A stretch of DNA of 64,000 nucleotides from Caballeronia turbans (GTDB lineage: Bacteria > Pseudomonadota > Gammaproteobacteria > Burkholderiales > Burkholderiaceae), in contig FCOD02000013.1 in assembly GCA_001544655.2 (NCBI GenBank), forward strand, positions 124,001 to 188,000. The letters are read 5' to 3'. Under the pieces are notes generated by a model. The model did not search any database, was not told the origin of the DNA, and saw only the letters and a list, made by a program, of their open reading frames with translations. Made by a program: the position numbers and the translations under genes. Shown here one piece after another: positions 1 to 64,000 of the stretch (the first letter of the stretch is position 1; every line of letters begins with the position of its first letter).

Positions 1-525
1 CGGGATCACTGGATTGCGGAGCGCGTTCTCGACTGGGCAGGCGTGCCGACCGTGCACATCAGGCCGACCTTCTTCTCTGAATGGCTCGTCTTTCCGTGGG
101 TGCGAGACACGATCGTTCGAAACAGCGAGATTGCATTGCCGTTCGGCGATGGCCGGCATGCGCCTATCGCGGCGGCGGACCAGGCGCGTTTCATCGCCGC
201 TGTGCTTGCAAGTCCGGATGATCACGTCGGCAAGACATACGAGCTGTGCGGGCCGACGCAAATGAATCAAGCGGAAATTGCCGGCGTGATGAGCGGCGTG
301 CTGGGCAGGAAAATCGTGTACCGGCCGGCGACGCTCGACGGTTACCGGGAGCATCTGAGCCACTACGATCTTCCGGATTTCACGATTCAGCACTTCGTCG
401 AAGTAGCGATCGACTATCAGAACGGCGTCTTCGAGGGCACGGACGGCATCATCGAGCGCGTGACGGGGACGGCTCCGCAGACCGTCGAAGCGTTCGTGGA
501 GGCGAATCGGGCCGTCTTCGGGTGA
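1..525 (+). CDS. NmrA-like/NAD(P)-binding family protein, C-terminal part
   Basis: The reading frame is open from the first base of the window and ends with TGA at 523-525, so the N-terminus, including any Rossmann GxxGxxG motif, lies outside. The visible 174 residues contain the segment RPTFFSEWLVF, then a 'YELCGP' segment followed by a helix and 'GRKIVYRP', the usual order in the substrate-side half of NmrA/YwnB-like atypical short-chain dehydrogenases (GP..mt..Eia..ls..lGr.v.y). These proteins bind NAD(P) and act as redox sensors or reductases. The specific substrate cannot be read. It is transcribed in the same direction as the GntR gene that follows after 126 bases, but with no sign of coupling. 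Confidence 0.7.
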   Translation, partial: RDHWIAERVLDWAGVPTVHIRPTFFSEWLVFPWVRDTIVRNSEIALPFGDGRHAPIAAADQARFIAAVLASPDDHVGKTYELCGPTQMNQAEIAGVMSGVLGRKIVYRPATLDGYREHLSHYDLPDFTIQHFVEVAIDYQNGVFEGTDGIIERVTGTAPQTVEAFVEANRAVFG

Positions 526-608
526 ACGATTCGGGTTCGGCGTCGCGATCCGGTCAGCGATGAAGTAAGCAGGCACTGCGGGAAATCCCCAAGTTTCATC
601 GTGGCGAC

Positions 609-682
609 ATTGCATACAATCGTCTCGTCGATTGCCTGAAACGAGCCCGAAGTGACGCCGACCGAAGTTGTTTTGCATACAA
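609..682. promoter_or_regulatory. Repeated decamer TTGCATACAA, candidate GntR operators
   Basis: The decamer TTGCATACAA occurs at 610-619 and again, identically, at 673-682, exactly 63 bases apart (about six helical turns). The first copy sits in a longer near-palindrome, ATTGCATACAAT. FCD-type GntR repressors commonly bind TTGTATACAA-like palindromes, so these are candidate autoregulatory sites for the GntR gene at 652. The second copy lies inside the assigned coding start, which may mean the true start is a little further downstream. The function is inferred. Confidence 0.45.
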
Positions 683-1356
683 CTCTGCCCGAACCGGCGC
701 GTTCGGCGGACGACGTCTACGTCGCCATCAAAGAGGCGCTCGCGGGCGGCCAGTACAGCGCGGGCCAATATCTGCGCGAGGAGCAGCTCGCAAAAAGTCT
801 CGGCGTGAGCCGCACCCCCGTTCGCGAAGCGTTGCGCCGGCTCGATGCGGAAGGCTGGGTCGAAACACGCGCGAACTACGGCGTGCGCGTGAAAGCGTGG
901 ACCTTGCAGGACGCGCGCGAAATCTTCGAGGCGCGGCTTCTGATCGAGCCGTATCTCGCCGGGCGCGCGGCGCTTGCAATCGGCGCCGCCGACATCGCGC
1001 GCCTGAAAGCGCTCGCCGATGCGATGCTCGACATCACGCAACGTCCGACGACATCCGAATCCTGCGAAGCGTGGTTCGCCGCGAACGGCGAGTTTCACGC
1101 GATCATCACGGCCGCCGCGAACAACGCGCGCCTCGATCGCTCGCTCAGGTCGATGAAGGAAACGCCGCTCATCAAATGGACCTTCGACACCTATAACGAC
1201 GCGGACCGCGAGCGCAGTGCGCGCCAGCATGTCGAAATCGTTCACGCGCTGGAACAGCGCAACGCCGCGTGGGCGGAAGCCATCACGCGCTGCCATATTC
1301 TCGCCGCCGAAAAGGCGGTGCTCGACCGCCACGGCCGGGAACATCCAGCGTCCTGA
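652..1356 (+). CDS. GntR family transcriptional regulator, FCD subfamily
   Basis: A 234-residue DNA-binding regulator. Residues about 20-85 form a GntR winged helix, with the signature 'LREEQLAKSLGVSRTPVREALRRL' spread over residues 45-68. Residues about 95-220 are a helical FCD ligand-binding domain ('FEARLLIEPYLAGRAA', then 'FHAIITAAANNARL'). FCD domains usually bind a carboxylic acid that releases the protein from DNA. The start used is a GTG with no clear Shine-Dalgarno sequence; no ATG is available near the N-terminus, and a TTG at 673 is an alternative. It precedes an MFS transporter and a C-C lyase, which it probably controls. Confidence 0.85.
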   Translation: MTPTEVVLHTTLPEPARSADDVYVAIKEALAGGQYSAGQYLREEQLAKSLGVSRTPVREALRRLDAEGWVETRANYGVRVKAWTLQDAREIFEARLLIEPYLAGRAALAIGAADIARLKALADAMLDITQRPTTSESCEAWFAANGEFHAIITAAANNARLDRSLRSMKETPLIKWTFDTYNDADRERSARQHVEIVHALEQRNAAWAEAITRCHILAAEKAVLDRHGREHPAS

Positions 1357-1432
1357 GCCCGAAGCGGTTCGGGTCGCAACAGCATTACAAACAGTCGTTG
1401 AATAGTCGCGCGAGCGACACAGGAGACACGAC

Positions 1433-2845
1433 ATGCTGAGCACCGATGGCACGATCATAAGCACCGTAAGCGCCGGCCCGCGTCTGGACCGATTACCGAT
1501 CTCCGGGTTTCACAAGCGCGTGCTTTGGCTCATCGGCGCGGGCATGTTCCTCGATTCGTTCGACATCTATCTCGCGGGCGGCGTGCTCGGTGCATTGGCC
1601 AAGACCGGCTGGTCGACGATGCAGCTCAACGCCGCGTTCCTCTCGTCGACGTTCGTCGGCATGCTGATCGGCGCGTTCGCGGCGGGTGTGCTCGGCGACG
1701 CCAAAGGCCGCAAGTTCACGTATCAGTTCAATCTCGCGGTGTTCGGACTCGCGTCGATCGCCGGCGCGTTCGCACCGAACATGACGTGGCTCATCGTGTG
1801 CCGCTTCTTCATGGGGCTCGGACTGGGCGCGGAAATCGTCGTCGGTTATGGATCGGTCGGCGAATTCATGCCGCCCGCCGTGCGCGGCAAGTGGTCGGCG
1901 TATCTGTCGCTCATCACGAACTCGGCGCTCTTTTTCTCGACGTTTCTCGGCTACCTGATCATTCCGACGATCGGCTGGCGCGCGATGTTCGCGATCGTCG
2001 GCATCGGCGCGATGATCGTGTGGGTCATTCGCAAGAAGATGCCCGAATCGCCGCGCTGGCTCGAATCGAAAGGCCGCTACGACGAAGCGGAAGCAATCCT
2101 GCGCGCCGCCGAAGAAGAGTCTTCGCGCCACGCGCCGCTGCCGCCGATCGACGATGCGCCGCGCACCGTGACGAAAAAAACCACGTTGATCGAGCTTTTC
2201 TCGCCTTCGCAGATTCGCCGCATGTTCGTGTCGATCGTCGTGCAGATCGCGGTCAACATGGTGATCTACGGCTTCATCGTCTGGGTGCCGACCTTTCTGA
2301 TGAAGCAGGGCATCGGCATGGCGTCGTCGCTCGGCTATTCGACGCTCATGTCGCTCGGCGGTCCGGCGGGCGCGCTCGTCGGCGTGCTGATCGCCGACCG
2401 GGTCGGGCGCAAGAACGGCCTGATCGCGGTCGCGGCGCTCGCGGCGGTGATCGGCTGGCTTTACGGGCATTCCACCGGCGTCGCGATGGCCACCTTGCTC
2501 GGCTTCCTGCTCTTCACGCTCACGTATCTGATGGTCGCGCTCGGCATCGCGACGTACATCCCCGAACTCTTCGCGACCGAGAACCGCATGCGCGCGAACG
2601 GCATAGCGGGCTGCGCGGGGCGCGTCACGGGCATCCTTGCGCCGCAGCTCGTCCTCGTCATGTACGCGGCGGGCGGCGTGAAGGACGTGCTGTCGATGAT
2701 CATCGGCGCGCTCGTCGTGATGGCCGTCGTGCTCGCGGTGTGCGGCATCGAGACGAATCGCCGCTCGCTGGAAGACATCGCGCCTGCGCCCGATGCCGAT
2801 GGCACGCTCGCCGCGTCGGCGCTTTCGCAAGAATCGCATCGTTGA
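1433..2845 (+). CDS. MFS transporter, metabolite/proton symporter type
   Basis: A 470-residue polytopic inner-membrane protein of the major facilitator superfamily with about twelve hydrophobic segments. The loop 2-3 signature reads 'GVLGDAKGRKFTYQ', and the repeat of this motif in the second half is 'LIADRVGRKNG'. The central loop after helix 6 carries the 'PESPRWLESKGR' sequence common in sugar-porter and organic-acid symporter branches. The ATG has a good upstream GGAG (acacaggagacacgac). It lies 76 bases after the GntR gene and 20 bases before the isocitrate-lyase-family gene, so it probably imports the compound that lyase breaks down. The substrate is unknown. Confidence 0.85.
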   Translation: MLSTDGTIISTVSAGPRLDRLPISGFHKRVLWLIGAGMFLDSFDIYLAGGVLGALAKTGWSTMQLNAAFLSSTFVGMLIGAFAAGVLGDAKGRKFTYQFNLAVFGLASIAGAFAPNMTWLIVCRFFMGLGLGAEIVVGYGSVGEFMPPAVRGKWSAYLSLITNSALFFSTFLGYLIIPTIGWRAMFAIVGIGAMIVWVIRKKMPESPRWLESKGRYDEAEAILRAAEEESSRHAPLPPIDDAPRTVTKKTTLIELFSPSQIRRMFVSIVVQIAVNMVIYGFIVWVPTFLMKQGIGMASSLGYSTLMSLGGPAGALVGVLIADRVGRKNGLIAVAALAAVIGWLYGHSTGVAMATLLGFLLFTLTYLMVALGIATYIPELFATENRMRANGIAGCAGRVTGILAPQLVLVMYAAGGVKDVLSMIIGALVVMAVVLAVCGIETNRRSLEDIAPAPDADGTLAASALSQESHR

Positions 2846-2865
2846 AACTTTCTGAGGAAACCGTG

Positions 2866-3744
2866 ATGAGCGTTACGCATGAAAACAAGCGTCAGGCATT
2901 GAAAGCGCGTTTCGCGCGCAAGGACATCGTCACCGCGCCGGGCATCTTCGACATGATCTCCGCAAAGATGGCCGATTCGATGGGCTTCGATTGCCTCTAT
3001 ATGACGGGGTTCGGCACGGTTGCGTCCTACCTCGGCCTGCCCGACGCGGGGCTCGCGACCTATACCGACATGGTCGATCGCGTCGCGGCTTTTTGCGGCG
3101 GCACGAACACGCCGATGATCTGCGACGGCGACACGGGTTATGGCGGCCTGCTCAATGTCGCGCACACGGTGCGCGGTTACGAGCATGCGGGCGCGGCGGG
3201 CATTCAACTCGAAGATCAGGAATTCCCGAAGAAGTGCGGGCATACGCCGGGACGGCGCGTCATTGCGATGCAAGACATGGTCCGCAAGATCGAGGTCGCG
3301 GTGGAAAGTCGCACCGACAGCAACTTTCAGATCGTCGCGCGAACCGACGCGCGCACGTCGCTCGGACTCGATGAAGCACTGCGTCGCGGCGAGGCGTATG
3401 CGAAGGCGGGCGCGGATGTGTTGTTCATCGAATCGCCGGAGACGGTGGAAGAGCTGGAGAAGATCGGGCGCGCGTTCGACATGCCCTTGCTCGTGAATGT
3501 CGTCGAAGGCGGACGCACACCCCAACTCGCGCCCGAGGAATTGCAGAAGCTGGGCTTTTCGCTCGCGATTTATCCGGCGTCCGGGTTTCTGGCCGTCGCG
3601 AAGGCGCTGAAGGATGTTTACGGCGAAATCCTCGCGCGCAAAGGCACGCAAGGCGCTCTCGGCACGATGTATCCCTTCTCCGAAATGTGCGAGCTGATGG
3701 GCTTTCCTGAAGTGTGGGCGTTCGATCGGGCGCACGCGGACTGA
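2866..3744 (+). CDS. Isocitrate lyase/PEP mutase superfamily lyase (oxaloacetate decarboxylase or dimethylmalate lyase type)
   Basis: A 292-residue TIM-barrel enzyme. The ATG at 2866 follows a GAGGAAA ribosome site, and the frame upstream is merely open through the transporter gene. Seen are 'DGDTGYGG' (metal-binding Asp), 'GIQLEDQEFPKKCGH' and 'RTDAR'. The KKCGH loop with its cysteine is the hallmark of C-C bond lyases in this superfamily (isocitrate, methylisocitrate and dimethylmalate lyases); PEP mutases lack it. The enzyme therefore probably cleaves or decarboxylates a 2-hydroxy- or 2-oxo-dicarboxylate with Mg2+. It is third in the GntR-MFS-lyase operon. The exact substrate is not determinable from sequence alone. 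Confidence 0.85.
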   Translation: MSVTHENKRQALKARFARKDIVTAPGIFDMISAKMADSMGFDCLYMTGFGTVASYLGLPDAGLATYTDMVDRVAAFCGGTNTPMICDGDTGYGGLLNVAHTVRGYEHAGAAGIQLEDQEFPKKCGHTPGRRVIAMQDMVRKIEVAVESRTDSNFQIVARTDARTSLGLDEALRRGEAYAKAGADVLFIESPETVEELEKIGRAFDMPLLVNVVEGGRTPQLAPEELQKLGFSLAIYPASGFLAVAKALKDVYGEILARKGTQGALGTMYPFSEMCELMGFPEVWAFDRAHAD

Positions 3745-3765
3745 GGGTATCGACGGTATCGACCG

Positions 3766-4170
3766 TCAGGCGACCGCCGCCACGCAGTCGATTTCGATGT
3801 CGAATCCTCCCGGCCACGCCGGCACGTTGACAAAGATGCGTGCCGGCGGGTTCGCCCCGAAGAAGCCCCCGTAGACCGCGTTGACGATGGGAAACGCTTG
3901 AACCGACGTGCAGTAGACATTGCACTTCAATACCTGATCGAGCGACGAACCCGCGGTTTCGACGCACAACTTCAACTGCTGCAACACCAGTTCGGTCTGA
4001 CGTTCGATAGTTGCATTCGCAACGACCTCGCCGGTCAGCGGATCGAACGGCGGAAAGCCCGACACATAGACCGTATCGCCGTGGCGCGTGACGGCGGACG
4101 TCGGCGCCTTGAATCGTTCGAGCCAGGTCGAAAGCGGTTCGACGCGGATGATTTCGCGAGCCATTGTCAT
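3766..4170 (-). CDS. RidA/YjgF family protein
   Basis: A 134-residue member of the RidA (YER057c/UK114) family, which deaminates reactive enamine/imine intermediates or has related hydrolytic roles. Visible are the family core 'GDTVYVSGFPPFDPLTGEVV' (residues about 31-50) and the C-terminal 'NPPARIFVNVPAWPGGFDIEIDCVA'. True RidA imine deaminases carry an arginine near that C-terminal block (here PPARIFV), which fits. It is convergent with the lyase at 2866 and lies just downstream of the PEP-mutase-like gene at 4192-5016 on the same strand (21 bases apart), so the two are probably co-transcribed. Confidence 0.88.
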   Translation of the reverse strand: MTMAREIIRVEPLSTWLERFKAPTSAVTRHGDTVYVSGFPPFDPLTGEVVANATIERQTELVLQQLKLCVETAGSSLDQVLKCNVYCTSVQAFPIVNAVYGGFFGANPPARIFVNVPAWPGGFDIEIDCVAAVA

Positions 4171-4191
4171 CGTCTCCTTTACGGTGAGGCA

Positions 4192-5016
4192 CTACGCGCG
4201 CCCCACGAAAATTTCGTTCAGGTCATTGCCCGCCGCCGCGTCCCTGAAGCCGTCGAACCGGCCATCGGCGAGCCCTTGCGCCGCGCGCATGAACCCGCCC
4301 CACGCAGCGCGCGCGAGCCCTCCGCCGACGCTCACGCGCCGCACGCCGAGCGCCGCGACATCGCTCAAGGTGAATTCCGACACGCCGCCGATCAGCAGAT
4401 TCACCGGCTTCGATCCCGCGGCCTTCACCACGGCCTCGATGTGCTCGCGCGTCTTGATGCCGGGCGCATAGAGGCAGTCCGCGCCGGCATCGGCGTACGC
4501 TTTGAGACGCGCGATCGCGTCGTCGATATCGGGCTTGCCTGCGAAAAAATTCTCCGCGCGGCCGACGAGCAAGGTGTCGCCGCCGGTTTCGTCGATGGCA
4601 CGCCGCGCCGCTTTCATGCGCGCCACGGCGACATCGACCGGAAACAGGGGCGCCGATGCATCGCTCGTCGAATCCTCGATCGACAAGCCCGCGACACCCG
4701 TCGCCACCGCGAGCTTCACGCTCTGCGCGACGTCATCCGGCGTCGCGCCGAAGCCGCTTTCGAAATCCGCGTTCACCGGGAGATCGGTCGCGTCGACGAT
4801 CTCGCGCAAATGCGCGAGCACCGCGTCGCGCGTCACGTGATTGTCCGCGTGGCCCTTCGACCATGCGAAGCCCGAACTCGTCGTCGCGAGCGCCTTGAAG
4901 CCGAGCGTTTCGAGATAGCGCGCGGAACCGACGTCCCAGGGATTCGGCAGCATGAAGCAACCAGATTCGTGCAGCGCGCGAAAGGCGGCGCGTTTTGCGG
5001 CGACGGTGCGGGGCAT
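4192..5016 (-). CDS. Isocitrate lyase/phosphoenolpyruvate mutase family protein
   Basis: A 274-residue TIM-barrel protein related to PEP mutase. It begins 'FMLPNPWDVGSARYLE' and has the metal/substrate strand 'VNADFESGFG' and 'GLSIEDST'. It lacks the KKCGH lyase loop seen in the neighbouring paralogue at 2866; the equivalent stretch is 'EDSTSDASAPLFPVD'. It therefore belongs to the uncharacterised COG2513 branch rather than to the true isocitrate lyases. The reaction is unknown. The start has an upstream AAAGGAGA (reverse complement of tctcctttgg). It probably forms a two-gene operon with the RidA-like gene. Confidence 0.82.
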   Translation of the reverse strand: MPRTVAAKRAAFRALHESGCFMLPNPWDVGSARYLETLGFKALATTSSGFAWSKGHADNHVTRDAVLAHLREIVDATDLPVNADFESGFGATPDDVAQSVKLAVATGVAGLSIEDSTSDASAPLFPVDVAVARMKAARRAIDETGGDTLLVGRAENFFAGKPDIDDAIARLKAYADAGADCLYAPGIKTREHIEAVVKAAGSKPVNLLIGGVSEFTLSDVAALGVRRVSVGGGLARAAWGGFMRAAQGLADGRFDGFRDAAAGNDLNEIFVGRA

Positions 5017-5147
5017 GGCGGGTCTCCTTTGGGAAATCGAGTCAGAACGAAAAACGATACGCCTTCGCGCGAAACCGCGCTGATCACTAAGTCTCTCTTA
5101 AGCAAGCACCCATTACGCTTGAGCCTTCCCTTTCCGTAAGACACGAC

Positions 5148-5903
5148 ATGGAACACACGAAGCATGCGCTCGCCAAGGTTCCGGAGCTGACCCTGGCGTT
5201 CTGGGCCATCAAAATCGCGGCGACGACGCTCGGCGAAACGGGCGGCGACGCGCTCTCGATGTCCATGAATCTCGGCTATCTGATGAGCACGTTCATCTTC
5301 GCGGCCGTTTTCGGCATCGCGGTGATCGCGCAGATCAAGGCGGACCGGTTTCAGCCAGCGCTCTACTGGATCACGATCATCGCGACGACGACGGTCGGCA
5401 CCACGCTCGCCGACTTCGCCGACCGCTCGCTCGGCCTCGGCTATGCGGGCGGCAGCGCGATCCTGCTCGCGCTGCTGCTTGCATCGCTCGCGGTGTGGCA
5501 TCGCACGATGGGCTCGGTCTCGGTCTCGACCATCGCATCGCCGAAAGCCGAAGCGTTCTACTGGGTGACGATCATGTTCTCGCAGACACTCGGCACCGCA
5601 CTCGGCGACTGGACCGCCGACAGCGCGGGCTTCGGCTACACCGGCGCCGCGATGATCTTCGGTGGCCTGTTGCTGCTGATCGTGCTCCTGTATTTCTTCA
5701 CACAGATGTCGCGCACCGTGTTGTTCTGGAGCGCCTTCATTCTGACGCGGCCGCTCGGCGCCGTGGTCGGCGATTTTCTCGACAAGCCGATCGCGAACGG
5801 CGGACTGGCGATGAGCCGCTATGGCGCGTCGATCGCGCTCGTGATGTTCATCATCGTGTGCGGCCTTCTGTTCAGGCAACGGCCCGCGCGCGTGGCGCAT
5901 TGA
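5148..5903 (+). CDS. COG4705-type integral membrane protein with four internal repeats
   Basis: A 251-residue, mostly hydrophobic protein with about eight membrane segments. The sequence is built of four repeats, each with a Thr/Pro-Leu/Val-Gly...Gly/Ala-Asp core: 'TTLGETGGD' (about 24), 'TTVGTTLAD' (about 80), 'TLGTALGD' (about 147) and 'PLGAVVGD' (about 200). This four-fold pattern matches a family of conserved bacterial membrane proteins of unknown function. Polar Thr and Asp residues recurring within the membrane suggest a symmetric channel or transporter; that is inference. It is divergent from the PEP-mutase-like gene, with a 131-base intergenic region, and is followed by the katG terminator. 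Confidence 0.75.
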   Translation: MEHTKHALAKVPELTLAFWAIKIAATTLGETGGDALSMSMNLGYLMSTFIFAAVFGIAVIAQIKADRFQPALYWITIIATTTVGTTLADFADRSLGLGYAGGSAILLALLLASLAVWHRTMGSVSVSTIASPKAEAFYWVTIMFSQTLGTALGDWTADSAGFGYTGAAMIFGGLLLLIVLLYFFTQMSRTVLFWSAFILTRPLGAVVGDFLDKPIANGGLAMSRYGASIALVMFIIVCGLLFRQRPARVAH

Positions 5904-5922
5904 GACAGCCGGCAAAGAAAAA

Positions 5923-5944
5923 CGGCGGTCCCGAAGGACCGCCG
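5923..5944 (-). terminator. Rho-independent terminator of katG
   Basis: A perfect 9-bp stem (CGGCGGTCC/GGACCGCCG) closes on a 4-base loop. On the minus strand it is followed by a run of five T and further T-rich sequence (read from 5922 down to 5915), 29 bases past the katG stop. On the plus strand no T-run follows, so it mainly serves katG. Confidence 0.8.
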
Positions 5945-5973
5945 CGTCTTGCGACTCTAAATGGCGCTGCCGC

Positions 5974-8244
<2,271 letters not shown>

Positions 8245-8452
8245 TTATCTCCTTGCGAGGACGTACCCATTAGTTCTTTTACTACTCACCAACAAGGCGT
8301 CGGATTCGTATTTCCCGTGCTGCGCGGACCCGATCCGACAAGGGATTTCGCTGCGTGCATCGGGCGACGCGCGAATCGTCCGACAGCTTTCCTCAAATTA
8401 GAAAATACGTGAGACCGACGTTCAATAGAAGGCGATTTTTGCAATGCCGCTG

Positions 8453-8467
8453 ATAGGTGACGGCTAT
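8453..8467 (-). promoter_or_regulatory. Candidate OxyR half-site upstream of katG
   Basis: The sequence ATAG-N7-CTAT with T at the sixth position matches the OxyR half-site ATAGnTnnnAnCTAT at 9 of 10 defined bases. A weaker copy (AGAG-N7-CGAT) starts at 8474. It lies about 212 bases upstream of the katG start. KatG is a classical OxyR target, but the match is to one half-site only and no oxyR gene is in the window. Confidence 0.35.
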
Positions 8468-8703
8468 AGGCAGAGAGCATTTTTCGATGTGCTGTCGCAT
8501 GCTGCAATGCACGATAACCCGCGATGCCTCCACGTGAGATAAGCGCAGCCAGACGCAGTTCCGCACGGATGTTCAGTCTATCAGCGTCGTAAAAGCTTGG
8601 CAGGCGGCGTGCGCGAGGGCCTTCCTCGGCTCATCATGACGAAGAGCGGGCAAAACGTGAAGCCTTCCGCAGAGGTTTCCGTCGTACCCCTTACCATTCT
8701 GGA

Positions 8704-8730
8704 TGCTTCCCTGTGCGCTATCGGGAAGCA
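8704..8730 (-). terminator. Hairpin after the Fae-like gene
   Basis: An 8-bp perfect stem TGCTTCCC/GGGAAGCA with an 11-base loop starts five bases past the stop of the Fae-like gene. No T-run follows on the minus strand, so it may act as an mRNA 3' stabiliser or weak terminator. Confidence 0.4.
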
Positions 8731-8735
8731 AGCGT

Positions 8736-9269
8736 TCAGCTCCAGTCGTCCATATCGTGCCTGATGCTGTGCCGATTCGCGATGAGTTCCTCCACGCTCG
8801 GCTCGTTGTTCATCGCACGCTGAATGGCGAGTTTCGTCGCTTCGTAGTTCGTGCGATACATGTCCTTCTTGTCAAGGTTCGCGTCCGTCGCGCAGCGCGG
8901 ATCGATCCACACGAGGCTGATGATGCACAGTTCGTTGGCCTGATCCTTCGGCAGGATGCCTTCGATCAGGCAATCGACCACGGCGTCGGCGGTGGCGGAC
9001 TGCACCACGCCGCCGAAGAGGTCGATGTTCGCCATGTCCTTCAGCGTAACCTTGGGGACGATCATCGTTGCGGGGCGGACCATCTGATTGCACGCGCGGA
9101 TCGCGAACATGGCCGTATGCCCTTTCGATTGCGCCATCATGTTGGCGAACGCGTGGCCGACAGGCCCGTCGACACGGCCGATCAGGATCTCCGGCATCGC
9201 ATCGGTCGCCTGTCCCGGTGCGGCCAACACGGTTGCTTCGCCTGCGCGAAACGTCAAATCGAGACTCAT
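8736..9269 (-). CDS. Formaldehyde-activating enzyme (Fae) homologue
   Basis: A 177-residue protein with the Fae fold signature across its length: 'GRVDGPVGHAFANMM', 'KGHTAMFAIRACNQMVRPATMIVPKVTL', 'LFGGVVQSATADAV', 'YRTNYEATKLAIQRAM'. True Fae condenses formaldehyde with tetrahydromethanopterin. At the strand where Fae enzymes read Ala-His-Ile-Asp, this protein reads Ala-Met-Pro-Glu, so the histidine proposed as catalytic acid is missing. It is more likely a Fae-like paralogue (aldehyde or C1-carrier binding) than an active Fae. No other tetrahydromethanopterin genes are nearby. The start at 9269 is preferred over 9275 because AAGGAG lies seven bases upstream of it but only one base from the other ATG. 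Confidence 0.8.
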   Translation of the reverse strand: MSLDLTFRAGEATVLAAPGQATDAMPEILIGRVDGPVGHAFANMMAQSKGHTAMFAIRACNQMVRPATMIVPKVTLKDMANIDLFGGVVQSATADAVVDCLIEGILPKDQANELCIISLVWIDPRCATDANLDKKDMYRTNYEATKLAIQRAMNNEPSVEELIANRHSIRHDMDDWS

Positions 9270-9675
9270 GTGCATTCTCCTTGGCAAGCTGAACGATGGT
9301 TCGATAAACCGAAAGGACACGCACACGCAAGGACGATGCCATCACCGCCGATTCGGCCGCCGCGACCCGCCCGGCGACAGACTGCTCTTCCCGCGTGACA
9401 CAGTGGCAGGCAGCGTTACCGCGATATTGCCTCTGCGCGACACGATGGCTAATGAATAATCGTGCTTTCGTAGCCCGTTATTAATGGCGTTGTGGAGAAT
9501 CCAGTAGAGTATCGTGTGCAGGGCGACGACTATTCAGACAATAGAATGCCCTTGAATATCCATCGGACAGTGCTAACAATAGCCAATGACCTGATGCCCG
9601 CATGCGACTTAGCACGTAGAATCCTCTGGCACTTGTCGTTCTCCTGAAAATTCCAGAAGTGAGGGCTACACATAC
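9270..9675. other. Intergenic region, no gene seen
   Basis: These 406 bases separate divergent genes. The section 9440-9675 is distinctly richer in A and T than its surroundings, with frequent short A/T runs, and must contain the promoter of the glycosyltransferase. No clear -35/-10 pair, operator palindrome or small gene could be supported. Confidence 0.4.
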
Positions 9676-10659
9676 ATGCAAGCACCGCCCAAGATCAGTG
9701 TCCTGCTGCCTGTGTACAAGGTTGAGCCGTACATCGAAGAGTGCCTCGACTCGCTCCTGGCACAGACTTCAACCGACTTCGAGATCATCGCCGTCGACGA
9801 CAGCAGTCCTGACAGATCCGGCGAAATGACTTCCCGCATTCTGGAGAAGCAAAACAGAATTCCGTGGAAGCTCATCAAGAATCTCGAGAACAAAGGGCTT
9901 GCCGAAACCCGCAAGATCGCGGCGATGGCCGCGCGCGGCGAATACGTTCTGTGCGTGGACAGCGATGACCATGTTCATCACGACCTGATTCGCAAGGTGA
10001 TCGACGAAGCCGATACGCACCATGCAGACGTCGTGGTCTTCGCTGCCGAAAACATCGCGCCGGATGGCAAAGTCAATTACCGTGTCGAAACGGGCGACGC
10101 CGTCATCACCGGCGTACAGGCGGTCGAGAAGATTCTCGATCTTTCCTTACAGGCTTATTGCTTCAACAAGCTCGTGCGCCGATCGATCTTCTTATCGGTC
10201 GAACATCCGACCGGACTGATCTACGAAGATATCTGCGTGTCGGTCCAGACACTCGGCAAGTCCAGAGTCGTGCGTCTGTGTCCCGACACGTTATATGCGT
10301 ACATGTATCGCGAATCGGGAATTTCGACCCGCTTCAATCCGAAGATCGTGGATCTTTTTGCGATCATCGACCGGGTGGAAAGAAGCACCGCGTCGATGCC
10401 GATACCCAATTACCGGCGCCTGCTTTTTCGGCTGAAATATATCTACGCTTACCGGACGATCGCGTTTCAGGCGGCGATCAAGGCGCCGACCTATCGACTC
10501 GCAAAGCCGATTCTTTTCAGCGTTTCAGACAGGCTTCGTCTCGCGCATCTGCTCGGCATGTGTTCGGATCACAGGCCGAAGCTCTCTATCGTAATGGCGA
10601 TGCTGAAAATCCATCCGTGGATTTTCTACTGCTTCGTCCGTCGTTTCGGGCGAAGGTAA
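9676..10659 (+). CDS. Glycosyltransferase family 2 protein
   Basis: A 327-residue GT-A fold enzyme. The N-terminus reads 'ISVLLPVYKVEPYIEECLDSLLAQ', followed by 'IIAVDDSSPD' and the metal-binding 'CVDSDDHV' (about residues 93-100, DxD type). The C-terminal 120 residues are rich in Tyr, Arg and Leu and look membrane-associated, as in polysaccharide or lipid glycosyltransferases. It transfers an activated sugar to an unknown acceptor, presumably for surface polysaccharide. It stands alone, without other envelope-sugar genes, which is unusual for this class. Codon use is less GC-biased than in its neighbours, hinting at separate acquisition. Confidence 0.85.
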   Translation: MQAPPKISVLLPVYKVEPYIEECLDSLLAQTSTDFEIIAVDDSSPDRSGEMTSRILEKQNRIPWKLIKNLENKGLAETRKIAAMAARGEYVLCVDSDDHVHHDLIRKVIDEADTHHADVVVFAAENIAPDGKVNYRVETGDAVITGVQAVEKILDLSLQAYCFNKLVRRSIFLSVEHPTGLIYEDICVSVQTLGKSRVVRLCPDTLYAYMYRESGISTRFNPKIVDLFAIIDRVERSTASMPIPNYRRLLFRLKYIYAYRTIAFQAAIKAPTYRLAKPILFSVSDRLRLAHLLGMCSDHRPKLSIVMAMLKIHPWIFYCFVRRFGRR

Positions 10660-10726
10660 CCTGCACAGCATCGGGCCTATCCGTTATGCTGCGCTGTCAT
10701 TGTTCAGCGCTGCGCAACCGGAACCG

Positions 10727-11980
10727 ATGCTTACTCTTTCCCCACGCGACACCGCGATGCTCGACGGCGATCTCGGCGATGGCCTCGCACTCGCGATGCG
10801 CATCGTCGCGGCGACGGCGCGCGTCATGGACGCCGATACGCTCATCGACATCTCGTCCGCGCATATCGACGGCTGCCTCTATCACGGCGCGGCGAGCCTC
10901 GATTTCGTCGAGCGTTTCGTCGCGAGCGGCGCGAAGGTCGCCGTGCCGACCACGCTCAACGTCGGCTCGCTCGATCTCATCCATCCGGAGCTGTTTCGAG
11001 GCGATGCCAGTATCGCGAGCGCGGGCGCGCGGCTCATGCAGGCGCATATCGAACTCGGCTGCGAAGCGAGCTTCACGTGCGCGCCCTATCAACTGAAGCA
11101 TCGTCCGAAGCTGGGCGATCAGATCGCGTGGGCCGAATCGAACGCGATCGTCTTCGCCAATTCCGTGCTCGGTGCGCGCACGAGCCGCTATGGCGATTTC
11201 CTCGATCTCGCCGCCGCCATCACCGGCCGCGTGCCGAACGCGGGCCTGCACGTCACGGCGAATCGCGCGGCGCGCATCGTGATCGCGGCGCCCGATCTGC
11301 GTGTGTCGCCGCATCGCGACGCGGATTTTGCGGCGCTCGGTTTCCTGCTCGGCGGCGAGGTCGGCGCGACGGTCGCTGCCATCACCGGCCTGCCCGCCGA
11401 CACCACCGAAGACGAACTGAAAGCGCTCGGCGCGGCGGCGGCATCGAGCGGATCGGTGGCGCTCTTTCATGCAGTCGGCATCACGCCGGAGGCCGCCACG
11501 CTCGATGCCGCGCTTCAGGGACACGCGCCCGAGCGAACGATCGCGGTCAGCGCGTCGGATCTTCATGCCGTGCGCAAGCGCTGGAGCCGGGCGAAGCCGG
11601 GCGACGCGCTCGCGGCCATCGCGCTCGGCACGCCGCACTTTTCCGTCGATGAATTCCGCACGCTCGCGTCACTCCTCGATCGGCATGAAGGCGCGCCGCG
11701 CTGCGATATCTATGTGAACACCAGCCGCTTCGTGCTCTGGCAACTCGAAGAAGAAGGCATTGCGCAGAGGCTCACGGAGCGCGGCGTGCAGATCGTCGTC
11801 GATACCTGCACGTACATCACGCCGGTGATGAAGCAAGTGAGCGGTCTCGTGATGACCAACTCGGGCAAGTGGGCGCATTACGCGCCGGCGAACATCGGCG
11901 TGACGGTCGCATTCGGCAGCATGAGCGAATGCGTGCGATCGGCGTTCGAAGGAAAGGTATGCATCGATGAAAACGTTTGA
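10727..11980 (+). CDS. Aconitase X large subunit, probable cis-3-hydroxy-L-proline dehydratase
   Basis: A 417-residue catalytic subunit of the aconitase X family. Visible are 'HIDGCLYHG', 'VPTTLNVGSLDL', a 'GSVALFHAVGITPEA' segment, the iron-sulfur-type Cys region 'VVDTCTYITPV' and the C-terminal 'MTNSGKWAHYAPAN'. Bacterial AcnX proteins characterised so far dehydrate cis-3-hydroxy-L-proline to pyrroline-2-carboxylate. The adjoining hydroxyproline operon strongly supports that role. The ATG at 10727 is chosen over an upstream TTG (10700) because the family begins close to 'LSPRDTAMLDG'. The stop overlaps the next gene by 14 bases, so the two subunits are translationally coupled. Confidence 0.85.
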   Translation: MLTLSPRDTAMLDGDLGDGLALAMRIVAATARVMDADTLIDISSAHIDGCLYHGAASLDFVERFVASGAKVAVPTTLNVGSLDLIHPELFRGDASIASAGARLMQAHIELGCEASFTCAPYQLKHRPKLGDQIAWAESNAIVFANSVLGARTSRYGDFLDLAAAITGRVPNAGLHVTANRAARIVIAAPDLRVSPHRDADFAALGFLLGGEVGATVAAITGLPADTTEDELKALGAAAASSGSVALFHAVGITPEAATLDAALQGHAPERTIAVSASDLHAVRKRWSRAKPGDALAAIALGTPHFSVDEFRTLASLLDRHEGAPRCDIYVNTSRFVLWQLEEEGIAQRLTERGVQIVVDTCTYITPVMKQVSGLVMTNSGKWAHYAPANIGVTVAFGSMSECVRSAFEGKVCIDENV

Positions 11981-12401
11981 GGCCGTCACACTCGTTCCAG
12001 GCCACGCGCGCGCCGCTGGCATCGCGCTGCCGCCGCTCAGCTTCTGGGGCGGTTACGACGCCGAACGCGGCGTGATCGTCGATGCCACGCATGCCGGTCA
12101 CGGCCGGAGTCTCGCGTCGCGCATACTCGTGATGCCGCGCGCGCGCGGATCGAGTTCGAGCAGCAGCGTGCTCGCCGAAGCGTTGCGCAACGGCACCGGG
12201 CCAGCGGGCATTGTGCTCACGGAGCGCGATCTCATTCTGTCGATAGGCGCGATCGTCGCGAACGAACTATATGCGGCGGACGTGCCGGTCGTAATGGTCG
12301 ATGAAACCGCGTTCACGCTAATCGCGAACGCCGATGCTCACATCGAAATCGATGCACGCGATGCGACGCGGCCCGCGAACGTGCGCCTCATCGCGCCATG
12401 A
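11967..12401 (+). CDS. Aconitase X small (swivel) subunit
   Basis: A 144-residue DUF126-type swivel domain partner of the preceding protein. In other bacteria the two domains are fused; here they are two genes that overlap by 14 bases. Typical features are 'LSFWGGYDAERGVIVDATHAGHG', 'PRARGSSSSSSVLAEALRNGTGPAGIVL' with the serine-rich substrate loop, and 'ADVPVVMVD'. It completes the active site for dehydration of cis-3-hydroxyproline. The 3' end overlaps the convergent GntR gene by 14 bases (12388-12401). Confidence 0.87.
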   Translation: MKTFEAVTLVPGHARAAGIALPPLSFWGGYDAERGVIVDATHAGHGRSLASRILVMPRARGSSSSSSVLAEALRNGTGPAGIVLTERDLILSIGAIVANELYAADVPVVMVDETAFTLIANADAHIEIDARDATRPANVRLIAP

Positions 12402-13170
12402 TCGTCTGAACCACCGCGATGATTTGCTGCGCCGCCGTCTTCACGTGCTGTTCGAGCAGCTTCGCGCCGAGCTTCGCATCGCGCTTTTTGCATGCATCGA
12501 TCAGGTTCATGTGCTCTTCGTGCGACTGTTCGCGGATCGGCACCTGCACGACCTGAAAGCGGAAATAGCGGTCGCTGCGATCGTGCAGCCCGCGCAGCAT
12601 CTGCAATGTGATCTCGCGCCGCGCCGGCAAATAAAGCGTTTCGTGCAGGCGCCAGTTCAGTTGACCCCATACGCCCGAATCCGCGTGATCCATTTCGCTG
12701 ACGAGCTTCTCGGCTTTCGCGATCTCGGCATCGGTGATATGCGGAATCGCCTGGGAGAAGAGCCAGGGCTCCAGCCGCAGGCGAATTTCGAACGTCTCCT
12801 GCACTTCTTCTATCGACAACTCCGCGACATACGCGCCCTTGTGCGGCACCTTCGTCAACAGGCCTTCGCCGGTCAGCCGCGTGATCGCCTCGCGAATCGG
12901 CACGCGGCTCACGCCGAGTTCGTCGGCAAGCGCTTCCTGGCGCAGCACTTCGCCCGGCGCGAGATCGCCGGAGAGAATGCGTTGGCGGATCGCCGTGGTG
13001 ACGAGTTCGACCGTCGTCGTGCGCACGATCTTGTGCGTGGAATCGCCCGCGTTCGATGTGTCCGCGCGGCGGGAATGTGTGGCGACCGGAGGCATGTGCT
13101 TCTTTAGCGCTTGTTCGTATGAGTGCGGCATCGTAGCATGCACGGAAGGGCGCTTCTGCACGGTACGCAT
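12388..13170 (-). CDS. GntR family regulator (FCD), last gene of the hydroxyproline operon
   Basis: A 260-residue repressor-type protein. A variable 45-residue N-terminus precedes the winged helix ('LRQEALADELGVSRVPIREAITRL'). This is followed by an FCD domain ('FEIRLRLEPWLFSQAI', 'LNWRLHETLYLPARREI', 'HMNLIDACKKRD') with the usual metal-binding His positions. The start is uncertain: 13170 has a weak AAAGG, and ATGs at 13131 and 13095 are alternatives. It is the promoter-distal gene of the seven-gene operon and probably senses a hydroxyproline-pathway intermediate. The palindrome at 20063 is its most likely operator. Confidence 0.88.
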   Translation of the reverse strand: MRTVQKRPSVHATMPHSYEQALKKHMPPVATHSRRADTSNAGDSTHKIVRTTTVELVTTAIRQRILSGDLAPGEVLRQEALADELGVSRVPIREAITRLTGEGLLTKVPHKGAYVAELSIEEVQETFEIRLRLEPWLFSQAIPHITDAEIAKAEKLVSEMDHADSGVWGQLNWRLHETLYLPARREITLQMLRGLHDRSDRYFRFQVVQVPIREQSHEEHMNLIDACKKRDAKLGAKLLEQHVKTAAQQIIAVVQTIMAR

Positions 13171-13189
13171 CGCCTTTGGTAACGCGAGT

Positions 13190-14425
13190 TCATAGCAGAT
13201 TCTCCCGCACCCACGCGCCGTTCTTCATCACGCCCGCGATGCGCTCGCCCTGTCCCGTGAGCACGCGAATATCCTTCAGCGGATCGCCATCGACGACGAG
13301 CAAATCCGCATAAGCACCCGCCGCGACGATGCCGAGCCTGCCCTTCATGTTCACGATCTCCGCGCCGAACGCCGTCGCCTGACGAATGGCCTCGAACGCA
13401 CCGACGATATCCGCGCGTATCGAAAGCTCGTCGCTTTGATATTGATGCATGTCGCCGAGCAGATCGGTGCCGAGGCCCATCTTCACGCCGCGCGCATGCA
13501 GCATCGCGAGCGCTTCGAGGCCGCGCTTGCGCACCGACTCGTTCTTGTCGAGCGTGTCTCTCGCGAGGCCCATCTGTGCGCCGACTTTCGACATCGCGTC
13601 ATAGGTGACGAGCGTCGGCACCGCGTATGCGCCGTGTTCGGCCATCACGCGCGCGGTGTCGTCATCGATCAGATTGCCGTGCTCGATCGTGCGCACGCCG
13701 AGTTTCACCACGCGCGCAATCGCCTTCGCCGTATAGGCGTGCGCCATCACGTAGGTCTGATGCGATTCGGCTTCCTCGACGGCGGCCTTCACTTCATCGA
13801 CGGAGAATTGCAGGTTGCCGATCGGATCGGTCGGCGAAGCCACGCCGCCCGACGCCATGATCTTGATGTGATGCGCGCCCGCGCGCATCTCCTCGCGCAC
13901 GGCACGGCGCATTTCATCGACGCCATCGACCACGCGCCCGATCGCGCCCATGTTGCGATTGCAGCCGCACGGGTCCGGGTCCGAGTTGTCGAAGCGCTCG
14001 CGGAAATCGCCGTGCCCGCCGGTCTGCGAGAGCGCCTTGCCCGCGACGAACAAACGCGGCCCCGCGATGATGCCATCTTCGATCGCACGCGACAGCGCAT
14101 AGTCCGCGCCGCCCGCATCGCGCACGGTCGTGAAGCCGCGATGAAGCATGCCCGCGAGAATCGGCACCGCGCGCAGCACGGCGAACGTATTCGGCAATCG
14201 GCTGTTGTTGCCCAGATGCGCGACCGATGCGATCACATGCACATGGCAATCGATCATGCCGGGCATCACCGTCTTCCCGCCGACATCGATCACCTGCGCG
14301 CCGCTCGCCTCGACCGGCTCGCGCGTGACATCGCGAATCGTGTCGCCGTCGATCACGATCGAATAGCGGCCGTCGTCGCGCTCGTGATCGGCGTCGAGCA
14401 CGCGGGCGTTTTTCAGAATCAGCAT
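13190..14425 (-). CDS. COG1228-type amidohydrolase, probable Xaa-Pro/Xaa-Hyp dipeptidase
   Basis: A 411-residue metal-dependent amidohydrolase with a complete binuclear site: His61 and His63 ('DCHVH'), Lys188 ('HIKIMASGG', likely carboxylated), His229 ('MAHAYTAKA'), His249 ('EHGNLID') and Asp321 ('GLGTDLLGD'). This arrangement is that of the COG1228 group, several members of which hydrolyse N-acyl- or aminoacyl-proline (prolidase activity). Lying inside a hydroxyproline operon, it is reasonable to infer that it frees hydroxyproline from collagen- or plant-cell-wall-derived dipeptides. The protein has no signal peptide, so it acts in the cytoplasm. GGGAGAG lies eight bases before the ATG. Confidence 0.82.
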   Translation of the reverse strand: MLILKNARVLDADHERDDGRYSIVIDGDTIRDVTREPVEASGAQVIDVGGKTVMPGMIDCHVHVIASVAHLGNNSRLPNTFAVLRAVPILAGMLHRGFTTVRDAGGADYALSRAIEDGIIAGPRLFVAGKALSQTGGHGDFRERFDNSDPDPCGCNRNMGAIGRVVDGVDEMRRAVREEMRAGAHHIKIMASGGVASPTDPIGNLQFSVDEVKAAVEEAESHQTYVMAHAYTAKAIARVVKLGVRTIEHGNLIDDDTARVMAEHGAYAVPTLVTYDAMSKVGAQMGLARDTLDKNESVRKRGLEALAMLHARGVKMGLGTDLLGDMHQYQSDELSIRADIVGAFEAIRQATAFGAEIVNMKGRLGIVAAGAYADLLVVDGDPLKDIRVLTGQGERIAGVMKNGAWVRENLL

Positions 14426-14442
14426 GACTTGATCTCTCCCGT

Positions 14443-15441
14443 TTATTTCAGCAGGAATCCGTGCGCGAGCGGATCGCGGTCATCGACGAAAATCGTGTTA
14501 TGACCGGTCACGCGCGCCCAGCCTTCTATGCCCGGCACGATGGCATCGTATTCGCCGACGCGCGCCGCTTCCATCGGCACGCCTTCGAACAAGGTGCCGA
14601 TGATGCTCTCATGCACGAAGCGCTCACCGATCTTCAACTGCCCCTTCGCGACACGCTGCGCCATGCGCGCCGAGGTGCCCGTGCCGCACGGCGAACGATC
14701 GATGGCCTTGTCGCCGTAGAACACGGCGTTGCGCGCGCTCGCGCCTTCGACTGTCGGCTCGCCTGTCCACATGACGTGACTGAGGCCGCGTATCGCGTCG
14801 TTGTCCGGATGCACGAACGTGTACTTCTCGTTCGCCTTCTGGCGCAGCACGGGACTTACGCGCTGAATGTCGGAAGGCTTCAGCGCGTGCAAGCCGTCGT
14901 AGTTGCGCTGCGGCTCGACGATCGCATAGAAGTTGCCGCCATAGGCGACATCGAAACAAATCTCGCCCAGACCTTCGACTTCGACGGACAAGTCCCGCGA
15001 ATGCAGATACGACGGCACGTTGACGAGCTGTACAGAATCCACATGCTCGCCGTTCATCCGATAACGCGCGACGACGACACCCGCGGGCGTATCGAGCCGC
15101 AACACACCGGGCTCGCGTGGTCGCACGAGTCCGTGCTCGATGGCCGTCGTCACGGTGCCGATGGTGCCGTGGCCGCACATCGGCAGGCAGCCGCTCACTT
15201 CGATGAAGAGAATCGCGAGATCGCAATCGGGACGCGTCGGCGGATAGAGGATGCTGCCGGACATGACTTCGTGGCCGCGCGGCTCGAACATGAGCGCGGT
15301 GCGAATCCAGTCGAATTCGCGCAGGAAATGCGCGCGGCGCTCGATCATGTTCGCGCCTTCGAGCGGGGGCGCGCCTCCCGCGACGACGCGCACCGGATTG
15401 CCGCAGGTGTGTCCGTCGATGCAGAAGAACGTGGATTTCAT
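14443..15441 (-). CDS. 4-hydroxyproline 2-epimerase (proline racemase family, Cys/Cys)
   Basis: A 332-residue proline racemase fold enzyme with both catalytic cysteines, Cys89 ('LPMCGHGTIG') and Cys252 ('DRSPCGTGTSARMA'). The Cys/Cys pair marks racemases and epimerases, as opposed to the dehydratases, which have Ser or Thr at one position. With a DapA-type deaminase directly upstream, the expected reaction is trans-4-hydroxy-L-proline to cis-4-hydroxy-D-proline. The ATG overlaps the stop of the upstream deaminase gene (ATGA, 15438-15441), indicating translational coupling. Confidence 0.9.
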   Translation of the reverse strand: MKSTFFCIDGHTCGNPVRVVAGGAPPLEGANMIERRAHFLREFDWIRTALMFEPRGHEVMSGSILYPPTRPDCDLAILFIEVSGCLPMCGHGTIGTVTTAIEHGLVRPREPGVLRLDTPAGVVVARYRMNGEHVDSVQLVNVPSYLHSRDLSVEVEGLGEICFDVAYGGNFYAIVEPQRNYDGLHALKPSDIQRVSPVLRQKANEKYTFVHPDNDAIRGLSHVMWTGEPTVEGASARNAVFYGDKAIDRSPCGTGTSARMAQRVAKGQLKIGERFVHESIIGTLFEGVPMEAARVGEYDAIVPGIEGWARVTGHNTIFVDDRDPLAHGFLLK

Positions 15442-16340
15442 CGGGCGAGCGCCTTTACACTGGCGATCGCCTTCTCGACGATCTCGATGGTCCGCCGCCG
15501 CTCTTCGCCTTCGAGCATCAGGCGCGGCGCCTTCACGTACTCCGGGTAACCCGCCGTGATGTTTTCCGCGAGCTTGATGTATTGCACGAGCTTCACGTGC
15601 GTGTCGAGATGGAACAGGTCGATCAAGGCGCGATAGAGCGCGCGCGCCTTGTCGTACTCGCCATTGACCGCGTAGTTCAGCAAGTCCACGGATTCCCTTG
15701 GCATCGCGTTCGCCATGCCCGACACCCAGCCCTTCACGCCGAGCGCGACGGATTCGACGATCAGGTCGTCCACGCCGCAGAACACGACGAAGCGCTCGCC
15801 GAAGCGCGCATAGAGGTCGGTGACGCGCGTCGTGTCGTAGGTCTCTTCCTTGATCGCGACGACGTTCGGCTCATCGGCGAGTTGCGCGAGCAGGTCGGGA
15901 CGCATGTCGACGCCATAGCCACGCGGATTGTTGTAGATCATCAGACCGAGCTTCGTCGAGCGCGCAATCGACCGATAATATTCGACGGTTTCGCGATCGT
16001 CCGAGCGATACGTGAGACCCGGAAACACCATCAGGCCTTGCACGCCGATCGCTTCCGCGTCCTTCGCGAATTGCGTCGCGTTGGCCGTATTCAGTTCCGC
16101 GAGACCGGAGATGACAGGCACGCGCCCCTTCACCGTTTCGACGGCGATCTTCAGCACCGTGCGCTTTTCCTCGGGCGTGAGTTGGGCGTTCTCGCCGACC
16201 ATGCCCATCATCACGACGCCGCCGACGCCGTTGTCGATCAGACGGTTCAGGCCGCTCACGATGGCATCGCGGTCGAGCGAGCCGTCCTGTTTGAGCTTCG
16301 TCGTGACGGCGGGAAATACGCCTTTCCAGTTCACTTGCAT
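15438..16340 (-). CDS. DapA-family 1-pyrroline-4-hydroxy-2-carboxylate deaminase
   Basis: A 300-residue class I aldolase-fold enzyme. Lys164 ('VAIKEETYDT') is the Schiff-base lysine, Tyr136 ('MIYNNPRGYG') the proton relay, and 'GMVGENAQLTPEE' (46-58) the usual substrate loop. In hydroxyproline catabolism this family deaminates pyrroline-4-hydroxy-2-carboxylate to 2,5-dioxopentanoate (2-oxoglutarate semialdehyde), which fits the neighbouring epimerase and FAD dehydrogenase. The start 'MQVNWKG' is chosen because GGAGGAA lies eight bases upstream; the frame is open for 30 more codons above it. Confidence 0.87.
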   Translation of the reverse strand: MQVNWKGVFPAVTTKLKQDGSLDRDAIVSGLNRLIDNGVGGVVMMGMVGENAQLTPEEKRTVLKIAVETVKGRVPVISGLAELNTANATQFAKDAEAIGVQGLMVFPGLTYRSDDRETVEYYRSIARSTKLGLMIYNNPRGYGVDMRPDLLAQLADEPNVVAIKEETYDTTRVTDLYARFGERFVVFCGVDDLIVESVALGVKGWVSGMANAMPRESVDLLNYAVNGEYDKARALYRALIDLFHLDTHVKLVQYIKLAENITAGYPEYVKAPRLMLEGEERRRTIEIVEKAIASVKALAR

Positions 16341-16362
16341 GTCTGATTCCTCCGTTGGATTC

Positions 16363-17616
16363 TCAGTGGTCGAAACGCGCGATCGAATACGGGCGAAGCG
16401 GCACGCGCGGCGTGCGGCCCGCGAGCACATCGGCGACGAGCGCGGCGGTCGTCGCCGATTGCGTCAGGCCGAGATGCCCGTGACCGAATGCATGGACGAC
16501 CGACGGCATGCGCGGCGATGCGCCGATCACCGGCAGCGAATCCGGCGTCGCGGGGCGATTGCCCATCCATTTCGCGGCGCCCGTATCGTCGATGCCGGGA
16601 ATGAAGCGCTTGCCGAGCGTGAGCAATGCATCGCTGCGGCGATAGTTCGGCGGCGCAGCGGTGCCCGCGAACTCCGCCGCGCCGCCGATGCGCAGACCGA
16701 CGTCGAGCGGGGCCGCGACGAACTTGCGCTCCGCGAAGATCACTTCACGCGTCGGCCCGACGCCGTGGTTCGGCAGCGTCGCGTTATAGCCGCGCTCGCT
16801 TTCGAGCAGGACGCTATCGCCGATGGACTTCGCGAGCGCCGCCGACCACGCGCCCGCCGCGATCACGATGCGTCGTCCTTTCACGCGGTTGCCGTCCGCC
16901 AGCAACACCGAATCCGGTGATTCGATCGCGCGCGCGACGCCCGTCACGAAGCGCGCGCCGAGCGCCCGCACGCGCTCCCGTAGGAGCGTGACGATGCGGC
17001 GCGGATCGCCGATATGCGACCAGTCGTCGAGAAACACGCCGTGTCTGAACACCGGCGCGAGCGACGGTTCACATTCGCGCACCTGCTGCGCGTCCAGCGC
17101 GCGCCAGCGCACGCCGAGTTCACGCTTCAACGCCCATTCCGCCTGATCGGCGGCGAAGGCTTCGTCGGTTTCATAGACCGTCAGCGCGCCGCGGCGATAA
17201 TGCATCGCGCTCGCGCCGATATCGTCGAACATCGGCACGATGTCGTCGTAGACGCGGTTGTTCAACAACGCGAGCGCATGGGATATCGCCTGATAGCGGT
17301 CCGGCTCGCTTGCGCGGCGAAATGCCATGAACCACGGCAGCGCCTTCGGCAGATGCCTCCAGTCGAGCGCGAGCGGCCCGAGCGGGTCCATCAGCCATGT
17401 CGCGATCTTCGTGAACATGCCGTTCACGGCGATCGGCGTGCTCTCCGTCACCGCGATGCCGCCCGCGTTGCCATGCGATGCGCGATCGCCTTCGAAATCC
17501 CGGTCGATCACGGTCACGCGCGCGCCGTCGCGCAACGCGGCCCATGCACAGGCCAGCCCGACGATGCCCGCGCCGATCACGACGACATCCGCCATTTCTT
17601 CGTCTGTCGTCCTCAT
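16363..17616 (-). CDS. FAD-dependent D-amino-acid (cis-4-hydroxy-D-proline) dehydrogenase, DadA-like
   Basis: A 417-residue flavoprotein. The N-terminal Rossmann motif is 'VVVIGAGIVGLACAWAAL' (residues about 10-27) followed by 'VTVIDRD'. The C-terminal flavin-contact region reads 'DSLPVIGASPRMPSVVHAFGHGHLGLTQS'. The domain order matches the DAO/DadA family. In this operon it should oxidise cis-4-hydroxy-D-proline to pyrroline-4-hydroxy-2-carboxylate, passing electrons to quinone. It begins with ATGA, overlapping the stop of the gene before it by four bases (17613-17616). The open frame continues far upstream but only as an antisense-free shadow of the neighbouring gene. Confidence 0.88.
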   Translation of the reverse strand: MRTTDEEMADVVVIGAGIVGLACAWAALRDGARVTVIDRDFEGDRASHGNAGGIAVTESTPIAVNGMFTKIATWLMDPLGPLALDWRHLPKALPWFMAFRRASEPDRYQAISHALALLNNRVYDDIVPMFDDIGASAMHYRRGALTVYETDEAFAADQAEWALKRELGVRWRALDAQQVRECEPSLAPVFRHGVFLDDWSHIGDPRRIVTLLRERVRALGARFVTGVARAIESPDSVLLADGNRVKGRRIVIAAGAWSAALAKSIGDSVLLESERGYNATLPNHGVGPTREVIFAERKFVAAPLDVGLRIGGAAEFAGTAAPPNYRRSDALLTLGKRFIPGIDDTGAAKWMGNRPATPDSLPVIGASPRMPSVVHAFGHGHLGLTQSATTAALVADVLAGRTPRVPLRPYSIARFDH

Positions 17617-18680
17617 ATCCCCACGCGCGATTTGATCAGCTTGTCGTCGACGGCTTCGCACCATGTATCCGCGAGCGTGAAGCCCGTCTGGAAGCGATCG
17701 GTCGGATCGACGCCGACTTGCGAAATCGCGGTGATCCACGCCTGCCCCGCCACGACCGGCACGACCGCGGGAACGTCGCCCAGGCGCGTGACCGAATCGA
17801 TGCGGCTTTCGAAGACCGACCCGATGATCGACTCGTGCAAAAAGGTTTCGCCCACGTCGATCAGCCCTTTCGCGTGCATCACCGCGAGCCGCGCGGAGGT
17901 GCCGGTGCCGCACGGCGAACGGTCGCAGCGGCCCGGCGACACGATCACCGTGTTGCGCGATTTCAGCACGCCGTTCTCGCGCGAGAGCGGGCCGACGAAC
18001 TCGGTCATCGTGATGCCCTTGATGAGCGGATTCAACGGATGCGGCGAAGGCAACTGCGCCGCCGCCGCGGCCTTGATGATCTGCCCGAGTTCGCACAGTT
18101 CGCGCGCTTCGTCGGGCGCGATGCGAAAGCCGAGCTTTTCGGCATCGACGAACACGTACGTCATGCCGCCATAGCCGACATCGACGCTCAGGCTGCCGAC
18201 GCCTTCCACCTCGATCGTCCTGTCGAGATGATTGGCGAACGCGGGCTGATTCGTGAACTCGACCTTCGTGACCTTGCCGTTCGCGCACGCGCAGCGCAAA
18301 TGAATGAGCCCGGCCGGCGCTTCGAGCACGAGCTCGGTGACGGGCTCGACCATCGGCAGGATGCCGGTTTCGAGCAGCACCGTGGCGACGCACATCGTGT
18401 TCGAGCCCGACATCGCCGGATACTCGGTCGATTCCGCGATCACGTAACCCATTTGCGCGCGCGGGTCGGTTGCGGGCAGCAGGAAGTTCACGGTCTGATT
18501 CGCCGACCCGCGCGGCTCGAAGATACAGATACGGCGCAGGTCGTCGCGCACTTCTTCCAGATGCATCATCTTGTCGAACATGGTCGCGCCGGGCACGTCG
18601 AAAACGCCGCCCGTCACCACGTTGCCGACTTCGCCTTCGGCATGGCAGTTCACCACTGTAAGCGTCCGGTTCCAGCGCAT
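17613..18680 (-). CDS. Proline racemase family protein, Ser/Cys type (probable 3-hydroxyproline dehydratase or epimerase)
   Basis: A 355-residue paralogue of the 4-hydroxyproline epimerase at 14443. The first catalytic position is Ser91 ('PAMSGSNTMC') instead of Cys, while the second, Cys257 ('DRSPCGTGTSARLA'), is kept. In this superfamily a lost thiol is associated with trans-3-hydroxy-L-proline dehydration, though Ser/Cys members with epimerase activity are also reported. A dehydratase would complement the aconitase X pair, so that both trans-3- and cis-3-hydroxyproline could be used. It starts two bases after the stop of the transporter gene. Confidence 0.85.
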   Translation of the reverse strand: MRWNRTLTVVNCHAEGEVGNVVTGGVFDVPGATMFDKMMHLEEVRDDLRRICIFEPRGSANQTVNFLLPATDPRAQMGYVIAESTEYPAMSGSNTMCVATVLLETGILPMVEPVTELVLEAPAGLIHLRCACANGKVTKVEFTNQPAFANHLDRTIEVEGVGSLSVDVGYGGMTYVFVDAEKLGFRIAPDEARELCELGQIIKAAAAAQLPSPHPLNPLIKGITMTEFVGPLSRENGVLKSRNTVIVSPGRCDRSPCGTGTSARLAVMHAKGLIDVGETFLHESIIGSVFESRIDSVTRLGDVPAVVPVVAGQAWITAISQVGVDPTDRFQTGFTLADTWCEAVDDKLIKSRVGI

Positions 18681-18682
18681 GT

Positions 18683-19993
18683 TTATTGCAGCGGCGCGTG
18701 CGCCGTCTCCTTGATGGTGACGACCGTGATCGTCGAAAGCAGCGCGGCGAGCATCACGAAATACGCGGGCGACAGCGGCGAGCCGGTCGCCTTGATGAGC
18801 GCGATGGAGATCATCGGCGCGAAACCGCCGAACACCGCGTTGGCGATGCCGTAGCCGATCGACATCCACGTCGTGCGGATCTTTGTAGGAAAGAGTTCCG
18901 ACAACACCGCCGGCCCGACGCCCGAAAAGATGCCGATGATCACGCCGCCCAACACCTGCACCGCGCCGACGATCGCCGCCGATTTGTATTCGAGCATCAG
19001 ATGGAAGATCGGATACGGCAGTATGAGAAACGCGATGCAGCCGATCGTATAGATGGGCTTGCGTCCGAAGCGGTCCGAAGCCGCGCCCCAGAACGGAATG
19101 GATGCCGTCATCACGATCAGGCCCGCCGTGTTGAGCCAGAGCGCCGTCGACGAATGGATGCCGACGTACTTCGTCGTGAAAGAAGGCAGGTAGTTGAGCA
19201 GGACATAGAGCGAGACCGTCCACACGATCACGAGTCCGCAAGCCTGCAGGCCGAGCAGCGCGGGTGCGCGGCCTTTCGTCTTGGGTGCTTCGTCGCTTGC
19301 GCTCTGGTAGACCGGCGTCTCTTCGCTGCGTTTGCGGATGATCCAGCCGATCGGCCCGATCACGATCGCACCGACGATGAACGGCACGCGCCAGCCCCAG
19401 TCGAGCAGCGCTTCTGGGCTGAGCAGTGTCGTCATGAGCGCGGCCGCGCCCGAACCGAGCAGCATTCCGCCGAGCGTGCTGCATTGCTGGAAGCTGCCAT
19501 ACAAGCCGCGCTTGCTCGGCGGCGCCCATTCGACGAGAAACGCGACCGCGTTGCCCAGTTCGCCGCCGACGGAAATCCCCTGCAGCATGCGTGCAGCGAC
19601 GAGCAGAATCGGCGCCATGATGCCGATGGACGCATACGTCGGCAGCAGCGCCATGAAGAGCGTGGCGGCGGCCATCAGCGGCATGACGAAGGTAAGCGTC
19701 CACTTGCGGCCTTTCTTGTCGCCGAGCCAGCCGAAGATGATCGCGCCGAGCGGACGCGCGGCGAAGCCCAAGCCGAACGCGCCGAAAGTGCCGAGCATCG
19801 CGGCGAAGTCGTCGCCGGTGGGAAACATCACTTTGGCGATGACGGTCGCGAGGAACGCGTATGTGCCGAAATCGAACCACTCGAGGATATTGCCCACGAC
19901 AGCGGCGGTCACCGCGCGGCTGGATCTGGATGAAGCCCGGGGGCTGTCGCCCGCGGTGTACGGGTTCGCAACGGCGTTGACGCGGTCGGTCAT
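18683..19993 (-). CDS. MFS transporter, metabolite:H+ symporter (MHS/ProP-like), probable hydroxyproline importer
   Basis: A 436-residue twelve-helix transporter of the MHS branch, to which the proline/betaine carrier ProP belongs. Visible are 'NILEWFDFGTYAFLA' at the first helix, 'ARPLGAIIFGWLGDKKGRKWTL' at loop 2-3, and 'LQGISVGGELGNAVAFLVEWAP'. It is the promoter-proximal gene of the hydroxyproline operon (19993 down to 12388), which makes hydroxyproline or a hydroxyproline dipeptide the probable cargo. GAGGG lies eight bases before the ATG. Confidence 0.88.
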   Translation of the reverse strand: MTDRVNAVANPYTAGDSPRASSRSSRAVTAAVVGNILEWFDFGTYAFLATVIAKVMFPTGDDFAAMLGTFGAFGLGFAARPLGAIIFGWLGDKKGRKWTLTFVMPLMAAATLFMALLPTYASIGIMAPILLVAARMLQGISVGGELGNAVAFLVEWAPPSKRGLYGSFQQCSTLGGMLLGSGAAALMTTLLSPEALLDWGWRVPFIVGAIVIGPIGWIIRKRSEETPVYQSASDEAPKTKGRAPALLGLQACGLVIVWTVSLYVLLNYLPSFTTKYVGIHSSTALWLNTAGLIVMTASIPFWGAASDRFGRKPIYTIGCIAFLILPYPIFHLMLEYKSAAIVGAVQVLGGVIIGIFSGVGPAVLSELFPTKIRTTWMSIGYGIANAVFGGFAPMISIALIKATGSPLSPAYFVMLAALLSTITVVTIKETAHAPLQ

Positions 19994-20051
19994 GGGAGTG
20001 TCCCTCGGTCGCTTGGGGTGCGGGTCCGGGGATTGTGCGCCTATGTCAAAA

Positions 20052-20078
20052 TTGAATCAAGGATTTTGGATCCAAAAT
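20052..20078 (-). promoter_or_regulatory. Palindromic operator ATTTTGGATCCAAAAT before the hydroxyproline operon
   Basis: Bases 20063-20078 form a perfect 16-bp palindrome, ATTTTGGATCCAAAAT, 70 bases upstream of the transporter ATG. Next to it, TTGAATCAA (20052-20060) is a second near-palindrome with the same TTG...CAA ends. The size, symmetry and A/T-rich arms suit an FCD-type GntR dimer. The operon ends with such a regulator (12388-13170), so autoregulated repression of the whole catabolic operon is inferred. Confidence 0.6.
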
Positions 20079-20255
20079 TGAGCACGAATGGCTGGCTACT
20101 TGCGCTCCAGTTCTATTCCCGTGGGCGCGTCAACTATTGGCCCTCAAAATACAACTGTCGCGATCCGAGTTTCGTAAGCCCGCGCAGTCATCTCAAGTTG
20201 AACCGGAGCCTGGACTCGAAGTAGACGAAGAACCGCCCTCGAGGCTCATCACGAG

Positions 20256-20281
20256 AAAAGGCCTCGAAACTTTCGAGGCCT
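20256..20281 (-). terminator. Rho-independent terminator of the long metzincin gene
   Basis: AGGCCTCGAAA and its complement form a stem of at least eight pairs around 20259-20281. On the minus strand the stem is followed by CTTTTCT. It lies 33 bases past the stop at 20314. Confidence 0.75.
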
Positions 20282-20313
20282 GCGGATTCTTCTATCTAAT
20301 GAATCGCTGCGTC

Positions 20314-22050
20314 TTAGCGTGAAACGAACACAAACGGAGCGATGCCGCCGTATCCCGCGCCGCTGCTGAACGATTTCAGCCCGAGATCGATGCTCTTGTA
20401 GCTACCGTCGGCCTGCGGCTGCAACTGGCTGACGGACCACGTCCCGTTCCTTTCGAAGAGAATGGATTTGGTTCTGGGTTCGTATTGCAGATAACCCAAC
20501 AGGTTGGACGCCGCCATCAGGCTCGTCTTGTTCCCGCTCGTCACGTCGTAGAGAATGATCGGACTCGGACCCGTGTAGTTATCGTCGCCGAAAAGGATCT
20601 GCTGGTTGCTGATCGCCGCGAGGAACTTCGGCTTCTTTTCCGGCAGATCGGCCAGCACGCGCATGTTACCGCTCGTCAGATCGAGTTCCGTCAGACTGCC
20701 GTCGCCGGTGTACGACGTGAAGCTGAGGAAGTAAGCTTTCTTCGCGTCTGGCGTAACCGCGAACTGATCCCTGATCGTGCTCGATGCAGAGCCGACCGGA
20801 TAGGCACGCGCGATCGAAGCGCTGGCCGTGTCGATGCGAAGGATCTGCAGCTTCGTACCGGGCGCGTTTGTCAGTGCATAGATGCTATTGGCGTCGTCCT
20901 TGGCCGTCGCTACCTTGATCAGGCTATAGCCTTCCGGCAGCACGATGTTCTTCATCAGTTGCCCCGAGTCCGTGTCGACGACGCTGATCCTGTTCTTGTT
21001 CGACACGTAAACCTGATTGCCTTCGTAAGCGGGTTGCAGGTTATAACCGGTAAAGGTCGTCAGCAGCGGAGCGATGGGCACGACCCGAATGATCGTGTTG
21101 GTCGCGGTGTCGATGGTCGCCAGATCGATCGACGTCGAGCTTCTCTCCAGAAGCACATGCAGGCGTTTGCCATCGGCGCTCGCGAACATCTGATCGACTT
21201 GCTTGTAGTCCTCCGTCAGCGACAGGTCGATCGAGGCCTTCACTTCACGCGTTGAGAAATCGTATGCGGTCACTTGGGCGGGAGCCTGGGCGCGCGTCAA
21301 CGTGTAGATGGTTTCCTTGGGTCGGGGCGGGCCATAGAATCTCTGAACCATCTCGATGTCGGTGGCGCTAAGTTTGCCGTCGCCGTTCCACTTCGGATTG
21401 CAATAGTTCATGATCGAGGCAAGATCCCATTCGCCGACCATCGTGTCGCCTTGATTGCCCTGTGCAGGCTCGATGCATGACGACGGCGTATCCAGCCGAT
21501 TCTGTTCATGCGCAAAACCCAGCGCGTGACCGAATTCGTGCGCAGCGATCCGGCGAATGCAATACTCCTTGCGCCCTTGGCAACTTGGGCTCCAGTTATT
21601 GAAGGTGAAATTCAGCGCCATTCCGCCCCGGGCATTGTTCAGCCTCGCGCCCAAATTCCATGTATGCGGCGCGCTCCCGGCAATGTCCTCGACTGAAATC
21701 CGAATTCCGTAGTAATTCGGTTCGTTCGCGCACTGCTGCCAACCGCTGAATTCGACGCCGGAGTGCTGTTCCCAAGTCTCTTCGACCGCGGAACGACTCC
21801 AGTTGCGCTCCGCGGAATACCGCGCGAAATCCGCGTCGTTCAAATCCCAGCAAACACCGATGGGCACTCGATCCCAAATAACGGTCGACAAGGCATAGCC
21901 CTTTCCCGTGGCCCTATCCTGCGCCGCCGATTGTTCGACCGAAGCCCTGCCCGTTGAGCCAAGCGCGTCGTTGCCGCCGTCACTTCCGCCGCAACCACTA
22001 ATCAGTATTCCTGCCAATAGAGCGAGCAGTACCCCTCGTAACCCTTTCAT
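20314..22050 (-). CDS. Metzincin metalloprotease lipoprotein with C-terminal beta-propeller-like domain
   Basis: A 578-residue exported protein. Residues 1-20 are a lipoprotein signal with lipobox Ile-Ser-Gly-Cys20. The protease domain has the zinc site HEFGHALGFAH (His171, Glu172, His175, His181) and a Met-turn 'SIMNY' (Met214), which together define a metzincin. An EF-hand/dockerin-like loop follows (residues 220-231, WNGDG core). Residues about 250-578 hold repeated 'dxxs' strand pairs resembling a YVTN-type beta-propeller. The substrate is unknown; it is presumably anchored to the outer membrane facing outward or in the periplasm. The next upstream gene (22287) is a paralogue of its first 240 residues only. 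Confidence 0.85.
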   Translation of the reverse strand: MKGLRGVLLALLAGILISGCGGSDGGNDALGSTGRASVEQSAAQDRATGKGYALSTVIWDRVPIGVCWDLNDADFARYSAERNWSRSAVEETWEQHSGVEFSGWQQCANEPNYYGIRISVEDIAGSAPHTWNLGARLNNARGGMALNFTFNNWSPSCQGRKEYCIRRIAAHEFGHALGFAHEQNRLDTPSSCIEPAQGNQGDTMVGEWDLASIMNYCNPKWNGDGKLSATDIEMVQRFYGPPRPKETIYTLTRAQAPAQVTAYDFSTREVKASIDLSLTEDYKQVDQMFASADGKRLHVLLERSSTSIDLATIDTATNTIIRVVPIAPLLTTFTGYNLQPAYEGNQVYVSNKNRISVVDTDSGQLMKNIVLPEGYSLIKVATAKDDANSIYALTNAPGTKLQILRIDTASASIARAYPVGSASSTIRDQFAVTPDAKKAYFLSFTSYTGDGSLTELDLTSGNMRVLADLPEKKPKFLAAISNQQILFGDDNYTGPSPIILYDVTSGNKTSLMAASNLLGYLQYEPRTKSILFERNGTWSVSQLQPQADGSYKSIDLGLKSFSSGAGYGGIAPFVFVSR

Positions 22051-22096
22051 CTTTATTCTCCGTTATAGATACGCCATGCGTTCTCACGCACAGGTC

Positions 22097-22112
22097 GGAG
22101 AAGTATATTTTC
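22097..22112 (-). promoter_or_regulatory. Putative promoter -10 region, copy 1 of a 16-bp repeat
   Basis: On the minus strand this reads GAAAATATACTTCTCC, with a TATACT -10 element about 50 bases before the ATG at 22050. The identical 16-mer occurs at the same distance before the paralogous gene at 23000, and both copies have AATTTGA 9-10 bases further upstream. The promoter was evidently duplicated along with the gene. Confidence 0.55.
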
Positions 22113-22286
22113 ATCATGTAATCAAATTGGAATGTACATTACATAATTTTTCCAAATTCTTTGGATCGTCGTGTCAATGCGAGCTTGGTCGCTTCTTCGC
22201 AATCGTTTGATAGGCGAGCGCCGCAGAAGGCAAGCCGATTGCAGATATCGCCTGACCGCGACTAGCGAAGTTAACGTTTGAACGAC

Positions 22287-23000
22287 TCACCGCGGCCCGT
22301 AAAACATCTGCGCCATCACGATATCCGTCGTGCTTAGTTGGCCGTCGCCGTTCCAGTCCGGATTGCAGTAATTCATGATCGATGCCAGATCCCACGCGCC
22401 GATCAACGTGTCGCCATAAGTGCCTTGCGCAGGCTCCTTGCATGTCGACGGTGTATCCGGCCGGTTCTGCTCATGCGCAAAACCCATCGCGTGACCGAAC
22501 TCATGCGCGGCGACATTGCGAATGCAATACTCTTCACGCCCCACGCAACTCGGGCTCCAGTTCCTGAAAGTAAAGTTGAACACCATCCCGCCTACGACAT
22601 TGTTCAACTCCGTTCCGAGACCTTGCGTATGCGGACCGGTCACGGCGCTGTCCTCGACCGATATCCTTATGCCGTAGTAATTCGGATCGTTCGTGCATTG
22701 CTGCCAACCCGTGAACGTGACGCCGGAATGCGCCTCCCAGCTCGCCTCGACCGCGAGACGGCTCCAGTCGCGCTGACTGGCGTACAGCGCGAAGTCAGCG
22801 TTGCTCAAGTCCCAGCAGACGCCGATCGGCTCGTGCTTCCAGATGACGGTGGACAAGGCGTATCCCTTGGATGTGGCCTTCTCTTGCGCGCCGGATTGCC
22901 TGCCTGCGGAATTGACGCCGTCGTTGTTATCGCCTCCGCCGCATCCGCTCGCCAGCATTCCTAACAATAATGCAAATACCCACGCTCTTAACCGTTTCAT
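22287..23000 (-). CDS. Metzincin metalloprotease lipoprotein, short paralogue
   Basis: A 237-residue lipoprotein (lipobox Ala-Ser-Gly-Cys20) closely similar over its whole length to residues 1-240 of the protein at 20314. The zinc motif HEFGHAMGFAH is intact (His166, Glu167, His170, His176), as is the Met-turn 'SIMNY' (Met209). Its EF-hand-like loop, residues 215-226, is canonical (Asp-x-Asn-x-Asp-Gly-x-Leu-x3-Asp), better than in the long paralogue. It stops right after 'FYGPR', where the other protein continues into a propeller. So it is the protease unit alone, probably a tandem duplicate. Each gene has its own promoter. Confidence 0.85.
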   Translation of the reverse strand: MKRLRAWVFALLLGMLASGCGGGDNNDGVNSAGRQSGAQEKATSKGYALSTVIWKHEPIGVCWDLSNADFALYASQRDWSRLAVEASWEAHSGVTFTGWQQCTNDPNYYGIRISVEDSAVTGPHTQGLGTELNNVVGGMVFNFTFRNWSPSCVGREEYCIRNVAAHEFGHAMGFAHEQNRPDTPSTCKEPAQGTYGDTLIGAWDLASIMNYCNPDWNGDGQLSTTDIVMAQMFYGPR

Positions 23001-23045
23001 TTTCTTCTCCGTGGCCGCACGGCCCGCGCGTCTTGGCGCTCGACA

Positions 23046-23061
23046 GGAGAAGTATATTTTC
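23046..23061 (-). promoter_or_regulatory. Putative promoter -10 region, copy 2 of a 16-bp repeat
   Basis: Identical on the minus strand to the element at 22097-22112 (GAAAATATACTTCTCC), again about 50 bases before the start codon (23000). AATTTGA lies ten bases upstream of it. The spacing between these blocks is too short for a standard sigma-70 pair, so a different sigma factor or an activator site is possible. Confidence 0.55.
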
Positions 23062-23085
23062 TAACGGGCGGTCAAATTCAAATGG

Positions 23086-24501
23086 TCATTTCATAGTATT
23101 CACGGAACTCATCGGTCTTCCGCTCTGCAGCATTCGAAATGCCGCCGTGACCATTACCCCGCGCTCCGGATGCTCACGTTGCCCGAGCCTGATGTCCCCC
23201 CGATGCGCCTGCACGATTTCCTTCGCGATCGCGAGCCCGAGCCCCGTGCCGTCCGTCTCCGCCGACGCGCGGTAAAACGGCTCGAACACGCGGCTGCGGG
23301 CTTCGGCGGGAATGCCGGGGCCGTTGTCCGTGACGGTCAGCGTCACGCGTTGCGCATCGCGCGTCACCGCGACGGTCACATGCCCGCCTGGCTGCGTATA
23401 CCGAATCGCGTTTTCCACGATGTTGTAGACGAGCGCCGACAACAACCCTTCATGCCCGATCATCCACGCCGATTCAACGAGCTCCGCGCCCAGATCGATC
23501 TCGCGCTTCTGCGCGAACATCGCGAGATCCTCGATCACGTCCTGCGCGATCGCGGCGAGATCGACCTTCTGTCTGGCGAGCTGCGTGTAGTCCGCCGCTT
23601 CGGCCTGCGCGAGCAGCAAGAGCTTGTTGGTGAGTCCGACCATCGAGCGATTGCTTCGCTGCATCGCCGCGAGCGCTTCATGCAACGATGGCTCCATCCC
23701 GCGGTGCTGCCGCGCGAATTGCAATTGCGTCGCAAGCAGCGTGAGCGGCGTACGCAACTGATGCGCCGCATCCGCGATGAAGCGCCGCTGCGCCGCCACC
23801 TGAAGCCCGAGCCGCGCGATGCACTGATTGATCGCCTCGACGATCGGCCGCAACTCCGTATGCAAACGCTCGACGCGCAAGGGCTCGAGCTGCATCGGAT
23901 CGCGGTCCATCACTTCTTTCTTGACCTTGAGGAGCGGCCGCAATTCGAACGTCAGGCCGATGCAGGCGAGGGCCACCGCGAGGAGCACCATCTCGATCTG
24001 CCGCAAGAGTTGCGGGCGCCAGATCTCGCGAACCATCGCGTCGCGCGACGCCTGCGTCTTGCCGACCGAGACCAGCACGCGACGGATCGCGCCGTTGTCG
24101 TACATTTGCCGCACGAAGCCGACGACGCGCAACGGCGTGCCGTGAAGGTCCGCGTCGTAATAGCGCGGCGCATCGTGCATCGCCGCCGTCGGTCCCAAAG
24201 GAAAATCAGGCAGTCCCGCGAGGAGACGGCCGTCGTCGACGCGCACGTTGTAGAAAACCTGATCGCCCTGGGGCGATGCGAACACTTCGAGCGCGGCAGG
24301 CGGAATATCGACGAGCAACCTGCCGTCCGACCACTCCACTTCGCCCGCGATCATCCGCGCCGACGCGAGCAGTGTGTTCTCCTGCACGAGATCCGCGGTG
24401 TGCAGCGCGTTGTCGTAGGCGGCCTTGCCGGTCACGAACACGTAGATCGCGAGCGGCACGAGCAGCCACCACAGAAGACGCACGCGCAGGCTATTGGTCA
24501 T
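23086..24501 (-). CDS. Sensor histidine kinase, TctE-like
   Basis: A 471-residue membrane sensor. Residues about 10-30 form the first membrane helix. An extracytoplasmic sensor of the TctE N-terminal (2CSK_N) type follows up to a second helix near 178 ('IEMVLLAVALACIGLTF'). The HisKA box is 'ADAAHQLRTPLTLLATQ' and the ATPase domain has 'NIVENAIRY', 'DNGPGIP' and 'GTGLGLAIAKEIV'. Its ATG overlaps the stop of the response-regulator gene by 11 bases, so the pair is co-translated. TctDE systems sense tricarboxylates; here the divergent ABC importer may be the target. Confidence 0.9.
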   Translation of the reverse strand: MTNSLRVRLLWWLLVPLAIYVFVTGKAAYDNALHTADLVQENTLLASARMIAGEVEWSDGRLLVDIPPAALEVFASPQGDQVFYNVRVDDGRLLAGLPDFPLGPTAAMHDAPRYYDADLHGTPLRVVGFVRQMYDNGAIRRVLVSVGKTQASRDAMVREIWRPQLLRQIEMVLLAVALACIGLTFELRPLLKVKKEVMDRDPMQLEPLRVERLHTELRPIVEAINQCIARLGLQVAAQRRFIADAAHQLRTPLTLLATQLQFARQHRGMEPSLHEALAAMQRSNRSMVGLTNKLLLLAQAEAADYTQLARQKVDLAAIAQDVIEDLAMFAQKREIDLGAELVESAWMIGHEGLLSALVYNIVENAIRYTQPGGHVTVAVTRDAQRVTLTVTDNGPGIPAEARSRVFEPFYRASAETDGTGLGLAIAKEIVQAHRGDIRLGQREHPERGVMVTAAFRMLQSGRPMSSVNTMK

Positions 24502-25168
24502 CGTCCTTCTTGCGCAGCAGATAGCCGAGGCCGCGCAGCGTGACGATCGCGGCCGAACTGGCGTCGAGCTTCTTGCGCAGCCGCGAGACGTAGATTTCGA
24601 GCGCGTCCTCGCTCGGGCTGTCCTCATGCGTGAAGATCGCATCGAGCAGCGACGCCTTCGACACCGTCTTGCCGAGACGCAGGATCAACGCTTCGAGGAC
24701 GCTGCGCTCGCGCGGCGTCACGTTGAGCGGCGCGCCTTTGAGCGCGAACTGGCGCGTGTCGATATCGAAGACGAGATCGCCGCACGACACCTCGTTCGCC
24801 GTCGACGACGTGCGCCGCCGGATCATCACCTTCACGCGCGCGACGAGCTCGCGCACTTCGAAAGGCTTGACCAGGTAATCGTCCGCGCCCGCGCCGAGCA
24901 ACTCCACTTTCTCGTCGATGGAACCGCTCGCCGTGAGGATCATCACGGGCGTCGCGTCGCCGCGCTGACGCATGCGGCGCAACACGTTCTTGCCGGACAG
25001 CCGCGGAAGGTTGAGATCGAGCAGCACGACATCGTATTGATTCGTGCGCAGCAGTTGATCGGCGGATTCACCGTCCTGCACGGCCTCCAGCACGAACGAC
25101 GCCTGTTCCAGCATCTTTGCGAGCCAGAGCGAAAGCGTCGGATTGTCTTCGATCAACAGCAGTTTCAT
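24491..25168 (-). CDS. OmpR-family response regulator, TctD-like
   Basis: A 225-residue two-domain regulator. The receiver domain has the acidic pair at residues 7-8, phospho-acceptor Asp51 ('DVVLLDLNLPR') and Lys near 101 ('DDYLVKPFE'). The C-terminal winged helix ('LNVTPRERSVLEALILRLGKTVSK...LEIYVSRLRKKL') binds DNA. The ATG at 25168 is chosen because the family begins 'MKLLLIEDN'; a GTG four codons upstream is possible. The 197 bases up to the divergent ABC transporter gene are shared promoter space, which suggests that it controls that transporter as well as itself. Confidence 0.9.
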   Translation of the reverse strand: MKLLLIEDNPTLSLWLAKMLEQASFVLEAVQDGESADQLLRTNQYDVVLLDLNLPRLSGKNVLRRMRQRGDATPVMILTASGSIDEKVELLGAGADDYLVKPFEVRELVARVKVMIRRRTSSTANEVSCGDLVFDIDTRQFALKGAPLNVTPRERSVLEALILRLGKTVSKASLLDAIFTHEDSPSEDALEIYVSRLRKKLDASSAAIVTLRGLGYLLRKKDDDQ

Positions 25169-25273
25169 GAGCGGTTGCACGCGTGTGCGGAGCTTGGCCG
25201 CGCGATTGTAGGGGCTTCGACACGCTTTTGAAGCATCGGGTTAACACCCATGTTTTGTCATCGGCTCAGAAAG

Positions 25274-25301
25274 CTGGCAGAAGGTTTCGCCTTTCTATAA
25301 T
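25274..25301 (+). promoter_or_regulatory. Putative sigma-70 promoter of the NitT/TauT-type ABC operon
   Basis: A consensus TATAAT at 25296-25301 is preceded, with a 16-base spacer, by CTGGCA at 25274-25279 (4 of 6 matches to TTGACA). It lies 65 bases upstream of the substrate-binding protein start. The sequence just upstream (25230-25260) is A/T-richer and may hold the response-regulator site. Confidence 0.5.
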
Positions 25302-25365
25302 CGCCGCACACAACTGAAAAAGCGGGCCTTCCCTTACATCACGGCCCACACCAAGGAGACTCCTG

Positions 25366-26382
25366 ATGCGTACTCTGCGCCAGATCGCTGCTGTATCCGG
25401 TATCGCTTTCGCACTCGCGGCCGCTTCCGTATCGGCTCATGCGGAGAAGATTTCGATCATGGTCGGCGGCGCGACCAAGATCATCTATCTGCCCGCGAAG
25501 CTGACCGAGCAGCTCGGCTACTTCAAGGACGAAGGGCTCGACGTCGAAATCCTTTCGCAGCCCGCCGGCGTCGATGCCGAAAACGAGTTGCTCGCGGGCG
25601 CGGTGCAAGGCGTCGTCGGCTTCTACGATCACACCATCGACCTGCAGAGCAAGGGCAAGGAAGTGCAGGCGCTCGTGATCTTCGGCCAGGTGCCGGGCGA
25701 AGTCGAAATGGTCTCGACCAAGGCCGCCGACAAGCTCAAGAGCATGGCCGACGTCAAAGGCAAGACGCTCGGCGTGACCGGCCTCGGGTCGTCGACGAGC
25801 TTCCTCACGCAATATCTCGCGCAGCGCGCGGGCGTCTCGTCGAAGGAATACACGCTGCTGCCGGTGGGCGCGGACGCGAGCTTCATCGCGGCGGTGAAGC
25901 AGGAGCGCATCGATGCGGGCATGACGACCGAGCCGACCGTCTCGCAACTGCTGAAGACCGGCGACGCAAAGGTGCTCGTCGACATGCGCACGATCGAAGG
26001 CACGCGCGCCGCGCTGGGCGGCACGTATCCGGCATCGAGCTTCTACGTGCAGCGCGCGTGGGCGCAATCGCACAAGGAGGATGCGGCGAAGCTCTCGCAC
26101 GCGTTCGCGAAGACGCTCAACTTCATCGCGACGCATAGCGCCGAAGAAATCACCGAAAAGATGCCGAAGGACTATTACGCGAAGAACAAGGACCTGTACG
26201 TGGCCGCGCTGAAAGCCTCGCTGCCGATGTTCACGAAGGACGGCAAGATGCCCGCCGACGGCCCCGACACCGTGCTGAAGGTGCTCGCCGCGTTCAATCC
26301 TTCGGTGAAGGGCAAGCATATCGACCTGGCGCGCACGTATTCGAACGAATATTTGTCGGGCACCGCGACGGCATCCAAGTGA
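25366..26382 (+). CDS. ABC transporter substrate-binding protein, NitT/TauT (NMT1-like) family
   Basis: A 338-residue periplasmic protein. It has a Sec signal peptide (residues 1-26, ending 'VSAHA') and an SsuA/THI5-type fold: 'KIIYLPAKLTEQLGYFKDEGLDVEI', 'LGSSTSFLTQYLAQRAGVS', 'MTTEPTVSQLL'. Relatives bind nitrate, taurine, alkanesulfonates, pyrimidine precursors or aromatic acids; the ligand here is unknown. First gene of a complete importer (binding protein, ATPase, permease) read from a promoter shared with a divergent two-component system. A GGAG lies before the ATG (aaggagactcct). Confidence 0.87.
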   Translation: MRTLRQIAAVSGIAFALAAASVSAHAEKISIMVGGATKIIYLPAKLTEQLGYFKDEGLDVEILSQPAGVDAENELLAGAVQGVVGFYDHTIDLQSKGKEVQALVIFGQVPGEVEMVSTKAADKLKSMADVKGKTLGVTGLGSSTSFLTQYLAQRAGVSSKEYTLLPVGADASFIAAVKQERIDAGMTTEPTVSQLLKTGDAKVLVDMRTIEGTRAALGGTYPASSFYVQRAWAQSHKEDAAKLSHAFAKTLNFIATHSAEEITEKMPKDYYAKNKDLYVAALKASLPMFTKDGKMPADGPDTVLKVLAAFNPSVKGKHIDLARTYSNEYLSGTATASK

Positions 26383-26393
26383 GACTCGACGCG

Positions 26394-27191
26394 ATGACTT
26401 CAACCAGCAAGCAGGATACGCCCGCGATCGAGCTGCGCCACGTCTCGTGCCGCTTCATTTCGCCGGACGGCAAGGCGACGGTCGCGTTGCGCGACTTCAG
26501 CATGTCGGTGGCGAAGGGCGAGTTCGTCGCGATCGTCGGCCCGACGGGCTGCGGCAAGTCCACCACGCTCAGCATGATCACCGGCCTGCTCAAGCCGACG
26601 ACCGGCGAAGTGCGCGTGATGGGCCAGCCGGTGGATGGCATCGATCCGCGCATCGGGTTCGTGTTCCAGGCCGACGCGGTCTTTCCGTGGCGCTCGGTGC
26701 TCGACAACGTCGCGGCCGGCCCGCTCTACCGCGGCCGCTCGAAGTCCGCCGCGTATGACGAAGCGCAGTCGTGGCTTCGGCGCGTCGGTCTCGACAAGTT
26801 CGGCAAGCATTATCCGCATCAGTTGTCGGGCGGCATGAGAAAGCGTGTCGCGCTCGCGCAGACGTTCATCAACAAGCCCGAAATCCTGCTGATGGACGAG
26901 CCGTTCAGCGCGCTCGACATGCAGACGCGCACGCTCATGCAGGACGAACTGCTGCAACTGTGGTCGGCGAATGCGGGCTCGGTGGTGTTCGTCACGCACG
27001 ATCTGGAAGAAGCGATCGCGCTCGCGGACCGCGTGTTCGTGCTGACGGCGCGCCCCGCGACGCTCAAGAAGGTCTACGAGATCGATCTGCCGCGTCCGCG
27101 CATCACGTCCGAGATTCGCTATCACCCGCATTTCATCGAGATTTCGCGCGATATCTGGCACGACCTGCGCGAAGAAGTGCAGATCGGTTGA
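26394..27191 (+). CDS. ABC transporter ATP-binding protein, NitT/TauT family
   Basis: A 265-residue nucleotide-binding subunit. Walker A is 'GPTGCGKSTTLS', the Q-loop is 'GFVFQADAVFPW', the signature 'LSGGMRKRVALAQ', Walker B 'ILLMDEPFSALD', and the switch His lies in 'VFVTHDLEEA'. It energises import by the flanking binding protein and permease. A GTG at 26379 overlapping the previous stop would give five extra residues; the ATG at 26394 is preferred by codon type, though neither has a strong ribosome site. Confidence 0.92.
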   Translation: MTSTSKQDTPAIELRHVSCRFISPDGKATVALRDFSMSVAKGEFVAIVGPTGCGKSTTLSMITGLLKPTTGEVRVMGQPVDGIDPRIGFVFQADAVFPWRSVLDNVAAGPLYRGRSKSAAYDEAQSWLRRVGLDKFGKHYPHQLSGGMRKRVALAQTFINKPEILLMDEPFSALDMQTRTLMQDELLQLWSANAGSVVFVTHDLEEAIALADRVFVLTARPATLKKVYEIDLPRPRITSEIRYHPHFIEISRDIWHDLREEVQIG

Positions 27192-27214
27192 ACCTGCCCC
27201 ATAGGAACATCAAT

Positions 27215-28075
27215 ATGTCCACGCCTCAACAAACGATGCCCTCGGGCATCGATCCCGGCGCACTCGCGCAAGTCGAACGCGAGGCGCAAAAGCGCATCCG
27301 CCAGCGCAACGCGCTCGTCATCGGGCTGCGCATCGCGGTGCTCGTGTTCGTGCTCGGCGGCTGGGAACTGTCCGCGCGCCTCCACTGGATCGATCCGTTC
27401 TTTTTTTCGATGCCGTCCGCGATCTTCGATCAGATCGTCGAATGGTTCGTCGACGGCACGTCGCAAGGTCCGCTGCTCACGCAAGTGTGGGTCACGCTCG
27501 AAGAGACGGGCCTCGGGTTCATCATCGGCTCGGTGGCGGGCGTGTTCTGCGGTATCGTGCTCGGCCGCAACAAGCTGCTGTCGGACGTGTTCAGCATCTA
27601 CATCAAGATCGCAAACTCGATTCCGCGCGTCGTGCTCGGCTCGGTGTTCGTGATTGCGCTGGGTCTCGGCATGGCGTCGAAGGTGGCGCTCGCGGTCGTG
27701 ATGGTGTTCTTCGTCGTGTTCGCGAACGCGTTTCAGGGCGTGCGCGAAGCGGATCGCTACATGATCGCGAATGCGCAGATTCTCGGTGCGTCGCGCCGGC
27801 AGGTGACGACCTCCGTCGTGATTCCGTCCGCGCTTTCGTGGATTCTCGCGAGCCTGCATGTCAGCTTCGGCTTCGCGCTGGTCGGCGCGGTCGTCGGCGA
27901 GTTCCTCGGCTCGAAGCAGGGCATCGGCTTGCTGATCTCGACGGCGCAAGGCGCGTTCAACGCGAGCGGCGTGTTCGCGGCGATGATCGTGCTCGCAGTC
28001 GTGGCGCTCGCGGCGGATTATCTGCTGACCGCGCTCGAGCAGCGTCTGCTGAAGTGGCGGCCCACGGCAAATTGA
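27215..28075 (+). CDS. ABC transporter permease, NitT/TauT family
   Basis: A 286-residue inner-membrane subunit with six predicted helices. The cytoplasmic EAA loop that contacts the ATPase reads 'ADRYMIANAQILGASRRQVTTSVVIPSAL'-like over residues about 182-210. The ATG follows 'taggaacatcaat'. It is the last gene of the importer and is followed within 15 bases by a strong terminator. The open frame upstream of 27215 overlaps the ATPase gene and is not coding. Confidence 0.92.
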   Translation: MSTPQQTMPSGIDPGALAQVEREAQKRIRQRNALVIGLRIAVLVFVLGGWELSARLHWIDPFFFSMPSAIFDQIVEWFVDGTSQGPLLTQVWVTLEETGLGFIIGSVAGVFCGIVLGRNKLLSDVFSIYIKIANSIPRVVLGSVFVIALGLGMASKVALAVVMVFFVVFANAFQGVREADRYMIANAQILGASRRQVTTSVVIPSALSWILASLHVSFGFALVGAVVGEFLGSKQGIGLLISTAQGAFNASGVFAAMIVLAVVALAADYLLTALEQRLLKWRPTAN

Positions 28076-28088
28076 CGCGCCCGACAGG

Positions 28089-28114
28089 AAAAAACCCCAC
28101 GCGTGGGGTTTTTT
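28089..28114. terminator. Bidirectional Rho-independent terminator
   Basis: A perfect 26-base palindrome: six A, CCCCACGCGTGGGG, six T. It ends the ABC importer operon on the plus strand and the BamE-like lipoprotein gene (stop at 28127) on the minus strand, since the A-run gives a T-run in either direction. Confidence 0.92.
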
Positions 28115-28126
28115 CATTCCTGGGGT

Positions 28127-28450
28127 TCAGCGAAGGCCGACTTGCTTGGCGCGCTGCACGTTGCACGCCGCGTGTTCCGTGAATAGGACGCGGTTCTGAT
28201 TGTTGTAATAGACCGACCACCGGTCGGTGCCATGCTTCTGGAAGGCATATTCGGTGCACGGCGAATACCAAGGCCCCCAGTTTCCGTCGGGCGGCCCGAG
28301 ACTGTCTTCGACGTCCGCGCGCGTCATGCCGATTTTCACGCGGCTCATGTATTGCTGCGGATCGGGATCCTTGCTGAGGACGGAACATCCGTTCAGGCCG
28401 ACCACGATCAGGACCAGCCCCACTGCGCCACACGCCTTCGATTTGAGCAT
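28127..28450 (-). CDS. Small BamE/SmpA-like lipoprotein
   Basis: A 107-residue protein with a lipoprotein signal (lipobox Leu-Asn-Gly-Cys22). The mature part starts 'SRVKIGMTRADVEDSLGPPDGN', the motif of the BamE/SmpA/OmlA fold (SxIxxGMTxxqVxxxLGxP), followed by an aromatic, strand-rich C-terminus. True BamE helps assemble outer-membrane proteins, but this stand-alone copy away from a bam context is probably a paralogue of unknown function. The upstream open frame to 29398 is an overlap with the next gene and is not used. Confidence 0.75.
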   Translation of the reverse strand: MLKSKACGAVGLVLIVVGLNGCSVLSKDPDPQQYMSRVKIGMTRADVEDSLGPPDGNWGPWYSPCTEYAFQKHGTDRWSVYYNNQNRVLFTEHAACNVQRAKQVGLR

Positions 28451-28509
28451 CGCTTCAGTCCTCGCAAAAGGTCTGAAGCTACCGACATCGCTCTGGCGGA
28501 ACAATCGAC

Positions 28510-29271
28510 TTAATCTGAAAGTGCGGGCGAGCGTCGCCGCGCCAGTTCCGCCACGCCGATGCACGCCGCCAGCCACGCGCCGCCCGACGCGAAACCGCCG
28601 ATCACATCGCCGGGAAAGTGCACGCCGATCACGACGCGGCTCGTGCCGATCGCGAGCACGATGAAGCACGCCAGCGCGACGATGAGCGGATCGCGGCGCG
28701 TGGGCGCAAGGCGTAGCAGCACGTACGCGCACATGCCGTAGCAGACGATCGATCCGAACGTGTGGCCGCTCGGGAACGCGAAGCTTTCGGGCAGCGGCAC
28801 CGTGGAGCCGGTGGGGCGGCCGCGGCGCATCATCGCCTTGAGCGCATGGTTGAGCAGGCCGCCCGCGCTCGTAACCGCGGCGAAATACACGGCGAGACCG
28901 AAGCGGCGCGTGAAAATCAGCGCCACGCACATGAGCGCGCACAGCAGCGTGAGAAACCAGGGATCGCCGAGATGCGTGAGACTGGCGAACCATCGCGCGG
29001 CGAGTGCGGGCGTGCCGTCGCGCACGGCGTCGAGCACACGCTGATCCGCCGATGAAAACGCCGTGCCGTGCGCAATGCGCATTGCAATGGCGACGAACAC
29101 CGCCGCGCCCAGTGCGGCCGTCACGGACGCCGCGACCGCGACGGTGGTGCCCGACGCCCGCCTGTCCCGCGCGGCATAGGCCGAGGCGCAGGCCGCGATG
29201 GAAGGAACGACGAAGAGCACGATCGCGATGATCGCGACCGCATGGCGTTGCGCGAGCGCCGTGTAATCCAT
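28510..29271 (-). CDS. PAP2 family phosphatase, membrane-bound
   Basis: A 253-residue integral membrane lipid phosphatase. All three PAP2 motifs are present: 'KAMMRRGRP' (KX6RP), 'PSGH' and 'SRVVIGVHFPGD' (SRX5HX3D). Such enzymes hydrolyse phosphatidate, undecaprenyl pyrophosphate or phosphatidylglycerol phosphate on the periplasmic face. Six hydrophobic segments are visible. The start 'MDYTALAQRH' at 29271 is chosen because the first membrane helix begins right after it; the frame above it runs through the neighbouring gene on the same strand, 41 bases away. Confidence 0.87.
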   Translation of the reverse strand: MDYTALAQRHAVAIIAIVLFVVPSIAACASAYAARDRRASGTTVAVAASVTAALGAAVFVAIAMRIAHGTAFSSADQRVLDAVRDGTPALAARWFASLTHLGDPWFLTLLCALMCVALIFTRRFGLAVYFAAVTSAGGLLNHALKAMMRRGRPTGSTVPLPESFAFPSGHTFGSIVCYGMCAYVLLRLAPTRRDPLIVALACFIVLAIGTSRVVIGVHFPGDVIGGFASGGAWLAACIGVAELARRRSPALSD

Positions 29272-29312
29272 GATGTCCTGTTTCTCCCGAATTGCCCGGC
29301 GCTCGTGCGGAT

Positions 29313-30005
29313 TCAGGACGCGGCTGCGCTCCCCTCCGCCTCGAACGGCCTTTCCCACCCGAACGCCTGCACACGCGCGACGGGTTGGTCGACGACAAGC
29401 ACGCCGCAAATTCCGCCGGGCATCGGCAGCGTGAGGCCGCGCCAGTCGGGCGGCGAGGCGTCGTCGTGCATTGTGCCGTGTGCCGCGCGCAGTCTGCCGA
29501 TCCGCGCCGCTTCGCCCCACATGAGCTGTCTGGCGTCCGTGTCGTGGGCGCCGGTCGTCTCGACGGTCAGGCCGAGCCCTATTCTCGTCGATGCCACCGC
29601 GATCACGATCCAGATGCCCGAGTACGCGACATCGACATGAATCGTGCCCTCGACGAGCGGGTGCGTGACGACGATGCGTTCGCCGGGTTCGTCCTCCACG
29701 CCCACCTGGTCGGGCTCGCAGTGCAGCATGTGCGAGAGGACGAGACGCAGCGTCGCGCGCGCGACGCCGAAGCGCCGCCCGAGCGCCGAGTTCGGATGCA
29801 GGCGCGCGCGTTTGCGCTCGGCCGGACTGAGCCAGTTCCCAATATTCGACGCCGACGCAAAGCGGAATTCGCTCGGCACCAGCCATAGACAGACCTCGCC
29901 GGGCGCCGGCGGTTCGTGGGCCTGCACGCGCGACTTGGCGAGATCGTAATAGCGCCACGGAACTTCCGCGGCGTGAAGCTGGGAGATTCGGTCGGTGGAG
30001 GGCAT
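29313..30005 (-). CDS. 4'-phosphopantetheinyl transferase-like protein, degenerate
   Basis: A 230-residue protein whose first half looks like an Sfp-type phosphopantetheinyl transferase ('LSPAERKRARLHPNSALGRRFGVARATLRLVLSHML', residues about 59-94). In the second half the equivalents of the catalytic blocks are eroded. 'FNLSHS' is replaced by 'VDVAYS', 'GVDVE' (metal Asp and Glu) by 'GLTVE', and the 'KE' helix by 'WGEAARIGRL'. The Asp of the metal pair is thus missing. It is probably inactive as a transferase or has changed role. It lies 41 bases upstream of the PAP2 gene on the same strand and may be co-transcribed with it. Confidence 0.6.
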   Translation of the reverse strand: MPSTDRISQLHAAEVPWRYYDLAKSRVQAHEPPAPGEVCLWLVPSEFRFASASNIGNWLSPAERKRARLHPNSALGRRFGVARATLRLVLSHMLHCEPDQVGVEDEPGERIVVTHPLVEGTIHVDVAYSGIWIVIAVASTRIGLGLTVETTGAHDTDARQLMWGEAARIGRLRAAHGTMHDDASPPDWRGLTLPMPGGICGVLVVDQPVARVQAFGWERPFEAEGSAAAS

Positions 30006-30280
30006 GCGCGCCAGCGGAGACCGCGGCGCGCAAAACGCGCCGGAACGCTCCGCATTCAGGAACGAAACTTACATTTTCGGCGCCTGAAGCTTATGGGACG
30101 CTTAGGTGACGGATATCACCGCGGCTGGGGTGCACGCGGAATATTGTCAGACGCAGGCTCCGAATGGTAAGGAGCGTCGCACGAAACGCCTATCCGCCGT
30201 GAGGATGAAGCGACGATGTGCCGCTAGTCGAAACGGCCTAGCTCGAGCGTGCGCCGCCGCGGAGCGCGCATGACTGCCCG

Positions 30281-31216
30281 CTACGCATCCGGCGTCGTGT
30301 GCGAATCAGGCTTCGGCTTGCGCTTGAACCACTTCACGAGACCGCCGCCCAGTGCGACGACCGCCAGCGCGATGACCTTGAAGAACTTCGCGGCGAACGC
30401 AGCGATCAGCGCGAAGAGGCCCAATTTCTTCATCGCAACACCGCCTATCAGCGCCGCGAGGCCGTATTCCGCCAGCTTGTCGGTCTTCGCGTCGAAGTCG
30501 GCATAACGCTTGCCGCTGTTGAAATCGAGGCCCGCGAGCAATGCCTGCACGGCGCGCTTGTCCTTGTCGATCGTGGTCTTGTCGGTGATCAGATCCAGAC
30601 TTATGTAACCTTCGCGCCCGAGCGCGTACGTGTTGTAGTTGATCGTCTGCGGCGCGCCGGCGGGCTCGTCTTTCGAGCGCGACGCCATCGACCAGATCAG
30701 GTGGCGCTTCGCGGCGTCATAATGCGGGCGTTCCACCCATCCGATGATTTCGACCGGAGCAATACCTCGCTCCTCACGGTCCGCATTCGCCGCCTCGGTG
30801 CCTTTCTTCAGGGACTTGTAGAGATCGTCGACGTTCCAGTCCCTAGCCTCGTCGTCCCTGATATAGCCCGAGGCGATGTAATCGACATCGACGATCCATT
30901 CGTCATCGTTGGTCGGCACGACCAGACCAATGCGATCCGGGTCCTCGCTGTTGCCGTTCGCTTTCATCAGCCGGTCGGCCTGGGCCTTGGGGATGAACAC
31001 CTCGCCGTTCCCGATCTTGAGTTTGGCCTGGTCTCTCAGAGGAATGTCGGCAGGTCCTACGATTGCCGCAGCCTGCGCCGCCTTCCACGCCATTTCCAGT
31101 TCGCGTTTATTGCTGGCCGAACTATCCGCGTGCGCGGATGCGACCGTCCACTGCAATGCGATTCCAAGGAGCATGCTTGCTCCGAACGACTTCATGCGTT
31201 GAATTTTTGCGTCCAT
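30281..31216 (-). CDS. DUF2167 family membrane protein
   Basis: A 311-residue exported protein with an N-terminal signal (hydrophobic residues about 13-31, 'LLGIALQWTVASAHA'). A long extracytoplasmic domain typical of DUF2167 follows: 'LKIGNGEVFIPKAQADRLMKANG', 'DDEWIVDVDYIASGYIRDDEA', 'EIIGWVERPHYD'. A C-terminal membrane segment ('FALIAAFAAKFFKVIALAVVALGGG') and a basic tail end it. The family is widespread and functionally unassigned. The start could be 31216 or seven codons later (31195); neither has a strong ribosome site. It is a single gene. Confidence 0.82.
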   Translation of the reverse strand: MDAKIQRMKSFGASMLLGIALQWTVASAHADSSASNKRELEMAWKAAQAAAIVGPADIPLRDQAKLKIGNGEVFIPKAQADRLMKANGNSEDPDRIGLVVPTNDDEWIVDVDYIASGYIRDDEARDWNVDDLYKSLKKGTEAANADREERGIAPVEIIGWVERPHYDAAKRHLIWSMASRSKDEPAGAPQTINYNTYALGREGYISLDLITDKTTIDKDKRAVQALLAGLDFNSGKRYADFDAKTDKLAEYGLAALIGGVAMKKLGLFALIAAFAAKFFKVIALAVVALGGGLVKWFKRKPKPDSHTTPDA

Positions 31217-31820
31217 ATATTTATAACGATTGCAGTCCTCAATCTTTCTCGTGTGCAACGGCGCTGCGCGGATCTTTCGGCATGGACGCGCGTACACGGC
31301 GGGGCGTTCGCCACGCCATGTGGGTACGCATGGCAGTCGTTCGCAGATAGCGGGAGGCGTTCCCTCTTGAGGTAGCTTCGCTGGCGCAGGCATTCTGATG
31401 CCGGGCTCAGGCAATAAAAATCAGCACATTCCGAGTCGAAGGCTTGGAGGACCTGACTCGGATACCGCTCGCGTCGCGGTGCGGCTTGCGAGCCGAGCGC
31501 GCGCCCGCACGCACGAAGAGAATTGGCTTGCCGCATAAGCGTCGGCATGGCGTATTGCGGCGGGTCGCCGCGCGCTCCCACGCCACGCTTTATGACACCC
31601 GCGACCTCATCCGTTCGTTGTAGACTCCCCTACCCTCTTCCGGACACACCGGCAAGGCCCCATCCTGCGCGACACCCTGTCGCATCGGTTTGATCTGAAA
31701 CAATTTTCCAAACATTCGCGCCATCGCGAAAAATCGCGCGTGGCATGATCTTGACGCGGCGCAAAGCCGTGCAGTGGCGTTCTTCCCGGGACGCTTCGAT
31801 CATAGAAACCAGCGAATGCA
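31217..31820. other. Long intergenic region between DUF2167 gene and cyoA
   Basis: About 600 bases without a supportable gene; the frames on both strands here have poor codon use and no family resemblance. The region should contain the divergent promoters of the DUF2167 gene and of the cyo operon. An FNR/Anr-like sequence sits at 31690-31703. The section 31681-31760 is A/T-rich and is the likely cyo promoter area. Confidence 0.5.
31690..31703 (+). promoter_or_regulatory. Candidate FNR/Anr site upstream of cyo operon
   Basis: TTGAT-N4-AACAA matches the FNR/Anr consensus TTGAT-N4-ATCAA at 9 of 10 positions, about 120 bases before the cyoA start. Oxygen-dependent repression of bo3 oxidase genes by this regulator class is known in related bacteria. 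Function here is inferred. Confidence 0.35.
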
Positions 31821-32708
31821 ATGAATGAAAATACCCAACGTTTAGCAGTGCCATTGTTATCGGGGTTGATAGCCAGTCTCTGTCTTTCGGGATGCAAGCT
31901 GGAGGTGTTGGACTCGAAAGGCGTGATTGGCGCAGCGGAATCTTCGCTGATCGCCACCGCGACTTACGCCATGCTTCTGGTCGTCGTCCCGGTGATTCTG
32001 CTCACCCTGTTCGTCGCATGGCGCTATCGGGCGTCCAACAAGAACGCCACCTACGCGCCGAAGTGGGCGCACTCCACGGCCATCGAAGTCGTCGTCTGGA
32101 TCATCCCCGCGATCATCATCCTGTATCTCGGCATCCTGACGTGGAAGACCTCGCACGAGCTGGATCCTTATAAGCCGCTCGAATCGAACGTCAAGCCGAT
32201 CAACGTCGAAGTCGTGGCGCTGGACTGGAAGTGGCTGTTCATCTATCCGGATCTGGGCGTCGCGTCGGTGAACCAGCTCGCGTTTCCGGTGGGCACGCCG
32301 GTGAACTTCCGCATCACGTCGGATTCGGTGATGAACTCGTTCTTCATCCCGCAACTCGGCAGCCAGATCTACGCCATGGCGGGCATGCAGACGCGTCTGC
32401 ATCTGCTGGCCGATCACGCGGGCGACTATGCGGGGATCTCGGCGAACTACAGCGGCAAGGGCTTCTCCGACATGAAGTTCCGCGCGCTGGCGATGTCCAA
32501 CGCCGACTTCGACGCGTGGCTCAAGCAAGTCAAGAGCGCGCCCGAGGCGTTGAGCATGGACGTCTACGCCGGCGTCGCACGCCCGAGCGAGAAGGTTGCG
32601 GTACGCTACTTCTCGACCGTTGATCCGAAGCTTTTCAAAAACATCGTCGCCAAATACAACAATGGCCGCTTCGATGTGAATGGCGAAAATTGTGTAACAA
32701 AGGGGTAA
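31821..32708 (+). CDS. cyoA: Cytochrome bo3 ubiquinol oxidase subunit II
   Basis: A 295-residue lipoprotein subunit (lipobox Leu-Ser-Gly-Cys25) with two membrane helices and a C-terminal cupredoxin domain. Features include 'YAPKWAHSTAIEVVVWIIPAIIILYLG', 'VEVVALDWKWLFIYPDLGVA' and 'SFFIPQLGSQIYAMAGMQTRLHL'. The Cu-A ligands of cytochrome c oxidases are absent, as expected for a quinol oxidase. It starts the cyoABCD operon, separated from cyoB by only three bases. The start is an ATG in 'atgcaATGaatg'; an obvious ribosome site is lacking. Confidence 0.96.
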   Translation: MNENTQRLAVPLLSGLIASLCLSGCKLEVLDSKGVIGAAESSLIATATYAMLLVVVPVILLTLFVAWRYRASNKNATYAPKWAHSTAIEVVVWIIPAIIILYLGILTWKTSHELDPYKPLESNVKPINVEVVALDWKWLFIYPDLGVASVNQLAFPVGTPVNFRITSDSVMNSFFIPQLGSQIYAMAGMQTRLHLLADHAGDYAGISANYSGKGFSDMKFRALAMSNADFDAWLKQVKSAPEALSMDVYAGVARPSEKVAVRYFSTVDPKLFKNIVAKYNNGRFDVNGENCVTKG

Positions 32709-32711
32709 GCC

Positions 32712-34721
32712 ATGTTCGGCAAATTAACGCTTGAGGCGATCCCGTACCACGAGCCCATCATCATGGGGGCGACCGTCTTCATGGCGATCCTCGCACTCGG
32801 TACCGTCGCCCTTATCACCAAACTCGGAAAGTGGAGCTGGCTCTGGCGCGAGTATCTGACTTCGGTCGATCACAAGCGCATCGGCGTCATGTATCTGATC
32901 GTCGCCGGGCTGATGCTCGTACGCGGTTTCGCCGACGCCGTCATGATGCGCATTCAGCAGGCCATTGCGCTCGATGCACCGGGCTATCTGCCGCCGCATC
33001 ACTACGACCAGATCTTCTCGGCGCACGGCACCATCATGATCTTCTTCATGGCCATGGCGCTGCTGGTCGCGTTCTTCAACCTCGTCGTGCCCCTGCAGAT
33101 CGGCGCGCGCGACGTGGCCTTCCCGTTCATCAACTCGCTCTCGTTCTGGATGACGGCCGTGGCCGCCATCCTGATCAACCTGTCGCTTTTCATCGGTGAG
33201 TTCTCGTCGACGGGCTGGCTCGCGTATCCGCCGCTTTCCGAGACGCAGTTCAGTCCGGGCGTCGGGGTCGACTACTACATCTGGGCGTTGCAGTTGTCCG
33301 GCGTCGGCACGCTGCTGACCGGAGTGAACTTCTTCGTCACGATCGTGAAGATGCGCGCGCCCGGCATGACGTGGATGAAGCTGCCCGTCTTCACCTGGAC
33401 GGCCTTCTGCTCCAACGTGCTGATCATGGCGACGTTCCCGATCCTGACCGTGGCGCTCGCGCTGCTGGCGCTGGACCGCTACATGGGCATGCACTTCTTC
33501 TCGAACGACGGCGGCGGCAATCCGATGGTCTACCTGAACCTGATCTGGGCCTGGGGTCACCCTGAGGTCTACATCCTGGTTCTGCCCGCTTTCGGCATCT
33601 ACTCCGAAGTGGTCGCCACTTTCTCGAAGAAGCCGCTCTTCGGCTACAAGACGATGGTCTGGGCGACGTGCTGCATCATGGTGCTGTCGTTCCTCGTGTG
33701 GCTGCACCACTTCTTCACGATGGGCTCGGGCGCGAACGTCAATGCCTTCTTCGGCATCATGACGATGATCATCTCCATCCCGACCGGCGTGAAGATTTTC
33801 AACTGGCTCTTCACGATGTACCGCGGCCGCGTGCAGTTCACCACGCCGGTGCTGTGGACCATCGGCTTCGTCATCACCTTCACGCTCGGCGGCATGACCG
33901 GCGTGATGCTGGCCATTCCCGGCGCGGACTTCGTGCTGCACAACTCGCTGTTCCTGATCGCGCACTTCCATAACGCGATCATCGGCGGCGTGGTGTTCGG
34001 TTACTTCGCAGGCGTGCAGTACTGGTGGCCGAAGGTGTTCGGCTTCAAGCTCGACGAAAAGCTCGGCCGCAACGCGTTCATCTGCTGGTTCGTGGGCTTC
34101 TTCGTCGCGTTCGTGCCGATCTACATCCTCGGCTTCATGGGCGCGACGCGCCGCCTGAATCACTACGACAACCCGGCATGGCAGCCGTTCTTCATCGTCG
34201 CCGCTATCGGTGTCGGGATCATCGCGCTGGGCGTCGTGTTCCAGGTCTTGCAGATCGTGGTGAGCATCATCCGCCGCAATCAGCCTGCCTATCGCGACAT
34301 CACCGGCGATCCGTGGAACGGCCGCACGCTCGAGTGGACGATCAGCTCGCCGCCGCCCGTCTACAACTTCGCCAATATCCCGGCTGTGCGCGCACTCGAC
34401 GATTTCGCCGATGCCAAGGAACATGGCCGCGTCGACACGCGTCCGTACCGCGACATCCACATGCCGTCGAACACGAGCGCGGGTCTCGCAATCGGTCTCT
34501 TCGCCCTCGCATTCGGCTTTGCCGCGATCTGGCACATCTGGTGGCTGGCGGTCGTGGGTCTCGTTGGCGTCGTCGCGACGGCGATCGGCTATAGCTTCCG
34601 TGAGAACGCGGGCTTCATCATCCCGGCTGCGACCGTGAAGTCGACCGAAGAGCGCAATCGCCCGCCGAAGTCGCCTGTGAAGGCCGGCGCGGAGCGCGAA
34701 CTCGAACTGGAGGCAATGTAA
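32712..34721 (+). CDS. cyoB: Cytochrome bo3 ubiquinol oxidase subunit I
   Basis: A 669-residue catalytic subunit of the haem-copper oxidase superfamily, with about 15 membrane helices. The haem and Cu-B ligand regions are visible: '[16 protein letters not shown]', '[17 protein letters not shown]' (Cu-B His and the cross-linked Tyr), 'WLHHFFTMG', and '[12 protein letters not shown]' near the C-terminal ligands. It reduces O2 to water with quinol electrons and pumps protons. The stop codon overlaps the cyoC start (TAATG). Confidence 0.97.
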
Positions 34722-35329
34722 TGTCGCAATCGACACTTTCCGCGCAGCACGCGCACGGCCATGAGCACGAGCACCAGTCGCATTCGGTGTTCGGCTTCTG
34801 GGCCTACCTGATGACCGACTGCGTGCTGTTCGCGTCACTCTTCGCGGCCTTCGCAATGTTCGCGATGCAGACAGCAGGCGGCCCGACGGGCAAGGATCTT
34901 TTCAACCTCACGGACGTCGCGTACGAAACGGCGCTGCTTCTCACGAGCAGCCTGACCTTCGGTCTCGCGATGATCTCGGCGACTCGCAGAAAGTCGGGCG
35001 CAGCGCTCGCGTGGCTCTTCGTCACGTTCGTGCTGGGCGCGGGCTTCCTGTGGCTGGAAGTGCACGAGTTCGCGCATCTGATCGCTGAAGGCGCGGGTCC
35101 GCAACGCAGCGCGTTCTGGTCGTCGTTCTTCACGCTGGTCGGCACGCACGGCTTGCACGTCACCATCGGCCTGATCTGGCTGGTCGTGCTGGCGGTGCAG
35201 ATCGCGAGCAATCCGGAGATGAACGAGCGCGAGTTGCGTCGTCTCGCCTGCCTGAGCCTCTTCTGGCACTTCCTCGACATCGTCTGGATTTGCGTGTTTT
35301 CCTTCGTCTATCTCGGGAGCGTCGTCTGA
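34721..35329 (+). CDS. cyoC: Cytochrome bo3 ubiquinol oxidase subunit III
   Basis: A 202-residue subunit with five membrane helices. The N-terminus is His-rich ('AQHAHGHEHEHQSHS', residues about 7-21), a common feature of CyoC. Conserved segments are 'FGFWAYLMTDCVLFASLFAAF', 'GFLWLEVHEFAHL' and 'FFTLVGTHGLHVTIGLIWL'. Both ends overlap neighbouring genes by one base (TAATG at the start, TGATG at the end), so the operon is tightly coupled. Confidence 0.96.
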   Translation: MSQSTLSAQHAHGHEHEHQSHSVFGFWAYLMTDCVLFASLFAAFAMFAMQTAGGPTGKDLFNLTDVAYETALLLTSSLTFGLAMISATRRKSGAALAWLFVTFVLGAGFLWLEVHEFAHLIAEGAGPQRSAFWSSFFTLVGTHGLHVTIGLIWLVVLAVQIASNPEMNERELRRLACLSLFWHFLDIVWICVFSFVYLGSVV

Positions 35330-35661
35330 TGGCACATGCTCATACCAACTCGAGCGATGTCCCGCACGTCACCGTGCGCGGGTATCTCATCGGCTTCGTG
35401 CTGGCCGTGGTGCTGACCGTGGCGTCGTTCTGGGCCGCAACGTCGGGCGCATTCAAGGGCGAGAGCGGCATCGTCGCGCTCGCGGTGCTGGCCGCGGTGC
35501 AGGTCATCGTGCATGTGGTGTTCTTCCTGCACGTGAACGCGTCGAAGGGACAGCGCTGGCATGCGATGTCGTTTGCTTACACCATTCTCATGTCGTTCAT
35601 CCTGATCGTCGGCACTGTCTGGGTGATGCATAACGTGCATATGTTGATGATGGCGCGATAA
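35329..35661 (+). CDS. cyoD: Cytochrome bo3 ubiquinol oxidase subunit IV
   Basis: A 110-residue membrane protein with three helices: 'RGYLIGFVLAVVLTVASFWAA', 'IVALAVLAAVQVIVHVVFFLHVN' and 'FILIVGTVWVMHNVHMLMM'. It assists assembly of the oxidase core. The ATG at 35329 shares its A with the cyoC stop. No cyoE (haem O synthase) follows; a terminator lies 31 bases downstream instead. Confidence 0.95.
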   Translation: MAHAHTNSSDVPHVTVRGYLIGFVLAVVLTVASFWAATSGAFKGESGIVALAVLAAVQVIVHVVFFLHVNASKGQRWHAMSFAYTILMSFILIVGTVWVMHNVHMLMMAR

Positions 35662-35691
35662 GCCTCTCGGACTCACCGAGCGAATCGAAAG

Positions 35692-35721
35692 GCGGGCCCG
35701 CTTGCGGGTCCGCTTTTTTTT
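35692..35721 (+). terminator. Rho-independent terminator of cyoABCD
   Basis: A nine-pair GC-rich stem (GCGGGCCCG/CGGGTCCGC with one G-T pair) around a CTTG loop is followed directly by eight or nine T. Confidence 0.9.
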
Positions 35722-35802
35722 CGTTTGCGATCCGGCCGTCATCCTGCACGAATTCAGCATCCGGTGAAGAATCTTGACAATCTTCCCGACGAGGCCGATT
35801 AT

Positions 35803-35841
35803 TTGTCCATAATTTGAATCTATGATCCACATTATGGACAA
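35803..35841 (+). promoter_or_regulatory. Perfect 11-bp inverted repeat TTGTCCATAAT...ATTATGGACAA
   Basis: The arms at 35803-35813 and 35831-35841 are exact reverse complements separated by 17 bases. The right arm runs into the ribosome binding site (aaggagacgcg) of the dioxygenase-like gene at 35851. An inner, weaker palindrome (TCCA-N5-TGGA) sits at 35826-35838. A repressor bound here would block initiation. The IclR regulator encoded at the end of the operon (38481) is the obvious candidate; an mRNA hairpin masking the ribosome site is an alternative. Confidence 0.6.
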
Positions 35842-35850
35842 GGAGACGCG

Positions 35851-36378
35851 ATGACCGCGCCAAAACCCACGGCGGACGCCATGACGCCGTATCAACTGCC
35901 CTTCCCGAAAGAAGCTCAAAAGGAAATCGTCGTCCCCTGCGCGATTCCCGCCGACGAGCGCGAATGGGTCCCGCAAGCGGAAAACGTCTGGTTCCGTCCG
36001 CTGTGCCTGAACGTATCGACCGGCTACTGGATGAACCTCCTGCGCGTGCGCAAATCCGGCGTGCTGTCGCGCCACCGTCACCCGCAAGCCGTTCACGGCA
36101 TGGTGCTGAAAGGCCGCTGGCGCTATCTCGAGCATGACTGGGAAGCGACCGAAGGCAGCTACGTCTTCGAGCCGCCCGGCGAAACGCACACGCTCTACGT
36201 GCCGGAAGACGTGGAAGAGATGATCACCTACTTCCAGGTGAACGGCGTGATGTTCTATTGCGACCCGTACGGCAACTACACCGGTTACGAAGACGTGTTC
36301 ACCAAAGTCGACATGTGCCGCAAGCACTATGAGTCGGTTGGTCTCGGCGCGGATTTCGTCGACCAGTTCATTCGCTAA
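35851..36378 (+). CDS. Cupin protein of the 2,4'-dihydroxyacetophenone dioxygenase family
   Basis: A 175-residue single-domain cupin. The metal-binding motif 1 reads 'SRHRHPQAVHGMVLKGRW' (two His plus the His later in the motif) and motif 2 'EPPGETHTLYV'. The family includes DAD dioxygenase, which splits a C-C bond next to a ketone with Fe(II). The product of this gene may do likewise on a related keto compound. First gene of a four-gene module (cupin, MFS, SDR, IclR), 51 bases before the transporter. Its ribosome site AAGGAG overlaps the inverted repeat described separately. Confidence 0.8.
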   Translation: MTAPKPTADAMTPYQLPFPKEAQKEIVVPCAIPADEREWVPQAENVWFRPLCLNVSTGYWMNLLRVRKSGVLSRHRHPQAVHGMVLKGRWRYLEHDWEATEGSYVFEPPGETHTLYVPEDVEEMITYFQVNGVMFYCDPYGNYTGYEDVFTKVDMCRKHYESVGLGADFVDQFIR

Positions 36379-36429
36379 TTTCCCGAACCACCTCTCGCAG
36401 ACTCAAAAGAGCATCCGGAGGAGACAACA

Positions 36430-37731
36430 ATGCTGGAAAAATCACCGCGCCTGAAGCGCATTCAGGTCGTCGCGATCGCCTTTCTGATGCTCGCGGGCAT
36501 CGTGAATTATCTCGATCGCAGCACGCTTTCGATTGCCAATCACTCGGTTACGCAGGAGCTCGGCCTCTCTGCCTCGCAGATGGGCTTGCTGCTCTCCGCG
36601 TTCTCGTTCGCCTATGCATTCTCGCAGTTGCCCATCGGCGTGATGCTCGACCGCTTCGGCGCGCGCATCATGCTCGGCCTCGGCATGTTCGTGTGGTCGG
36701 TCGCGCAGTTGTTCGGCGGCCTCGTGACGAACCTGCATCAATTCCTCGCGGCGCGCATTGCGCTCGGTATCGGCGAGGCGCCGCAGTTTCCGGCGGGCGC
36801 TAAGGTGGTGTCGGAATGGTTTGCGCAACGCGAACGCGGCAAACCGACGGGGATCTTCGTCACGTCATCGACGATCGGCCCCGCGCTCGCGCCGCCGATC
36901 CTTACCGTGCTGCTGCTGTCGTTCGGCTGGCGCAACATGTTCGTCATCATGGGCGCGCTCGGCATCGCGGTGTCTATCGGCTGGTACATCGTCTATCGCA
37001 ATCGCCGCGACGTGAAGCTCGACTCGGACGAACTCGCGCATCTGACCGAAGGCGAGCCGACGCAGCGCAAGGAACGCAACATGACGTTCGCGGAATGGCG
37101 CGGCCTCTTCGGAAAGGCGACCACGTGGGGCATGATTTTCGGCTTCATGGGCGTGATCTACATGGTGTGGCTCTATCTGACGTGGCTGCCCGCATACCTC
37201 GAACATGAGCGTCATCTGACGATCGCGAAGACGGGCTGGATCGTGACGATTCCGTATCTCGCGGGCACGCTCGGCATGCTGTCGTCGGGCTTCATCGCCG
37301 ATGGACTGATGGCGCGCGGCGTCGCCCCGATCCGCAGCCGCAAGTGGCCGATCTGCTCGGGTCTCATCGGCGGTGCGCTCTTCACAGTGCCGGCCGCGTT
37401 CACGCCGAACCTCACGCTCGCGATCGTCTATCTCTCGGCTGCGATGTTCTTCGTCAACATGGCGAGCGGCGCGGCCTGGGCGCTCGTTTCCGTCGCGGCG
37501 CCGCGCCACATGGTCGCGTCGCTCGGCAGCATCCAGAACTTCGGCGGCTATTTCGGCGGCTCGTTCGCGCCGTTCATCACCGGTCTCGTGGTCGACAAGA
37601 CGCACTCGTTCGTGAACGCGTTCCTGATCAGCGCGGGCGTCGCGTTCGCCGCCGCGCTCGTCTACATGTTCGTCGTGCGTTCGCCGATCGAAGATACCGA
37701 GCAGCAGGCCGAACCCATTCCCGCCGTCTGA
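36430..37731 (+). CDS. MFS transporter, anion:cation symporter (ACS) type
   Basis: A 433-residue twelve-helix transporter. It starts with 'NYLDRSTLSIANHSVTQELGLSASQMGLLLSAF', the typical first-helix signature of the ACS family (tartrate, phthalate, glucarate and similar acids), and has 'GVMLDRFGARIMLG' at loop 2-3. A 'GGAGGAGACAAC' sequence gives a strong ribosome site. It probably imports the carbonyl or acid compound degraded by its operon neighbours. Confidence 0.88.
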   Translation: MLEKSPRLKRIQVVAIAFLMLAGIVNYLDRSTLSIANHSVTQELGLSASQMGLLLSAFSFAYAFSQLPIGVMLDRFGARIMLGLGMFVWSVAQLFGGLVTNLHQFLAARIALGIGEAPQFPAGAKVVSEWFAQRERGKPTGIFVTSSTIGPALAPPILTVLLLSFGWRNMFVIMGALGIAVSIGWYIVYRNRRDVKLDSDELAHLTEGEPTQRKERNMTFAEWRGLFGKATTWGMIFGFMGVIYMVWLYLTWLPAYLEHERHLTIAKTGWIVTIPYLAGTLGMLSSGFIADGLMARGVAPIRSRKWPICSGLIGGALFTVPAAFTPNLTLAIVYLSAAMFFVNMASGAAWALVSVAAPRHMVASLGSIQNFGGYFGGSFAPFITGLVVDKTHSFVNAFLISAGVAFAAALVYMFVVRSPIEDTEQQAEPIPAV

Positions 37732-37741
37732 CCTTCACGAT

Positions 37742-38470
37742 ATGACTTTTCAATCTGATCTCTTCAAGGGCAAGACCGTCGTCGTGACCGGCGGCACCCA
37801 GGGCATCGGCGCGGGCATCGCGCAACAGTTCGCGGCGCTCGGCGCGCGCGTGGTTGCAGCCGGTCTCGCGCCGACCGATGCCCAGCGCGACGCGTTGGGC
37901 AACGGCATCGAAGTGGCCGCGCTCGATGTCGCCGATGCCGCCAGCACCGCCGCGCTCTTCGCCACGCTCGACACGCTCGACGTGCTCGTCAATTGCGCCG
38001 GCATGATCCGTCGCGGCGACGAGCACGATATCGAAACGTTCGAGCGCGTGATCGCCGTGAACCTCAACGGCACGATGCGCATGTGCTCGGCCGCGCGCCC
38101 GCTGCTCGCGAAGACCCGTGGCGCTATCGTCAACACGGCGTCGATGCTGACGTTCTTCGGCGGCGGCCTCGTGCCCGCGTACAGCGCGAGCAAGGGCGGC
38201 GTCGCGCAACTGACGAAGTCGCTCGCGATCGCCTACGCCGCCGACGGCATCCGCGTGAACGCGGTCGCGCCCGGCTGGATCGCGACACCGCTCACCCAGG
38301 CGCTCCAGGACGACGACGGCCGCGCGCAAGCGATCCTCGAACGCACGCCGATGAAGCGCTGGGGCTTGCCCGAAGACGTCGCGCGGGTGACGGCGTTTCT
38401 CGCGTCGCCGGGGGCGTCGTTCATGACGGGCGCGGTCGTTCCCGTCGACGGCGGCTATCTCGTGGCATGA
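37742..38470 (+). CDS. SDR family NAD(P)-dependent oxidoreductase
   Basis: A 242-residue classical short-chain dehydrogenase. The cofactor motif is 'TGGTQGIG' (16-23), followed by 'NCAG' (84-87). The catalytic residues are Ser134 ('NTASM'), Tyr147 and Lys151 ('YSASKGG'). The end 'PVDGGYLVA' is typical. It oxidises an alcohol or reduces a ketone of unknown identity. It starts ten bases after the MFS stop and ends ten bases before the IclR gene, consistent with one transcript. Confidence 0.9.
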   Translation: MTFQSDLFKGKTVVVTGGTQGIGAGIAQQFAALGARVVAAGLAPTDAQRDALGNGIEVAALDVADAASTAALFATLDTLDVLVNCAGMIRRGDEHDIETFERVIAVNLNGTMRMCSAARPLLAKTRGAIVNTASMLTFFGGGLVPAYSASKGGVAQLTKSLAIAYAADGIRVNAVAPGWIATPLTQALQDDDGRAQAILERTPMKRWGLPEDVARVTAFLASPGASFMTGAVVPVDGGYLVA

Positions 38471-38480
38471 TTCGCGGATC

Positions 38481-39278
38481 ATGCCATCAGACACCACTTC
38501 CCTCGACGCCGCCAGGGCAACCGGCACCGCCGCCTTTTCGAAGTTCATGGCGGTGCTGCAACTCATCGCCGATGCCGACGAGCCGCCGACCATCGCGCGT
38601 CTGACGGCCGCGAGCGGCTATCCCCGCCCGACGGTGTATCGCATCGTCGGCGCGTTGCTTGCCGAAGGGCTGGTCGTCGAGAACGCGCGCGCCGGATGCT
38701 ACGCGCTCGGCCCGCGTCTGATGTCGCTCGCAAGCCGAAGCTGGGAGCGCTCGGATCTGCGCATCGCCGCCGCCGACGCATTGCAGACCCTGCGCGACGC
38801 GACGCAGGAAACCGTGCATCTGGCGGTGCGCAGCGGCTCGGAGATGGTGTACGTCGAGAAGCTCGAAAGCCCGCACGCGGTGCGCATGGCTTCGCGCATC
38901 GGCACGCGCGTGACGCTTTATTCGAGTTCCGTCGGCAAGGCGTATCTGTCGACACAATCGCCCGCTGAACGTGACGCGCTCCTGCAAGGCATCGCGTTCG
39001 CGCGCTTCACCCCGAACACGATCGTCGAGCGCCAGGCACTCGACGCCGAACTCGACGCGACCCGAATGCGCGGCTACGCCGAAGACCGCGAAGAAAACGA
39101 AGCGCAGATTTTCTGCTACGGCAGTGCGATCGTCGGTGCGAACGGCGCGACGCTCGGCTGCGTGAGCGTCAGCATTCCGCTGTTCAGAAAGAGCGCGACC
39201 CCGCTCGAAACCTACATCGCGCCGCTGAAAGAAGCATGCCGCGCGATCGCGGAGCGCATGAGCCCCGGCACGCGCTAA
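38481..39278 (+). CDS. IclR family transcriptional regulator
   Basis: A 265-residue regulator. Residues about 20-80 form a winged helix ('TIARLTAASGYPRPTVYRIVGALLAEGLV') and residues about 90-260 the IclR effector domain ('ETVHLAVRSGSEMVYVEKLESPHAVRMASRIGTR', 'YSSSVGKAYLS', 'GYAEDREENEAQIFC'). It is the final gene of the cupin-MFS-SDR module and the likely binder of the inverted repeat at 35803. Its 3' end overlaps the convergent UbiB-like gene by four bases. Confidence 0.9.
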   Translation: MPSDTTSLDAARATGTAAFSKFMAVLQLIADADEPPTIARLTAASGYPRPTVYRIVGALLAEGLVVENARAGCYALGPRLMSLASRSWERSDLRIAAADALQTLRDATQETVHLAVRSGSEMVYVEKLESPHAVRMASRIGTRVTLYSSSVGKAYLSTQSPAERDALLQGIAFARFTPNTIVERQALDAELDATRMRGYAEDREENEAQIFCYGSAIVGANGATLGCVSVSIPLFRKSATPLETYIAPLKEACRAIAERMSPGTR

Positions 39279-40816
39279 CGAGACGTCGTGCCGCGCGTGC
39301 GTTGCGCGGCCGCCGCGCGATTCGCGATGAGCGACGGCAGACGCGGCAGCGTATGCGGCCAGTGCGTCGCTTCATGCGCGAGGCGCGCCGCCAGACTTCT
39401 GAAGCTCAACTGATCGGCGGCAAGCCGCACGATGACCTTGCGCGCGATCTTCCACACATCGACATTCGGCGCGACGTCCTGCGCGACGCGCTCGATCCTT
39501 TCCGCCGCTCTCGAGAGCAACACCGCCCGCGATGCAATGCGCCCGTGCGCCGCGCTGAACATGTGCTCGGCAGGCGCCTGGCCGACCGCGGCAAACAGAT
39601 GCGCGACGCCGGCGCTGCGCCTTGCATGCGGCGAGGCGAAACGCTCCGCCTCACGCCGATACGTCGCCTCGACGCGCACTTCGTGAGTCGTCGCGTTCGC
39701 CTCGGGCCGGCCGTGCTCGAGATGGGCGCGGGCGGCCGCCTTGTGATCGCCTGCCATGAGCGCATGCGACACGCCGACGAGAAAATCGCGTTCGTGGGCG
39801 GCGAAGATCGTCATCGGGTTATCGGCTTCGAGAACGATCTGGCCGCGCGTGTCGGGCTCGACGCTCACGCGCGCGCCCACCGCATCCAGCCCCGCGTGAT
39901 ACAGCCCGACGCCTAACGCCATGTCGAAGAAGGCTTCGATGAGCGTCGCGAGGGCATCGGCCTGATCGAGCCCACATGATGCGAGCGCATCCGCATCCGA
40001 CAGCGCCGCCGTTTCGATCGCGCGCGTGGTCAGCACCACATCGTTGCAATAGTCCCAGAGCACTTCGGGCACGGCGAGGCGATTGTCGTCGCGCAGGCGG
40101 AAGCGCAAGTAGCTCTGATCGGCCGCGCGCTGACGCAGGTCGATCATGGCATCGACGCTCTCTCGCGCGCGGCTCACCCACTCCACCGGACGCAGGTCGC
40201 GCGCCTTCGCCGAGCGCCGCTGCGCGAAACGCGCCGCCGCGAGCGCCAAATCCAGATCGTCTTCGAGTTCGCCATAAGCGTCCGCGCGCAATAGCGTGAC
40301 GCGCACGGGCAACGCGCCGATGCGCGCGACGTGCGTCTGCTCCGCGACACCCGAGCGCAAAGGCATGTCGCAGAGCGCCGTGAGTTCGAAAGCGAGCGTG
40401 GCGGGAAACGCCGCTTTGCAAGCCGCGCGAAAGCGGGCTGCATCGTAGGGCGTGAACAGTCCATCGAGCTCGGAAAGCGCGACGCGCACCGCCGTTTCAG
40501 CGAGCGCGGGATGACGCGCGAGCGCGCCCGATGCGTTTTCCAGCACGCGCGAAAGCTGCGAGAGCGCGGGCACACCGGCGCCGAGCGGCGCGGCGCGCGC
40601 GCCATGCGACGCGAAGAAGCGCGCGACGCGCGTCATTGCGGCGCCGTCATCGGTCAGATGCGTCTGCTGGCTTTCGTGGACGAACGCCCGGCCAAGGCGC
40701 CAGAGCGTCGCGAGTCGTCGGACGAACAAATTGAGGGCTCGCTGAAAGTGAGTTGAAACCGCTGGAAGAGGGCAATACCGTCGTGCCTGGCATCCGGATT
40801 GCTCAATGTGTAACAC
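39275..40816 (-). CDS. UbiB/ABC1-like protein lacking kinase motifs (probable pseudokinase)
   Basis: A 513-residue protein whose middle follows the layout of UbiB/ABC1 atypical kinases. The matching segments are 'HVARIGALPVRVTLLRADAYGELEDDLDLALAAARF' (39 residues split here), 'DLRPVEWVSRARESVDAMIDLRQRAADQ', 'LAVPEVLWDYCNDVVLTTRAIE' and 'FDMALGVGLYHAGLDAVGARV'. The functional residues are gone: no KxGQ motif, 'VRVTLLR' in place of the ATP-binding 'VIKVxRP', 'YHAGLDAVGAR' for 'HADMHPGN', and 'EADNP' for the metal-binding 'IDxG'. UbiB supports ubiquinone synthesis; this is presumably a diverged paralogue. The start is a GTG without a ribosome site; ATG at 40636 would remove 60 residues. Confidence 0.6.
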   Translation of the reverse strand: MLHIEQSGCQARRYCPLPAVSTHFQRALNLFVRRLATLWRLGRAFVHESQQTHLTDDGAAMTRVARFFASHGARAAPLGAGVPALSQLSRVLENASGALARHPALAETAVRVALSELDGLFTPYDAARFRAACKAAFPATLAFELTALCDMPLRSGVAEQTHVARIGALPVRVTLLRADAYGELEDDLDLALAAARFAQRRSAKARDLRPVEWVSRARESVDAMIDLRQRAADQSYLRFRLRDDNRLAVPEVLWDYCNDVVLTTRAIETAALSDADALASCGLDQADALATLIEAFFDMALGVGLYHAGLDAVGARVSVEPDTRGQIVLEADNPMTIFAAHERDFLVGVSHALMAGDHKAAARAHLEHGRPEANATTHEVRVEATYRREAERFASPHARRSAGVAHLFAAVGQAPAEHMFSAAHGRIASRAVLLSRAAERIERVAQDVAPNVDVWKIARKVIVRLAADQLSFRSLAARLAHEATHWPHTLPRLPSLIANRAAAAQRTRGTTSR

Positions 40817-40879
40817 GATTCGTTTGCACCTGCACGACGATCGGTATTTGATTCGACATCCTTTTTATTCTTTTGGCTC

Positions 40880-41803
40880 ATGAACGTTGCTAACGATTCA
40901 TTGCAACGCGCGCTGAGTGCGCAAAGCGGCGTGCGCAGCTTCGTCGTCGCGCACGATGATCGCATCGTGTTCGAGCATTATCGGCGGGACGTTGCGCCCG
41001 AATGTCTGCAAGACATCAATTCCGTCACGAAGACTGTCGTGGGACTCGCGGTCGGCGCGGCGCTGCATGAAGGCGTGTTGCCGCCGCTCGACACGCCCGT
41101 CTGCCGCATTTTGCCGTCGATGCGCGAGCCTGCCTTCGATCCCCTTGTCCAGCGCGTCACGTTGCGGCATCTGCTGACGATGACATCGGGCTTCGAGTGC
41201 GACCCGAGCGTCATCGACGATTGCGTGCTCGGTCCCTGCGACCGGTTTCGCCCCGGCGACAGTCGTCTGCGCTTCATTCTGTCGCGGCCGATCGCCCGGC
41301 CCGGCGCGCGCTTCGCCTATGACTCGCATGCGGTCCAGTTGCTATCGCTCGTGATCGAATCGGTGACAGGGCGCACGCTCGCACGCTATGCGCGCGATAC
41401 GCTGTTCGCGCCGCTCGGCATCGCGGCGAGCGAATGGATCAGCGACGAGGAAGGCCACACGTTCGGCGGCCGCGGGCTCATGCTGCGCACGTCGGACATG
41501 ATCAGGCTCGGCCTCCTGATGATGCATCGCGGCGCATGGCGCGGCACGCGGCTCGTCGACGAGACGTTCATCGACGAAGCCATGTCCGTGCAAAGCGACG
41601 GCGGCCCGCCGATGAACGACGCGCAATATGGCTACCTCTGCTGGATCGCTCCGCGTTACGTCTTCGCGGCTGGACACGGCGACCAGTTCATATTCGTCGC
41701 GCCCCGCGAGCGGATCGTCGCGGCCACGACCTGCGATAGTCACGACGCGCCAACGGGCGTGCGCGACCTGTTCGTCCGTCATGTGCTGGACGCGGCCCGA
41801 TGA
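40880..41803 (+). CDS. Serine hydrolase of the beta-lactamase/penicillin-binding protein family
   Basis: A 307-residue class C beta-lactamase-fold protein without a signal peptide. The SxxK motif is Ser48-Val-Thr-Lys51 ('INSVTKTV'), the tyrosine of the second motif is in 'FAYDSHAVQLL', and the third motif is 'HGD' ('AAGHGDQFIF') in place of KTG. Relatives are esterases and D-aminopeptidases (6-aminohexanoate-dimer-hydrolase-like). The cytoplasmic location argues for an esterase or amidase role rather than drug resistance. It is divergent from the UbiB-like gene and followed by a terminator. Confidence 0.83.
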   Translation: MNVANDSLQRALSAQSGVRSFVVAHDDRIVFEHYRRDVAPECLQDINSVTKTVVGLAVGAALHEGVLPPLDTPVCRILPSMREPAFDPLVQRVTLRHLLTMTSGFECDPSVIDDCVLGPCDRFRPGDSRLRFILSRPIARPGARFAYDSHAVQLLSLVIESVTGRTLARYARDTLFAPLGIAASEWISDEEGHTFGGRGLMLRTSDMIRLGLLMMHRGAWRGTRLVDETFIDEAMSVQSDGGPPMNDAQYGYLCWIAPRYVFAAGHGDQFIFVAPRERIVAATTCDSHDAPTGVRDLFVRHVLDAAR

Positions 41804-41962
41804 CCGAAGCGGCCGGCGTTTCGATTTCCGCGCCAATCCGTTTCGGGCGCAAATGCCGCAGTTGAGCATTATCGGCTCAAGGACGTGCCGGTAAGCATCG
41901 AAGAGCCGCAACATCCGGATTTGACGCGGCACTAAACTAAGCCCGGACGCGCCGACAAATAG

Positions 41963-41998
41963 AACGCCCCTGCATGCCACACAGGGGCGTTTTGCTTT
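41963..41998 (+). terminator. Rho-independent terminator
   Basis: AACGCCCCTG pairs perfectly with CAGGGGCGTT over ten bases around a nine-base loop, followed by TTTGCTTTTT. It ends transcription from the serine hydrolase gene. Confidence 0.88.
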
Positions 41999-42024
41999 TT
42001 CGAGCGCGATAACAGTCGGCGCCA

Positions 42025-42063
42025 GTGTATCTTTTTGTTGATACACAATTCAGATCAATCTGA
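42025..42063 (+). promoter_or_regulatory. Two adjacent inverted repeats upstream of a hypothetical gene
   Basis: GTGTATC and GATACAC (42025-42031, 42040-42046) are exact complements eight bases apart. Immediately after, TCAGAT-CA-ATCTGA (42050-42063) is a second perfect short palindrome. They lie about 105-140 bases before the start of the small gene at 42167, in the most A/T-rich part of the region, and look like operators or the arms of a leader RNA structure. Confidence 0.45.
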
Positions 42064-42166
42064 TTACGGTATCTTATTAATAGGCATAGCCAGACGTATC
42101 CATTCAACACCAAGGCAACGTCGAGTGCCCGTCAAGAAAACTCATAACGATCAACCGAGAGGCGTC

Positions 42167-42577
42167 ATGCAACACCCTTCCGAGCCGCCGATGGCGAAAG
42201 CGATGTTCATCCTTGGACAGATCGGCGCGATCATCTGCCATGAACGCGGGCCGTGCCCGCAAACAGCCGTGCTGACGAAGATGGCCTCGCGTCCCGCTGA
42301 GGGCTTTTCGATCGCCGTCGCGAGAATGAACGAAATGTGCCTCCCGCGACGGGGACATCGCCGCGCGCTGCTGCAATGGAAGCACAAGGAGATCCGCCGT
42401 CTGGGCAAGATGCTGCCCGATCCGCTGCCGACTGCCGCATCCGCGCATACGCAGATGCCGTTCTGGGCCGGTTATTGCCAGTACTGGGAAGACATGCTGA
42501 AAGATCACATCCAGGGGGATATGGACGAGCTCCCGCCGAAGCGCGTCGACATTCAGCGCACGCGCACCGATGCGTGA
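42167..42577 (+). CDS. Hypothetical protein, 136 residues
   Basis: I do not recognise this protein. It is basic and cysteine-containing, with 'AKAMFILGQIGAIICHERGPCPQTAVLTKMA' at the N-terminus (two Cys six residues apart) and 'RRALLQWKHKEIRRLGKMLPDPLP' in the middle. No signal peptide or membrane segment is clear. Codon use is strongly GC-rich at third positions, which supports a real gene. The ATG at 42167 has GAGAGG upstream; the frame is open further up to 42035. The last 25 bases overlap the convergent response regulator. Confidence 0.6.
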   Translation: MQHPSEPPMAKAMFILGQIGAIICHERGPCPQTAVLTKMASRPAEGFSIAVARMNEMCLPRRGHRRALLQWKHKEIRRLGKMLPDPLPTAASAHTQMPFWAGYCQYWEDMLKDHIQGDMDELPPKRVDIQRTRTDA

Positions 42578-43020
42578 TCGCCTTCGCCTTCCCGCATCGA
42601 GAAATAGTCGCGCAGCACCGCAATCATGCCGTCGAGCTCCGTCGGCTTGACGAAGTAGCCGTTGAAGCCGGTTTGCTGCGCGCGCGTCAGATCCTCCATA
42701 TCCGTTCGGCTCGTATGCGCGATCAGCAGCATCGAGAGATCGATCGCGCGGATCGCCTCGGCCGCTTCCCAGCCATCGCCGAGCGGCATCATCAGATCGA
42801 GCAGCACGACGCCCGGCCGCCATTTGCGCGCGAGCGACACCGCGTCGAGGCCCGTGTGCACCGCGCGTACCGTGAAATCGGCGTCTTCGAGGGCAAGACA
42901 GATCGCGCGCGTCGCCTCCAGATCGTCATCGGCAATGAGCACGCGCGGCTCGTCGTGGTGCGTCGCGCGAGGCGGGATGCGCCACAGCGCTCGCGAAGGA
43001 ACACGGTCTTGTCGTTGCAT
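42553..43020 (-). CDS. Single-domain response regulator (CheY-like receiver)
   Basis: A 155-residue protein with a 25-residue basic N-terminal extension and one receiver domain. The acidic triad is at residues 31-33 ('IADDDLE'), the phospho-acceptor Asp75 ('GVVLLDLMMPLGDGW'), and the conserved Lys in 'GYFVKPTELDG'. No output domain is present, so it signals by protein contact or as a phosphate relay. No kinase is adjacent. The ATG at 43020 follows GAGG. Tail-to-tail overlap of 25 bases with the hypothetical gene at 42167. Confidence 0.82.
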   Translation of the reverse strand: MQRQDRVPSRALWRIPPRATHHDEPRVLIADDDLEATRAICLALEDADFTVRAVHTGLDAVSLARKWRPGVVLLDLMMPLGDGWEAAEAIRAIDLSMLLIAHTSRTDMEDLTRAQQTGFNGYFVKPTELDGMIAVLRDYFSMREGEGDHASVRVR

Positions 43021-43234
43021 GTTTGGGCCTCGGAATAAACGAGGATGACAGCAACGATCGTTCCCTCGCAGCTTTCCTGAAGTCATCGTCAGGCGGCGTG
43101 CGGCTCGCCAACGTTACACTTCGGGAATTCCCGGTGGCTGTCGCGGCGCGCCGATGCACGGGCGCCGTGCAGGATCTTCATCGCCGTGCATGAGTGTCGA
43201 CGATGGTGCACATCCCCAAACGAGAGGCTAAACG

Positions 43235-43474
43235 ATGTTCGTCGTGTATTGGCTCGGCGGCAACCCTGATACCGAAGGTGCGGCATGCTTCAAAAGGTTC
43301 GATGCAAACGCGCTCGCCGACGCGCTGCGCTACGCGGAAGCCCTGCGCAAGCGCCAGGCCGATGGCGAAGACATCAGCTTCGTCACGTTATGCAGTGAAA
43401 ACCCGCATGCGGTCGGCAAGCCGGGCGTCGCCGATCCGCCCGCCGACTACGACTGGAAAAAACGCCGCCGTTAA
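43235..43474 (+). CDS. Small conserved-looking hypothetical protein, 79 residues
   Basis: An unrecognised small soluble protein ('MFVVYWLGGNPDTEG...ALADALRYAEALRKRQADG...'). It has a strand-turn-helix pattern and a charged, proline-containing C-terminus ending in 'DWKKRRR'. It is preceded by GAGAGG eight bases before the ATG and has typical high-GC codon use, both of which support it as a real gene. No partner genes. Confidence 0.55.
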   Translation: MFVVYWLGGNPDTEGAACFKRFDANALADALRYAEALRKRQADGEDISFVTLCSENPHAVGKPGVADPPADYDWKKRRR

Positions 43475-43632
43475 TTTTGGGCGGTGGCCGCTGAGATCGC
43501 CTTCCCGGGCGAAAAGGAGAACGTCAGCGGAATGAACAGGAACGCGAAGATCGCGCACGGGGCGAAAACGTCGAGATACGCGAGGATCGTCGCCTGCGTG
43601 CGCTCGCGGATCATCGCGGTGGCGAGCGACAT
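43471..43632 (-). pseudogene. Relic of a DHA2/EmrB-type MFS transporter C-terminus
   Basis: On the minus strand these bases encode 'TAMIRERTQATILAYLDVFAPCAIFAFLFIPLTFSF' then about 17 more residues and a stop. The pattern (helix with RE-Q-tlayLDvF followed by the last membrane helix and a short polar tail) is that of the final helix of 14-helix drug-efflux proteins such as EmrB. Nothing of the other 13 helices remains; upstream lies the universal stress protein gene. It is a deletion remnant, not a working gene. Confidence 0.55.
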
Positions 43633-43712
43633 GCAGCGACGACTCGCGCTCATTCGCAGCTAACTTTGCGCGCCGATCATCCGGTCTGAGCGATACACAC
43701 CGGAGAGTCATC

Positions 43713-44267
43713 ATGTACAAGCACATTCTCGTCGCGGTCGGCACGAGCCTCAGCGAAAGCGCCCTCACCACCGCCATCACGCGCGCCCGCGACTGCAATG
43801 CGCGGCTCACGGCACTGCATATCGTAGATCAGATGCCGTGGTGGGCGATCGTCACCGCCGACAGCAATCCCGGCGACACGCTCCACGTGATCGACGACCA
43901 CGCGCGGGCCGTGACACGCTATGCGGCGCGACTGATCGACAGCGCGGGCATCGACGGCATCGCGCGCAGCGTCACGCAGCCGCTCGACGGCACGAGTGTT
44001 GGCGAGCTGATCGCGAACGAGGCCAAAGCGGCGGGCGCGGACCTCATCGTGCTCGGCGGCGAAGCGGACACCGGCTGGCGCCACGGCGAAGCACGTCTGC
44101 GCGACGTGGTCTGCTCACACGCACGCTGCGACGTGCTGATCGCGGCGCACGCGCCGGCGCCGGTGCGCGCGGAGCAGGAAGCGGAATCGATCGGCACGCG
44201 CCTCACCGCTTCGACGGGCCGCATGGACGCGCGCGCGTCGCATCGTCAGAGCGCGCCGCGCAAATGA
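43713..44267 (+). CDS. Universal stress protein (UspA family)
   Basis: A 184-residue protein. The UspA fold is seen from 'MYKHILVAVGTSLSESALTTAI' through 'LTALHIVD' to 'AAGADLIVLGG' and 'VVCSHARCDVLIA'. The ATP-binding signature G-2x-G-9x-G-(S/T) is imperfect ('GGEADTGWRHGEARL'), so it may not bind ATP. A 30-residue polar tail follows the domain. Role in stress survival is assumed from the family. The 3' end overlaps the convergent IclR gene by 22 bases. Confidence 0.85.
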   Translation: MYKHILVAVGTSLSESALTTAITRARDCNARLTALHIVDQMPWWAIVTADSNPGDTLHVIDDHARAVTRYAARLIDSAGIDGIARSVTQPLDGTSVGELIANEAKAAGADLIVLGGEADTGWRHGEARLRDVVCSHARCDVLIAAHAPAPVRAEQEAESIGTRLTASTGRMDARASHRQSAPRK

Positions 44268-44992
44268 GCCGCGAGTTGCACGATGCCGATCGAGATCTGC
44301 TTTTCACGTTTCGCATCGAGCCGGCCGAGCGGCACGCTCGTCGATACCGCGACGCGTTTGCCCGCCGGCGTCGTCCCGACGTAAGCCGCGAAGCACGCAA
44401 GTCCTTCAGCGACTTCCTCGCGCTCGACAGCGAGCCCGCTCTTGCGGATCGACGCGAGTTCGCGCAACAGCGCCGCGCGCCGCGTGATGGTGCGCGGCGT
44501 CACCGCTTCAAGACGCTCGGGAAGGCGCCCGATCACGGCTTCATCGGCCATTCCCGCCAGCAGCGCCTTGCCGAGCGCGCAACAGTGCGCGGGCAGGCGC
44601 GAGCCGAGATCGGACACGAGCCGCACCGGACGATGCGCATCCTCCCGCGCGATGTAGACCACCTCCACGCCGTCGAGCACCGCGAGCTGCACGACCTCGT
44701 TGTGCTTGTTGATGAACGCACCCGCGCCTTCGCGAAAGGCGGCCTGCAGCTTGTCGTGACGCACATACGCGTTGCCGAGTTCGAACAGACGCACGCCGAT
44801 CATGTAGCCGTCGTCATGTTTTTCGATCCATTGCATGCGCGCGAGCGTTTCGAGCATCAGATAGAGCGTGCTGCGCGAGAGGCCTGTCTGTTCGGCAAGC
44901 GACGCGGCGCGCACCGGTTTCGCGGCGGCGGCGAGGGCATCCAGAATGTCGCTCGCGCGGCGCAGCGCGGGGACGTCGTAGGCTCTTTCCAT
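44246..44992 (-). CDS. IclR family transcriptional regulator
   Basis: A 248-residue regulator. It has an N-terminal winged helix ('PVRAASLAEQTGLSRSTLYLMLETLARMQWIE') and an IclR effector domain ('VVQLAVLDGVEVVYIAREDAHRPVRLVSDLGSRLPAHCCALGKALLA'). It is divergent from the FAH-family hydrolase gene at 45115, with a 122-base shared promoter that contains a palindrome (45024-45037). This regulator and that gene are the likely module. The start 'MERAYDVPAL' is preferred over an upstream extension that would run through the operator region. Confidence 0.88.
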   Translation of the reverse strand: MERAYDVPALRRASDILDALAAAAKPVRAASLAEQTGLSRSTLYLMLETLARMQWIEKHDDGYMIGVRLFELGNAYVRHDKLQAAFREGAGAFINKHNEVVQLAVLDGVEVVYIAREDAHRPVRLVSDLGSRLPAHCCALGKALLAGMADEAVIGRLPERLEAVTPRTITRRAALLRELASIRKSGLAVEREEVAEGLACFAAYVGTTPAGKRVAVSTSVPLGRLDAKREKQISIGIVQLAAHLRGAL

Positions 44993-45023
44993 GTGCGGGC
45001 TCGGACATTGCGTCCGGCCATAT

Positions 45024-45050
45024 TCCAACAGGTTGGATAAATAATCAACC
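45024..45050. promoter_or_regulatory. Palindrome TCCAAC-AG-GTTGGA between divergent IclR and FAH genes
   Basis: TCCAAC and GTTGGA (45024-45037) are perfect 6-bp arms. Overlapping it, GGTTG (45031-45035) and CAACC (45046-45050) form a second inverted pair. The position midway between divergent genes suits the IclR operator. Confidence 0.5.
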
Positions 45051-45114
45051 CGATGGACACCGTCCCGGACGCGGGCTACGATCGGCTTTCCTTTCCCGCC
45101 GGTCATCCGCATTC

Positions 45115-46299
45115 ATGCAAACCGCCAACGTCTCCTCCTTTTTGCCCGAAGATTTCGCCGATGCCGTGCTGATCGGCCGTGTCTGGCGTCCCGCGCCCGT
45201 GAACGGCCCCGCCGTCGTCGCCGTGCGCCGGGGCGAAGTGTTCGACATCACGCGCGCCGCGCCGACGACCGCCGACCTCTTCGATAACGCCGATGCGCTC
45301 GACATCGCCCGCAACGCTGAAGGCGAACATCTCGGCAACGTCCAGGACTTGCTGCAAGCGACGCTCCAGGGCGCCTCCGATGCCCCGCGCCTGCTCGCGC
45401 CGTGCGACGTGCAGGCCGTGAAAGCATGCGGCGTCACGTTCGCGGTGAGTCTGCTCGAACGCGTGATCGAGGAGCAGGCCGGCGGCGACGCGAGCCGCGC
45501 GCAGGAAGTACGCGACACGATCAACAAGCTGATCGGCGCGGATCTGTCGAAGATCAAGCCGGGTTCGGAAAGCGCGGCGAAGCTGAAGGCCGAACTGGAG
45601 CGACGCGGCGCGTGGTCGCAATACATGGAAGTCGGCATCGGACCGGACGCGGAGGTGTTTTCGAAGTCGCAGCCGATGTCGTCGGTCGGGTTCGGCGCGG
45701 ACGTCGGCCTGTATCCCACATCGCAATGGAACAACCCGGAGCCGGAGATCGTGCTCGCGGTGAATGCGCGCGGCGAGATCGTCGGCGCGACGCTCGGCAA
45801 CGACGTGAATCTGCGCGACATCGAAGGCCGCAGCGCGCTGCTGCTCGGCAAGGCGAAGGACAACAACGCGTCCTGCGCGATCGGCCCGTTCGTGCGGCTG
45901 TTCGACGAACGTTTCACCCTGGATTCGGTGCGCGCATCGAGCGTGTCGCTGCGCATCGAAGGCGCGGACGATGGCTTCGTGCTCGAAGGCGTCAGCCACA
46001 TGAGCGAAATCAGCCGCGATCCGGCCGATCTCGTCACGCAGACGCACGGCGCGCATCATCAGTATCCGGACGGCTTCATGCTGTTTCTCGGCACGATGTT
46101 CTCGCCGATCAAGGATCGCGATACGGAAGGCGGCGGGTTCACGCATCATCTCGGCGACGTCGTGACGATTTCGACGCCCAGCCTCGGGGCGCTGGTGAAT
46201 ACGGTGAGGTTGTCGACCGAGATCGAACCGTGGACGTTCGGCGTGCGCGCGTTGTATCAGAGTCTCGCGGCGCGGGGCTTGTTGGGAAAGGCGGGCTGA
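45115..46299 (+). CDS. Fumarylacetoacetate hydrolase family protein
   Basis: A 394-residue enzyme. The C-terminal FAH domain has the metal-binding Glu-x-Glu ('WNNPEPEIVLAVNARGEIVGATLGNDVNLRD') with the partner Asp in 'GNDVNLRD' and the Lys in 'GKAKDNNASCAIGP'. The N-terminal 100 residues form the small FAH_N-like domain. Members hydrolyse or dehydrate 2-oxo or 2,4-dioxo acids with Mg2+; length and layout are like those of 2-keto-3-deoxy-sugar-acid dehydratases, but this is not certain. It is controlled presumably by the divergent IclR gene. Confidence 0.83.
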   Translation: MQTANVSSFLPEDFADAVLIGRVWRPAPVNGPAVVAVRRGEVFDITRAAPTTADLFDNADALDIARNAEGEHLGNVQDLLQATLQGASDAPRLLAPCDVQAVKACGVTFAVSLLERVIEEQAGGDASRAQEVRDTINKLIGADLSKIKPGSESAAKLKAELERRGAWSQYMEVGIGPDAEVFSKSQPMSSVGFGADVGLYPTSQWNNPEPEIVLAVNARGEIVGATLGNDVNLRDIEGRSALLLGKAKDNNASCAIGPFVRLFDERFTLDSVRASSVSLRIEGADDGFVLEGVSHMSEISRDPADLVTQTHGAHHQYPDGFMLFLGTMFSPIKDRDTEGGGFTHHLGDVVTISTPSLGALVNTVRLSTEIEPWTFGVRALYQSLAARGLLGKAG

Positions 46300-46315
46300 G
46301 CGCGTCCGGAGCGCC

Positions 46316-47299
46316 TCACGACGCCCCGAACCGAAACCCCTTCGCCTGCGCCTTCGTCACCAGTTGAACCGGCGTCTCCATGTACGGCGACAAATCCCTT
46401 TGCCGCCGCTTCTCGAGCAACGCCTTCACCGCGACGTCCACGCCGAACACCGCCTGCCGCGCGCCGAACTGCTCGACTGTCGCGAGCAGGCGGCCGTCAT
46501 CGAGCATCGGCTGCACGGCATCGATGTTGTTGTAGCCCGTCACCAGCACGCGGCCCTTCTTGCCGGCAATGCGAATCGCGTCGATGGCGCCCATCGCGAT
46601 ATTGTCGTTCGCGCAGAGCAGGCCCCGCACGTCCGGATGCGCATACAGCATCTGCAACGCGACCGACTTGCCGCTCGCCACGGTCCAGTCGCCGCTGGCC
46701 GTATCGGCGATACGCATGCCCGCCGCGTTCATCGTCTCTTTGAAGCCGAGCGTGCGCTGCCGCGCGTTGAGATCGTTCGACGGCCCCTCGATGATGCCGA
46801 CCTCGTCGCCCGCCTTCAGCTTCGAGCCGAGATACGCGCCGACGAGCTTCGCCCCGCGCCGGCTGTCCGGCCCGACGAACGGAATCGTGATGTTCGCCGC
46901 TTCCTGGGCGGCTTCGTCGAATGGATTGTCGATCGCGATCACGATGATGCCCGCCGCGACGGCCTTCGCGGCCGCGGGCAGAAGCGCCTTCGAGTCCGCG
47001 GGCGCGATGACGATCGCGTTGACTTTCCCCTCGATGAGCGTTTCGACGATGTGCGCCTGCCCGGCCACGTCGTTGTCGGTGAGCGTGCCGTTCGTCGCGA
47101 GGTCGAGTTGCGATGCGTAATGCCGCTGGTAGTTCCGCGCGCCTTCGATCATCGACACGACGAACGGATCGTTCAGCGACTTCATGACGAGCGCGACGCT
47201 GGCCTTGTCCGACGCCGCGCGCACGTCGCGCGCAGGCGCAAACCCGCACGCGCTCAGGGCGCAAGCGGCAAGCAGGCGTCGGCGAACAAGGCTCGTCAT
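46316..47299 (-). CDS. Sugar-binding periplasmic protein (ribose/galactose type), orphan
   Basis: A 327-residue protein with a signal peptide (residues 1-30, 'LLAACALSACGFAPARDVRA'; a possible lipobox Leu-Ser-Ala-Cys is also present). It has the type I periplasmic-binding fold: 'VALVMKSLNDPFVVSMIEGARNY', 'VNAIVIAPADSKALLPA', 'IVIAIDNPF', 'GLLCANDNIAMGAIDAI', 'VTGYNNID'. No permease or ATPase is adjacent, so it either works with a distant importer or as a chemoreceptor ligand carrier. It is convergent with the FAH gene, 16 bases away. Confidence 0.85.
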   Translation of the reverse strand: MTSLVRRRLLAACALSACGFAPARDVRAASDKASVALVMKSLNDPFVVSMIEGARNYQRHYASQLDLATNGTLTDNDVAGQAHIVETLIEGKVNAIVIAPADSKALLPAAAKAVAAGIIVIAIDNPFDEAAQEAANITIPFVGPDSRRGAKLVGAYLGSKLKAGDEVGIIEGPSNDLNARQRTLGFKETMNAAGMRIADTASGDWTVASGKSVALQMLYAHPDVRGLLCANDNIAMGAIDAIRIAGKKGRVLVTGYNNIDAVQPMLDDGRLLATVEQFGARQAVFGVDVAVKALLEKRRQRDLSPYMETPVQLVTKAQAKGFRFGAS

Positions 47300-47386
47300 G
47301 AACTGTTGAGACGGATGAAAACGTCCCATTGTAGACGCAGGCGCCGGGCCGCCGAACGCGGCCCCACCGCCGGCAAGGCCTGGGTT

Positions 47387-47791
47387 TCAGCGCGCCGCCG
47401 CTTCCACGAGCGCGGCCACGCCGCTGACGGGCTTCATCGCGTCGGCGTCGAGTCCATGGCGCGCGCGCAGATACTCCGTCGCGTTATAGGACAGCCACGC
47501 GCGGCCGTTGGCGTCTTCCCATGACAGCACCTTGAGGGGCAAATCGAGCGCGGCAGTCGGCACGGCCTGCATGAGCGGCGTACCCGCCTGCGGATTGCCG
47601 AACACGAGCAACTGGCTCGGCGGCATCGTGAGGCCGGCGCGCGCCGCGTCGCCGCTGAAGTCGATGCGCGCGAAGAGCATCAGACCGCGCGCGCGGATCA
47701 ACGCTTCGAGCCTGTCGGCGGCCGCAACGGCTCCGTGCGCGCTCGCAATCGTGACGACACCGTTGTTGTCGAGCGGCCCTGTGGACGTCAT
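47387..47791 (-). CDS. DUF302 domain protein
   Basis: A 134-residue protein covering the DUF302 fold: 'AADRLEALIRARGLMLFARIDFSGDAARAGLTMPPSQLLVFGNPQAGTPLMQA' (split over residues 24-76), then 'ALDLPLKVLSWEDANGRAWLSYNATEYLRARHGL'. Function is unknown for the family. The ATG at 47791 lies two bases before the stop of the methionine sulfoxide reductase gene on the same strand, suggesting co-transcription. Confidence 0.83.
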   Translation of the reverse strand: MTSTGPLDNNGVVTIASAHGAVAAADRLEALIRARGLMLFARIDFSGDAARAGLTMPPSQLLVFGNPQAGTPLMQAVPTAALDLPLKVLSWEDANGRAWLSYNATEYLRARHGLDADAMKPVSGVAALVEAAAR

Positions 47792-47793
47792 TT

Positions 47794-48300
47794 TCAGCGC
47801 TTCGCCCGCCCGCTCCAGGCGAGCGCGACGAACGCCGTGCACAGCGCTTCCATGCCGAGCGCGTCTTCATCGTCGAAGCGGTTCGGCACGGGGCTGTCGA
47901 CATCCCACACGCCGATCAGCGTGCCATCGCTCGCGACGAGCGGCACGACGATCTCCGAGCGAGACGCCGAATCGCACGCGATATGGCCCGGAAACGCATG
48001 CACATCCGGCACGACCTGCGTGCGCCGCTCACGCGCCGCCGTGCCGCAGACGCCGCGTCCGAGCGCGATGCGCACGCACGCCGGCTTGCCCTGAAACGGC
48101 CCGACGACGAGCTCCGCGCCATCGAAGAGATAAAAGCCGGCCCAGTTCAGATCGGGCAGCGTGTGATAGACGAGCGAGGAAAAATTTGCGGCATTGGCGA
48201 TGAAGTCGTTTTCATCGGCGATGAGCGCGCGGGCTTGCTGCAGCAGGTCGTCGTATTGCGCGGCCTTGCTGGCGTGCGTAGCTTGGGAAAGCGAGAACAT
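47794..48300 (-). CDS. msrC: GAF-domain free methionine-(R)-sulfoxide reductase
   Basis: A 168-residue single GAF domain enzyme that reduces free Met-R-sulfoxide. The three conserved cysteines are present: Cys75 ('KPACVRI'), Cys85 ('GRGVCGTA') and Cys109 ('FPGHIACD'). 'SRSEIVVPL' and 'VWDVDSP' are also as expected. It protects the free methionine pool against oxidants. The start 'MFSLSQATHAS' (48300) is chosen to match the normal length; the frame is open 18 codons further. Confidence 0.9.
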   Translation of the reverse strand: MFSLSQATHASKAAQYDDLLQQARALIADENDFIANAANFSSLVYHTLPDLNWAGFYLFDGAELVVGPFQGKPACVRIALGRGVCGTAARERRTQVVPDVHAFPGHIACDSASRSEIVVPLVASDGTLIGVWDVDSPVPNRFDDEDALGMEALCTAFVALAWSGRAKR

Positions 48301-48626
48301 GACGCGGCGGAGAAAATGTCGAAAAGTGTCGCCGACGATAGCACATCGATCCACCCGCCGCTTCGCGGGCGCCGCTCACCGAAAGCTGGTTTCTGGTCAC
48401 ACGTAAGCTCGCCGGAAAGCTTCGGCGCGCGGCTTGGCACTGGCGATTGCATCGCCTAGTGTGGAAGCGCACCGGGTCCGCGATTTGCGGCGACCGGGCA
48501 TCGCGCGTCATGCGATGGCCTCTTCAAAGCGTACTTAAAAAAGCAGCTCCGGGATTTCCCTTCTTTACTTCAAAGCGCTGCCAGTCTTAAATAAATCAAC
48601 TTGATTTAATTAATGGCCGCGATTCG
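48301..48626. other. Intergenic region with ROK operator
   Basis: Divergent promoter space of 326 bases. The right end is A/T-rich and holds a 17-bp palindrome; the rest (48310-48530) shows no gene and no clear motif. Confidence 0.45.
48592..48608 (+). promoter_or_regulatory. Palindrome TAAATCAA-C-TTGATTTA before the ROK gene
   Basis: A perfect 17-bp palindrome with a central C, 19 bases before the ROK regulator start, in an A/T-rich run. ROK repressors such as NagC and Mlc bind A/T-rich palindromes, so this is the likely autoregulatory operator controlling the whole sugar-import operon. Confidence 0.6.
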
Positions 48627-49892
48627 ATGGCCGTCCTTCGGAGACAGCGCGTGAAATCCCCAAGCGGCAGAGGCAGCAACTCCGCGACCGTGCGCCGATA
48701 CAACGAGCGGCTGCTTTTGCAGGCGCTTCGGCGCACCGAGCCGGCATCCAAAGCCGAGCTCGCGCGTCACGCGAATCTCACGAGCACGGCGGTCGGCAGC
48801 ATCGTCGAGTCGCTCGAAAATGCGGGACTGATCGAATACACCGGGCGCCGTCTCGAAGGCCAGCGCGGCCAGCCCGCGTCGCTGATCCGGCTCGATCCGC
48901 GCGGCGCGTTCGGCATCGGCGTGCGGCTGGATCGCACGGGCATCGAGACCGTGCTCGTCAATTTCGCCGGCGACGTGCTCGCGCGCAGCGCACTCGATGC
49001 CGTGCTGCCGCATCCCTCAGAGGTGCTCGAGATCGTGCGGCGCGACATCGGGAAGATGCTCGACCTGCTCTCCGCCCCGGAGCGCGAGCGGCTGGCGGGC
49101 GTCGGCATCGCGCAGCCGTTCAATCTCGGAAGCTGGCTGCGCGAACTCGGCCTGCCCGCCGAAACCTTCCGCGCATGGGACGAAACCGATTTCGCCGATG
49201 AACTCAGCCGCGCGCTCTCACTGCCCGTCTTCAGCGAAAACGACGGTAACGCCGCCGCGACCGCCGAGCTTTTCTACGGGCACGGCCGAAGCTGCGACGA
49301 CTTCGTCTATCTGTTCCTCGGCTCGGCGATCGGCGGCGGCATCGCGATCAACGGCGACTGTCTGCGGGGCGCGTCGGGCAACGCGGGCGATATCGGCGTG
49401 ATTCCCGTGCCGCCGAGCCGCCTGCCGTCCGCCCCGCAGCCCGCAGGCCAGTGGGACATCCTGCTGTCGCGGGCGTCGCTGAACGCGCTCGTGCGCCATC
49501 TCAACTACTGCGGCGCGGCCGCGGACAACCGCATCGACTTGCAGGCGTGCATCGAGCGGCATCTTCCCGCCGTCGACGAATGGATCGACGACTGCATCGA
49601 GGCGCTCGCGCCCGCCCTGCGCGCGACGCTCTGCGTGCTCGACGTGCCGATGGTCGTGATCGATGCCGACATCGACGGCGGCCTGCTCGACAAGCTCGTC
49701 AAGCGCCTCTCGACCACGCTCGCCGCCAACGCGCCCGAAGCGCGCGGCACCCCGACGCTCGTGCGCGGCTCCTTCGGCCCGGATGCGGGCGCGATCGGCG
49801 CGGCCACGCTGCCGATGTTCTTCAACTTCTCACCTCGCGCGGCCATTCGCCACGCGGGCATCAAAACGCAAGAGGTGAACCATGCCGCATGA
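48627..49892 (+). CDS. ROK family transcriptional repressor
   Basis: A 421-residue protein. A winged helix near residues 20-80 ('[29 protein letters not shown]') is followed by a ROK sugar-kinase-like domain. The '[17 protein letters not shown]' segment and '[30 protein letters not shown]' are visible. The CxCGxxGC zinc motif of many ROK proteins is absent. It senses a sugar and represses. Its 3' end overlaps the ABC ATPase gene by 11 bases, tying the regulator to the importer operon (49882-53510). The ATG has only weak ribosome-site support; a second start (GTG at 48651) is possible. Confidence 0.87.
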
Positions 49893-51426
49893 CCCTTCCA
49901 GCCGACCGCCGCTTCTCGAGATGCGCGGCATCAGCAAGACCTTTCCCGGCGTGCGCGCGCTCAACGACGTGCGTCTGTCCGTCTATCCCGGCGAAGTGCA
50001 CTCGTTGATGGGCGAAAACGGCGCGGGCAAGTCCACGCTGATGAAAATCCTGTCGGGCGCCTATCAGGCCGATGCGGGCGGCCAGATTCTCATCGACGGC
50101 AAGCCGGTCACCATCGACGGGCCGCTCGCCGCGCGCGCGCTCGGTGTCGCCGTGATCTATCAGGAGCTGAGCCTCGCGCCGAATCTCTCCGTCGCGGAGA
50201 ACATCCACGCGGGACGCGAGTTGCGGCGCGGCGGGCTGGTCGACCGCAAAGGCATGGAGCGCGGCTGCGAGGACGTGCTCAAGCGCCTCGGCGCGAGCTT
50301 CAAGCCGCACACGCTCGTCGGCGACCTGTCGATCGCGGAGCGGCAACTGGTCGAAATCGCACGCGCCGTGCATGCGCAGGCGCGCATCCTCGTGATGGAC
50401 GAGCCGACCACGCCGCTTTCGTCGCGCGAAACAGACCGTCTTTTCGAGCTCGTGCGGCGGTTGCGCGAGGAAGGCATCGCGATCATCTACATCAGTCACC
50501 GGATGGCGGAGATCTACGAACTGTCGGATCGCGTCTCGGTGCTGCGCGACGGATCGTACGTCGGCACGCTGATGCGCGAAGATCTGTCCGCCGACAGCCT
50601 CGTGAAGATGATGGTCGGCCGCGACATCTCCGGTTTCTACAAGAAGCAGCACGCGCCCTACGATCCGGGCAACGTCGTGCTGTCCGTGCGCGATATCGCC
50701 GACAACAATCGCGTGAAGGGATGCAGCCTCGACCTGCACAAGGGCGAAGTGCTGGGCATCGCGGGGCTCGTCGGCGCGGGGCGCACGGAGCTTGCGCGCC
50801 TCATCTTCGGCGCGGAAGAAAAGACGCGCGGCGAAGTGTCGATGCACGGCAAGCCGGTGAAGCTGCGCACGCCGCGCGACGCGATCGACGCGGGGCTCGT
50901 CTATCTCACCGAAGACCGCAAGGGCCAGGGCCTCTTCCTCGACATGAGCGTGCGCGACAACATCAACATCACGGTCGCCGGGCGCGACGCGAAAGCCGGC
51001 GTGATGGATCTTCCGCGCGGCAACACGCGCGCAAAGGACGCGATCGCCGCACTCACCATCCGCGTGCCGAACATGCGCGTGAACGTGGGCGCGCTGTCGG
51101 GCGGCAATCAGCAGAAGGTGCTGCTGTCGCGTCTGCTCGAAACCAAGCCCGACGTGCTGATCCTCGACGAGCCGACGCGCGGCGTCGATATCGGCGCGAA
51201 GTCGGAGATTTATCGAATCATCAACGATCTCGCGCGCTCCGGCGTCGGCGTGATCGTCATCTCGAGCGAGCTGCCGGAAGTCATCGGCGTGGCGGACCGC
51301 GTGCTCGTGATGCGCGAAGGCGAAATCGCGGGCGAACTCGGCGGCCATTCCGGCACGCCGATCTCACAGGAAGGGATTATCGAACTGGCGACGGGCTCGA
51401 AGGTCGCGCTCGATCAGGCGGCTTGA
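49882..51426 (+). CDS. Sugar ABC transporter ATP-binding protein, RbsA-like, two ATPase domains
   Basis: A 514-residue duplicated ATPase of the ribose/xylose/galactose class. The first domain has Walker A '[12 protein letters not shown]', the signature-like '[15 protein letters not shown]' and '[13 protein letters not shown]'. The second has the degenerate Walker A '[16 protein letters not shown]', the signature '[13 protein letters not shown]' and '[13 protein letters not shown]'. This asymmetry is normal for RbsA. It starts inside the ROK gene (11-base overlap) with AGAGGTG upstream. Confidence 0.94.
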
Positions 51427-51451
51427 GACACCAAGGGAATCGGAGAGAGAC

Positions 51452-52489
51452 ATGGCAAACACGACGAAACACCACGAAACGGGCAACGCGCCGGTTGCGA
51501 AGGCCGAGAGCACGACGCAACGGCAGAGCCGCATCGAGCATCGCGAACGCATGCAGGTGCTGATGCGCACCGCGGGCATGCTGCCCGTGCTGATCCTGCT
51601 GTGCATTGGCTTCGGCATCGTGACGGACGGCTTCTTCAGCTTCCAGAACCTGTCGATCGTCGCGCAGCAGGCATCGATCAACATCGTGCTCGCGGCGGGC
51701 ATGACCTTCGTCATTCTGACGGGCGGCATCGATCTGTCGGTCGGCTCGGTGCTCTCGGCGGCGGCGGTCACCGCGCTGCTCGCATCGAATATTCCGGGCT
51801 GGGGATGGCTCGGCATTCCGGCGGCGCTCGCGGTCGGCCTCGGCTTCGGCGTCATCAACGGTCTGCTGATCGCGCTCCTGAGACTGCCGCCGTTCATCGT
51901 GACGCTCGGCTCGCTCACCGCGGTGCGCGGCATCGCGCGGCTCATCGGTCACGACACGACCATCTTCAATCCGCAACTGTCGTTCGCGTTCATCGGCAAC
52001 GACACGCTCTTCGGCGTGCCCTGGCTCGTGATCATCGCGATTGCGGTTGTGATCGTGTCGTGGTTCGTGCTGCGCCGCACGGTGCTCGGCCTGCGCATTT
52101 ATTCGGTCGGCGGCAATCCGGAAGCGGCGCGTCTTTCGGGTATCAAGGTGTGGGGCATCCAGCTCTTCGTCTACGCGATCTCGGGCTTGCTCGCCGGGCT
52201 CGGCGCCGTGATGTCGGCCGCACGCCTCTATGCCGCGAACGGCCTGCAGCTCGGCCAGTCGTACGAACTCGATGCGATCGCCGCGGTCATCCTCGGCGGC
52301 ACGAGCTTCGTCGGCGGCGTGGGCTCGATCGTCGGCACGCTGGTCGGCGCGCTCATCATCGCGGTGCTGACGAACGGTCTCGTGCTGCTCGGCGTGTCGG
52401 ATATCTGGCAGTACATCATCAAGGGCCTCGTGATCATCGGCGCGGTGGCGCTCGATCGTTACCGTCAACGCGGCTCGGCTCGCACCTGA
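51452..52489 (+). CDS. Sugar ABC transporter permease, RbsC-like
   Basis: A 345-residue inner-membrane permease with about eight to ten helices. Typical segments are 'ASINIVLAAGMTFVILTGGIDLSVGSVLS', 'GLLIALLRLPPFIVTLGSLTAVRGIARL', 'GLRIYSVGGNPEAARLSGI' and 'LDAIAAVILGGTSFVGGVGSIVGTLVGALIIAVL'. A 45-residue charged N-terminus precedes the first helix. It lies 25 bases after the ATPase gene with GGAGAGAGAC as ribosome site. Confidence 0.93.
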   Translation: MANTTKHHETGNAPVAKAESTTQRQSRIEHRERMQVLMRTAGMLPVLILLCIGFGIVTDGFFSFQNLSIVAQQASINIVLAAGMTFVILTGGIDLSVGSVLSAAAVTALLASNIPGWGWLGIPAALAVGLGFGVINGLLIALLRLPPFIVTLGSLTAVRGIARLIGHDTTIFNPQLSFAFIGNDTLFGVPWLVIIAIAVVIVSWFVLRRTVLGLRIYSVGGNPEAARLSGIKVWGIQLFVYAISGLLAGLGAVMSAARLYAANGLQLGQSYELDAIAAVILGGTSFVGGVGSIVGTLVGALIIAVLTNGLVLLGVSDIWQYIIKGLVIIGAVALDRYRQRGSART

Positions 52490-52562
52490 TTTCCGCTATT
52501 CGGGCGCATTCGGGTCCGCGTGCGCCCGCCCTCGAAAAAAGGACCAACTGGAGACAACAAAC

Positions 52563-53510
52563 ATGCGCAAACACAATAAGCTTTTCGCCAGCGTCGCACT
52601 CGCTCTCGGTTTTACCCTGTCGCTATCCGCGCACGCCGCCGACAAGCAACTGAAATCCGTCGGCATCACGGTCGGCTCGCTCGGCAACCCGTACTTCGTC
52701 ACCATCTCGAGGGGCGCGGAAGCGAAGGCCAAGGCGATCAACCCGAATGCCAAGGTGCAGGCGGTGTCGTCGGACTACGACATGAACAAGCAGTTCACGC
52801 AGATCGACAACTTCATCTCGGCTCACGTCGATCTGATTCTGCTGAACGCCGTCGATCCGAAAGCGATCGAGCCGGCCGTGAAGAAGGCGCAGAAGGCGGG
52901 CATCGTCGTGATCGCGGTCGACGTCGCGGCGGCGGGCGCGGACGCAACCGTGCAGACCAACAACGTGCAGGCCGGCGAAATCTCCTGCGATTTTCTGGCG
53001 AAGAAGCTCAACGGCAAGGGCAACGTCGTGATCGAGAACGGGCCGCAGGTGTCGGCGGTGATCGATCGCGTGAACGGCTGCAAGTCCGTGCTCGCGAAGA
53101 ATCCGGGCATCAAGATCCTGTCCGACGATCAGGACGCGAAAGGCTCGCGCGAAGGCGGCATGAACGCGATGCAGGGATATCTCACGCGCTTCCCCAAACT
53201 CGACGGCGTGTTCGCTATCAACGATCCGCAAGCGATCGGCACGGACCTCGCGGCGAAGCAGCTGCACCGGAACAACATCGTGATCACCTCGGTCGACGGC
53301 GCGCCCGATATCGAGACGGCGCTCAAGTCCGACACGATGGTCCAGGCATCGGCGAGTCAGGATCCGTGGGCGATGGCGCAGCAGGCGGTGAGCGTAGGCT
53401 ATGACCTCATGAACGGCAAGAAGCCGAGCAACACGACGATTCTCTTGCCGTCCACGCTCGTCACGCGGGAGAACGTCGGCAGCTACAAGGGCTGGTCGTC
53501 GCCGCGCTAA
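52563..53510 (+). CDS. Sugar ABC transporter substrate-binding protein, RbsB-like
   Basis: A 315-residue periplasmic binding protein. The signal peptide ends at 'LSAHAA' (residue about 25). The type I fold shows 'VGITVGSLGNPYFVTISRGAEAKAKAI', 'VDLILLNAVDPKAIEPAV', 'VIAVDVAAAGADATVQTNN', 'DGVFAINDPQAIGTDLAAKQL' and 'ITSVDGAPDIETAL'. The ligand is a pentose, hexose or polyol that cannot be specified. Unusually, the binding protein is encoded last in the operon, 73 bases after the permease. A strong GGAG lies before the ATG. Confidence 0.92.
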   Translation: MRKHNKLFASVALALGFTLSLSAHAADKQLKSVGITVGSLGNPYFVTISRGAEAKAKAINPNAKVQAVSSDYDMNKQFTQIDNFISAHVDLILLNAVDPKAIEPAVKKAQKAGIVVIAVDVAAAGADATVQTNNVQAGEISCDFLAKKLNGKGNVVIENGPQVSAVIDRVNGCKSVLAKNPGIKILSDDQDAKGSREGGMNAMQGYLTRFPKLDGVFAINDPQAIGTDLAAKQLHRNNIVITSVDGAPDIETALKSDTMVQASASQDPWAMAQQAVSVGYDLMNGKKPSNTTILLPSTLVTRENVGSYKGWSSPR

Positions 53511-53551
53511 GGCATCGACATCTGATCGGCACGACTCGCAGCGCGCTCGGC

Positions 53552-53954
53552 GTGTCCGGCGCGCTCGACCGGTCCACCGCGATCAGGCGCTTGCGCGCCA
53601 CGTCCACCGCGACGCCCCGCGGCGCTTCGAAACCGTCGGCGACGACCGTCGACCGGCCGCGTTTCGAGAAGCTCGATCTTGCCGCATTGCGCGACTTCGC
53701 GTGCGATGATCATTTCCGCAGCGTCGCTGCGGCCCGGTCATCTGTGGCGCGACCTCGGCCTCTTTTGACGCGACGACGTCACCGGCATGCTCGCGCGTCA
53801 CTATCCCGATCTCATCGCACGCAACGTCGCGAACCTGCGCTGGAAGAAGTGTCTCGTGCGGCAAGTCGCGCTCGCGAGAGTCGCCGCGCCGACATGGGCG
53901 CCGGGCTGTCCCGGATGCGAGGATTTCGCCTTTTGCTATCCGCACAACCGATAA
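53552..53954 (+). pseudogene. nifQ-like gene, broken by a frameshift and a nonsense codon
   Basis: In frame with the stop at 53952-53954, the sequence reads 'RDDVTGMLARHYPDLIARNVANLRW', then 'KKCLVRQVALARVAAPTWAPGCPGCEDFAFCYPHNR'. This is the C-terminal NifQ pattern, hFPxLxxrNxxNmrWKK followed by a Cys cluster (CxxCx5C). Directly upstream, 'SLRPGHLWRDLGLF' continues the same frame but is cut by TGA at 53766-53768. Still further upstream, 'LDLAALRDFACDDHF' continues in another frame, so a frameshift near 53706 is needed. NifQ supplies molybdenum for cofactor assembly. With two lesions the gene is most likely dead. The 5' limit is uncertain. Confidence 0.55.
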
Positions 53955-54011
53955 CACCGGCGCCGCCGCAATGAAACGCCCGTCCGATTTCCTTCGTGTA
54001 TTCTCTCGGGC

Positions 54012-54413
54012 ATGGCGACAACCCTCAAAACGACGGAACGCGCGAAGGAGACGGGCACGGCGGGTCAGCCGGCCGAAGTTCGCTTTCGCATGCGCATCAC
54101 GAAAGGCGAAACGATCGCCATTGGGCCGGGCAAGATTTCGCTGCTGGAAGCGGTGCGCAAGCACGGCTCGATATCGGCGGCAGCGCGCAGTCTCGACATG
54201 TCGTACCGGCGCGCGTGGTTGCTCATCGACGAACTCAATCGTTCGCTCAAAACGCCCGCGACCATTTCCGAACAAGGCGGCCAAAGCGGCGGCGGCTGCG
54301 TGCTAACGCCGGTCGGCGAGAGCATCATCCGGCTTTATCGCGATGTCGAAACGCAGGCGCAAGCGGCCTGCGCCGCGCAGATTGAATCGCTCACGCAGTT
54401 GCTCAAGCCCTGA
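54012..54413 (+). CDS. ModE-type winged-helix molybdenum regulator, DNA-binding domain only
   Basis: A 133-residue protein equal to the N-terminal domain of ModE: 'GKISLLEAVRKHGSISAAARSLDMSYRRAWLLIDELNRSL' (over residues 43-82), 'GGQSGGGCVLTPVGESIIRLYRDVE'. The two C-terminal molybdate-binding domains of full ModE are absent, so molybdate sensing must come from elsewhere or be lost. It lies 57 bases after the nifQ-like remnant, a neighbourhood that makes sense for molybdenum metabolism. No modABC genes are present in the window. Confidence 0.85.
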   Translation: MATTLKTTERAKETGTAGQPAEVRFRMRITKGETIAIGPGKISLLEAVRKHGSISAAARSLDMSYRRAWLLIDELNRSLKTPATISEQGGQSGGGCVLTPVGESIIRLYRDVETQAQAACAAQIESLTQLLKP

Positions 54414-54638
54414 CCGTGTCACAGGCAGAACGCCGACGGCGGCGGTGCGCTCGCGTGCGTGTTCTGCGCGCTCGCGCCTGGCCGCGCGACGAACTCCACG
54501 AAGCATCCCGCGCGCAGGCTCCGGACAGGGCGTATCCTACGACTTCGGCGCGCCGGCCCGGCCCGCAAAGCCGCATCCGCGAAACACGCAACGCCTGACG
54601 TTTCCAATCGCGAGAAATCGCCCACAAGGAGAATCTGA

Positions 54639-56411
54639 ATGGCCAGGGTTGAAGTCAAGGTTCCGCAGCTTTCCGAATCCGTCACCGAAGCGACGATGTT
54701 GCCGTGGAAGAAGAAAGCGGGCGACGCGGTGACGCAAGACGAAATCCTCGTCGAACTGGAAACGGACAAGGTGGTGCTCGAAGTGCCCGCGCCCGCCGCC
54801 GGCACGCTTGCGGAAGTGGTGAAGAAGGAAGGCGACATCGTGCACGCCGACGAACTGCTCGCGATCATCGATACGGAAGCGAAGGCGTCCGCCGCTGCAC
54901 CCGCCCCCGCACCGGAAAAGCCCGCCGTTCAACCCGCGCAGGCGAGCGCCGCCGCGCCCGCCCCCGCCGCCGCTTCAGACCAGAAGGCCGACTTCGATGT
55001 CATCGTTATCGGCTCCGGCCCCGGCGGCTATATCGCCGCGATCCGCGCCGCGCAGCTCGGCCGCAAGGTCGCGTGCGTCGAGGAATGGATCAACCACGCC
55101 GGCAAGCCCAAGCTCGGCGGAACGTGCCTGAACGTCGGCTGCATTCCGTCGAAGGCGCTGCTCGCATCGAGCGAGCAATTCGAGAAGGCCCAACTGCATT
55201 TCGGCGATCTCGGCATCACGATGGACAACCTTGCCGTCGACGTCGACAAGATGGTCGGGCGCAAGGAAGCGATCGTCGAGAAGATCACGGGCGGCGTCGA
55301 GTTCCTGTTTCGCAAGAACAAGATCACGTGGCTCAAAGGTCACGGCAAGCTCGCGGGCAAAGACGGCGCCAACTTCAAGATCGACGTGAGCGGCGACGGC
55401 AAGAGCGAAAGCCACACCGCGCAACACGTGATCATCGCGACGGGCTCGAAGGCGCGTCATCTGCCGAACGTGCCGGTCGACAACAAGATCGTCTCCGACA
55501 ACGAAGGCGCGCTCGCTTTCACCTCGGTGCCGAAGAAGCTCGCCGTGATCGGCGCGGGCGTGATCGGGCTGGAGCTCGGCTCCGTGTGGCGCAGGCTCGG
55601 CGCGGAAGTGACGATTCTCGAAGCGCTGCCCGAATTTCTCGGCACGACCGATGCCGCGCTGCAAAAGGAAGCCGCGAAGCTCTTCAAGAAGCAAGGTCTG
55701 ACGATTCACCTCGGCGTGAAAATCGGCGGCGTGCAGACGACGGATTCGAGCGTCTCCATTTCCTACGAGGACAAGGACGGCAATGCGCAGACGCTGGAGG
55801 CGGACCGCCTGATCGTGTCGATCGGCCGCGTGCCGAACACGGACGATCTCGGCCTCGATTCCATCGGCCTGTCAGCCGACGAACGCGGCTTCATTCCCGT
55901 CGACGGTCATTGCGCGACGAAAGTCCCGAACGTCTACGCGATCGGCGATGTGGTGCGCGGCCCGATGCTCGCGCACAAAGCCGAAGACGAAGGCGTGCTG
56001 GTGGCGGAGATCATCGACGGTCAGAAGCCGCACATCGACTACAACTGCATTCCGTGGGTGATCTACACGCATCCGGAAATCGCGTGGGTCGGGCAGACGG
56101 AGCAGGCGCTGAAGGCCGAAGGCCGCGCGATCAAGGCCGGCCAGTTCCCGATGCTCGCGAACGGCCGCGCGATGGGTATCGGCGAGACGGACGGCTTCAT
56201 CAAGATCATCGCCGATGCGAAAACCGACGAAATTCTCGGCGTGCACATCATCTCGGCAAACGCGTCGGACCTGATCGCCGAAGCGGTCGTGGCGATGGAA
56301 TTCAAGGCGGCGAGCGAGGATATCGGGCGCATTTGCCATCCGCATCCGTCGTTGTCGGAAGTGATGCGCGAGGCCGCGCTCGCCGTCGACAAGCGCGCCC
56401 TGAATATTTAG
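54639..56411 (+). CDS. lpdA: Dihydrolipoyl dehydrogenase with N-terminal lipoyl domain
   Basis: A 590-residue E3 flavoprotein. Residues 1-80 are a lipoyl domain with lipoyl Lys44 ('ELETDKVVLEV'). Residues about 82-115 form an Ala/Pro-rich flexible linker, and the rest is the E3 core. The core has the FAD motif 'VIVIGSGPGGYIAAIRAAQLG', the redox disulfide 'GGTCLNVGCIPSKALL', the NAD motif 'VIGAGVIGLELGSVW' and the C-terminal His-Glu dyad 'HPHPSLSEVMREA'. It reoxidises dihydrolipoyl groups of 2-oxoacid dehydrogenases. The lipoyl domain resembles that of 2-oxoglutarate dehydrogenase E2 ('VPQLSESVTEAT'). No E1 or E2 gene is adjacent. AAGGAG precedes the ATG. Confidence 0.94.
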   Translation: MARVEVKVPQLSESVTEATMLPWKKKAGDAVTQDEILVELETDKVVLEVPAPAAGTLAEVVKKEGDIVHADELLAIIDTEAKASAAAPAPAPEKPAVQPAQASAAAPAPAAASDQKADFDVIVIGSGPGGYIAAIRAAQLGRKVACVEEWINHAGKPKLGGTCLNVGCIPSKALLASSEQFEKAQLHFGDLGITMDNLAVDVDKMVGRKEAIVEKITGGVEFLFRKNKITWLKGHGKLAGKDGANFKIDVSGDGKSESHTAQHVIIATGSKARHLPNVPVDNKIVSDNEGALAFTSVPKKLAVIGAGVIGLELGSVWRRLGAEVTILEALPEFLGTTDAALQKEAAKLFKKQGLTIHLGVKIGGVQTTDSSVSISYEDKDGNAQTLEADRLIVSIGRVPNTDDLGLDSIGLSADERGFIPVDGHCATKVPNVYAIGDVVRGPMLAHKAEDEGVLVAEIIDGQKPHIDYNCIPWVIYTHPEIAWVGQTEQALKAEGRAIKAGQFPMLANGRAMGIGETDGFIKIIADAKTDEILGVHIISANASDLIAEAVVAMEFKAASEDIGRICHPHPSLSEVMREAALAVDKRALNI

Positions 56412-59400
56412 ACGCGCCTCGGCATCCACACGCGCAGCAGCGAGTAAAGCCGGTCGATGTCGATCGGCTTCGCCAGATAATCGCTCGCGCCCGCCGCGAG
56501 ACATTGCTCCTGATCGTCCTTCATCGCCTTCGCCGTGATCGCGATGATCGGCAGCTTCCTGAAACGCGCGTCCTCGCGGATGTGCCGTGTCGCTTCGAGT
56601 CCGTCCATGCCGGGCATCATCACGTCCATCAGCACGACGTCGATGTCGGGATGCTTGTCGAGCGCTTCGATCGCCTCGAAGCCGTTGCGGCCGATATCCA
56701 CCTTCAGCCCCTGATGCTCCAGCGCGCTCGATAGCGAGAAGATGTTGCGGATATCGTCATCGACGAGCAGCACGCGGCGGCCATCGAGCACGCGATCGCG
56801 CGCGCGCGAGACGTGCAGCATCGCCTGGCGATCCGCCGACAAGTCCGTTTCGACCTTGTGCAGGAACAGCGTCACCTCGTCGAGCAACCGCTCCGGCGAG
56901 CGCGCGCCCTTGATGATGATCGACTGCGAGTAGCGCATGAGTTCCGCTTCCTCGTCGTGCGTGAGGTTGCGCCCCGTGTAGACGATCACCGGCGGGAACG
57001 AATACGCGTCGATGCCGGCCATCTGCCGCAGCAGGTCGCCGCCGTGCATGTCGGGCAGCTTCAGGTCGATGATCATGCAGTCGAAAATCGTCGTCTTCAG
57101 CAGTTCGAGCGCCTCGCGGCCGAACTCGACCGGCGTGATTTCCACATCCGTATCGCTGATCAGCTCGACGATGCTCTGACGCTGCCGCGCATCGTCCTCG
57201 ACGAGCAGCACGCGCTTGATTTTCTGGCTGCTCTTCTCTTCGAGCCGCTGGAAGATCGCCGTCAGTTGCTCGCGCGTGGTGGGCTTCACCGCGTGACCGA
57301 TCGCGCCGAGATGCAGCGCGGCCTCGCTTCTGTCCGATGCCGACACGACATGCACCGGAATGTGCCGCGTCTTCGGATTCGCCTTGAGTTCCTGCAATAC
57401 CACGAGCCCCGAGCGATCCGGCAGGCCGATGTCGAGCAGGATTGCCTTCGGGGCGCTGTCCTGCGCGAGCTTGAGCGCCTCGCTCGCCGTCCCGCTCACG
57501 ATGCAGCGATAACCCAGTTCGTGCGCGAGATCGAGCAGCACCTGCGCGAAGTCCGGTTCGTCTTCAACGACGAGAACGAGGCGGCGGCCGGGGGCGGAGT
57601 CGGTGCGATCGTCGTCGATGACGTGGACCACTTCGATCGGCTCCCCGGCCGGCGCAGGTTCGTCGATGGCGGCCGGCGCCTGCTCGACCGCAACCGGCAA
57701 CGCGCCCGCGCCGTAAGCGACGGGCATCGTCAGCGTGAACGTGCTGCCGGTGCCCTGCGCGCTGCGCACTGCGATATCGCCGCCGAGCAGATGCGCAAGG
57801 CTGCGCGAAATCGACAGGCCGAGACCCGTGCCGCCGTAATGGCGGCTCGTGGTTCCGTCGGCTTGCTGGAACGCTTCGAAGATCGCTTCGAGCTGGTCCG
57901 GTGCGATGCCGATGCCCGTGTCCGTCACGACGAACTGCACCGTGGCCCTGTCTGCTGTTCCGCCCGCGCGCTTGAGCGTGAGCGACACCGTGCCCGCATC
58001 CGTGAATTTCAGCGCGTTCGACAGCAGGTTCCTCAGGATCTGCTCGAGGCGCCGGAAATCGGTCGTGAGCGTCGGGTATTCATCGATCTCATTGCGAAGC
58101 TCGAGCCTGAGCCTCTTCTGCCGGGCGAGCGGCTCGAACGTGCGCGAGAGCGTGTCCATGATCCGCTGCAAGGGCACCTCTTCGATATGCAGATCGAGCT
58201 TGCCCGCCTCGACCTTCGAGAGATCGAGAATATCGTTGATGAGATTGAGCAGATCGTTGCCGGCGGAATAGATCGTCTGCGCGTACTTGATCTGATCGTT
58301 CGTAAGATTGCCGGCCTTGTTCTCGGCGAGCAGCTTCGCGAGAATCAACGAACTGTTGAGCGGCGTGCGCAGTTCGTGCGACATGTTCGCGAGGAACTCC
58401 GACTTGTAGCGGCTCGCGCGCTGCAGCGCTTCGGCGCGCGTTTCCAGTTCGCCCTGCGCGGCATTGAGCGCGACGTTGCGTTCGTCGAGCACGCGCGCCT
58501 GTTCCGCGAGCTGATCGTTCGTCTGCTCGAGCTCCGCCTTCTGATTCGCGAGATAAGCCTGCGCCTGCGAAAGCGCCGTCGTCTGCTGCTCGAGTTCCTC
58601 GTTGGTCGTGCGCAGTTCTTCCTGCTGCATCTGCAGCTCTTCATTCAACTGCTGCGTTTCTTCGAGCACACGCTGCAGACGCTCGCGATACTGCGCCGCC
58701 TCGACGTAATCACCGACATTGCCCGCGATCGTCTTCAGGAACTGCTGGTCGCGCTCGGTCAGCGCGTGCATCGCACCGAGTTCGATGGCGCCGTTCGCCT
58801 GGCCTTCGTTTTCGATCGGCACGATGACGAGACTGACGGGCACGCTCGCGCCGAGCGCCGAGGTCACCTTCCAGTAGCCGGCGGGCACATCGTGCATGCT
58901 CGTCAGCTTGCGCGCGTGCACCGCCTGTCCGACGAGGCTCTTCACGCCCGCAAGCGAGTCCGGCACCGGCGCGCTGTCGGGATCGAAGCCGAAGCTCGCG
59001 GTGCGCTTCAATGCGCCATCGCCTTCGCGCACGTAGAACGCGCCCATCGATACCTTCAGATAGTCTGCGAGAAAATCGAGAATCGTCTGGCAAAGCTGAG
59101 CGAGCGATTGCTGGCCGATCACTTTTTCCGCGAGCTGCGTCTGCCCTTCCTTCAGCCACGCCTGCTCCTGCAGCGCGCGCGTCTGGCGCTCCTGTTCGCC
59201 GATCGCCGCACTGAAGGCATTGGAAAGCTGCATCAGCTCGCGCCTGCCGAAGATCGCCAGAATCGCGGACAACGTCAAACTCAGAAACAGAAATACGGCG
59301 ACGGTGATGGTCGTCAGTTGCTTCGCGGACTCCACGCGCTGCAGCCGCAACGTCTGTTCGATGTTGAGAAACGCGGCGAGCTCGCGCTCGGTCTCCGCGC

Positions 59401-59863
59401 GTTCGCCCGAGCCGCGTCCCGCGCGCACGAGTGCGAATGAATCCTGGGCGTGGCGGCGCGCGTCGATCAAGTTGTCGGCGACCTTGTCCCATTGCGCCTG
59501 CAACGCGCGGATGCGAATCAGGCGGTCGACTTGCGGTGCGTTATCGGAGACGAGACCGGCGAGCGTGTCGATATCCGCGACGAGCTTCGGCTTCGCGGTT
59601 TCGTAGGGCGCGAGAAACGCTTCGTCGCCGGTGATGAGATAGCCGCGTATCGCGCTCTCCTTCTCGCTGACGAGGCGGCCGATTTCCTGCGCGTTGCCGA
59701 TCACGCGCTCGGAATGCTCGACCCAGTTGATCCCCGACAGCAGATACAGCACGAGCACGACGAACGCGATCGCCGTGACGACACCGGTGCCGAGCGGCAG
59801 TGCGATGTTGCGAAAGAGAATGCGACGAAAACTGGCCTCGTCGACACCAGACCGCGATGGCAT
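56408..59863 (-). CDS. Hybrid sensor histidine kinase with CHASE3, GAF and three receiver domains
   Basis: A 1151-residue inner-membrane kinase. Order: membrane helix (about 22-43); CHASE3-type periplasmic helical sensor (about 48-185, with 'SEKESAIRGYLITGDEAFLAPYE' in part); second helix (about 188-208); GAF domain (about 250-395); Gln/Glu-rich coiled coil (about 400-480); HisKA with His at about 496 ('NMSHELRTPLN'); HATPase ('RNLLSNALKFTD', 'DTGIGI', 'GTGLGLSISRSL'); then three receivers with Asp in 'ILLDIGLPD', 'MIIDLKLPD' and 'VLMDVMMPG'. Three receivers indicate a multi-step relay or branching output. The tail overlaps lpdA by four bases. No partner regulator is adjacent. Confidence 0.93.
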   Translation of the reverse strand: MPSRSGVDEASFRRILFRNIALPLGTGVVTAIAFVVLVLYLLSGINWVEHSERVIGNAQEIGRLVSEKESAIRGYLITGDEAFLAPYETAKPKLVADIDTLAGLVSDNAPQVDRLIRIRALQAQWDKVADNLIDARRHAQDSFALVRAGRGSGERAETERELAAFLNIEQTLRLQRVESAKQLTTITVAVFLFLSLTLSAILAIFGRRELMQLSNAFSAAIGEQERQTRALQEQAWLKEGQTQLAEKVIGQQSLAQLCQTILDFLADYLKVSMGAFYVREGDGALKRTASFGFDPDSAPVPDSLAGVKSLVGQAVHARKLTSMHDVPAGYWKVTSALGASVPVSLVIVPIENEGQANGAIELGAMHALTERDQQFLKTIAGNVGDYVEAAQYRERLQRVLEETQQLNEELQMQQEELRTTNEELEQQTTALSQAQAYLANQKAELEQTNDQLAEQARVLDERNVALNAAQGELETRAEALQRASRYKSEFLANMSHELRTPLNSSLILAKLLAENKAGNLTNDQIKYAQTIYSAGNDLLNLINDILDLSKVEAGKLDLHIEEVPLQRIMDTLSRTFEPLARQKRLRLELRNEIDEYPTLTTDFRRLEQILRNLLSNALKFTDAGTVSLTLKRAGGTADRATVQFVVTDTGIGIAPDQLEAIFEAFQQADGTTSRHYGGTGLGLSISRSLAHLLGGDIAVRSAQGTGSTFTLTMPVAYGAGALPVAVEQAPAAIDEPAPAGEPIEVVHVIDDDRTDSAPGRRLVLVVEDEPDFAQVLLDLAHELGYRCIVSGTASEALKLAQDSAPKAILLDIGLPDRSGLVVLQELKANPKTRHIPVHVVSASDRSEAALHLGAIGHAVKPTTREQLTAIFQRLEEKSSQKIKRVLLVEDDARQRQSIVELISDTDVEITPVEFGREALELLKTTIFDCMIIDLKLPDMHGGDLLRQMAGIDAYSFPPVIVYTGRNLTHDEEAELMRYSQSIIIKGARSPERLLDEVTLFLHKVETDLSADRQAMLHVSRARDRVLDGRRVLLVDDDIRNIFSLSSALEHQGLKVDIGRNGFEAIEALDKHPDIDVVLMDVMMPGMDGLEATRHIREDARFRKLPIIAITAKAMKDDQEQCLAAGASDYLAKPIDIDRLYSLLRVWMPRRV

Positions 59864-60208
59864 AGACAGCTCCGAATAAGCGTGAACGTCGCGCCGGCCG
59901 ATGTCTCGAAGCAGCGCCCATGACCGCGACGATCGCGAAAGTTGTAGTTCTTGTTTCAGCCGCTGCGCATCATAACCGGTTCGGCTTCGCCGCGTGGCGG
60001 GCCTCGGACGGTGCGCGGCGGGTTAGCACTGTATCGCTTTTCGGCACGTTCGTTCGGATACTTTCAGCTCGCTGAACGTTTGAACGTACCGCCTTACAAT
60101 GACGCGGCGGCATTCGGCATACGTGTCGCCGCGGCCACGAGGACGGCATCATCGGCCCGGGAAGTGATTGCTGGTTGCTTGTTGATCAACCTATCTTTGG
60201 AGAGGAAT
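59864..60208. other. Intergenic region, no gene seen
   Basis: These 345 bases separate the hybrid kinase from a small exported protein and must hold both divergent promoters. An open frame runs through part of it into the next gene but has no ribosome site and no recognisable sequence. No palindromic operator was found. Confidence 0.4.
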
Positions 60209-60517
60209 ATGAAAGCAACGCTTGGCAGCAGACTCGCCGTCTCGTTGATGGTGTCCGCTTTCGGCCTGACGATTGCGCCGCTCGTGAGCGCGCAGGATAA
60301 CGCCGCGACGACCGCCACCGGCACGACGCAGACCGCGCCAGCCACGAAGGCGGAGAAAAAGGCCGCACGCAAGCAGGCACGCGCGAAGAAGAACGCGGAG
60401 TTGAAGAAGCTGGAAGATGCGGGCTACAACCCTGCGAAGCGCGACGACGCGAATTATCCGCAGGACATTCAGAACGCGCAGAAGAAGGCCGGCATCGGGG
60501 CGGGCGCGAGTCAGTAG
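60209..60517 (+). CDS. Small exported lysine/alanine-rich protein
   Basis: A 102-residue protein with a Sec signal peptide (residues 1-29, ending 'APLVSAQ'). The mature part has a Thr/Ala-rich stretch, then a basic helix 'KAEKKAARKQARAKKNAELKKLEDAGYNPAKRDD' (over 30 residues), ending 'YPQDIQNAQKKAG'. I recognise it only as a type of small periplasmic protein with a 'LKKLExxGYNP...YPxdIQxAQkKa' tail, common in Burkholderia relatives and of unknown function. GGAGAGG precedes the ATG at 60209. Confidence 0.75.
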   Translation: MKATLGSRLAVSLMVSAFGLTIAPLVSAQDNAATTATGTTQTAPATKAEKKAARKQARAKKNAELKKLEDAGYNPAKRDDANYPQDIQNAQKKAGIGAGASQ

Positions 60518-60531
60518 GTTTCTTTTGTGAA

Positions 60532-60568
60532 GCCGCCTCGGTTATCGGCGCTCGGCGATCGAGGCGGC
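60532..60568 (+). terminator. GC-rich hairpin after the small exported protein
   Basis: GCCGCCTCG pairs perfectly with CGAGGCGGC over nine bases around a 19-base loop, 14 bases past the stop. No T-run follows, so Rho-independent termination is uncertain. Confidence 0.45.
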
Positions 60569-60613
60569 GTATCGCGCGATACATCGTCGGAGAAGCGCTC
60601 GCCGGCTTGCCTG

Positions 60614-61000
60614 TCAAGGCGTCTTCTTGAATGAAGCCCTGGAAAACCGTGCGTCCGCGGGCAGCGTCAGTGTGCCGTTTTCGATGTTGCCCGACCGAAG
60701 ACGCGGCATCGGATCGCTCATATCGAGCGGCAGCCGCAGCGCGTGCTCGGGACAGCCACGCCGCGTCGAGCCGATGCTTCCCGGCTGGTCGAGGCGGCCC
60801 GAGAATTCGTTGCAGCCGTCGAAGCCTTGAATTGCTTGTCCTTCGATCGTGAAGCGGGGCAGCGCTTTCTCGTCTGTCGACGAAGGCGCGATCAGTTTCC
60901 AGCTTCCCTGCAAGTCGGCGACGTTCAACGGCTCTGCGATCGACGCCGTGCTCCATAAGAACGCCCCAGCGATCAGCCATGTCTTCGGGAGCCGCGGCAT
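60614..61000 (-). CDS. META/HslJ-like exported protein
   Basis: A 128-residue protein with a signal peptide (residues 1-22, 'FLWSTASIA'). The mature region follows the META/HslJ pattern: 'LQGSWKLIAPSSTDEKALPRFTIEGQAIQGFDGCNEFSGRL', in which Trp, the FxxxGxxxGfdGCNxFsG core and a second Cys ('RRGCPEH') appear. HslJ-type proteins are small envelope proteins linked to stress resistance; the role is otherwise unknown. It lies 75 bases downstream of the protease gene on the same strand. Confidence 0.72.
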   Translation of the reverse strand: MPRLPKTWLIAGAFLWSTASIAEPLNVADLQGSWKLIAPSSTDEKALPRFTIEGQAIQGFDGCNEFSGRLDQPGSIGSTRRGCPEHALRLPLDMSDPMPRLRSGNIENGTLTLPADARFSRASFKKTP

Positions 61001-61075
61001 CGCGTCCTCCTGTCGTCGAGGTAAAGAGACGATGGCCCGTCGTCCGTTCGAACCGGCGAGCCACCGAAGCCGAGG

Positions 61076-62290
61076 CTAGTTGCAATATCCCTGCGACGCG
61101 AACGTACCGCCGCCGGGCGCCGCACCGCTGCACAGCGTATTCAGCAGCGATGCGATATTGCCCGAACCGTAATTGCCATACGTGGCGTTCGGATACTGCG
61201 TGTTCTGACGGAACTGCGACGCATAGTTATCCTTGGGCGCGTTCGGATCGGACGATCCCCACGATGTCACGCCGATGATCGCGAGATTCGACGAATTGCC
61301 CACCACGGCGCCGCCGGAGAGAACCGCATCGCGTGCCCGGAAGTTCACGATCCACGGTCCGCCGCTTGCGCCGCCCGTGAGATTGCTGCCCTGCCAGAGT
61401 TGCGATGCGCCGCTGACCGTCGTCGTGTAGGTCGGGCCATCGGTGCGCTGCATGATCGCGCCGCTGTCGAGCAACGCGGGATAGCCGAAGGTCGTCACGG
61501 CCGCCGTCTGAAGATTGCCGGTTTTCGACGACGATATGAAGGAATAGTTGTTCCAGCCATAGTTCAGATATCCGGTGATGTCGCCGATGAATTGATTCGA
61601 TGCGTTCTTCGCTATCGCGATCACCGCGATATCGTTGTTGCGCGCCGAACCCGATCCGGTGTCAGTGCCGTTCGCCCATGTCGATGGCCGCACGAGCCCG
61701 GCCCAGGTCCATCTGCCATAAGGCGCGATCTGCGCTGCGGTGGCTCCGGAAGCGCCGTAATGTCCCGGGATGAACTGCCAGCCCGAGAAGAGCGAGCTCC
61801 CGCTGCCGAACCCCTGGACGCAGTGCGCTGCCGTAACGATGACGCTTCTGCGAATCAGGCTCGCGGTGCAATATCCCGCGGAGAACGTGAGCTTGCCGAT
61901 CGCGCGATAGGGATAGGTCGTGCTGAGGTAATTCGCGCTCGTGGTGCCGGAGGCGCTTTGATTGCCGTCCTGCACGCGGCCGGTGGTATAGGGGATGCCG
62001 AAATCGCCATATGCTCTCGTCTGCGCATTGCTCACGATGCCGCTTTGCGTGTTCACGCCCGCCGCATAAGGTTCCGGACCGGTGTTCGGGACAATCGTGG
62101 ATGTGTCCGGAGGCAGAAGTACGTTGACGACCGGCTTGAGACTCGATACATCCGTCATCGCGGCGCGCGAGGCGGCAGGATTCGTATTCACGATGACTTC
62201 ATCTTCCGCATGTGCAACGTTTGCGCTCACTATCGACAGCGCGACAACCGCTGTCACCTCCACGCAGGCGACTCGTTTCGATCTTTGCAT
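61076..62290 (-). CDS. Secreted trypsin-like serine protease
   Basis: A 404-residue exported protein. The signal peptide ends at 'NVAHA' (residue 28). A Thr/Ser/Pro-rich propeptide-like segment runs to about 120. The chymotrypsin-fold domain has His156 ('VTAAHC', with the Cys141-Cys157 pair), Asp220 ('RNNDIAVIAIA') and Ser309 ('GGASGGPW', with Ala where most trypsins have Asp). The substrate is unknown. GGAGGGTG lies in front of the ATG at 62290, which supports that start over the open frame above it. Confidence 0.87.
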   Translation of the reverse strand: MQRSKRVACVEVTAVVALSIVSANVAHAEDEVIVNTNPAASRAAMTDVSSLKPVVNVLLPPDTSTIVPNTGPEPYAAGVNTQSGIVSNAQTRAYGDFGIPYTTGRVQDGNQSASGTTSANYLSTTYPYRAIGKLTFSAGYCTASLIRRSVIVTAAHCVQGFGSGSSLFSGWQFIPGHYGASGATAAQIAPYGRWTWAGLVRPSTWANGTDTGSGSARNNDIAVIAIAKNASNQFIGDITGYLNYGWNNYSFISSSKTGNLQTAAVTTFGYPALLDSGAIMQRTDGPTYTTTVSGASQLWQGSNLTGGASGGPWIVNFRARDAVLSGGAVVGNSSNLAIIGVTSWGSSDPNAPKDNYASQFRQNTQYPNATYGNYGSGNIASLLNTLCSGAAPGGGTFASQGYCN

Positions 62291-62513
62291 GACACCCTCC
62301 GGTTGATGAATACGATGTGTCTGATGAACATCGACTTTTCGTTGTTTGGTATTCCTAATTCTTATGAACATGTCCGTGGTCTGATTCGTCAGATGCTTGC
62401 GGGTGTCATTGCTTACGTCGAATGGAGATGACCCGGGTTCCGGCGCGCGCTTAACTTGGACGAATTCAAACGCATGCCGTGCAATCGATCAGGAAAGCGA
62501 ACAATAAATAACT

Positions 62514-62645
62514 CTAGTTCAAATTCTCGCCGATCTCGATCTGGTCTTTCGTCAGCGGATAGTGTCGGCGTCCTTCCGTCGTCTGACCGGTCGCGCGTTT
62601 GCTTTTGATCCGCGCGGGCATGGTCCGATTGGATATGCGGTTCAC
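62514..62645 (-). CDS. Possible small basic protein, 35-43 residues
   Basis: A short frame on the minus strand from ATG at 62621 (or GTG at 62645) to TAG at 62514. The C-terminal half reads 'TEGRRHYPLTKDQIEIGENLN', which looks like a genuine protein segment (basic turn, proline, acidic helix), while longer frames over the same bases do not. No family is recognised and no strong ribosome site is seen. Treat as a candidate. Confidence 0.35.
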   Translation of the reverse strand: MNRISNRTMPARIKSKRATGQTTEGRRHYPLTKDQIEIGENLN

Positions 62646-63031
62646 TGCACAGAGCTCGCTTGACGACAGCCTTTCCATACAGATAGCCTACACGCAGGCT
62701 ATAAACAGCTTTCGAAACGAAATCAGCGACAAGCCCCTTCTGCGCGGCTTCCGGATCAGGCTGCTTCTTCGACGCTCGACGCGGACGGTCGCAACGGCCG
62801 TCATTCCCGGTCATGACTTCGGCGAGCCAGATCGCGACGGGCGCACATATTCCGGCGCTCGCAATCGGCCGCAAACGTTCTCTGCGCGTTCGCGCACGGC
62901 GTGAAACGACGACGCCCTCGCCTCCGGTTGCGTACCGCACAGAACGCTACGTACAGCCTGTCATTCTTGCCCCACATCGCGTTTGACTCTCCAGGTGGAC
63001 GCGTGGCGAAGAAACACTTCAAGGGGCACAG
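62646..63031. other. Intergenic region upstream of the repeat protein
   Basis: About 390 bases without a convincing gene. It includes an inverted repeat ATAGCCT-N6-AGGCTAT (62683-62702), which could be an operator or leader hairpin. The last 40 bases hold the ribosome site AAGGGG of the following gene. Frames on both strands here are uncharacterised and lack family resemblance. Confidence 0.4.
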
Positions 63032-64000
63032 ATGAGTAATCCTAAAAAATTCAAATTCAATACCGCAATCAAGCTCAGCGTGATCGTGATCGCGGCGGCC
63101 ATGTCGAATCTCGCGTCGGCGCAAACGGCGGGGAATCCTTGCAGCAACCAGACTTCAGAGGGGTGTGTGCTGATCGGCCCCAGTGCCGTAATGACGGTTG
63201 CAGCGACGGACTCGTCGACGAGCGTAGCGCCGTCGACGACACCGACGGTCGATACGGTGTCGGCCGTCGTGCCTTTGCTCGAGGGCGGCCGCGGCGGACA
63301 GGGATCGCCCGGTGCGGGCTCGAGCGGCGGAAATTCCAGCGGGTCTGGCTCAGGCAGCGGTTCCGGGACAGGCACCGGCTCGGGACAGGGTTCGGCCAGC
63401 AGCGGTCCGGGCTCGACGGCGGGCGCTGGCGGCACGAACTCGGGCGGCGGAGGCAAGGGAACGGGATCGACCGGGAGCGGCAACGGCAGCTCGGGCCCGG
63501 GTGGTGGCGATTCCGGCGGCGGTGATTCGGGAGGAGACACCGGCGGCGATGGTCACGGACATGGTCATGGGCACGGTCACGGTCACGGCGATGGTGACGG
63601 CGATGGCGATGGTCACGGCCACGGGCATGGTCACGGCGATGGTGACGGCGATGGTCATGGTCATGGTCACGGCGACGGTGACGGCGATGGTCATGGACAT
63701 GGTCATGGCGACGGTGATGGCGATGGTCATGGACATGGTCACGGCGACGGTGATGGCGATGGTCATGGCCATGGACATGGTCACGGCGACGGTGACGGCG
63801 ATGGTCATGGACATGGTCACGGCGGCGGTGACGGCGATGGCGATGGTCACGGCCACGGGCACGGTCACGGCGATGGCCATGGCGACGGTCATGGTGATGG
63901 CCACGGCGACGGTCACGGTGATGGCCATGGGGACGGCCATGGTCATGGCGACGGTGACGGGGGACACGGCCATGGTGGAGTCGGCCACGGCGACGGCGGA
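63032..64000 (+). CDS. Exported Gly-His/Gly-Asp repeat protein, C-terminus beyond window
   Basis: The frame is open from ATG 63032 (AAGGGG five bases upstream) to the window end, 323 codons, with no stop. Residues 1-31 are a Sec signal ('LSVIVIAAAMSNLASAQ'). Residues about 32-83 contain two Cys ('NPCSNQTSEGC') and a Thr/Ser/Val stretch. Residues about 84-173 are a Gly/Ser linker. From residue 174 every second residue is Gly, and the others are His or Asp in blocks: three to six His, then three or four Asp. About 40 His and 31 Asp fall within 150 residues. Such density predicts strong binding of transition metals and perhaps Ca2+. No known family could be assigned; it is not the RTX nonapeptide. 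Confidence 0.8.
   Translation, partial: MSNPKKFKFNTAIKLSVIVIAAAMSNLASAQTAGNPCSNQTSEGCVLIGPSAVMTVAATDSSTSVAPSTTPTVDTVSAVVPLLEGGRGGQGSPGAGSSGGNSSGSGSGSGSGTGTGSGQGSASSGPGSTAGAGGTNSGGGGKGTGSTGSGNGSSGPGGGDSGGGDSGGDTGGDGHGHGHGHGHGHGDGDGDGDGHGHGHGHGDGDGDGHGHGHGDGDGDGHGHGHGDGDGDGHGHGHGDGDGDGHGHGHGHGDGDGDGHGHGHGGGDGDGDGHGHGHGHGDGHGDGHGDGHGDGHGDGHGDGHGHGDGDGGHGHGGVGHGDGG
63551..64000 (+). repeat. Tandem coding repeat, (Gly-His)n(Gly-Asp)n
   Basis: Coding tandem repeat with a basic unit of 36 bases in its central part (three Gly-His followed by three Gly-Asp, 63650-63830), with longer His blocks at the left and alternating His/Asp at the right. The unit is GGN-CAY or GGN-GAY codons, so the DNA is highly repetitive but synonymous positions vary. 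No stop appears in the reverse frame either, which produces a long false antisense frame. Confidence 0.85.

Follow-up and report, generated by a model that had tools for sequence, protein, structure and literature searches.

The right-hand end of the window (the whole stretch of 64,000 nucleotides analysed here) is occupied by a frame that opens at position 63032 on the forward strand and runs without a stop up to position 64000, its translation giving 323 residues of an apparently exported protein in which, over a long zone, glycine alternates with histidine or aspartate. It is preceded by a conserved block of DNA and, on the opposite strand, by the gene of a trypsin-like serine protease. The features of the locus are the following.

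61076..62293, reverse strand: trypsin-like serine protease (PF00089, E 8.2e-9 for the frame 61076-62371; the start at 62293 was placed by eye)
62869..62981, forward strand: conserved block, -163 to -51, seen in the upstream DNA of 19 distinct loci
62871-62886, forward strand: GCAAACGTTCTCTGCG, site within the conserved upstream block
62936-62946, forward strand: CGCACAGAACG, site within the conserved upstream block
62958-62968, forward strand: CTGTCATTCTT, site within the conserved upstream block
63032..63121, forward strand: signal peptide with Lys-rich n-region, hydrophobic core and SNLASA|Q, the cleavage site placed by eye
63122..63286, forward strand: mature N-terminus with Cys residues 37 and 45, a semi-conserved stretch up to PLLEGGRG (alignment A1)
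63287..63544, forward strand: Gly/Ser-rich linker, from the translation and present in the homologues translated
63545..63964, forward strand: Gly-His/Gly-Asp zone, residues 172-311, with HHHDDD blocks and then mostly HDHD (translation and dipeptide count)
63965..64000, forward strand: start of the GHGDGG zone, in a frame that runs on past the window

The signal peptide, the two cysteines and the Gly/Ser linker that an earlier note had read from the letters of the window are all found in the translation and the alignment. The signal peptide is mostly kept across 17 aligned homologues, and both cysteines of the N-terminus are invariant in all 17 rows of alignment A1. The same note had taken the gene to be cut by the end of the window, and the frame is indeed open at position 64000; a stop codon or frameshift just beyond, which would have spoken against its reading, does not occur in the next 696 bases. 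These lead, with the frame still open at a total of 555 residues, through GHGDGG units into a tail of GGN, GGH and GGS to the end of the contig, which falls within the repeat.

The strict Gly-X run of residues 172-311 consists of 70 dipeptides, in which X is His in 37, Asp in 31 and Gly in 2, and the 42 His and 33 Asp counted over codons 173-330 fit the earlier estimate of about 40 and 31, respectively, in 150 residues. The statement that every second residue is glycine from residue 174 on holds within residues 172-311, but not beyond about residue 311, where GHGDGG and then GGN/GGH units take over. Over the first 46 X residues His and Asp follow each other with a period of 6 (HHHDDD), with a lag-6 match of 0.75 that was equalled in 2 of 5000 shuffles, for a stretch picked by eye and with 12 lags tried; the period-6 order of this copy is more than chance. 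The remaining X residues are mostly HDHD. His or Asp occupies 68 of the 70 X positions while synonymous codons are mixed, His and Asp each using their two synonyms about equally; the third bases of the Gly codons are also mixed (C28, T32, A5, G5), in a run selected for Gly at alternate positions and hence uninformative on Gly itself. At the DNA level, the array contains tandem repeats with periods of 12-72 bases.

A query with the 96-residue N-terminus matched 17 of the 58 genus genomes, and a 17-row profile matched 19 of 398 family genomes, every one of them Caballeronia, one of the 25 genera sampled. The two genomes added by the profile, G029 and G033, have weak scores (E 1.4e-6 and 1.2e-5), and at the cut-off used the gene is absent from 39 of the 58 genus genomes. 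Homologues with a conserved N-terminus, on which the earlier note had made its reading depend, are thus present in 19 of 58 Caballeronia genomes and, judged by their alignment, the repeat gene is real, with a two-Cys N-terminus conserved among relatives. A scan of contigs gave at least one locus, in C. calidae, among the matches listed. A scan of plasmids by protein gave two records, of C. zhejiangensis and Caballeronia sp. NK8, where the copies sit on records called plasmids of 1.1 and 1.7 Mb, respectively, neither copy being annotated in the incomplete feature table consulted; the same scan by near DNA gave none. One relative is recorded with Anasa tristis as its source.

The loci compared number 20 (19 genomes and a second record of one of them), 7 complete and 13 incomplete. 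A stop codon is reached in the copies of G042, G035, G023, G016, G038 and G029, and the seventh complete copy is that of the C. zhejiangensis record L044, whose 300 upstream bases are identical to those of G057. The copy of G033 is broken by N, and 12 of 19 copies, including that of the window, run into the end of a contig inside the repeat, for which reason such genes are easily missed. The frame of L028 (G020) has, at its contig end, a closing peptide unlike the rest of the family, which we take to be sequencing-adapter read-through.

The seven complete copies are 411-679 residues long and largely share one order, namely signal peptide, two-Cys segment (with a Cys spacing of 8 or 7), Gly/Ser linker, GH/GD zone, GHGDGG units in most, and a Gly-rich tail, whose last residue is Arg in six of the seven. 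From residue 31 onward they contain 48-59% Gly, 8-15% His and 3-12% Asp, with 2-4 Lys plus Arg and 1-4 Glu; aromatic residues (8) occur in L046 alone. The number of His per copy is 52-92 in five, and 47 and 33 in the other two. The arrangement of these residues differs among relatives: L027, L031 and L046 are mainly alternating (GHGD)n, L046 being nearly pure; L038 has a short GH zone and just 12 Asp; and in L039 a GGGST zone passes into GHGDGG units without strict GH/GD blocks. Therefore, of the separate His (soft-metal) and Asp (hard-metal) blocks proposed by the earlier note, HHHDDD stands in the window copy, but the order of blocks is not constant in relatives. These comparisons indicate that the His and Asp blocks are variable with a broadly constant Gly/His/Asp make-up, and that relatives retain Gly together with His and, in most cases, Asp, rather than a block order. 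An anchor or autotransporter domain, also sought in the light of that note, was not seen in the seven complete copies, nor was an RTX repeat (inspection by eye, with Pfam on three).

In the longest Gly-X run of ten loci, 85 of the 844 X positions hold a residue other than His or Asp; L046 supplies 44 of these (out of its 208), leaving 41 of 636 for the other nine. Codons for Gly, His and Asp have mixed third bases. Because the runs were picked for their regular Gly and abundant GH/GD units, constraint is supported rather than measured. For the N-terminal 95 residues, dN/dS against 16 homologues (the two most distant copies being left out) is 0.20-0.69, values that point to moderate purifying selection on the N-terminus.

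The upstream DNA was compared in 25-base bins over 19 distinct loci, the duplicate L026 being excluded. Bins in -175..-51 have a mean majority of 0.76-0.96 and 2-13 invariant bases, 43 in total; bins in -600..-176 have a mean majority of 0.31-0.77 and 0-5 invariant bases each. GCAAACGTT, CGCACAGAA and most of CTGTCATTCTT are nearly unchanged over the 19 regions. Because the block is also kept in seven genomes in which the protease is absent (five) or lies elsewhere, on another contig (two), it belongs to the repeat gene, and its conservation suggests that it is probably the promoter/operator of this gene. Within it, CGTTCTCTGCG and CGCACAGAACG are near-perfect reverse complements with about 50-60 bases between them, and may be two sites for one regulator. 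An RNA stem linking the two sites was also considered; L039 and L046 change one arm while the other arm stays fixed, which makes two protein-binding sites more likely than pairing. The block is present in one copy in the genome; a search for a regulon with at most one mismatch gave 1 site for the upstream motif and 4 for a reversed control pattern, so that the motif marks no regulon here; the upstream region gave no Rfam match, and simple consensus patterns found neither a sigma-70-like promoter nor a terminator in 62372-63060. A weaker conserved stretch lies at 62632-62710, about 320-400 bases upstream, in which most relatives retain TTGACG and CATACAGATAGCCTAC. The gene looks both selected and regulated, given silent variation in a repeat whose Gly-[His/Asp] pattern is mostly retained and the conservation of about 110 bases upstream.

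The repeat gene seems to be solitary, with its own conserved upstream block. Downstream genes of five complete loci differ when compared by eye, except in the near relatives L033 and L034; Pfam found neither a metal gene nor an exporter among the five open reading frames between 56408 and 62940. In 12 of the 19 genomes carrying the repeat gene, the protease adjoins it divergently.

Searches against known families returned no identity. Against Pfam the repeat protein gave nothing above cut-off, a hit to CFAP143 (E 0.00088; 19.6 bits, cut-off 27) being rejected as a low-complexity match; in NCBIfam, MSCRAMM models scored 17.9-24.3 bits against cut-offs of 999-2500, again as low-complexity matches, so that no known repeat family, a clear match to which would have refuted the earlier reading, passes its cut-off in either collection. 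The matches to PDB sequences were designed helical proteins (best E 0.0021) and uninformative, and PADLOC gave no match for the first 168 residues or for the protease. The RTX reading, which the earlier note had also set aside, fails on the motif GGxGxDx(hydrophobic), with no occurrence in any of the 20 loci, and on Pfam in the proteins scanned. As to a C-terminal type I secretion signal or a neighbouring ABC exporter, the protein begins with an N-terminal signal peptide, and Pfam shows no exporter among the five window neighbours, those of the relatives having been viewed by eye. A lipoprotein is contradicted by the lack of L[ASTVI][GAS]C within the first 40 residues at all 20 loci, a protein of the LPXTG/MSCRAMM Sdr/Clf kind by the lack of LPxTG at the same 20 loci and of an A-domain match, and an autotransporter by the Gly-rich repeat in which all seven complete copies end, with no Pfam match in three.

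At E 1e-6 the repeat of the window matches 20 of 399 genomes of the order, and at E 1e-10 it matches 2 of 398 phylum genomes, its own genome included in both counts. The 27 matches from other genomes (26 listed for the order and one for the phylum) are GN, GV, GS, GT, GD and mixed Gly arrays, without a GH/GD array and with at most two Gly-His units each. Since a low-complexity query is badly scored, this absence elsewhere is moderate evidence, for the genomes sampled. Two of the frames met in this way are L054 (G686), a putative coding frame of 504 residues with a very long poly Gly-Asn array, and L080 (G1071), an autotransporter-like protein with 88 Gly-Asp dipeptides ahead of a C-terminal part recognized as a barrel by eye. 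The literature survey, confined to open-licence papers, turned up no account of a bacterial protein like this one. Within the reach of these searches, the repeat protein represents an unnamed family; in our judgement it is of a known kind, the Gly-rich, His-rich exported low-complexity proteins, and unusual in its ordered His/Asp units on a Gly lattice.

Several known systems share some of these traits. His runs with Gly and Asp occur as short tracts on folded proteins in HypB, UreE and the ZIP and ZnuA loops, whereas the repeat protein has no Pfam or NCBIfam match of such a kind. Staphylococcal SdrC, SdrD, ClfA and ClfB likewise carry a dipeptide repeat with Asp after an exported head, but have an LPXTG anchor and an A domain, neither of which is matched here, and the G1071 protein resembles ours in its long (GD)n within an apparently exported protein, but is without Gly-His and has a barrel-like C-terminal part (by eye) that is absent from the seven complete copies. 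The jaw protein MTP of Glycera consists almost wholly of Gly and His, binds copper and forms a material; it differs in being of animal origin and is not known to have Asp blocks. EAK16 and RADA16 are short peptides with Ala between charges, while the repeat protein has Gly in place of Ala and His as the positive residue, so that charge pairing would need acid pH. Charge orders of -+-+, --++ and ----++++ along their alternating sequence are described (PMC9964150), and HDHD and HHHDDD resemble these ionic-complementary orders. Alternation with ordered positive and negative charges is found as HHHDDD in the window copy and as HDHD in others. In the jaw of Nereis, a Gly/His-rich secreted protein is reported to bind zinc in a structural material; Nai11527 is 29% Gly and 16% His and begins with a signal peptide (PMC13120676). 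Nvjp-1 and Nai11527 are Gly- and His-rich like the repeat protein, a likeness by description; they are animal proteins for which the passages cited describe His-rich regions rather than Gly-X alternation with Asp.

On this basis we tentatively favour the view, with a probability of about 0.4, that the repeat protein is an exported, cross-linkable structural polymer, intrinsically disordered as its composition suggests. Such a protein would leave the cytoplasm via Sec; its two-Cys head would form a disulfide or a link between two chains, and its Gly-X arm would carry closely set side chains of His and Asp along a Gly backbone that is either flexible or extended. Such chains could then join reversibly through His-metal-His/Asp bridges with Zn, Cu or Ni and, below about pH 6.5, where His would be protonated, through pairing of His(+) with Asp(-) between chains, while the GGN/GGH tail would pack or hydrate as in other Gly-rich structural proteins. 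From this would arise a gel or coat, on the cell surface or within the matrix, that responds to metal and acid; the metal, charge pairing, gel and location are all suggested by composition and by the analogues (PMC13120676, PMC9964150). The signal peptide and the invariant Cys pair speak for a polymer, as does length variation (411-679 residues) with a broadly kept make-up, which is the behaviour of structural polymers. The Gly-, His- and Asp-rich composition with few Lys, Arg and Glu, the resemblance to ionic-complementary peptides and to the zinc-binding jaw protein, and the seemingly solitary gene with its own upstream block are further points in favour. Against it count the lack of any visible route through the outer membrane, anchor or partner, the absence of a metal gene among the five Pfam-scanned neighbours and the 39 of 58 genus genomes without a match at the cut-off used. 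The more specific form of this view, a natural bacterial block copolymer, that is, a silk-like exported material of Gly-His and Gly-Asp units with both acid charge pairing and metal bridging, we regard as unlikely.

The main rival is a non-structural one, in which the protein would be a disordered His/Asp sponge buffering Zn, Cu, Ni or Co in the periplasm or after being shed. His-rich metal buffers are common, and the high His content (above 50 residues in five of the seven complete copies), together with a signal peptide and no visible outer-membrane route, would suit one; however, no metal gene is found among the five neighbours scanned with Pfam (those of relatives were viewed by eye), and the long GGN/GGS parts of the tail are poor in ligands and would seem needless for a mere sponge, so that we consider this reading rather unlikely, if the strongest of the competitors. 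The tandem DNA periods, the variation of length, unit order and even of strict GH/GD blocks among relatives, the many foreign X residues of L046 and the occurrence of GN, GV, GS, GT and GD arrays in unrelated genomes raise the question whether a slipping, nearly neutral GC-rich repeat is all that is seen, its residues serving no exact purpose other than to make up an exported Gly-rich tail. The nine other loci, in which few X residues depart from His or Asp while silent sites are mixed, the purifying selection on the N-terminus and the conservation of the upstream block argue otherwise and make such a repeat distinctly unlikely.

An adhesive or surface binder of polysaccharide, plant or insect, with the two-Cys head or the Gly-rich tail as the working part and the GH/GD zone as a spacer, would agree with the head being the alignable, conserved part, with the poly-GD linker that precedes the C-terminal part of the G1071 protein and with the relative from Anasa tristis; yet the head is short (about 55 residues) and without a family match, and His is needless in a plain spacer, so that we think it improbable. 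Least probable of the named readings, and very improbable, is that the protein is a substrate or partner of the divergent protease, trimmed or released by it. Adjacency and co-occurrence invite this idea (with presence of the protease set at E 1e-60, 14 of the 58 genus genomes have both genes and 36 neither; Fisher p 5.5e-7, relatedness uncorrected), as does the final Arg of six complete copies, but five genomes have the repeat gene alone, three the protease alone and two carry them on different contigs, and the 2-4 Lys plus Arg per mature protein offer few trypsin-like sites. What probability is not taken up by the polymer, the buffer and the neutral repeat lies with these adhesive and protease-linked readings and with unnamed ones.

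If assembly or metal binding by the polymer is true, the gene encodes a protein material composed for the most part of Gly, His, Asp, Asn and Ser, with block order and length naturally varied over 19 genomes of a cultivable genus, and would offer a direct test of the way in which His/Asp blocks govern assembly in response to metal and pH. Caballeronia has environmental and insect-associated members; for these, the gene would represent a lineage-specific exported factor and, if the block-copolymer reading is true, a switchable matrix or coat unlike described bacterial matrix proteins.
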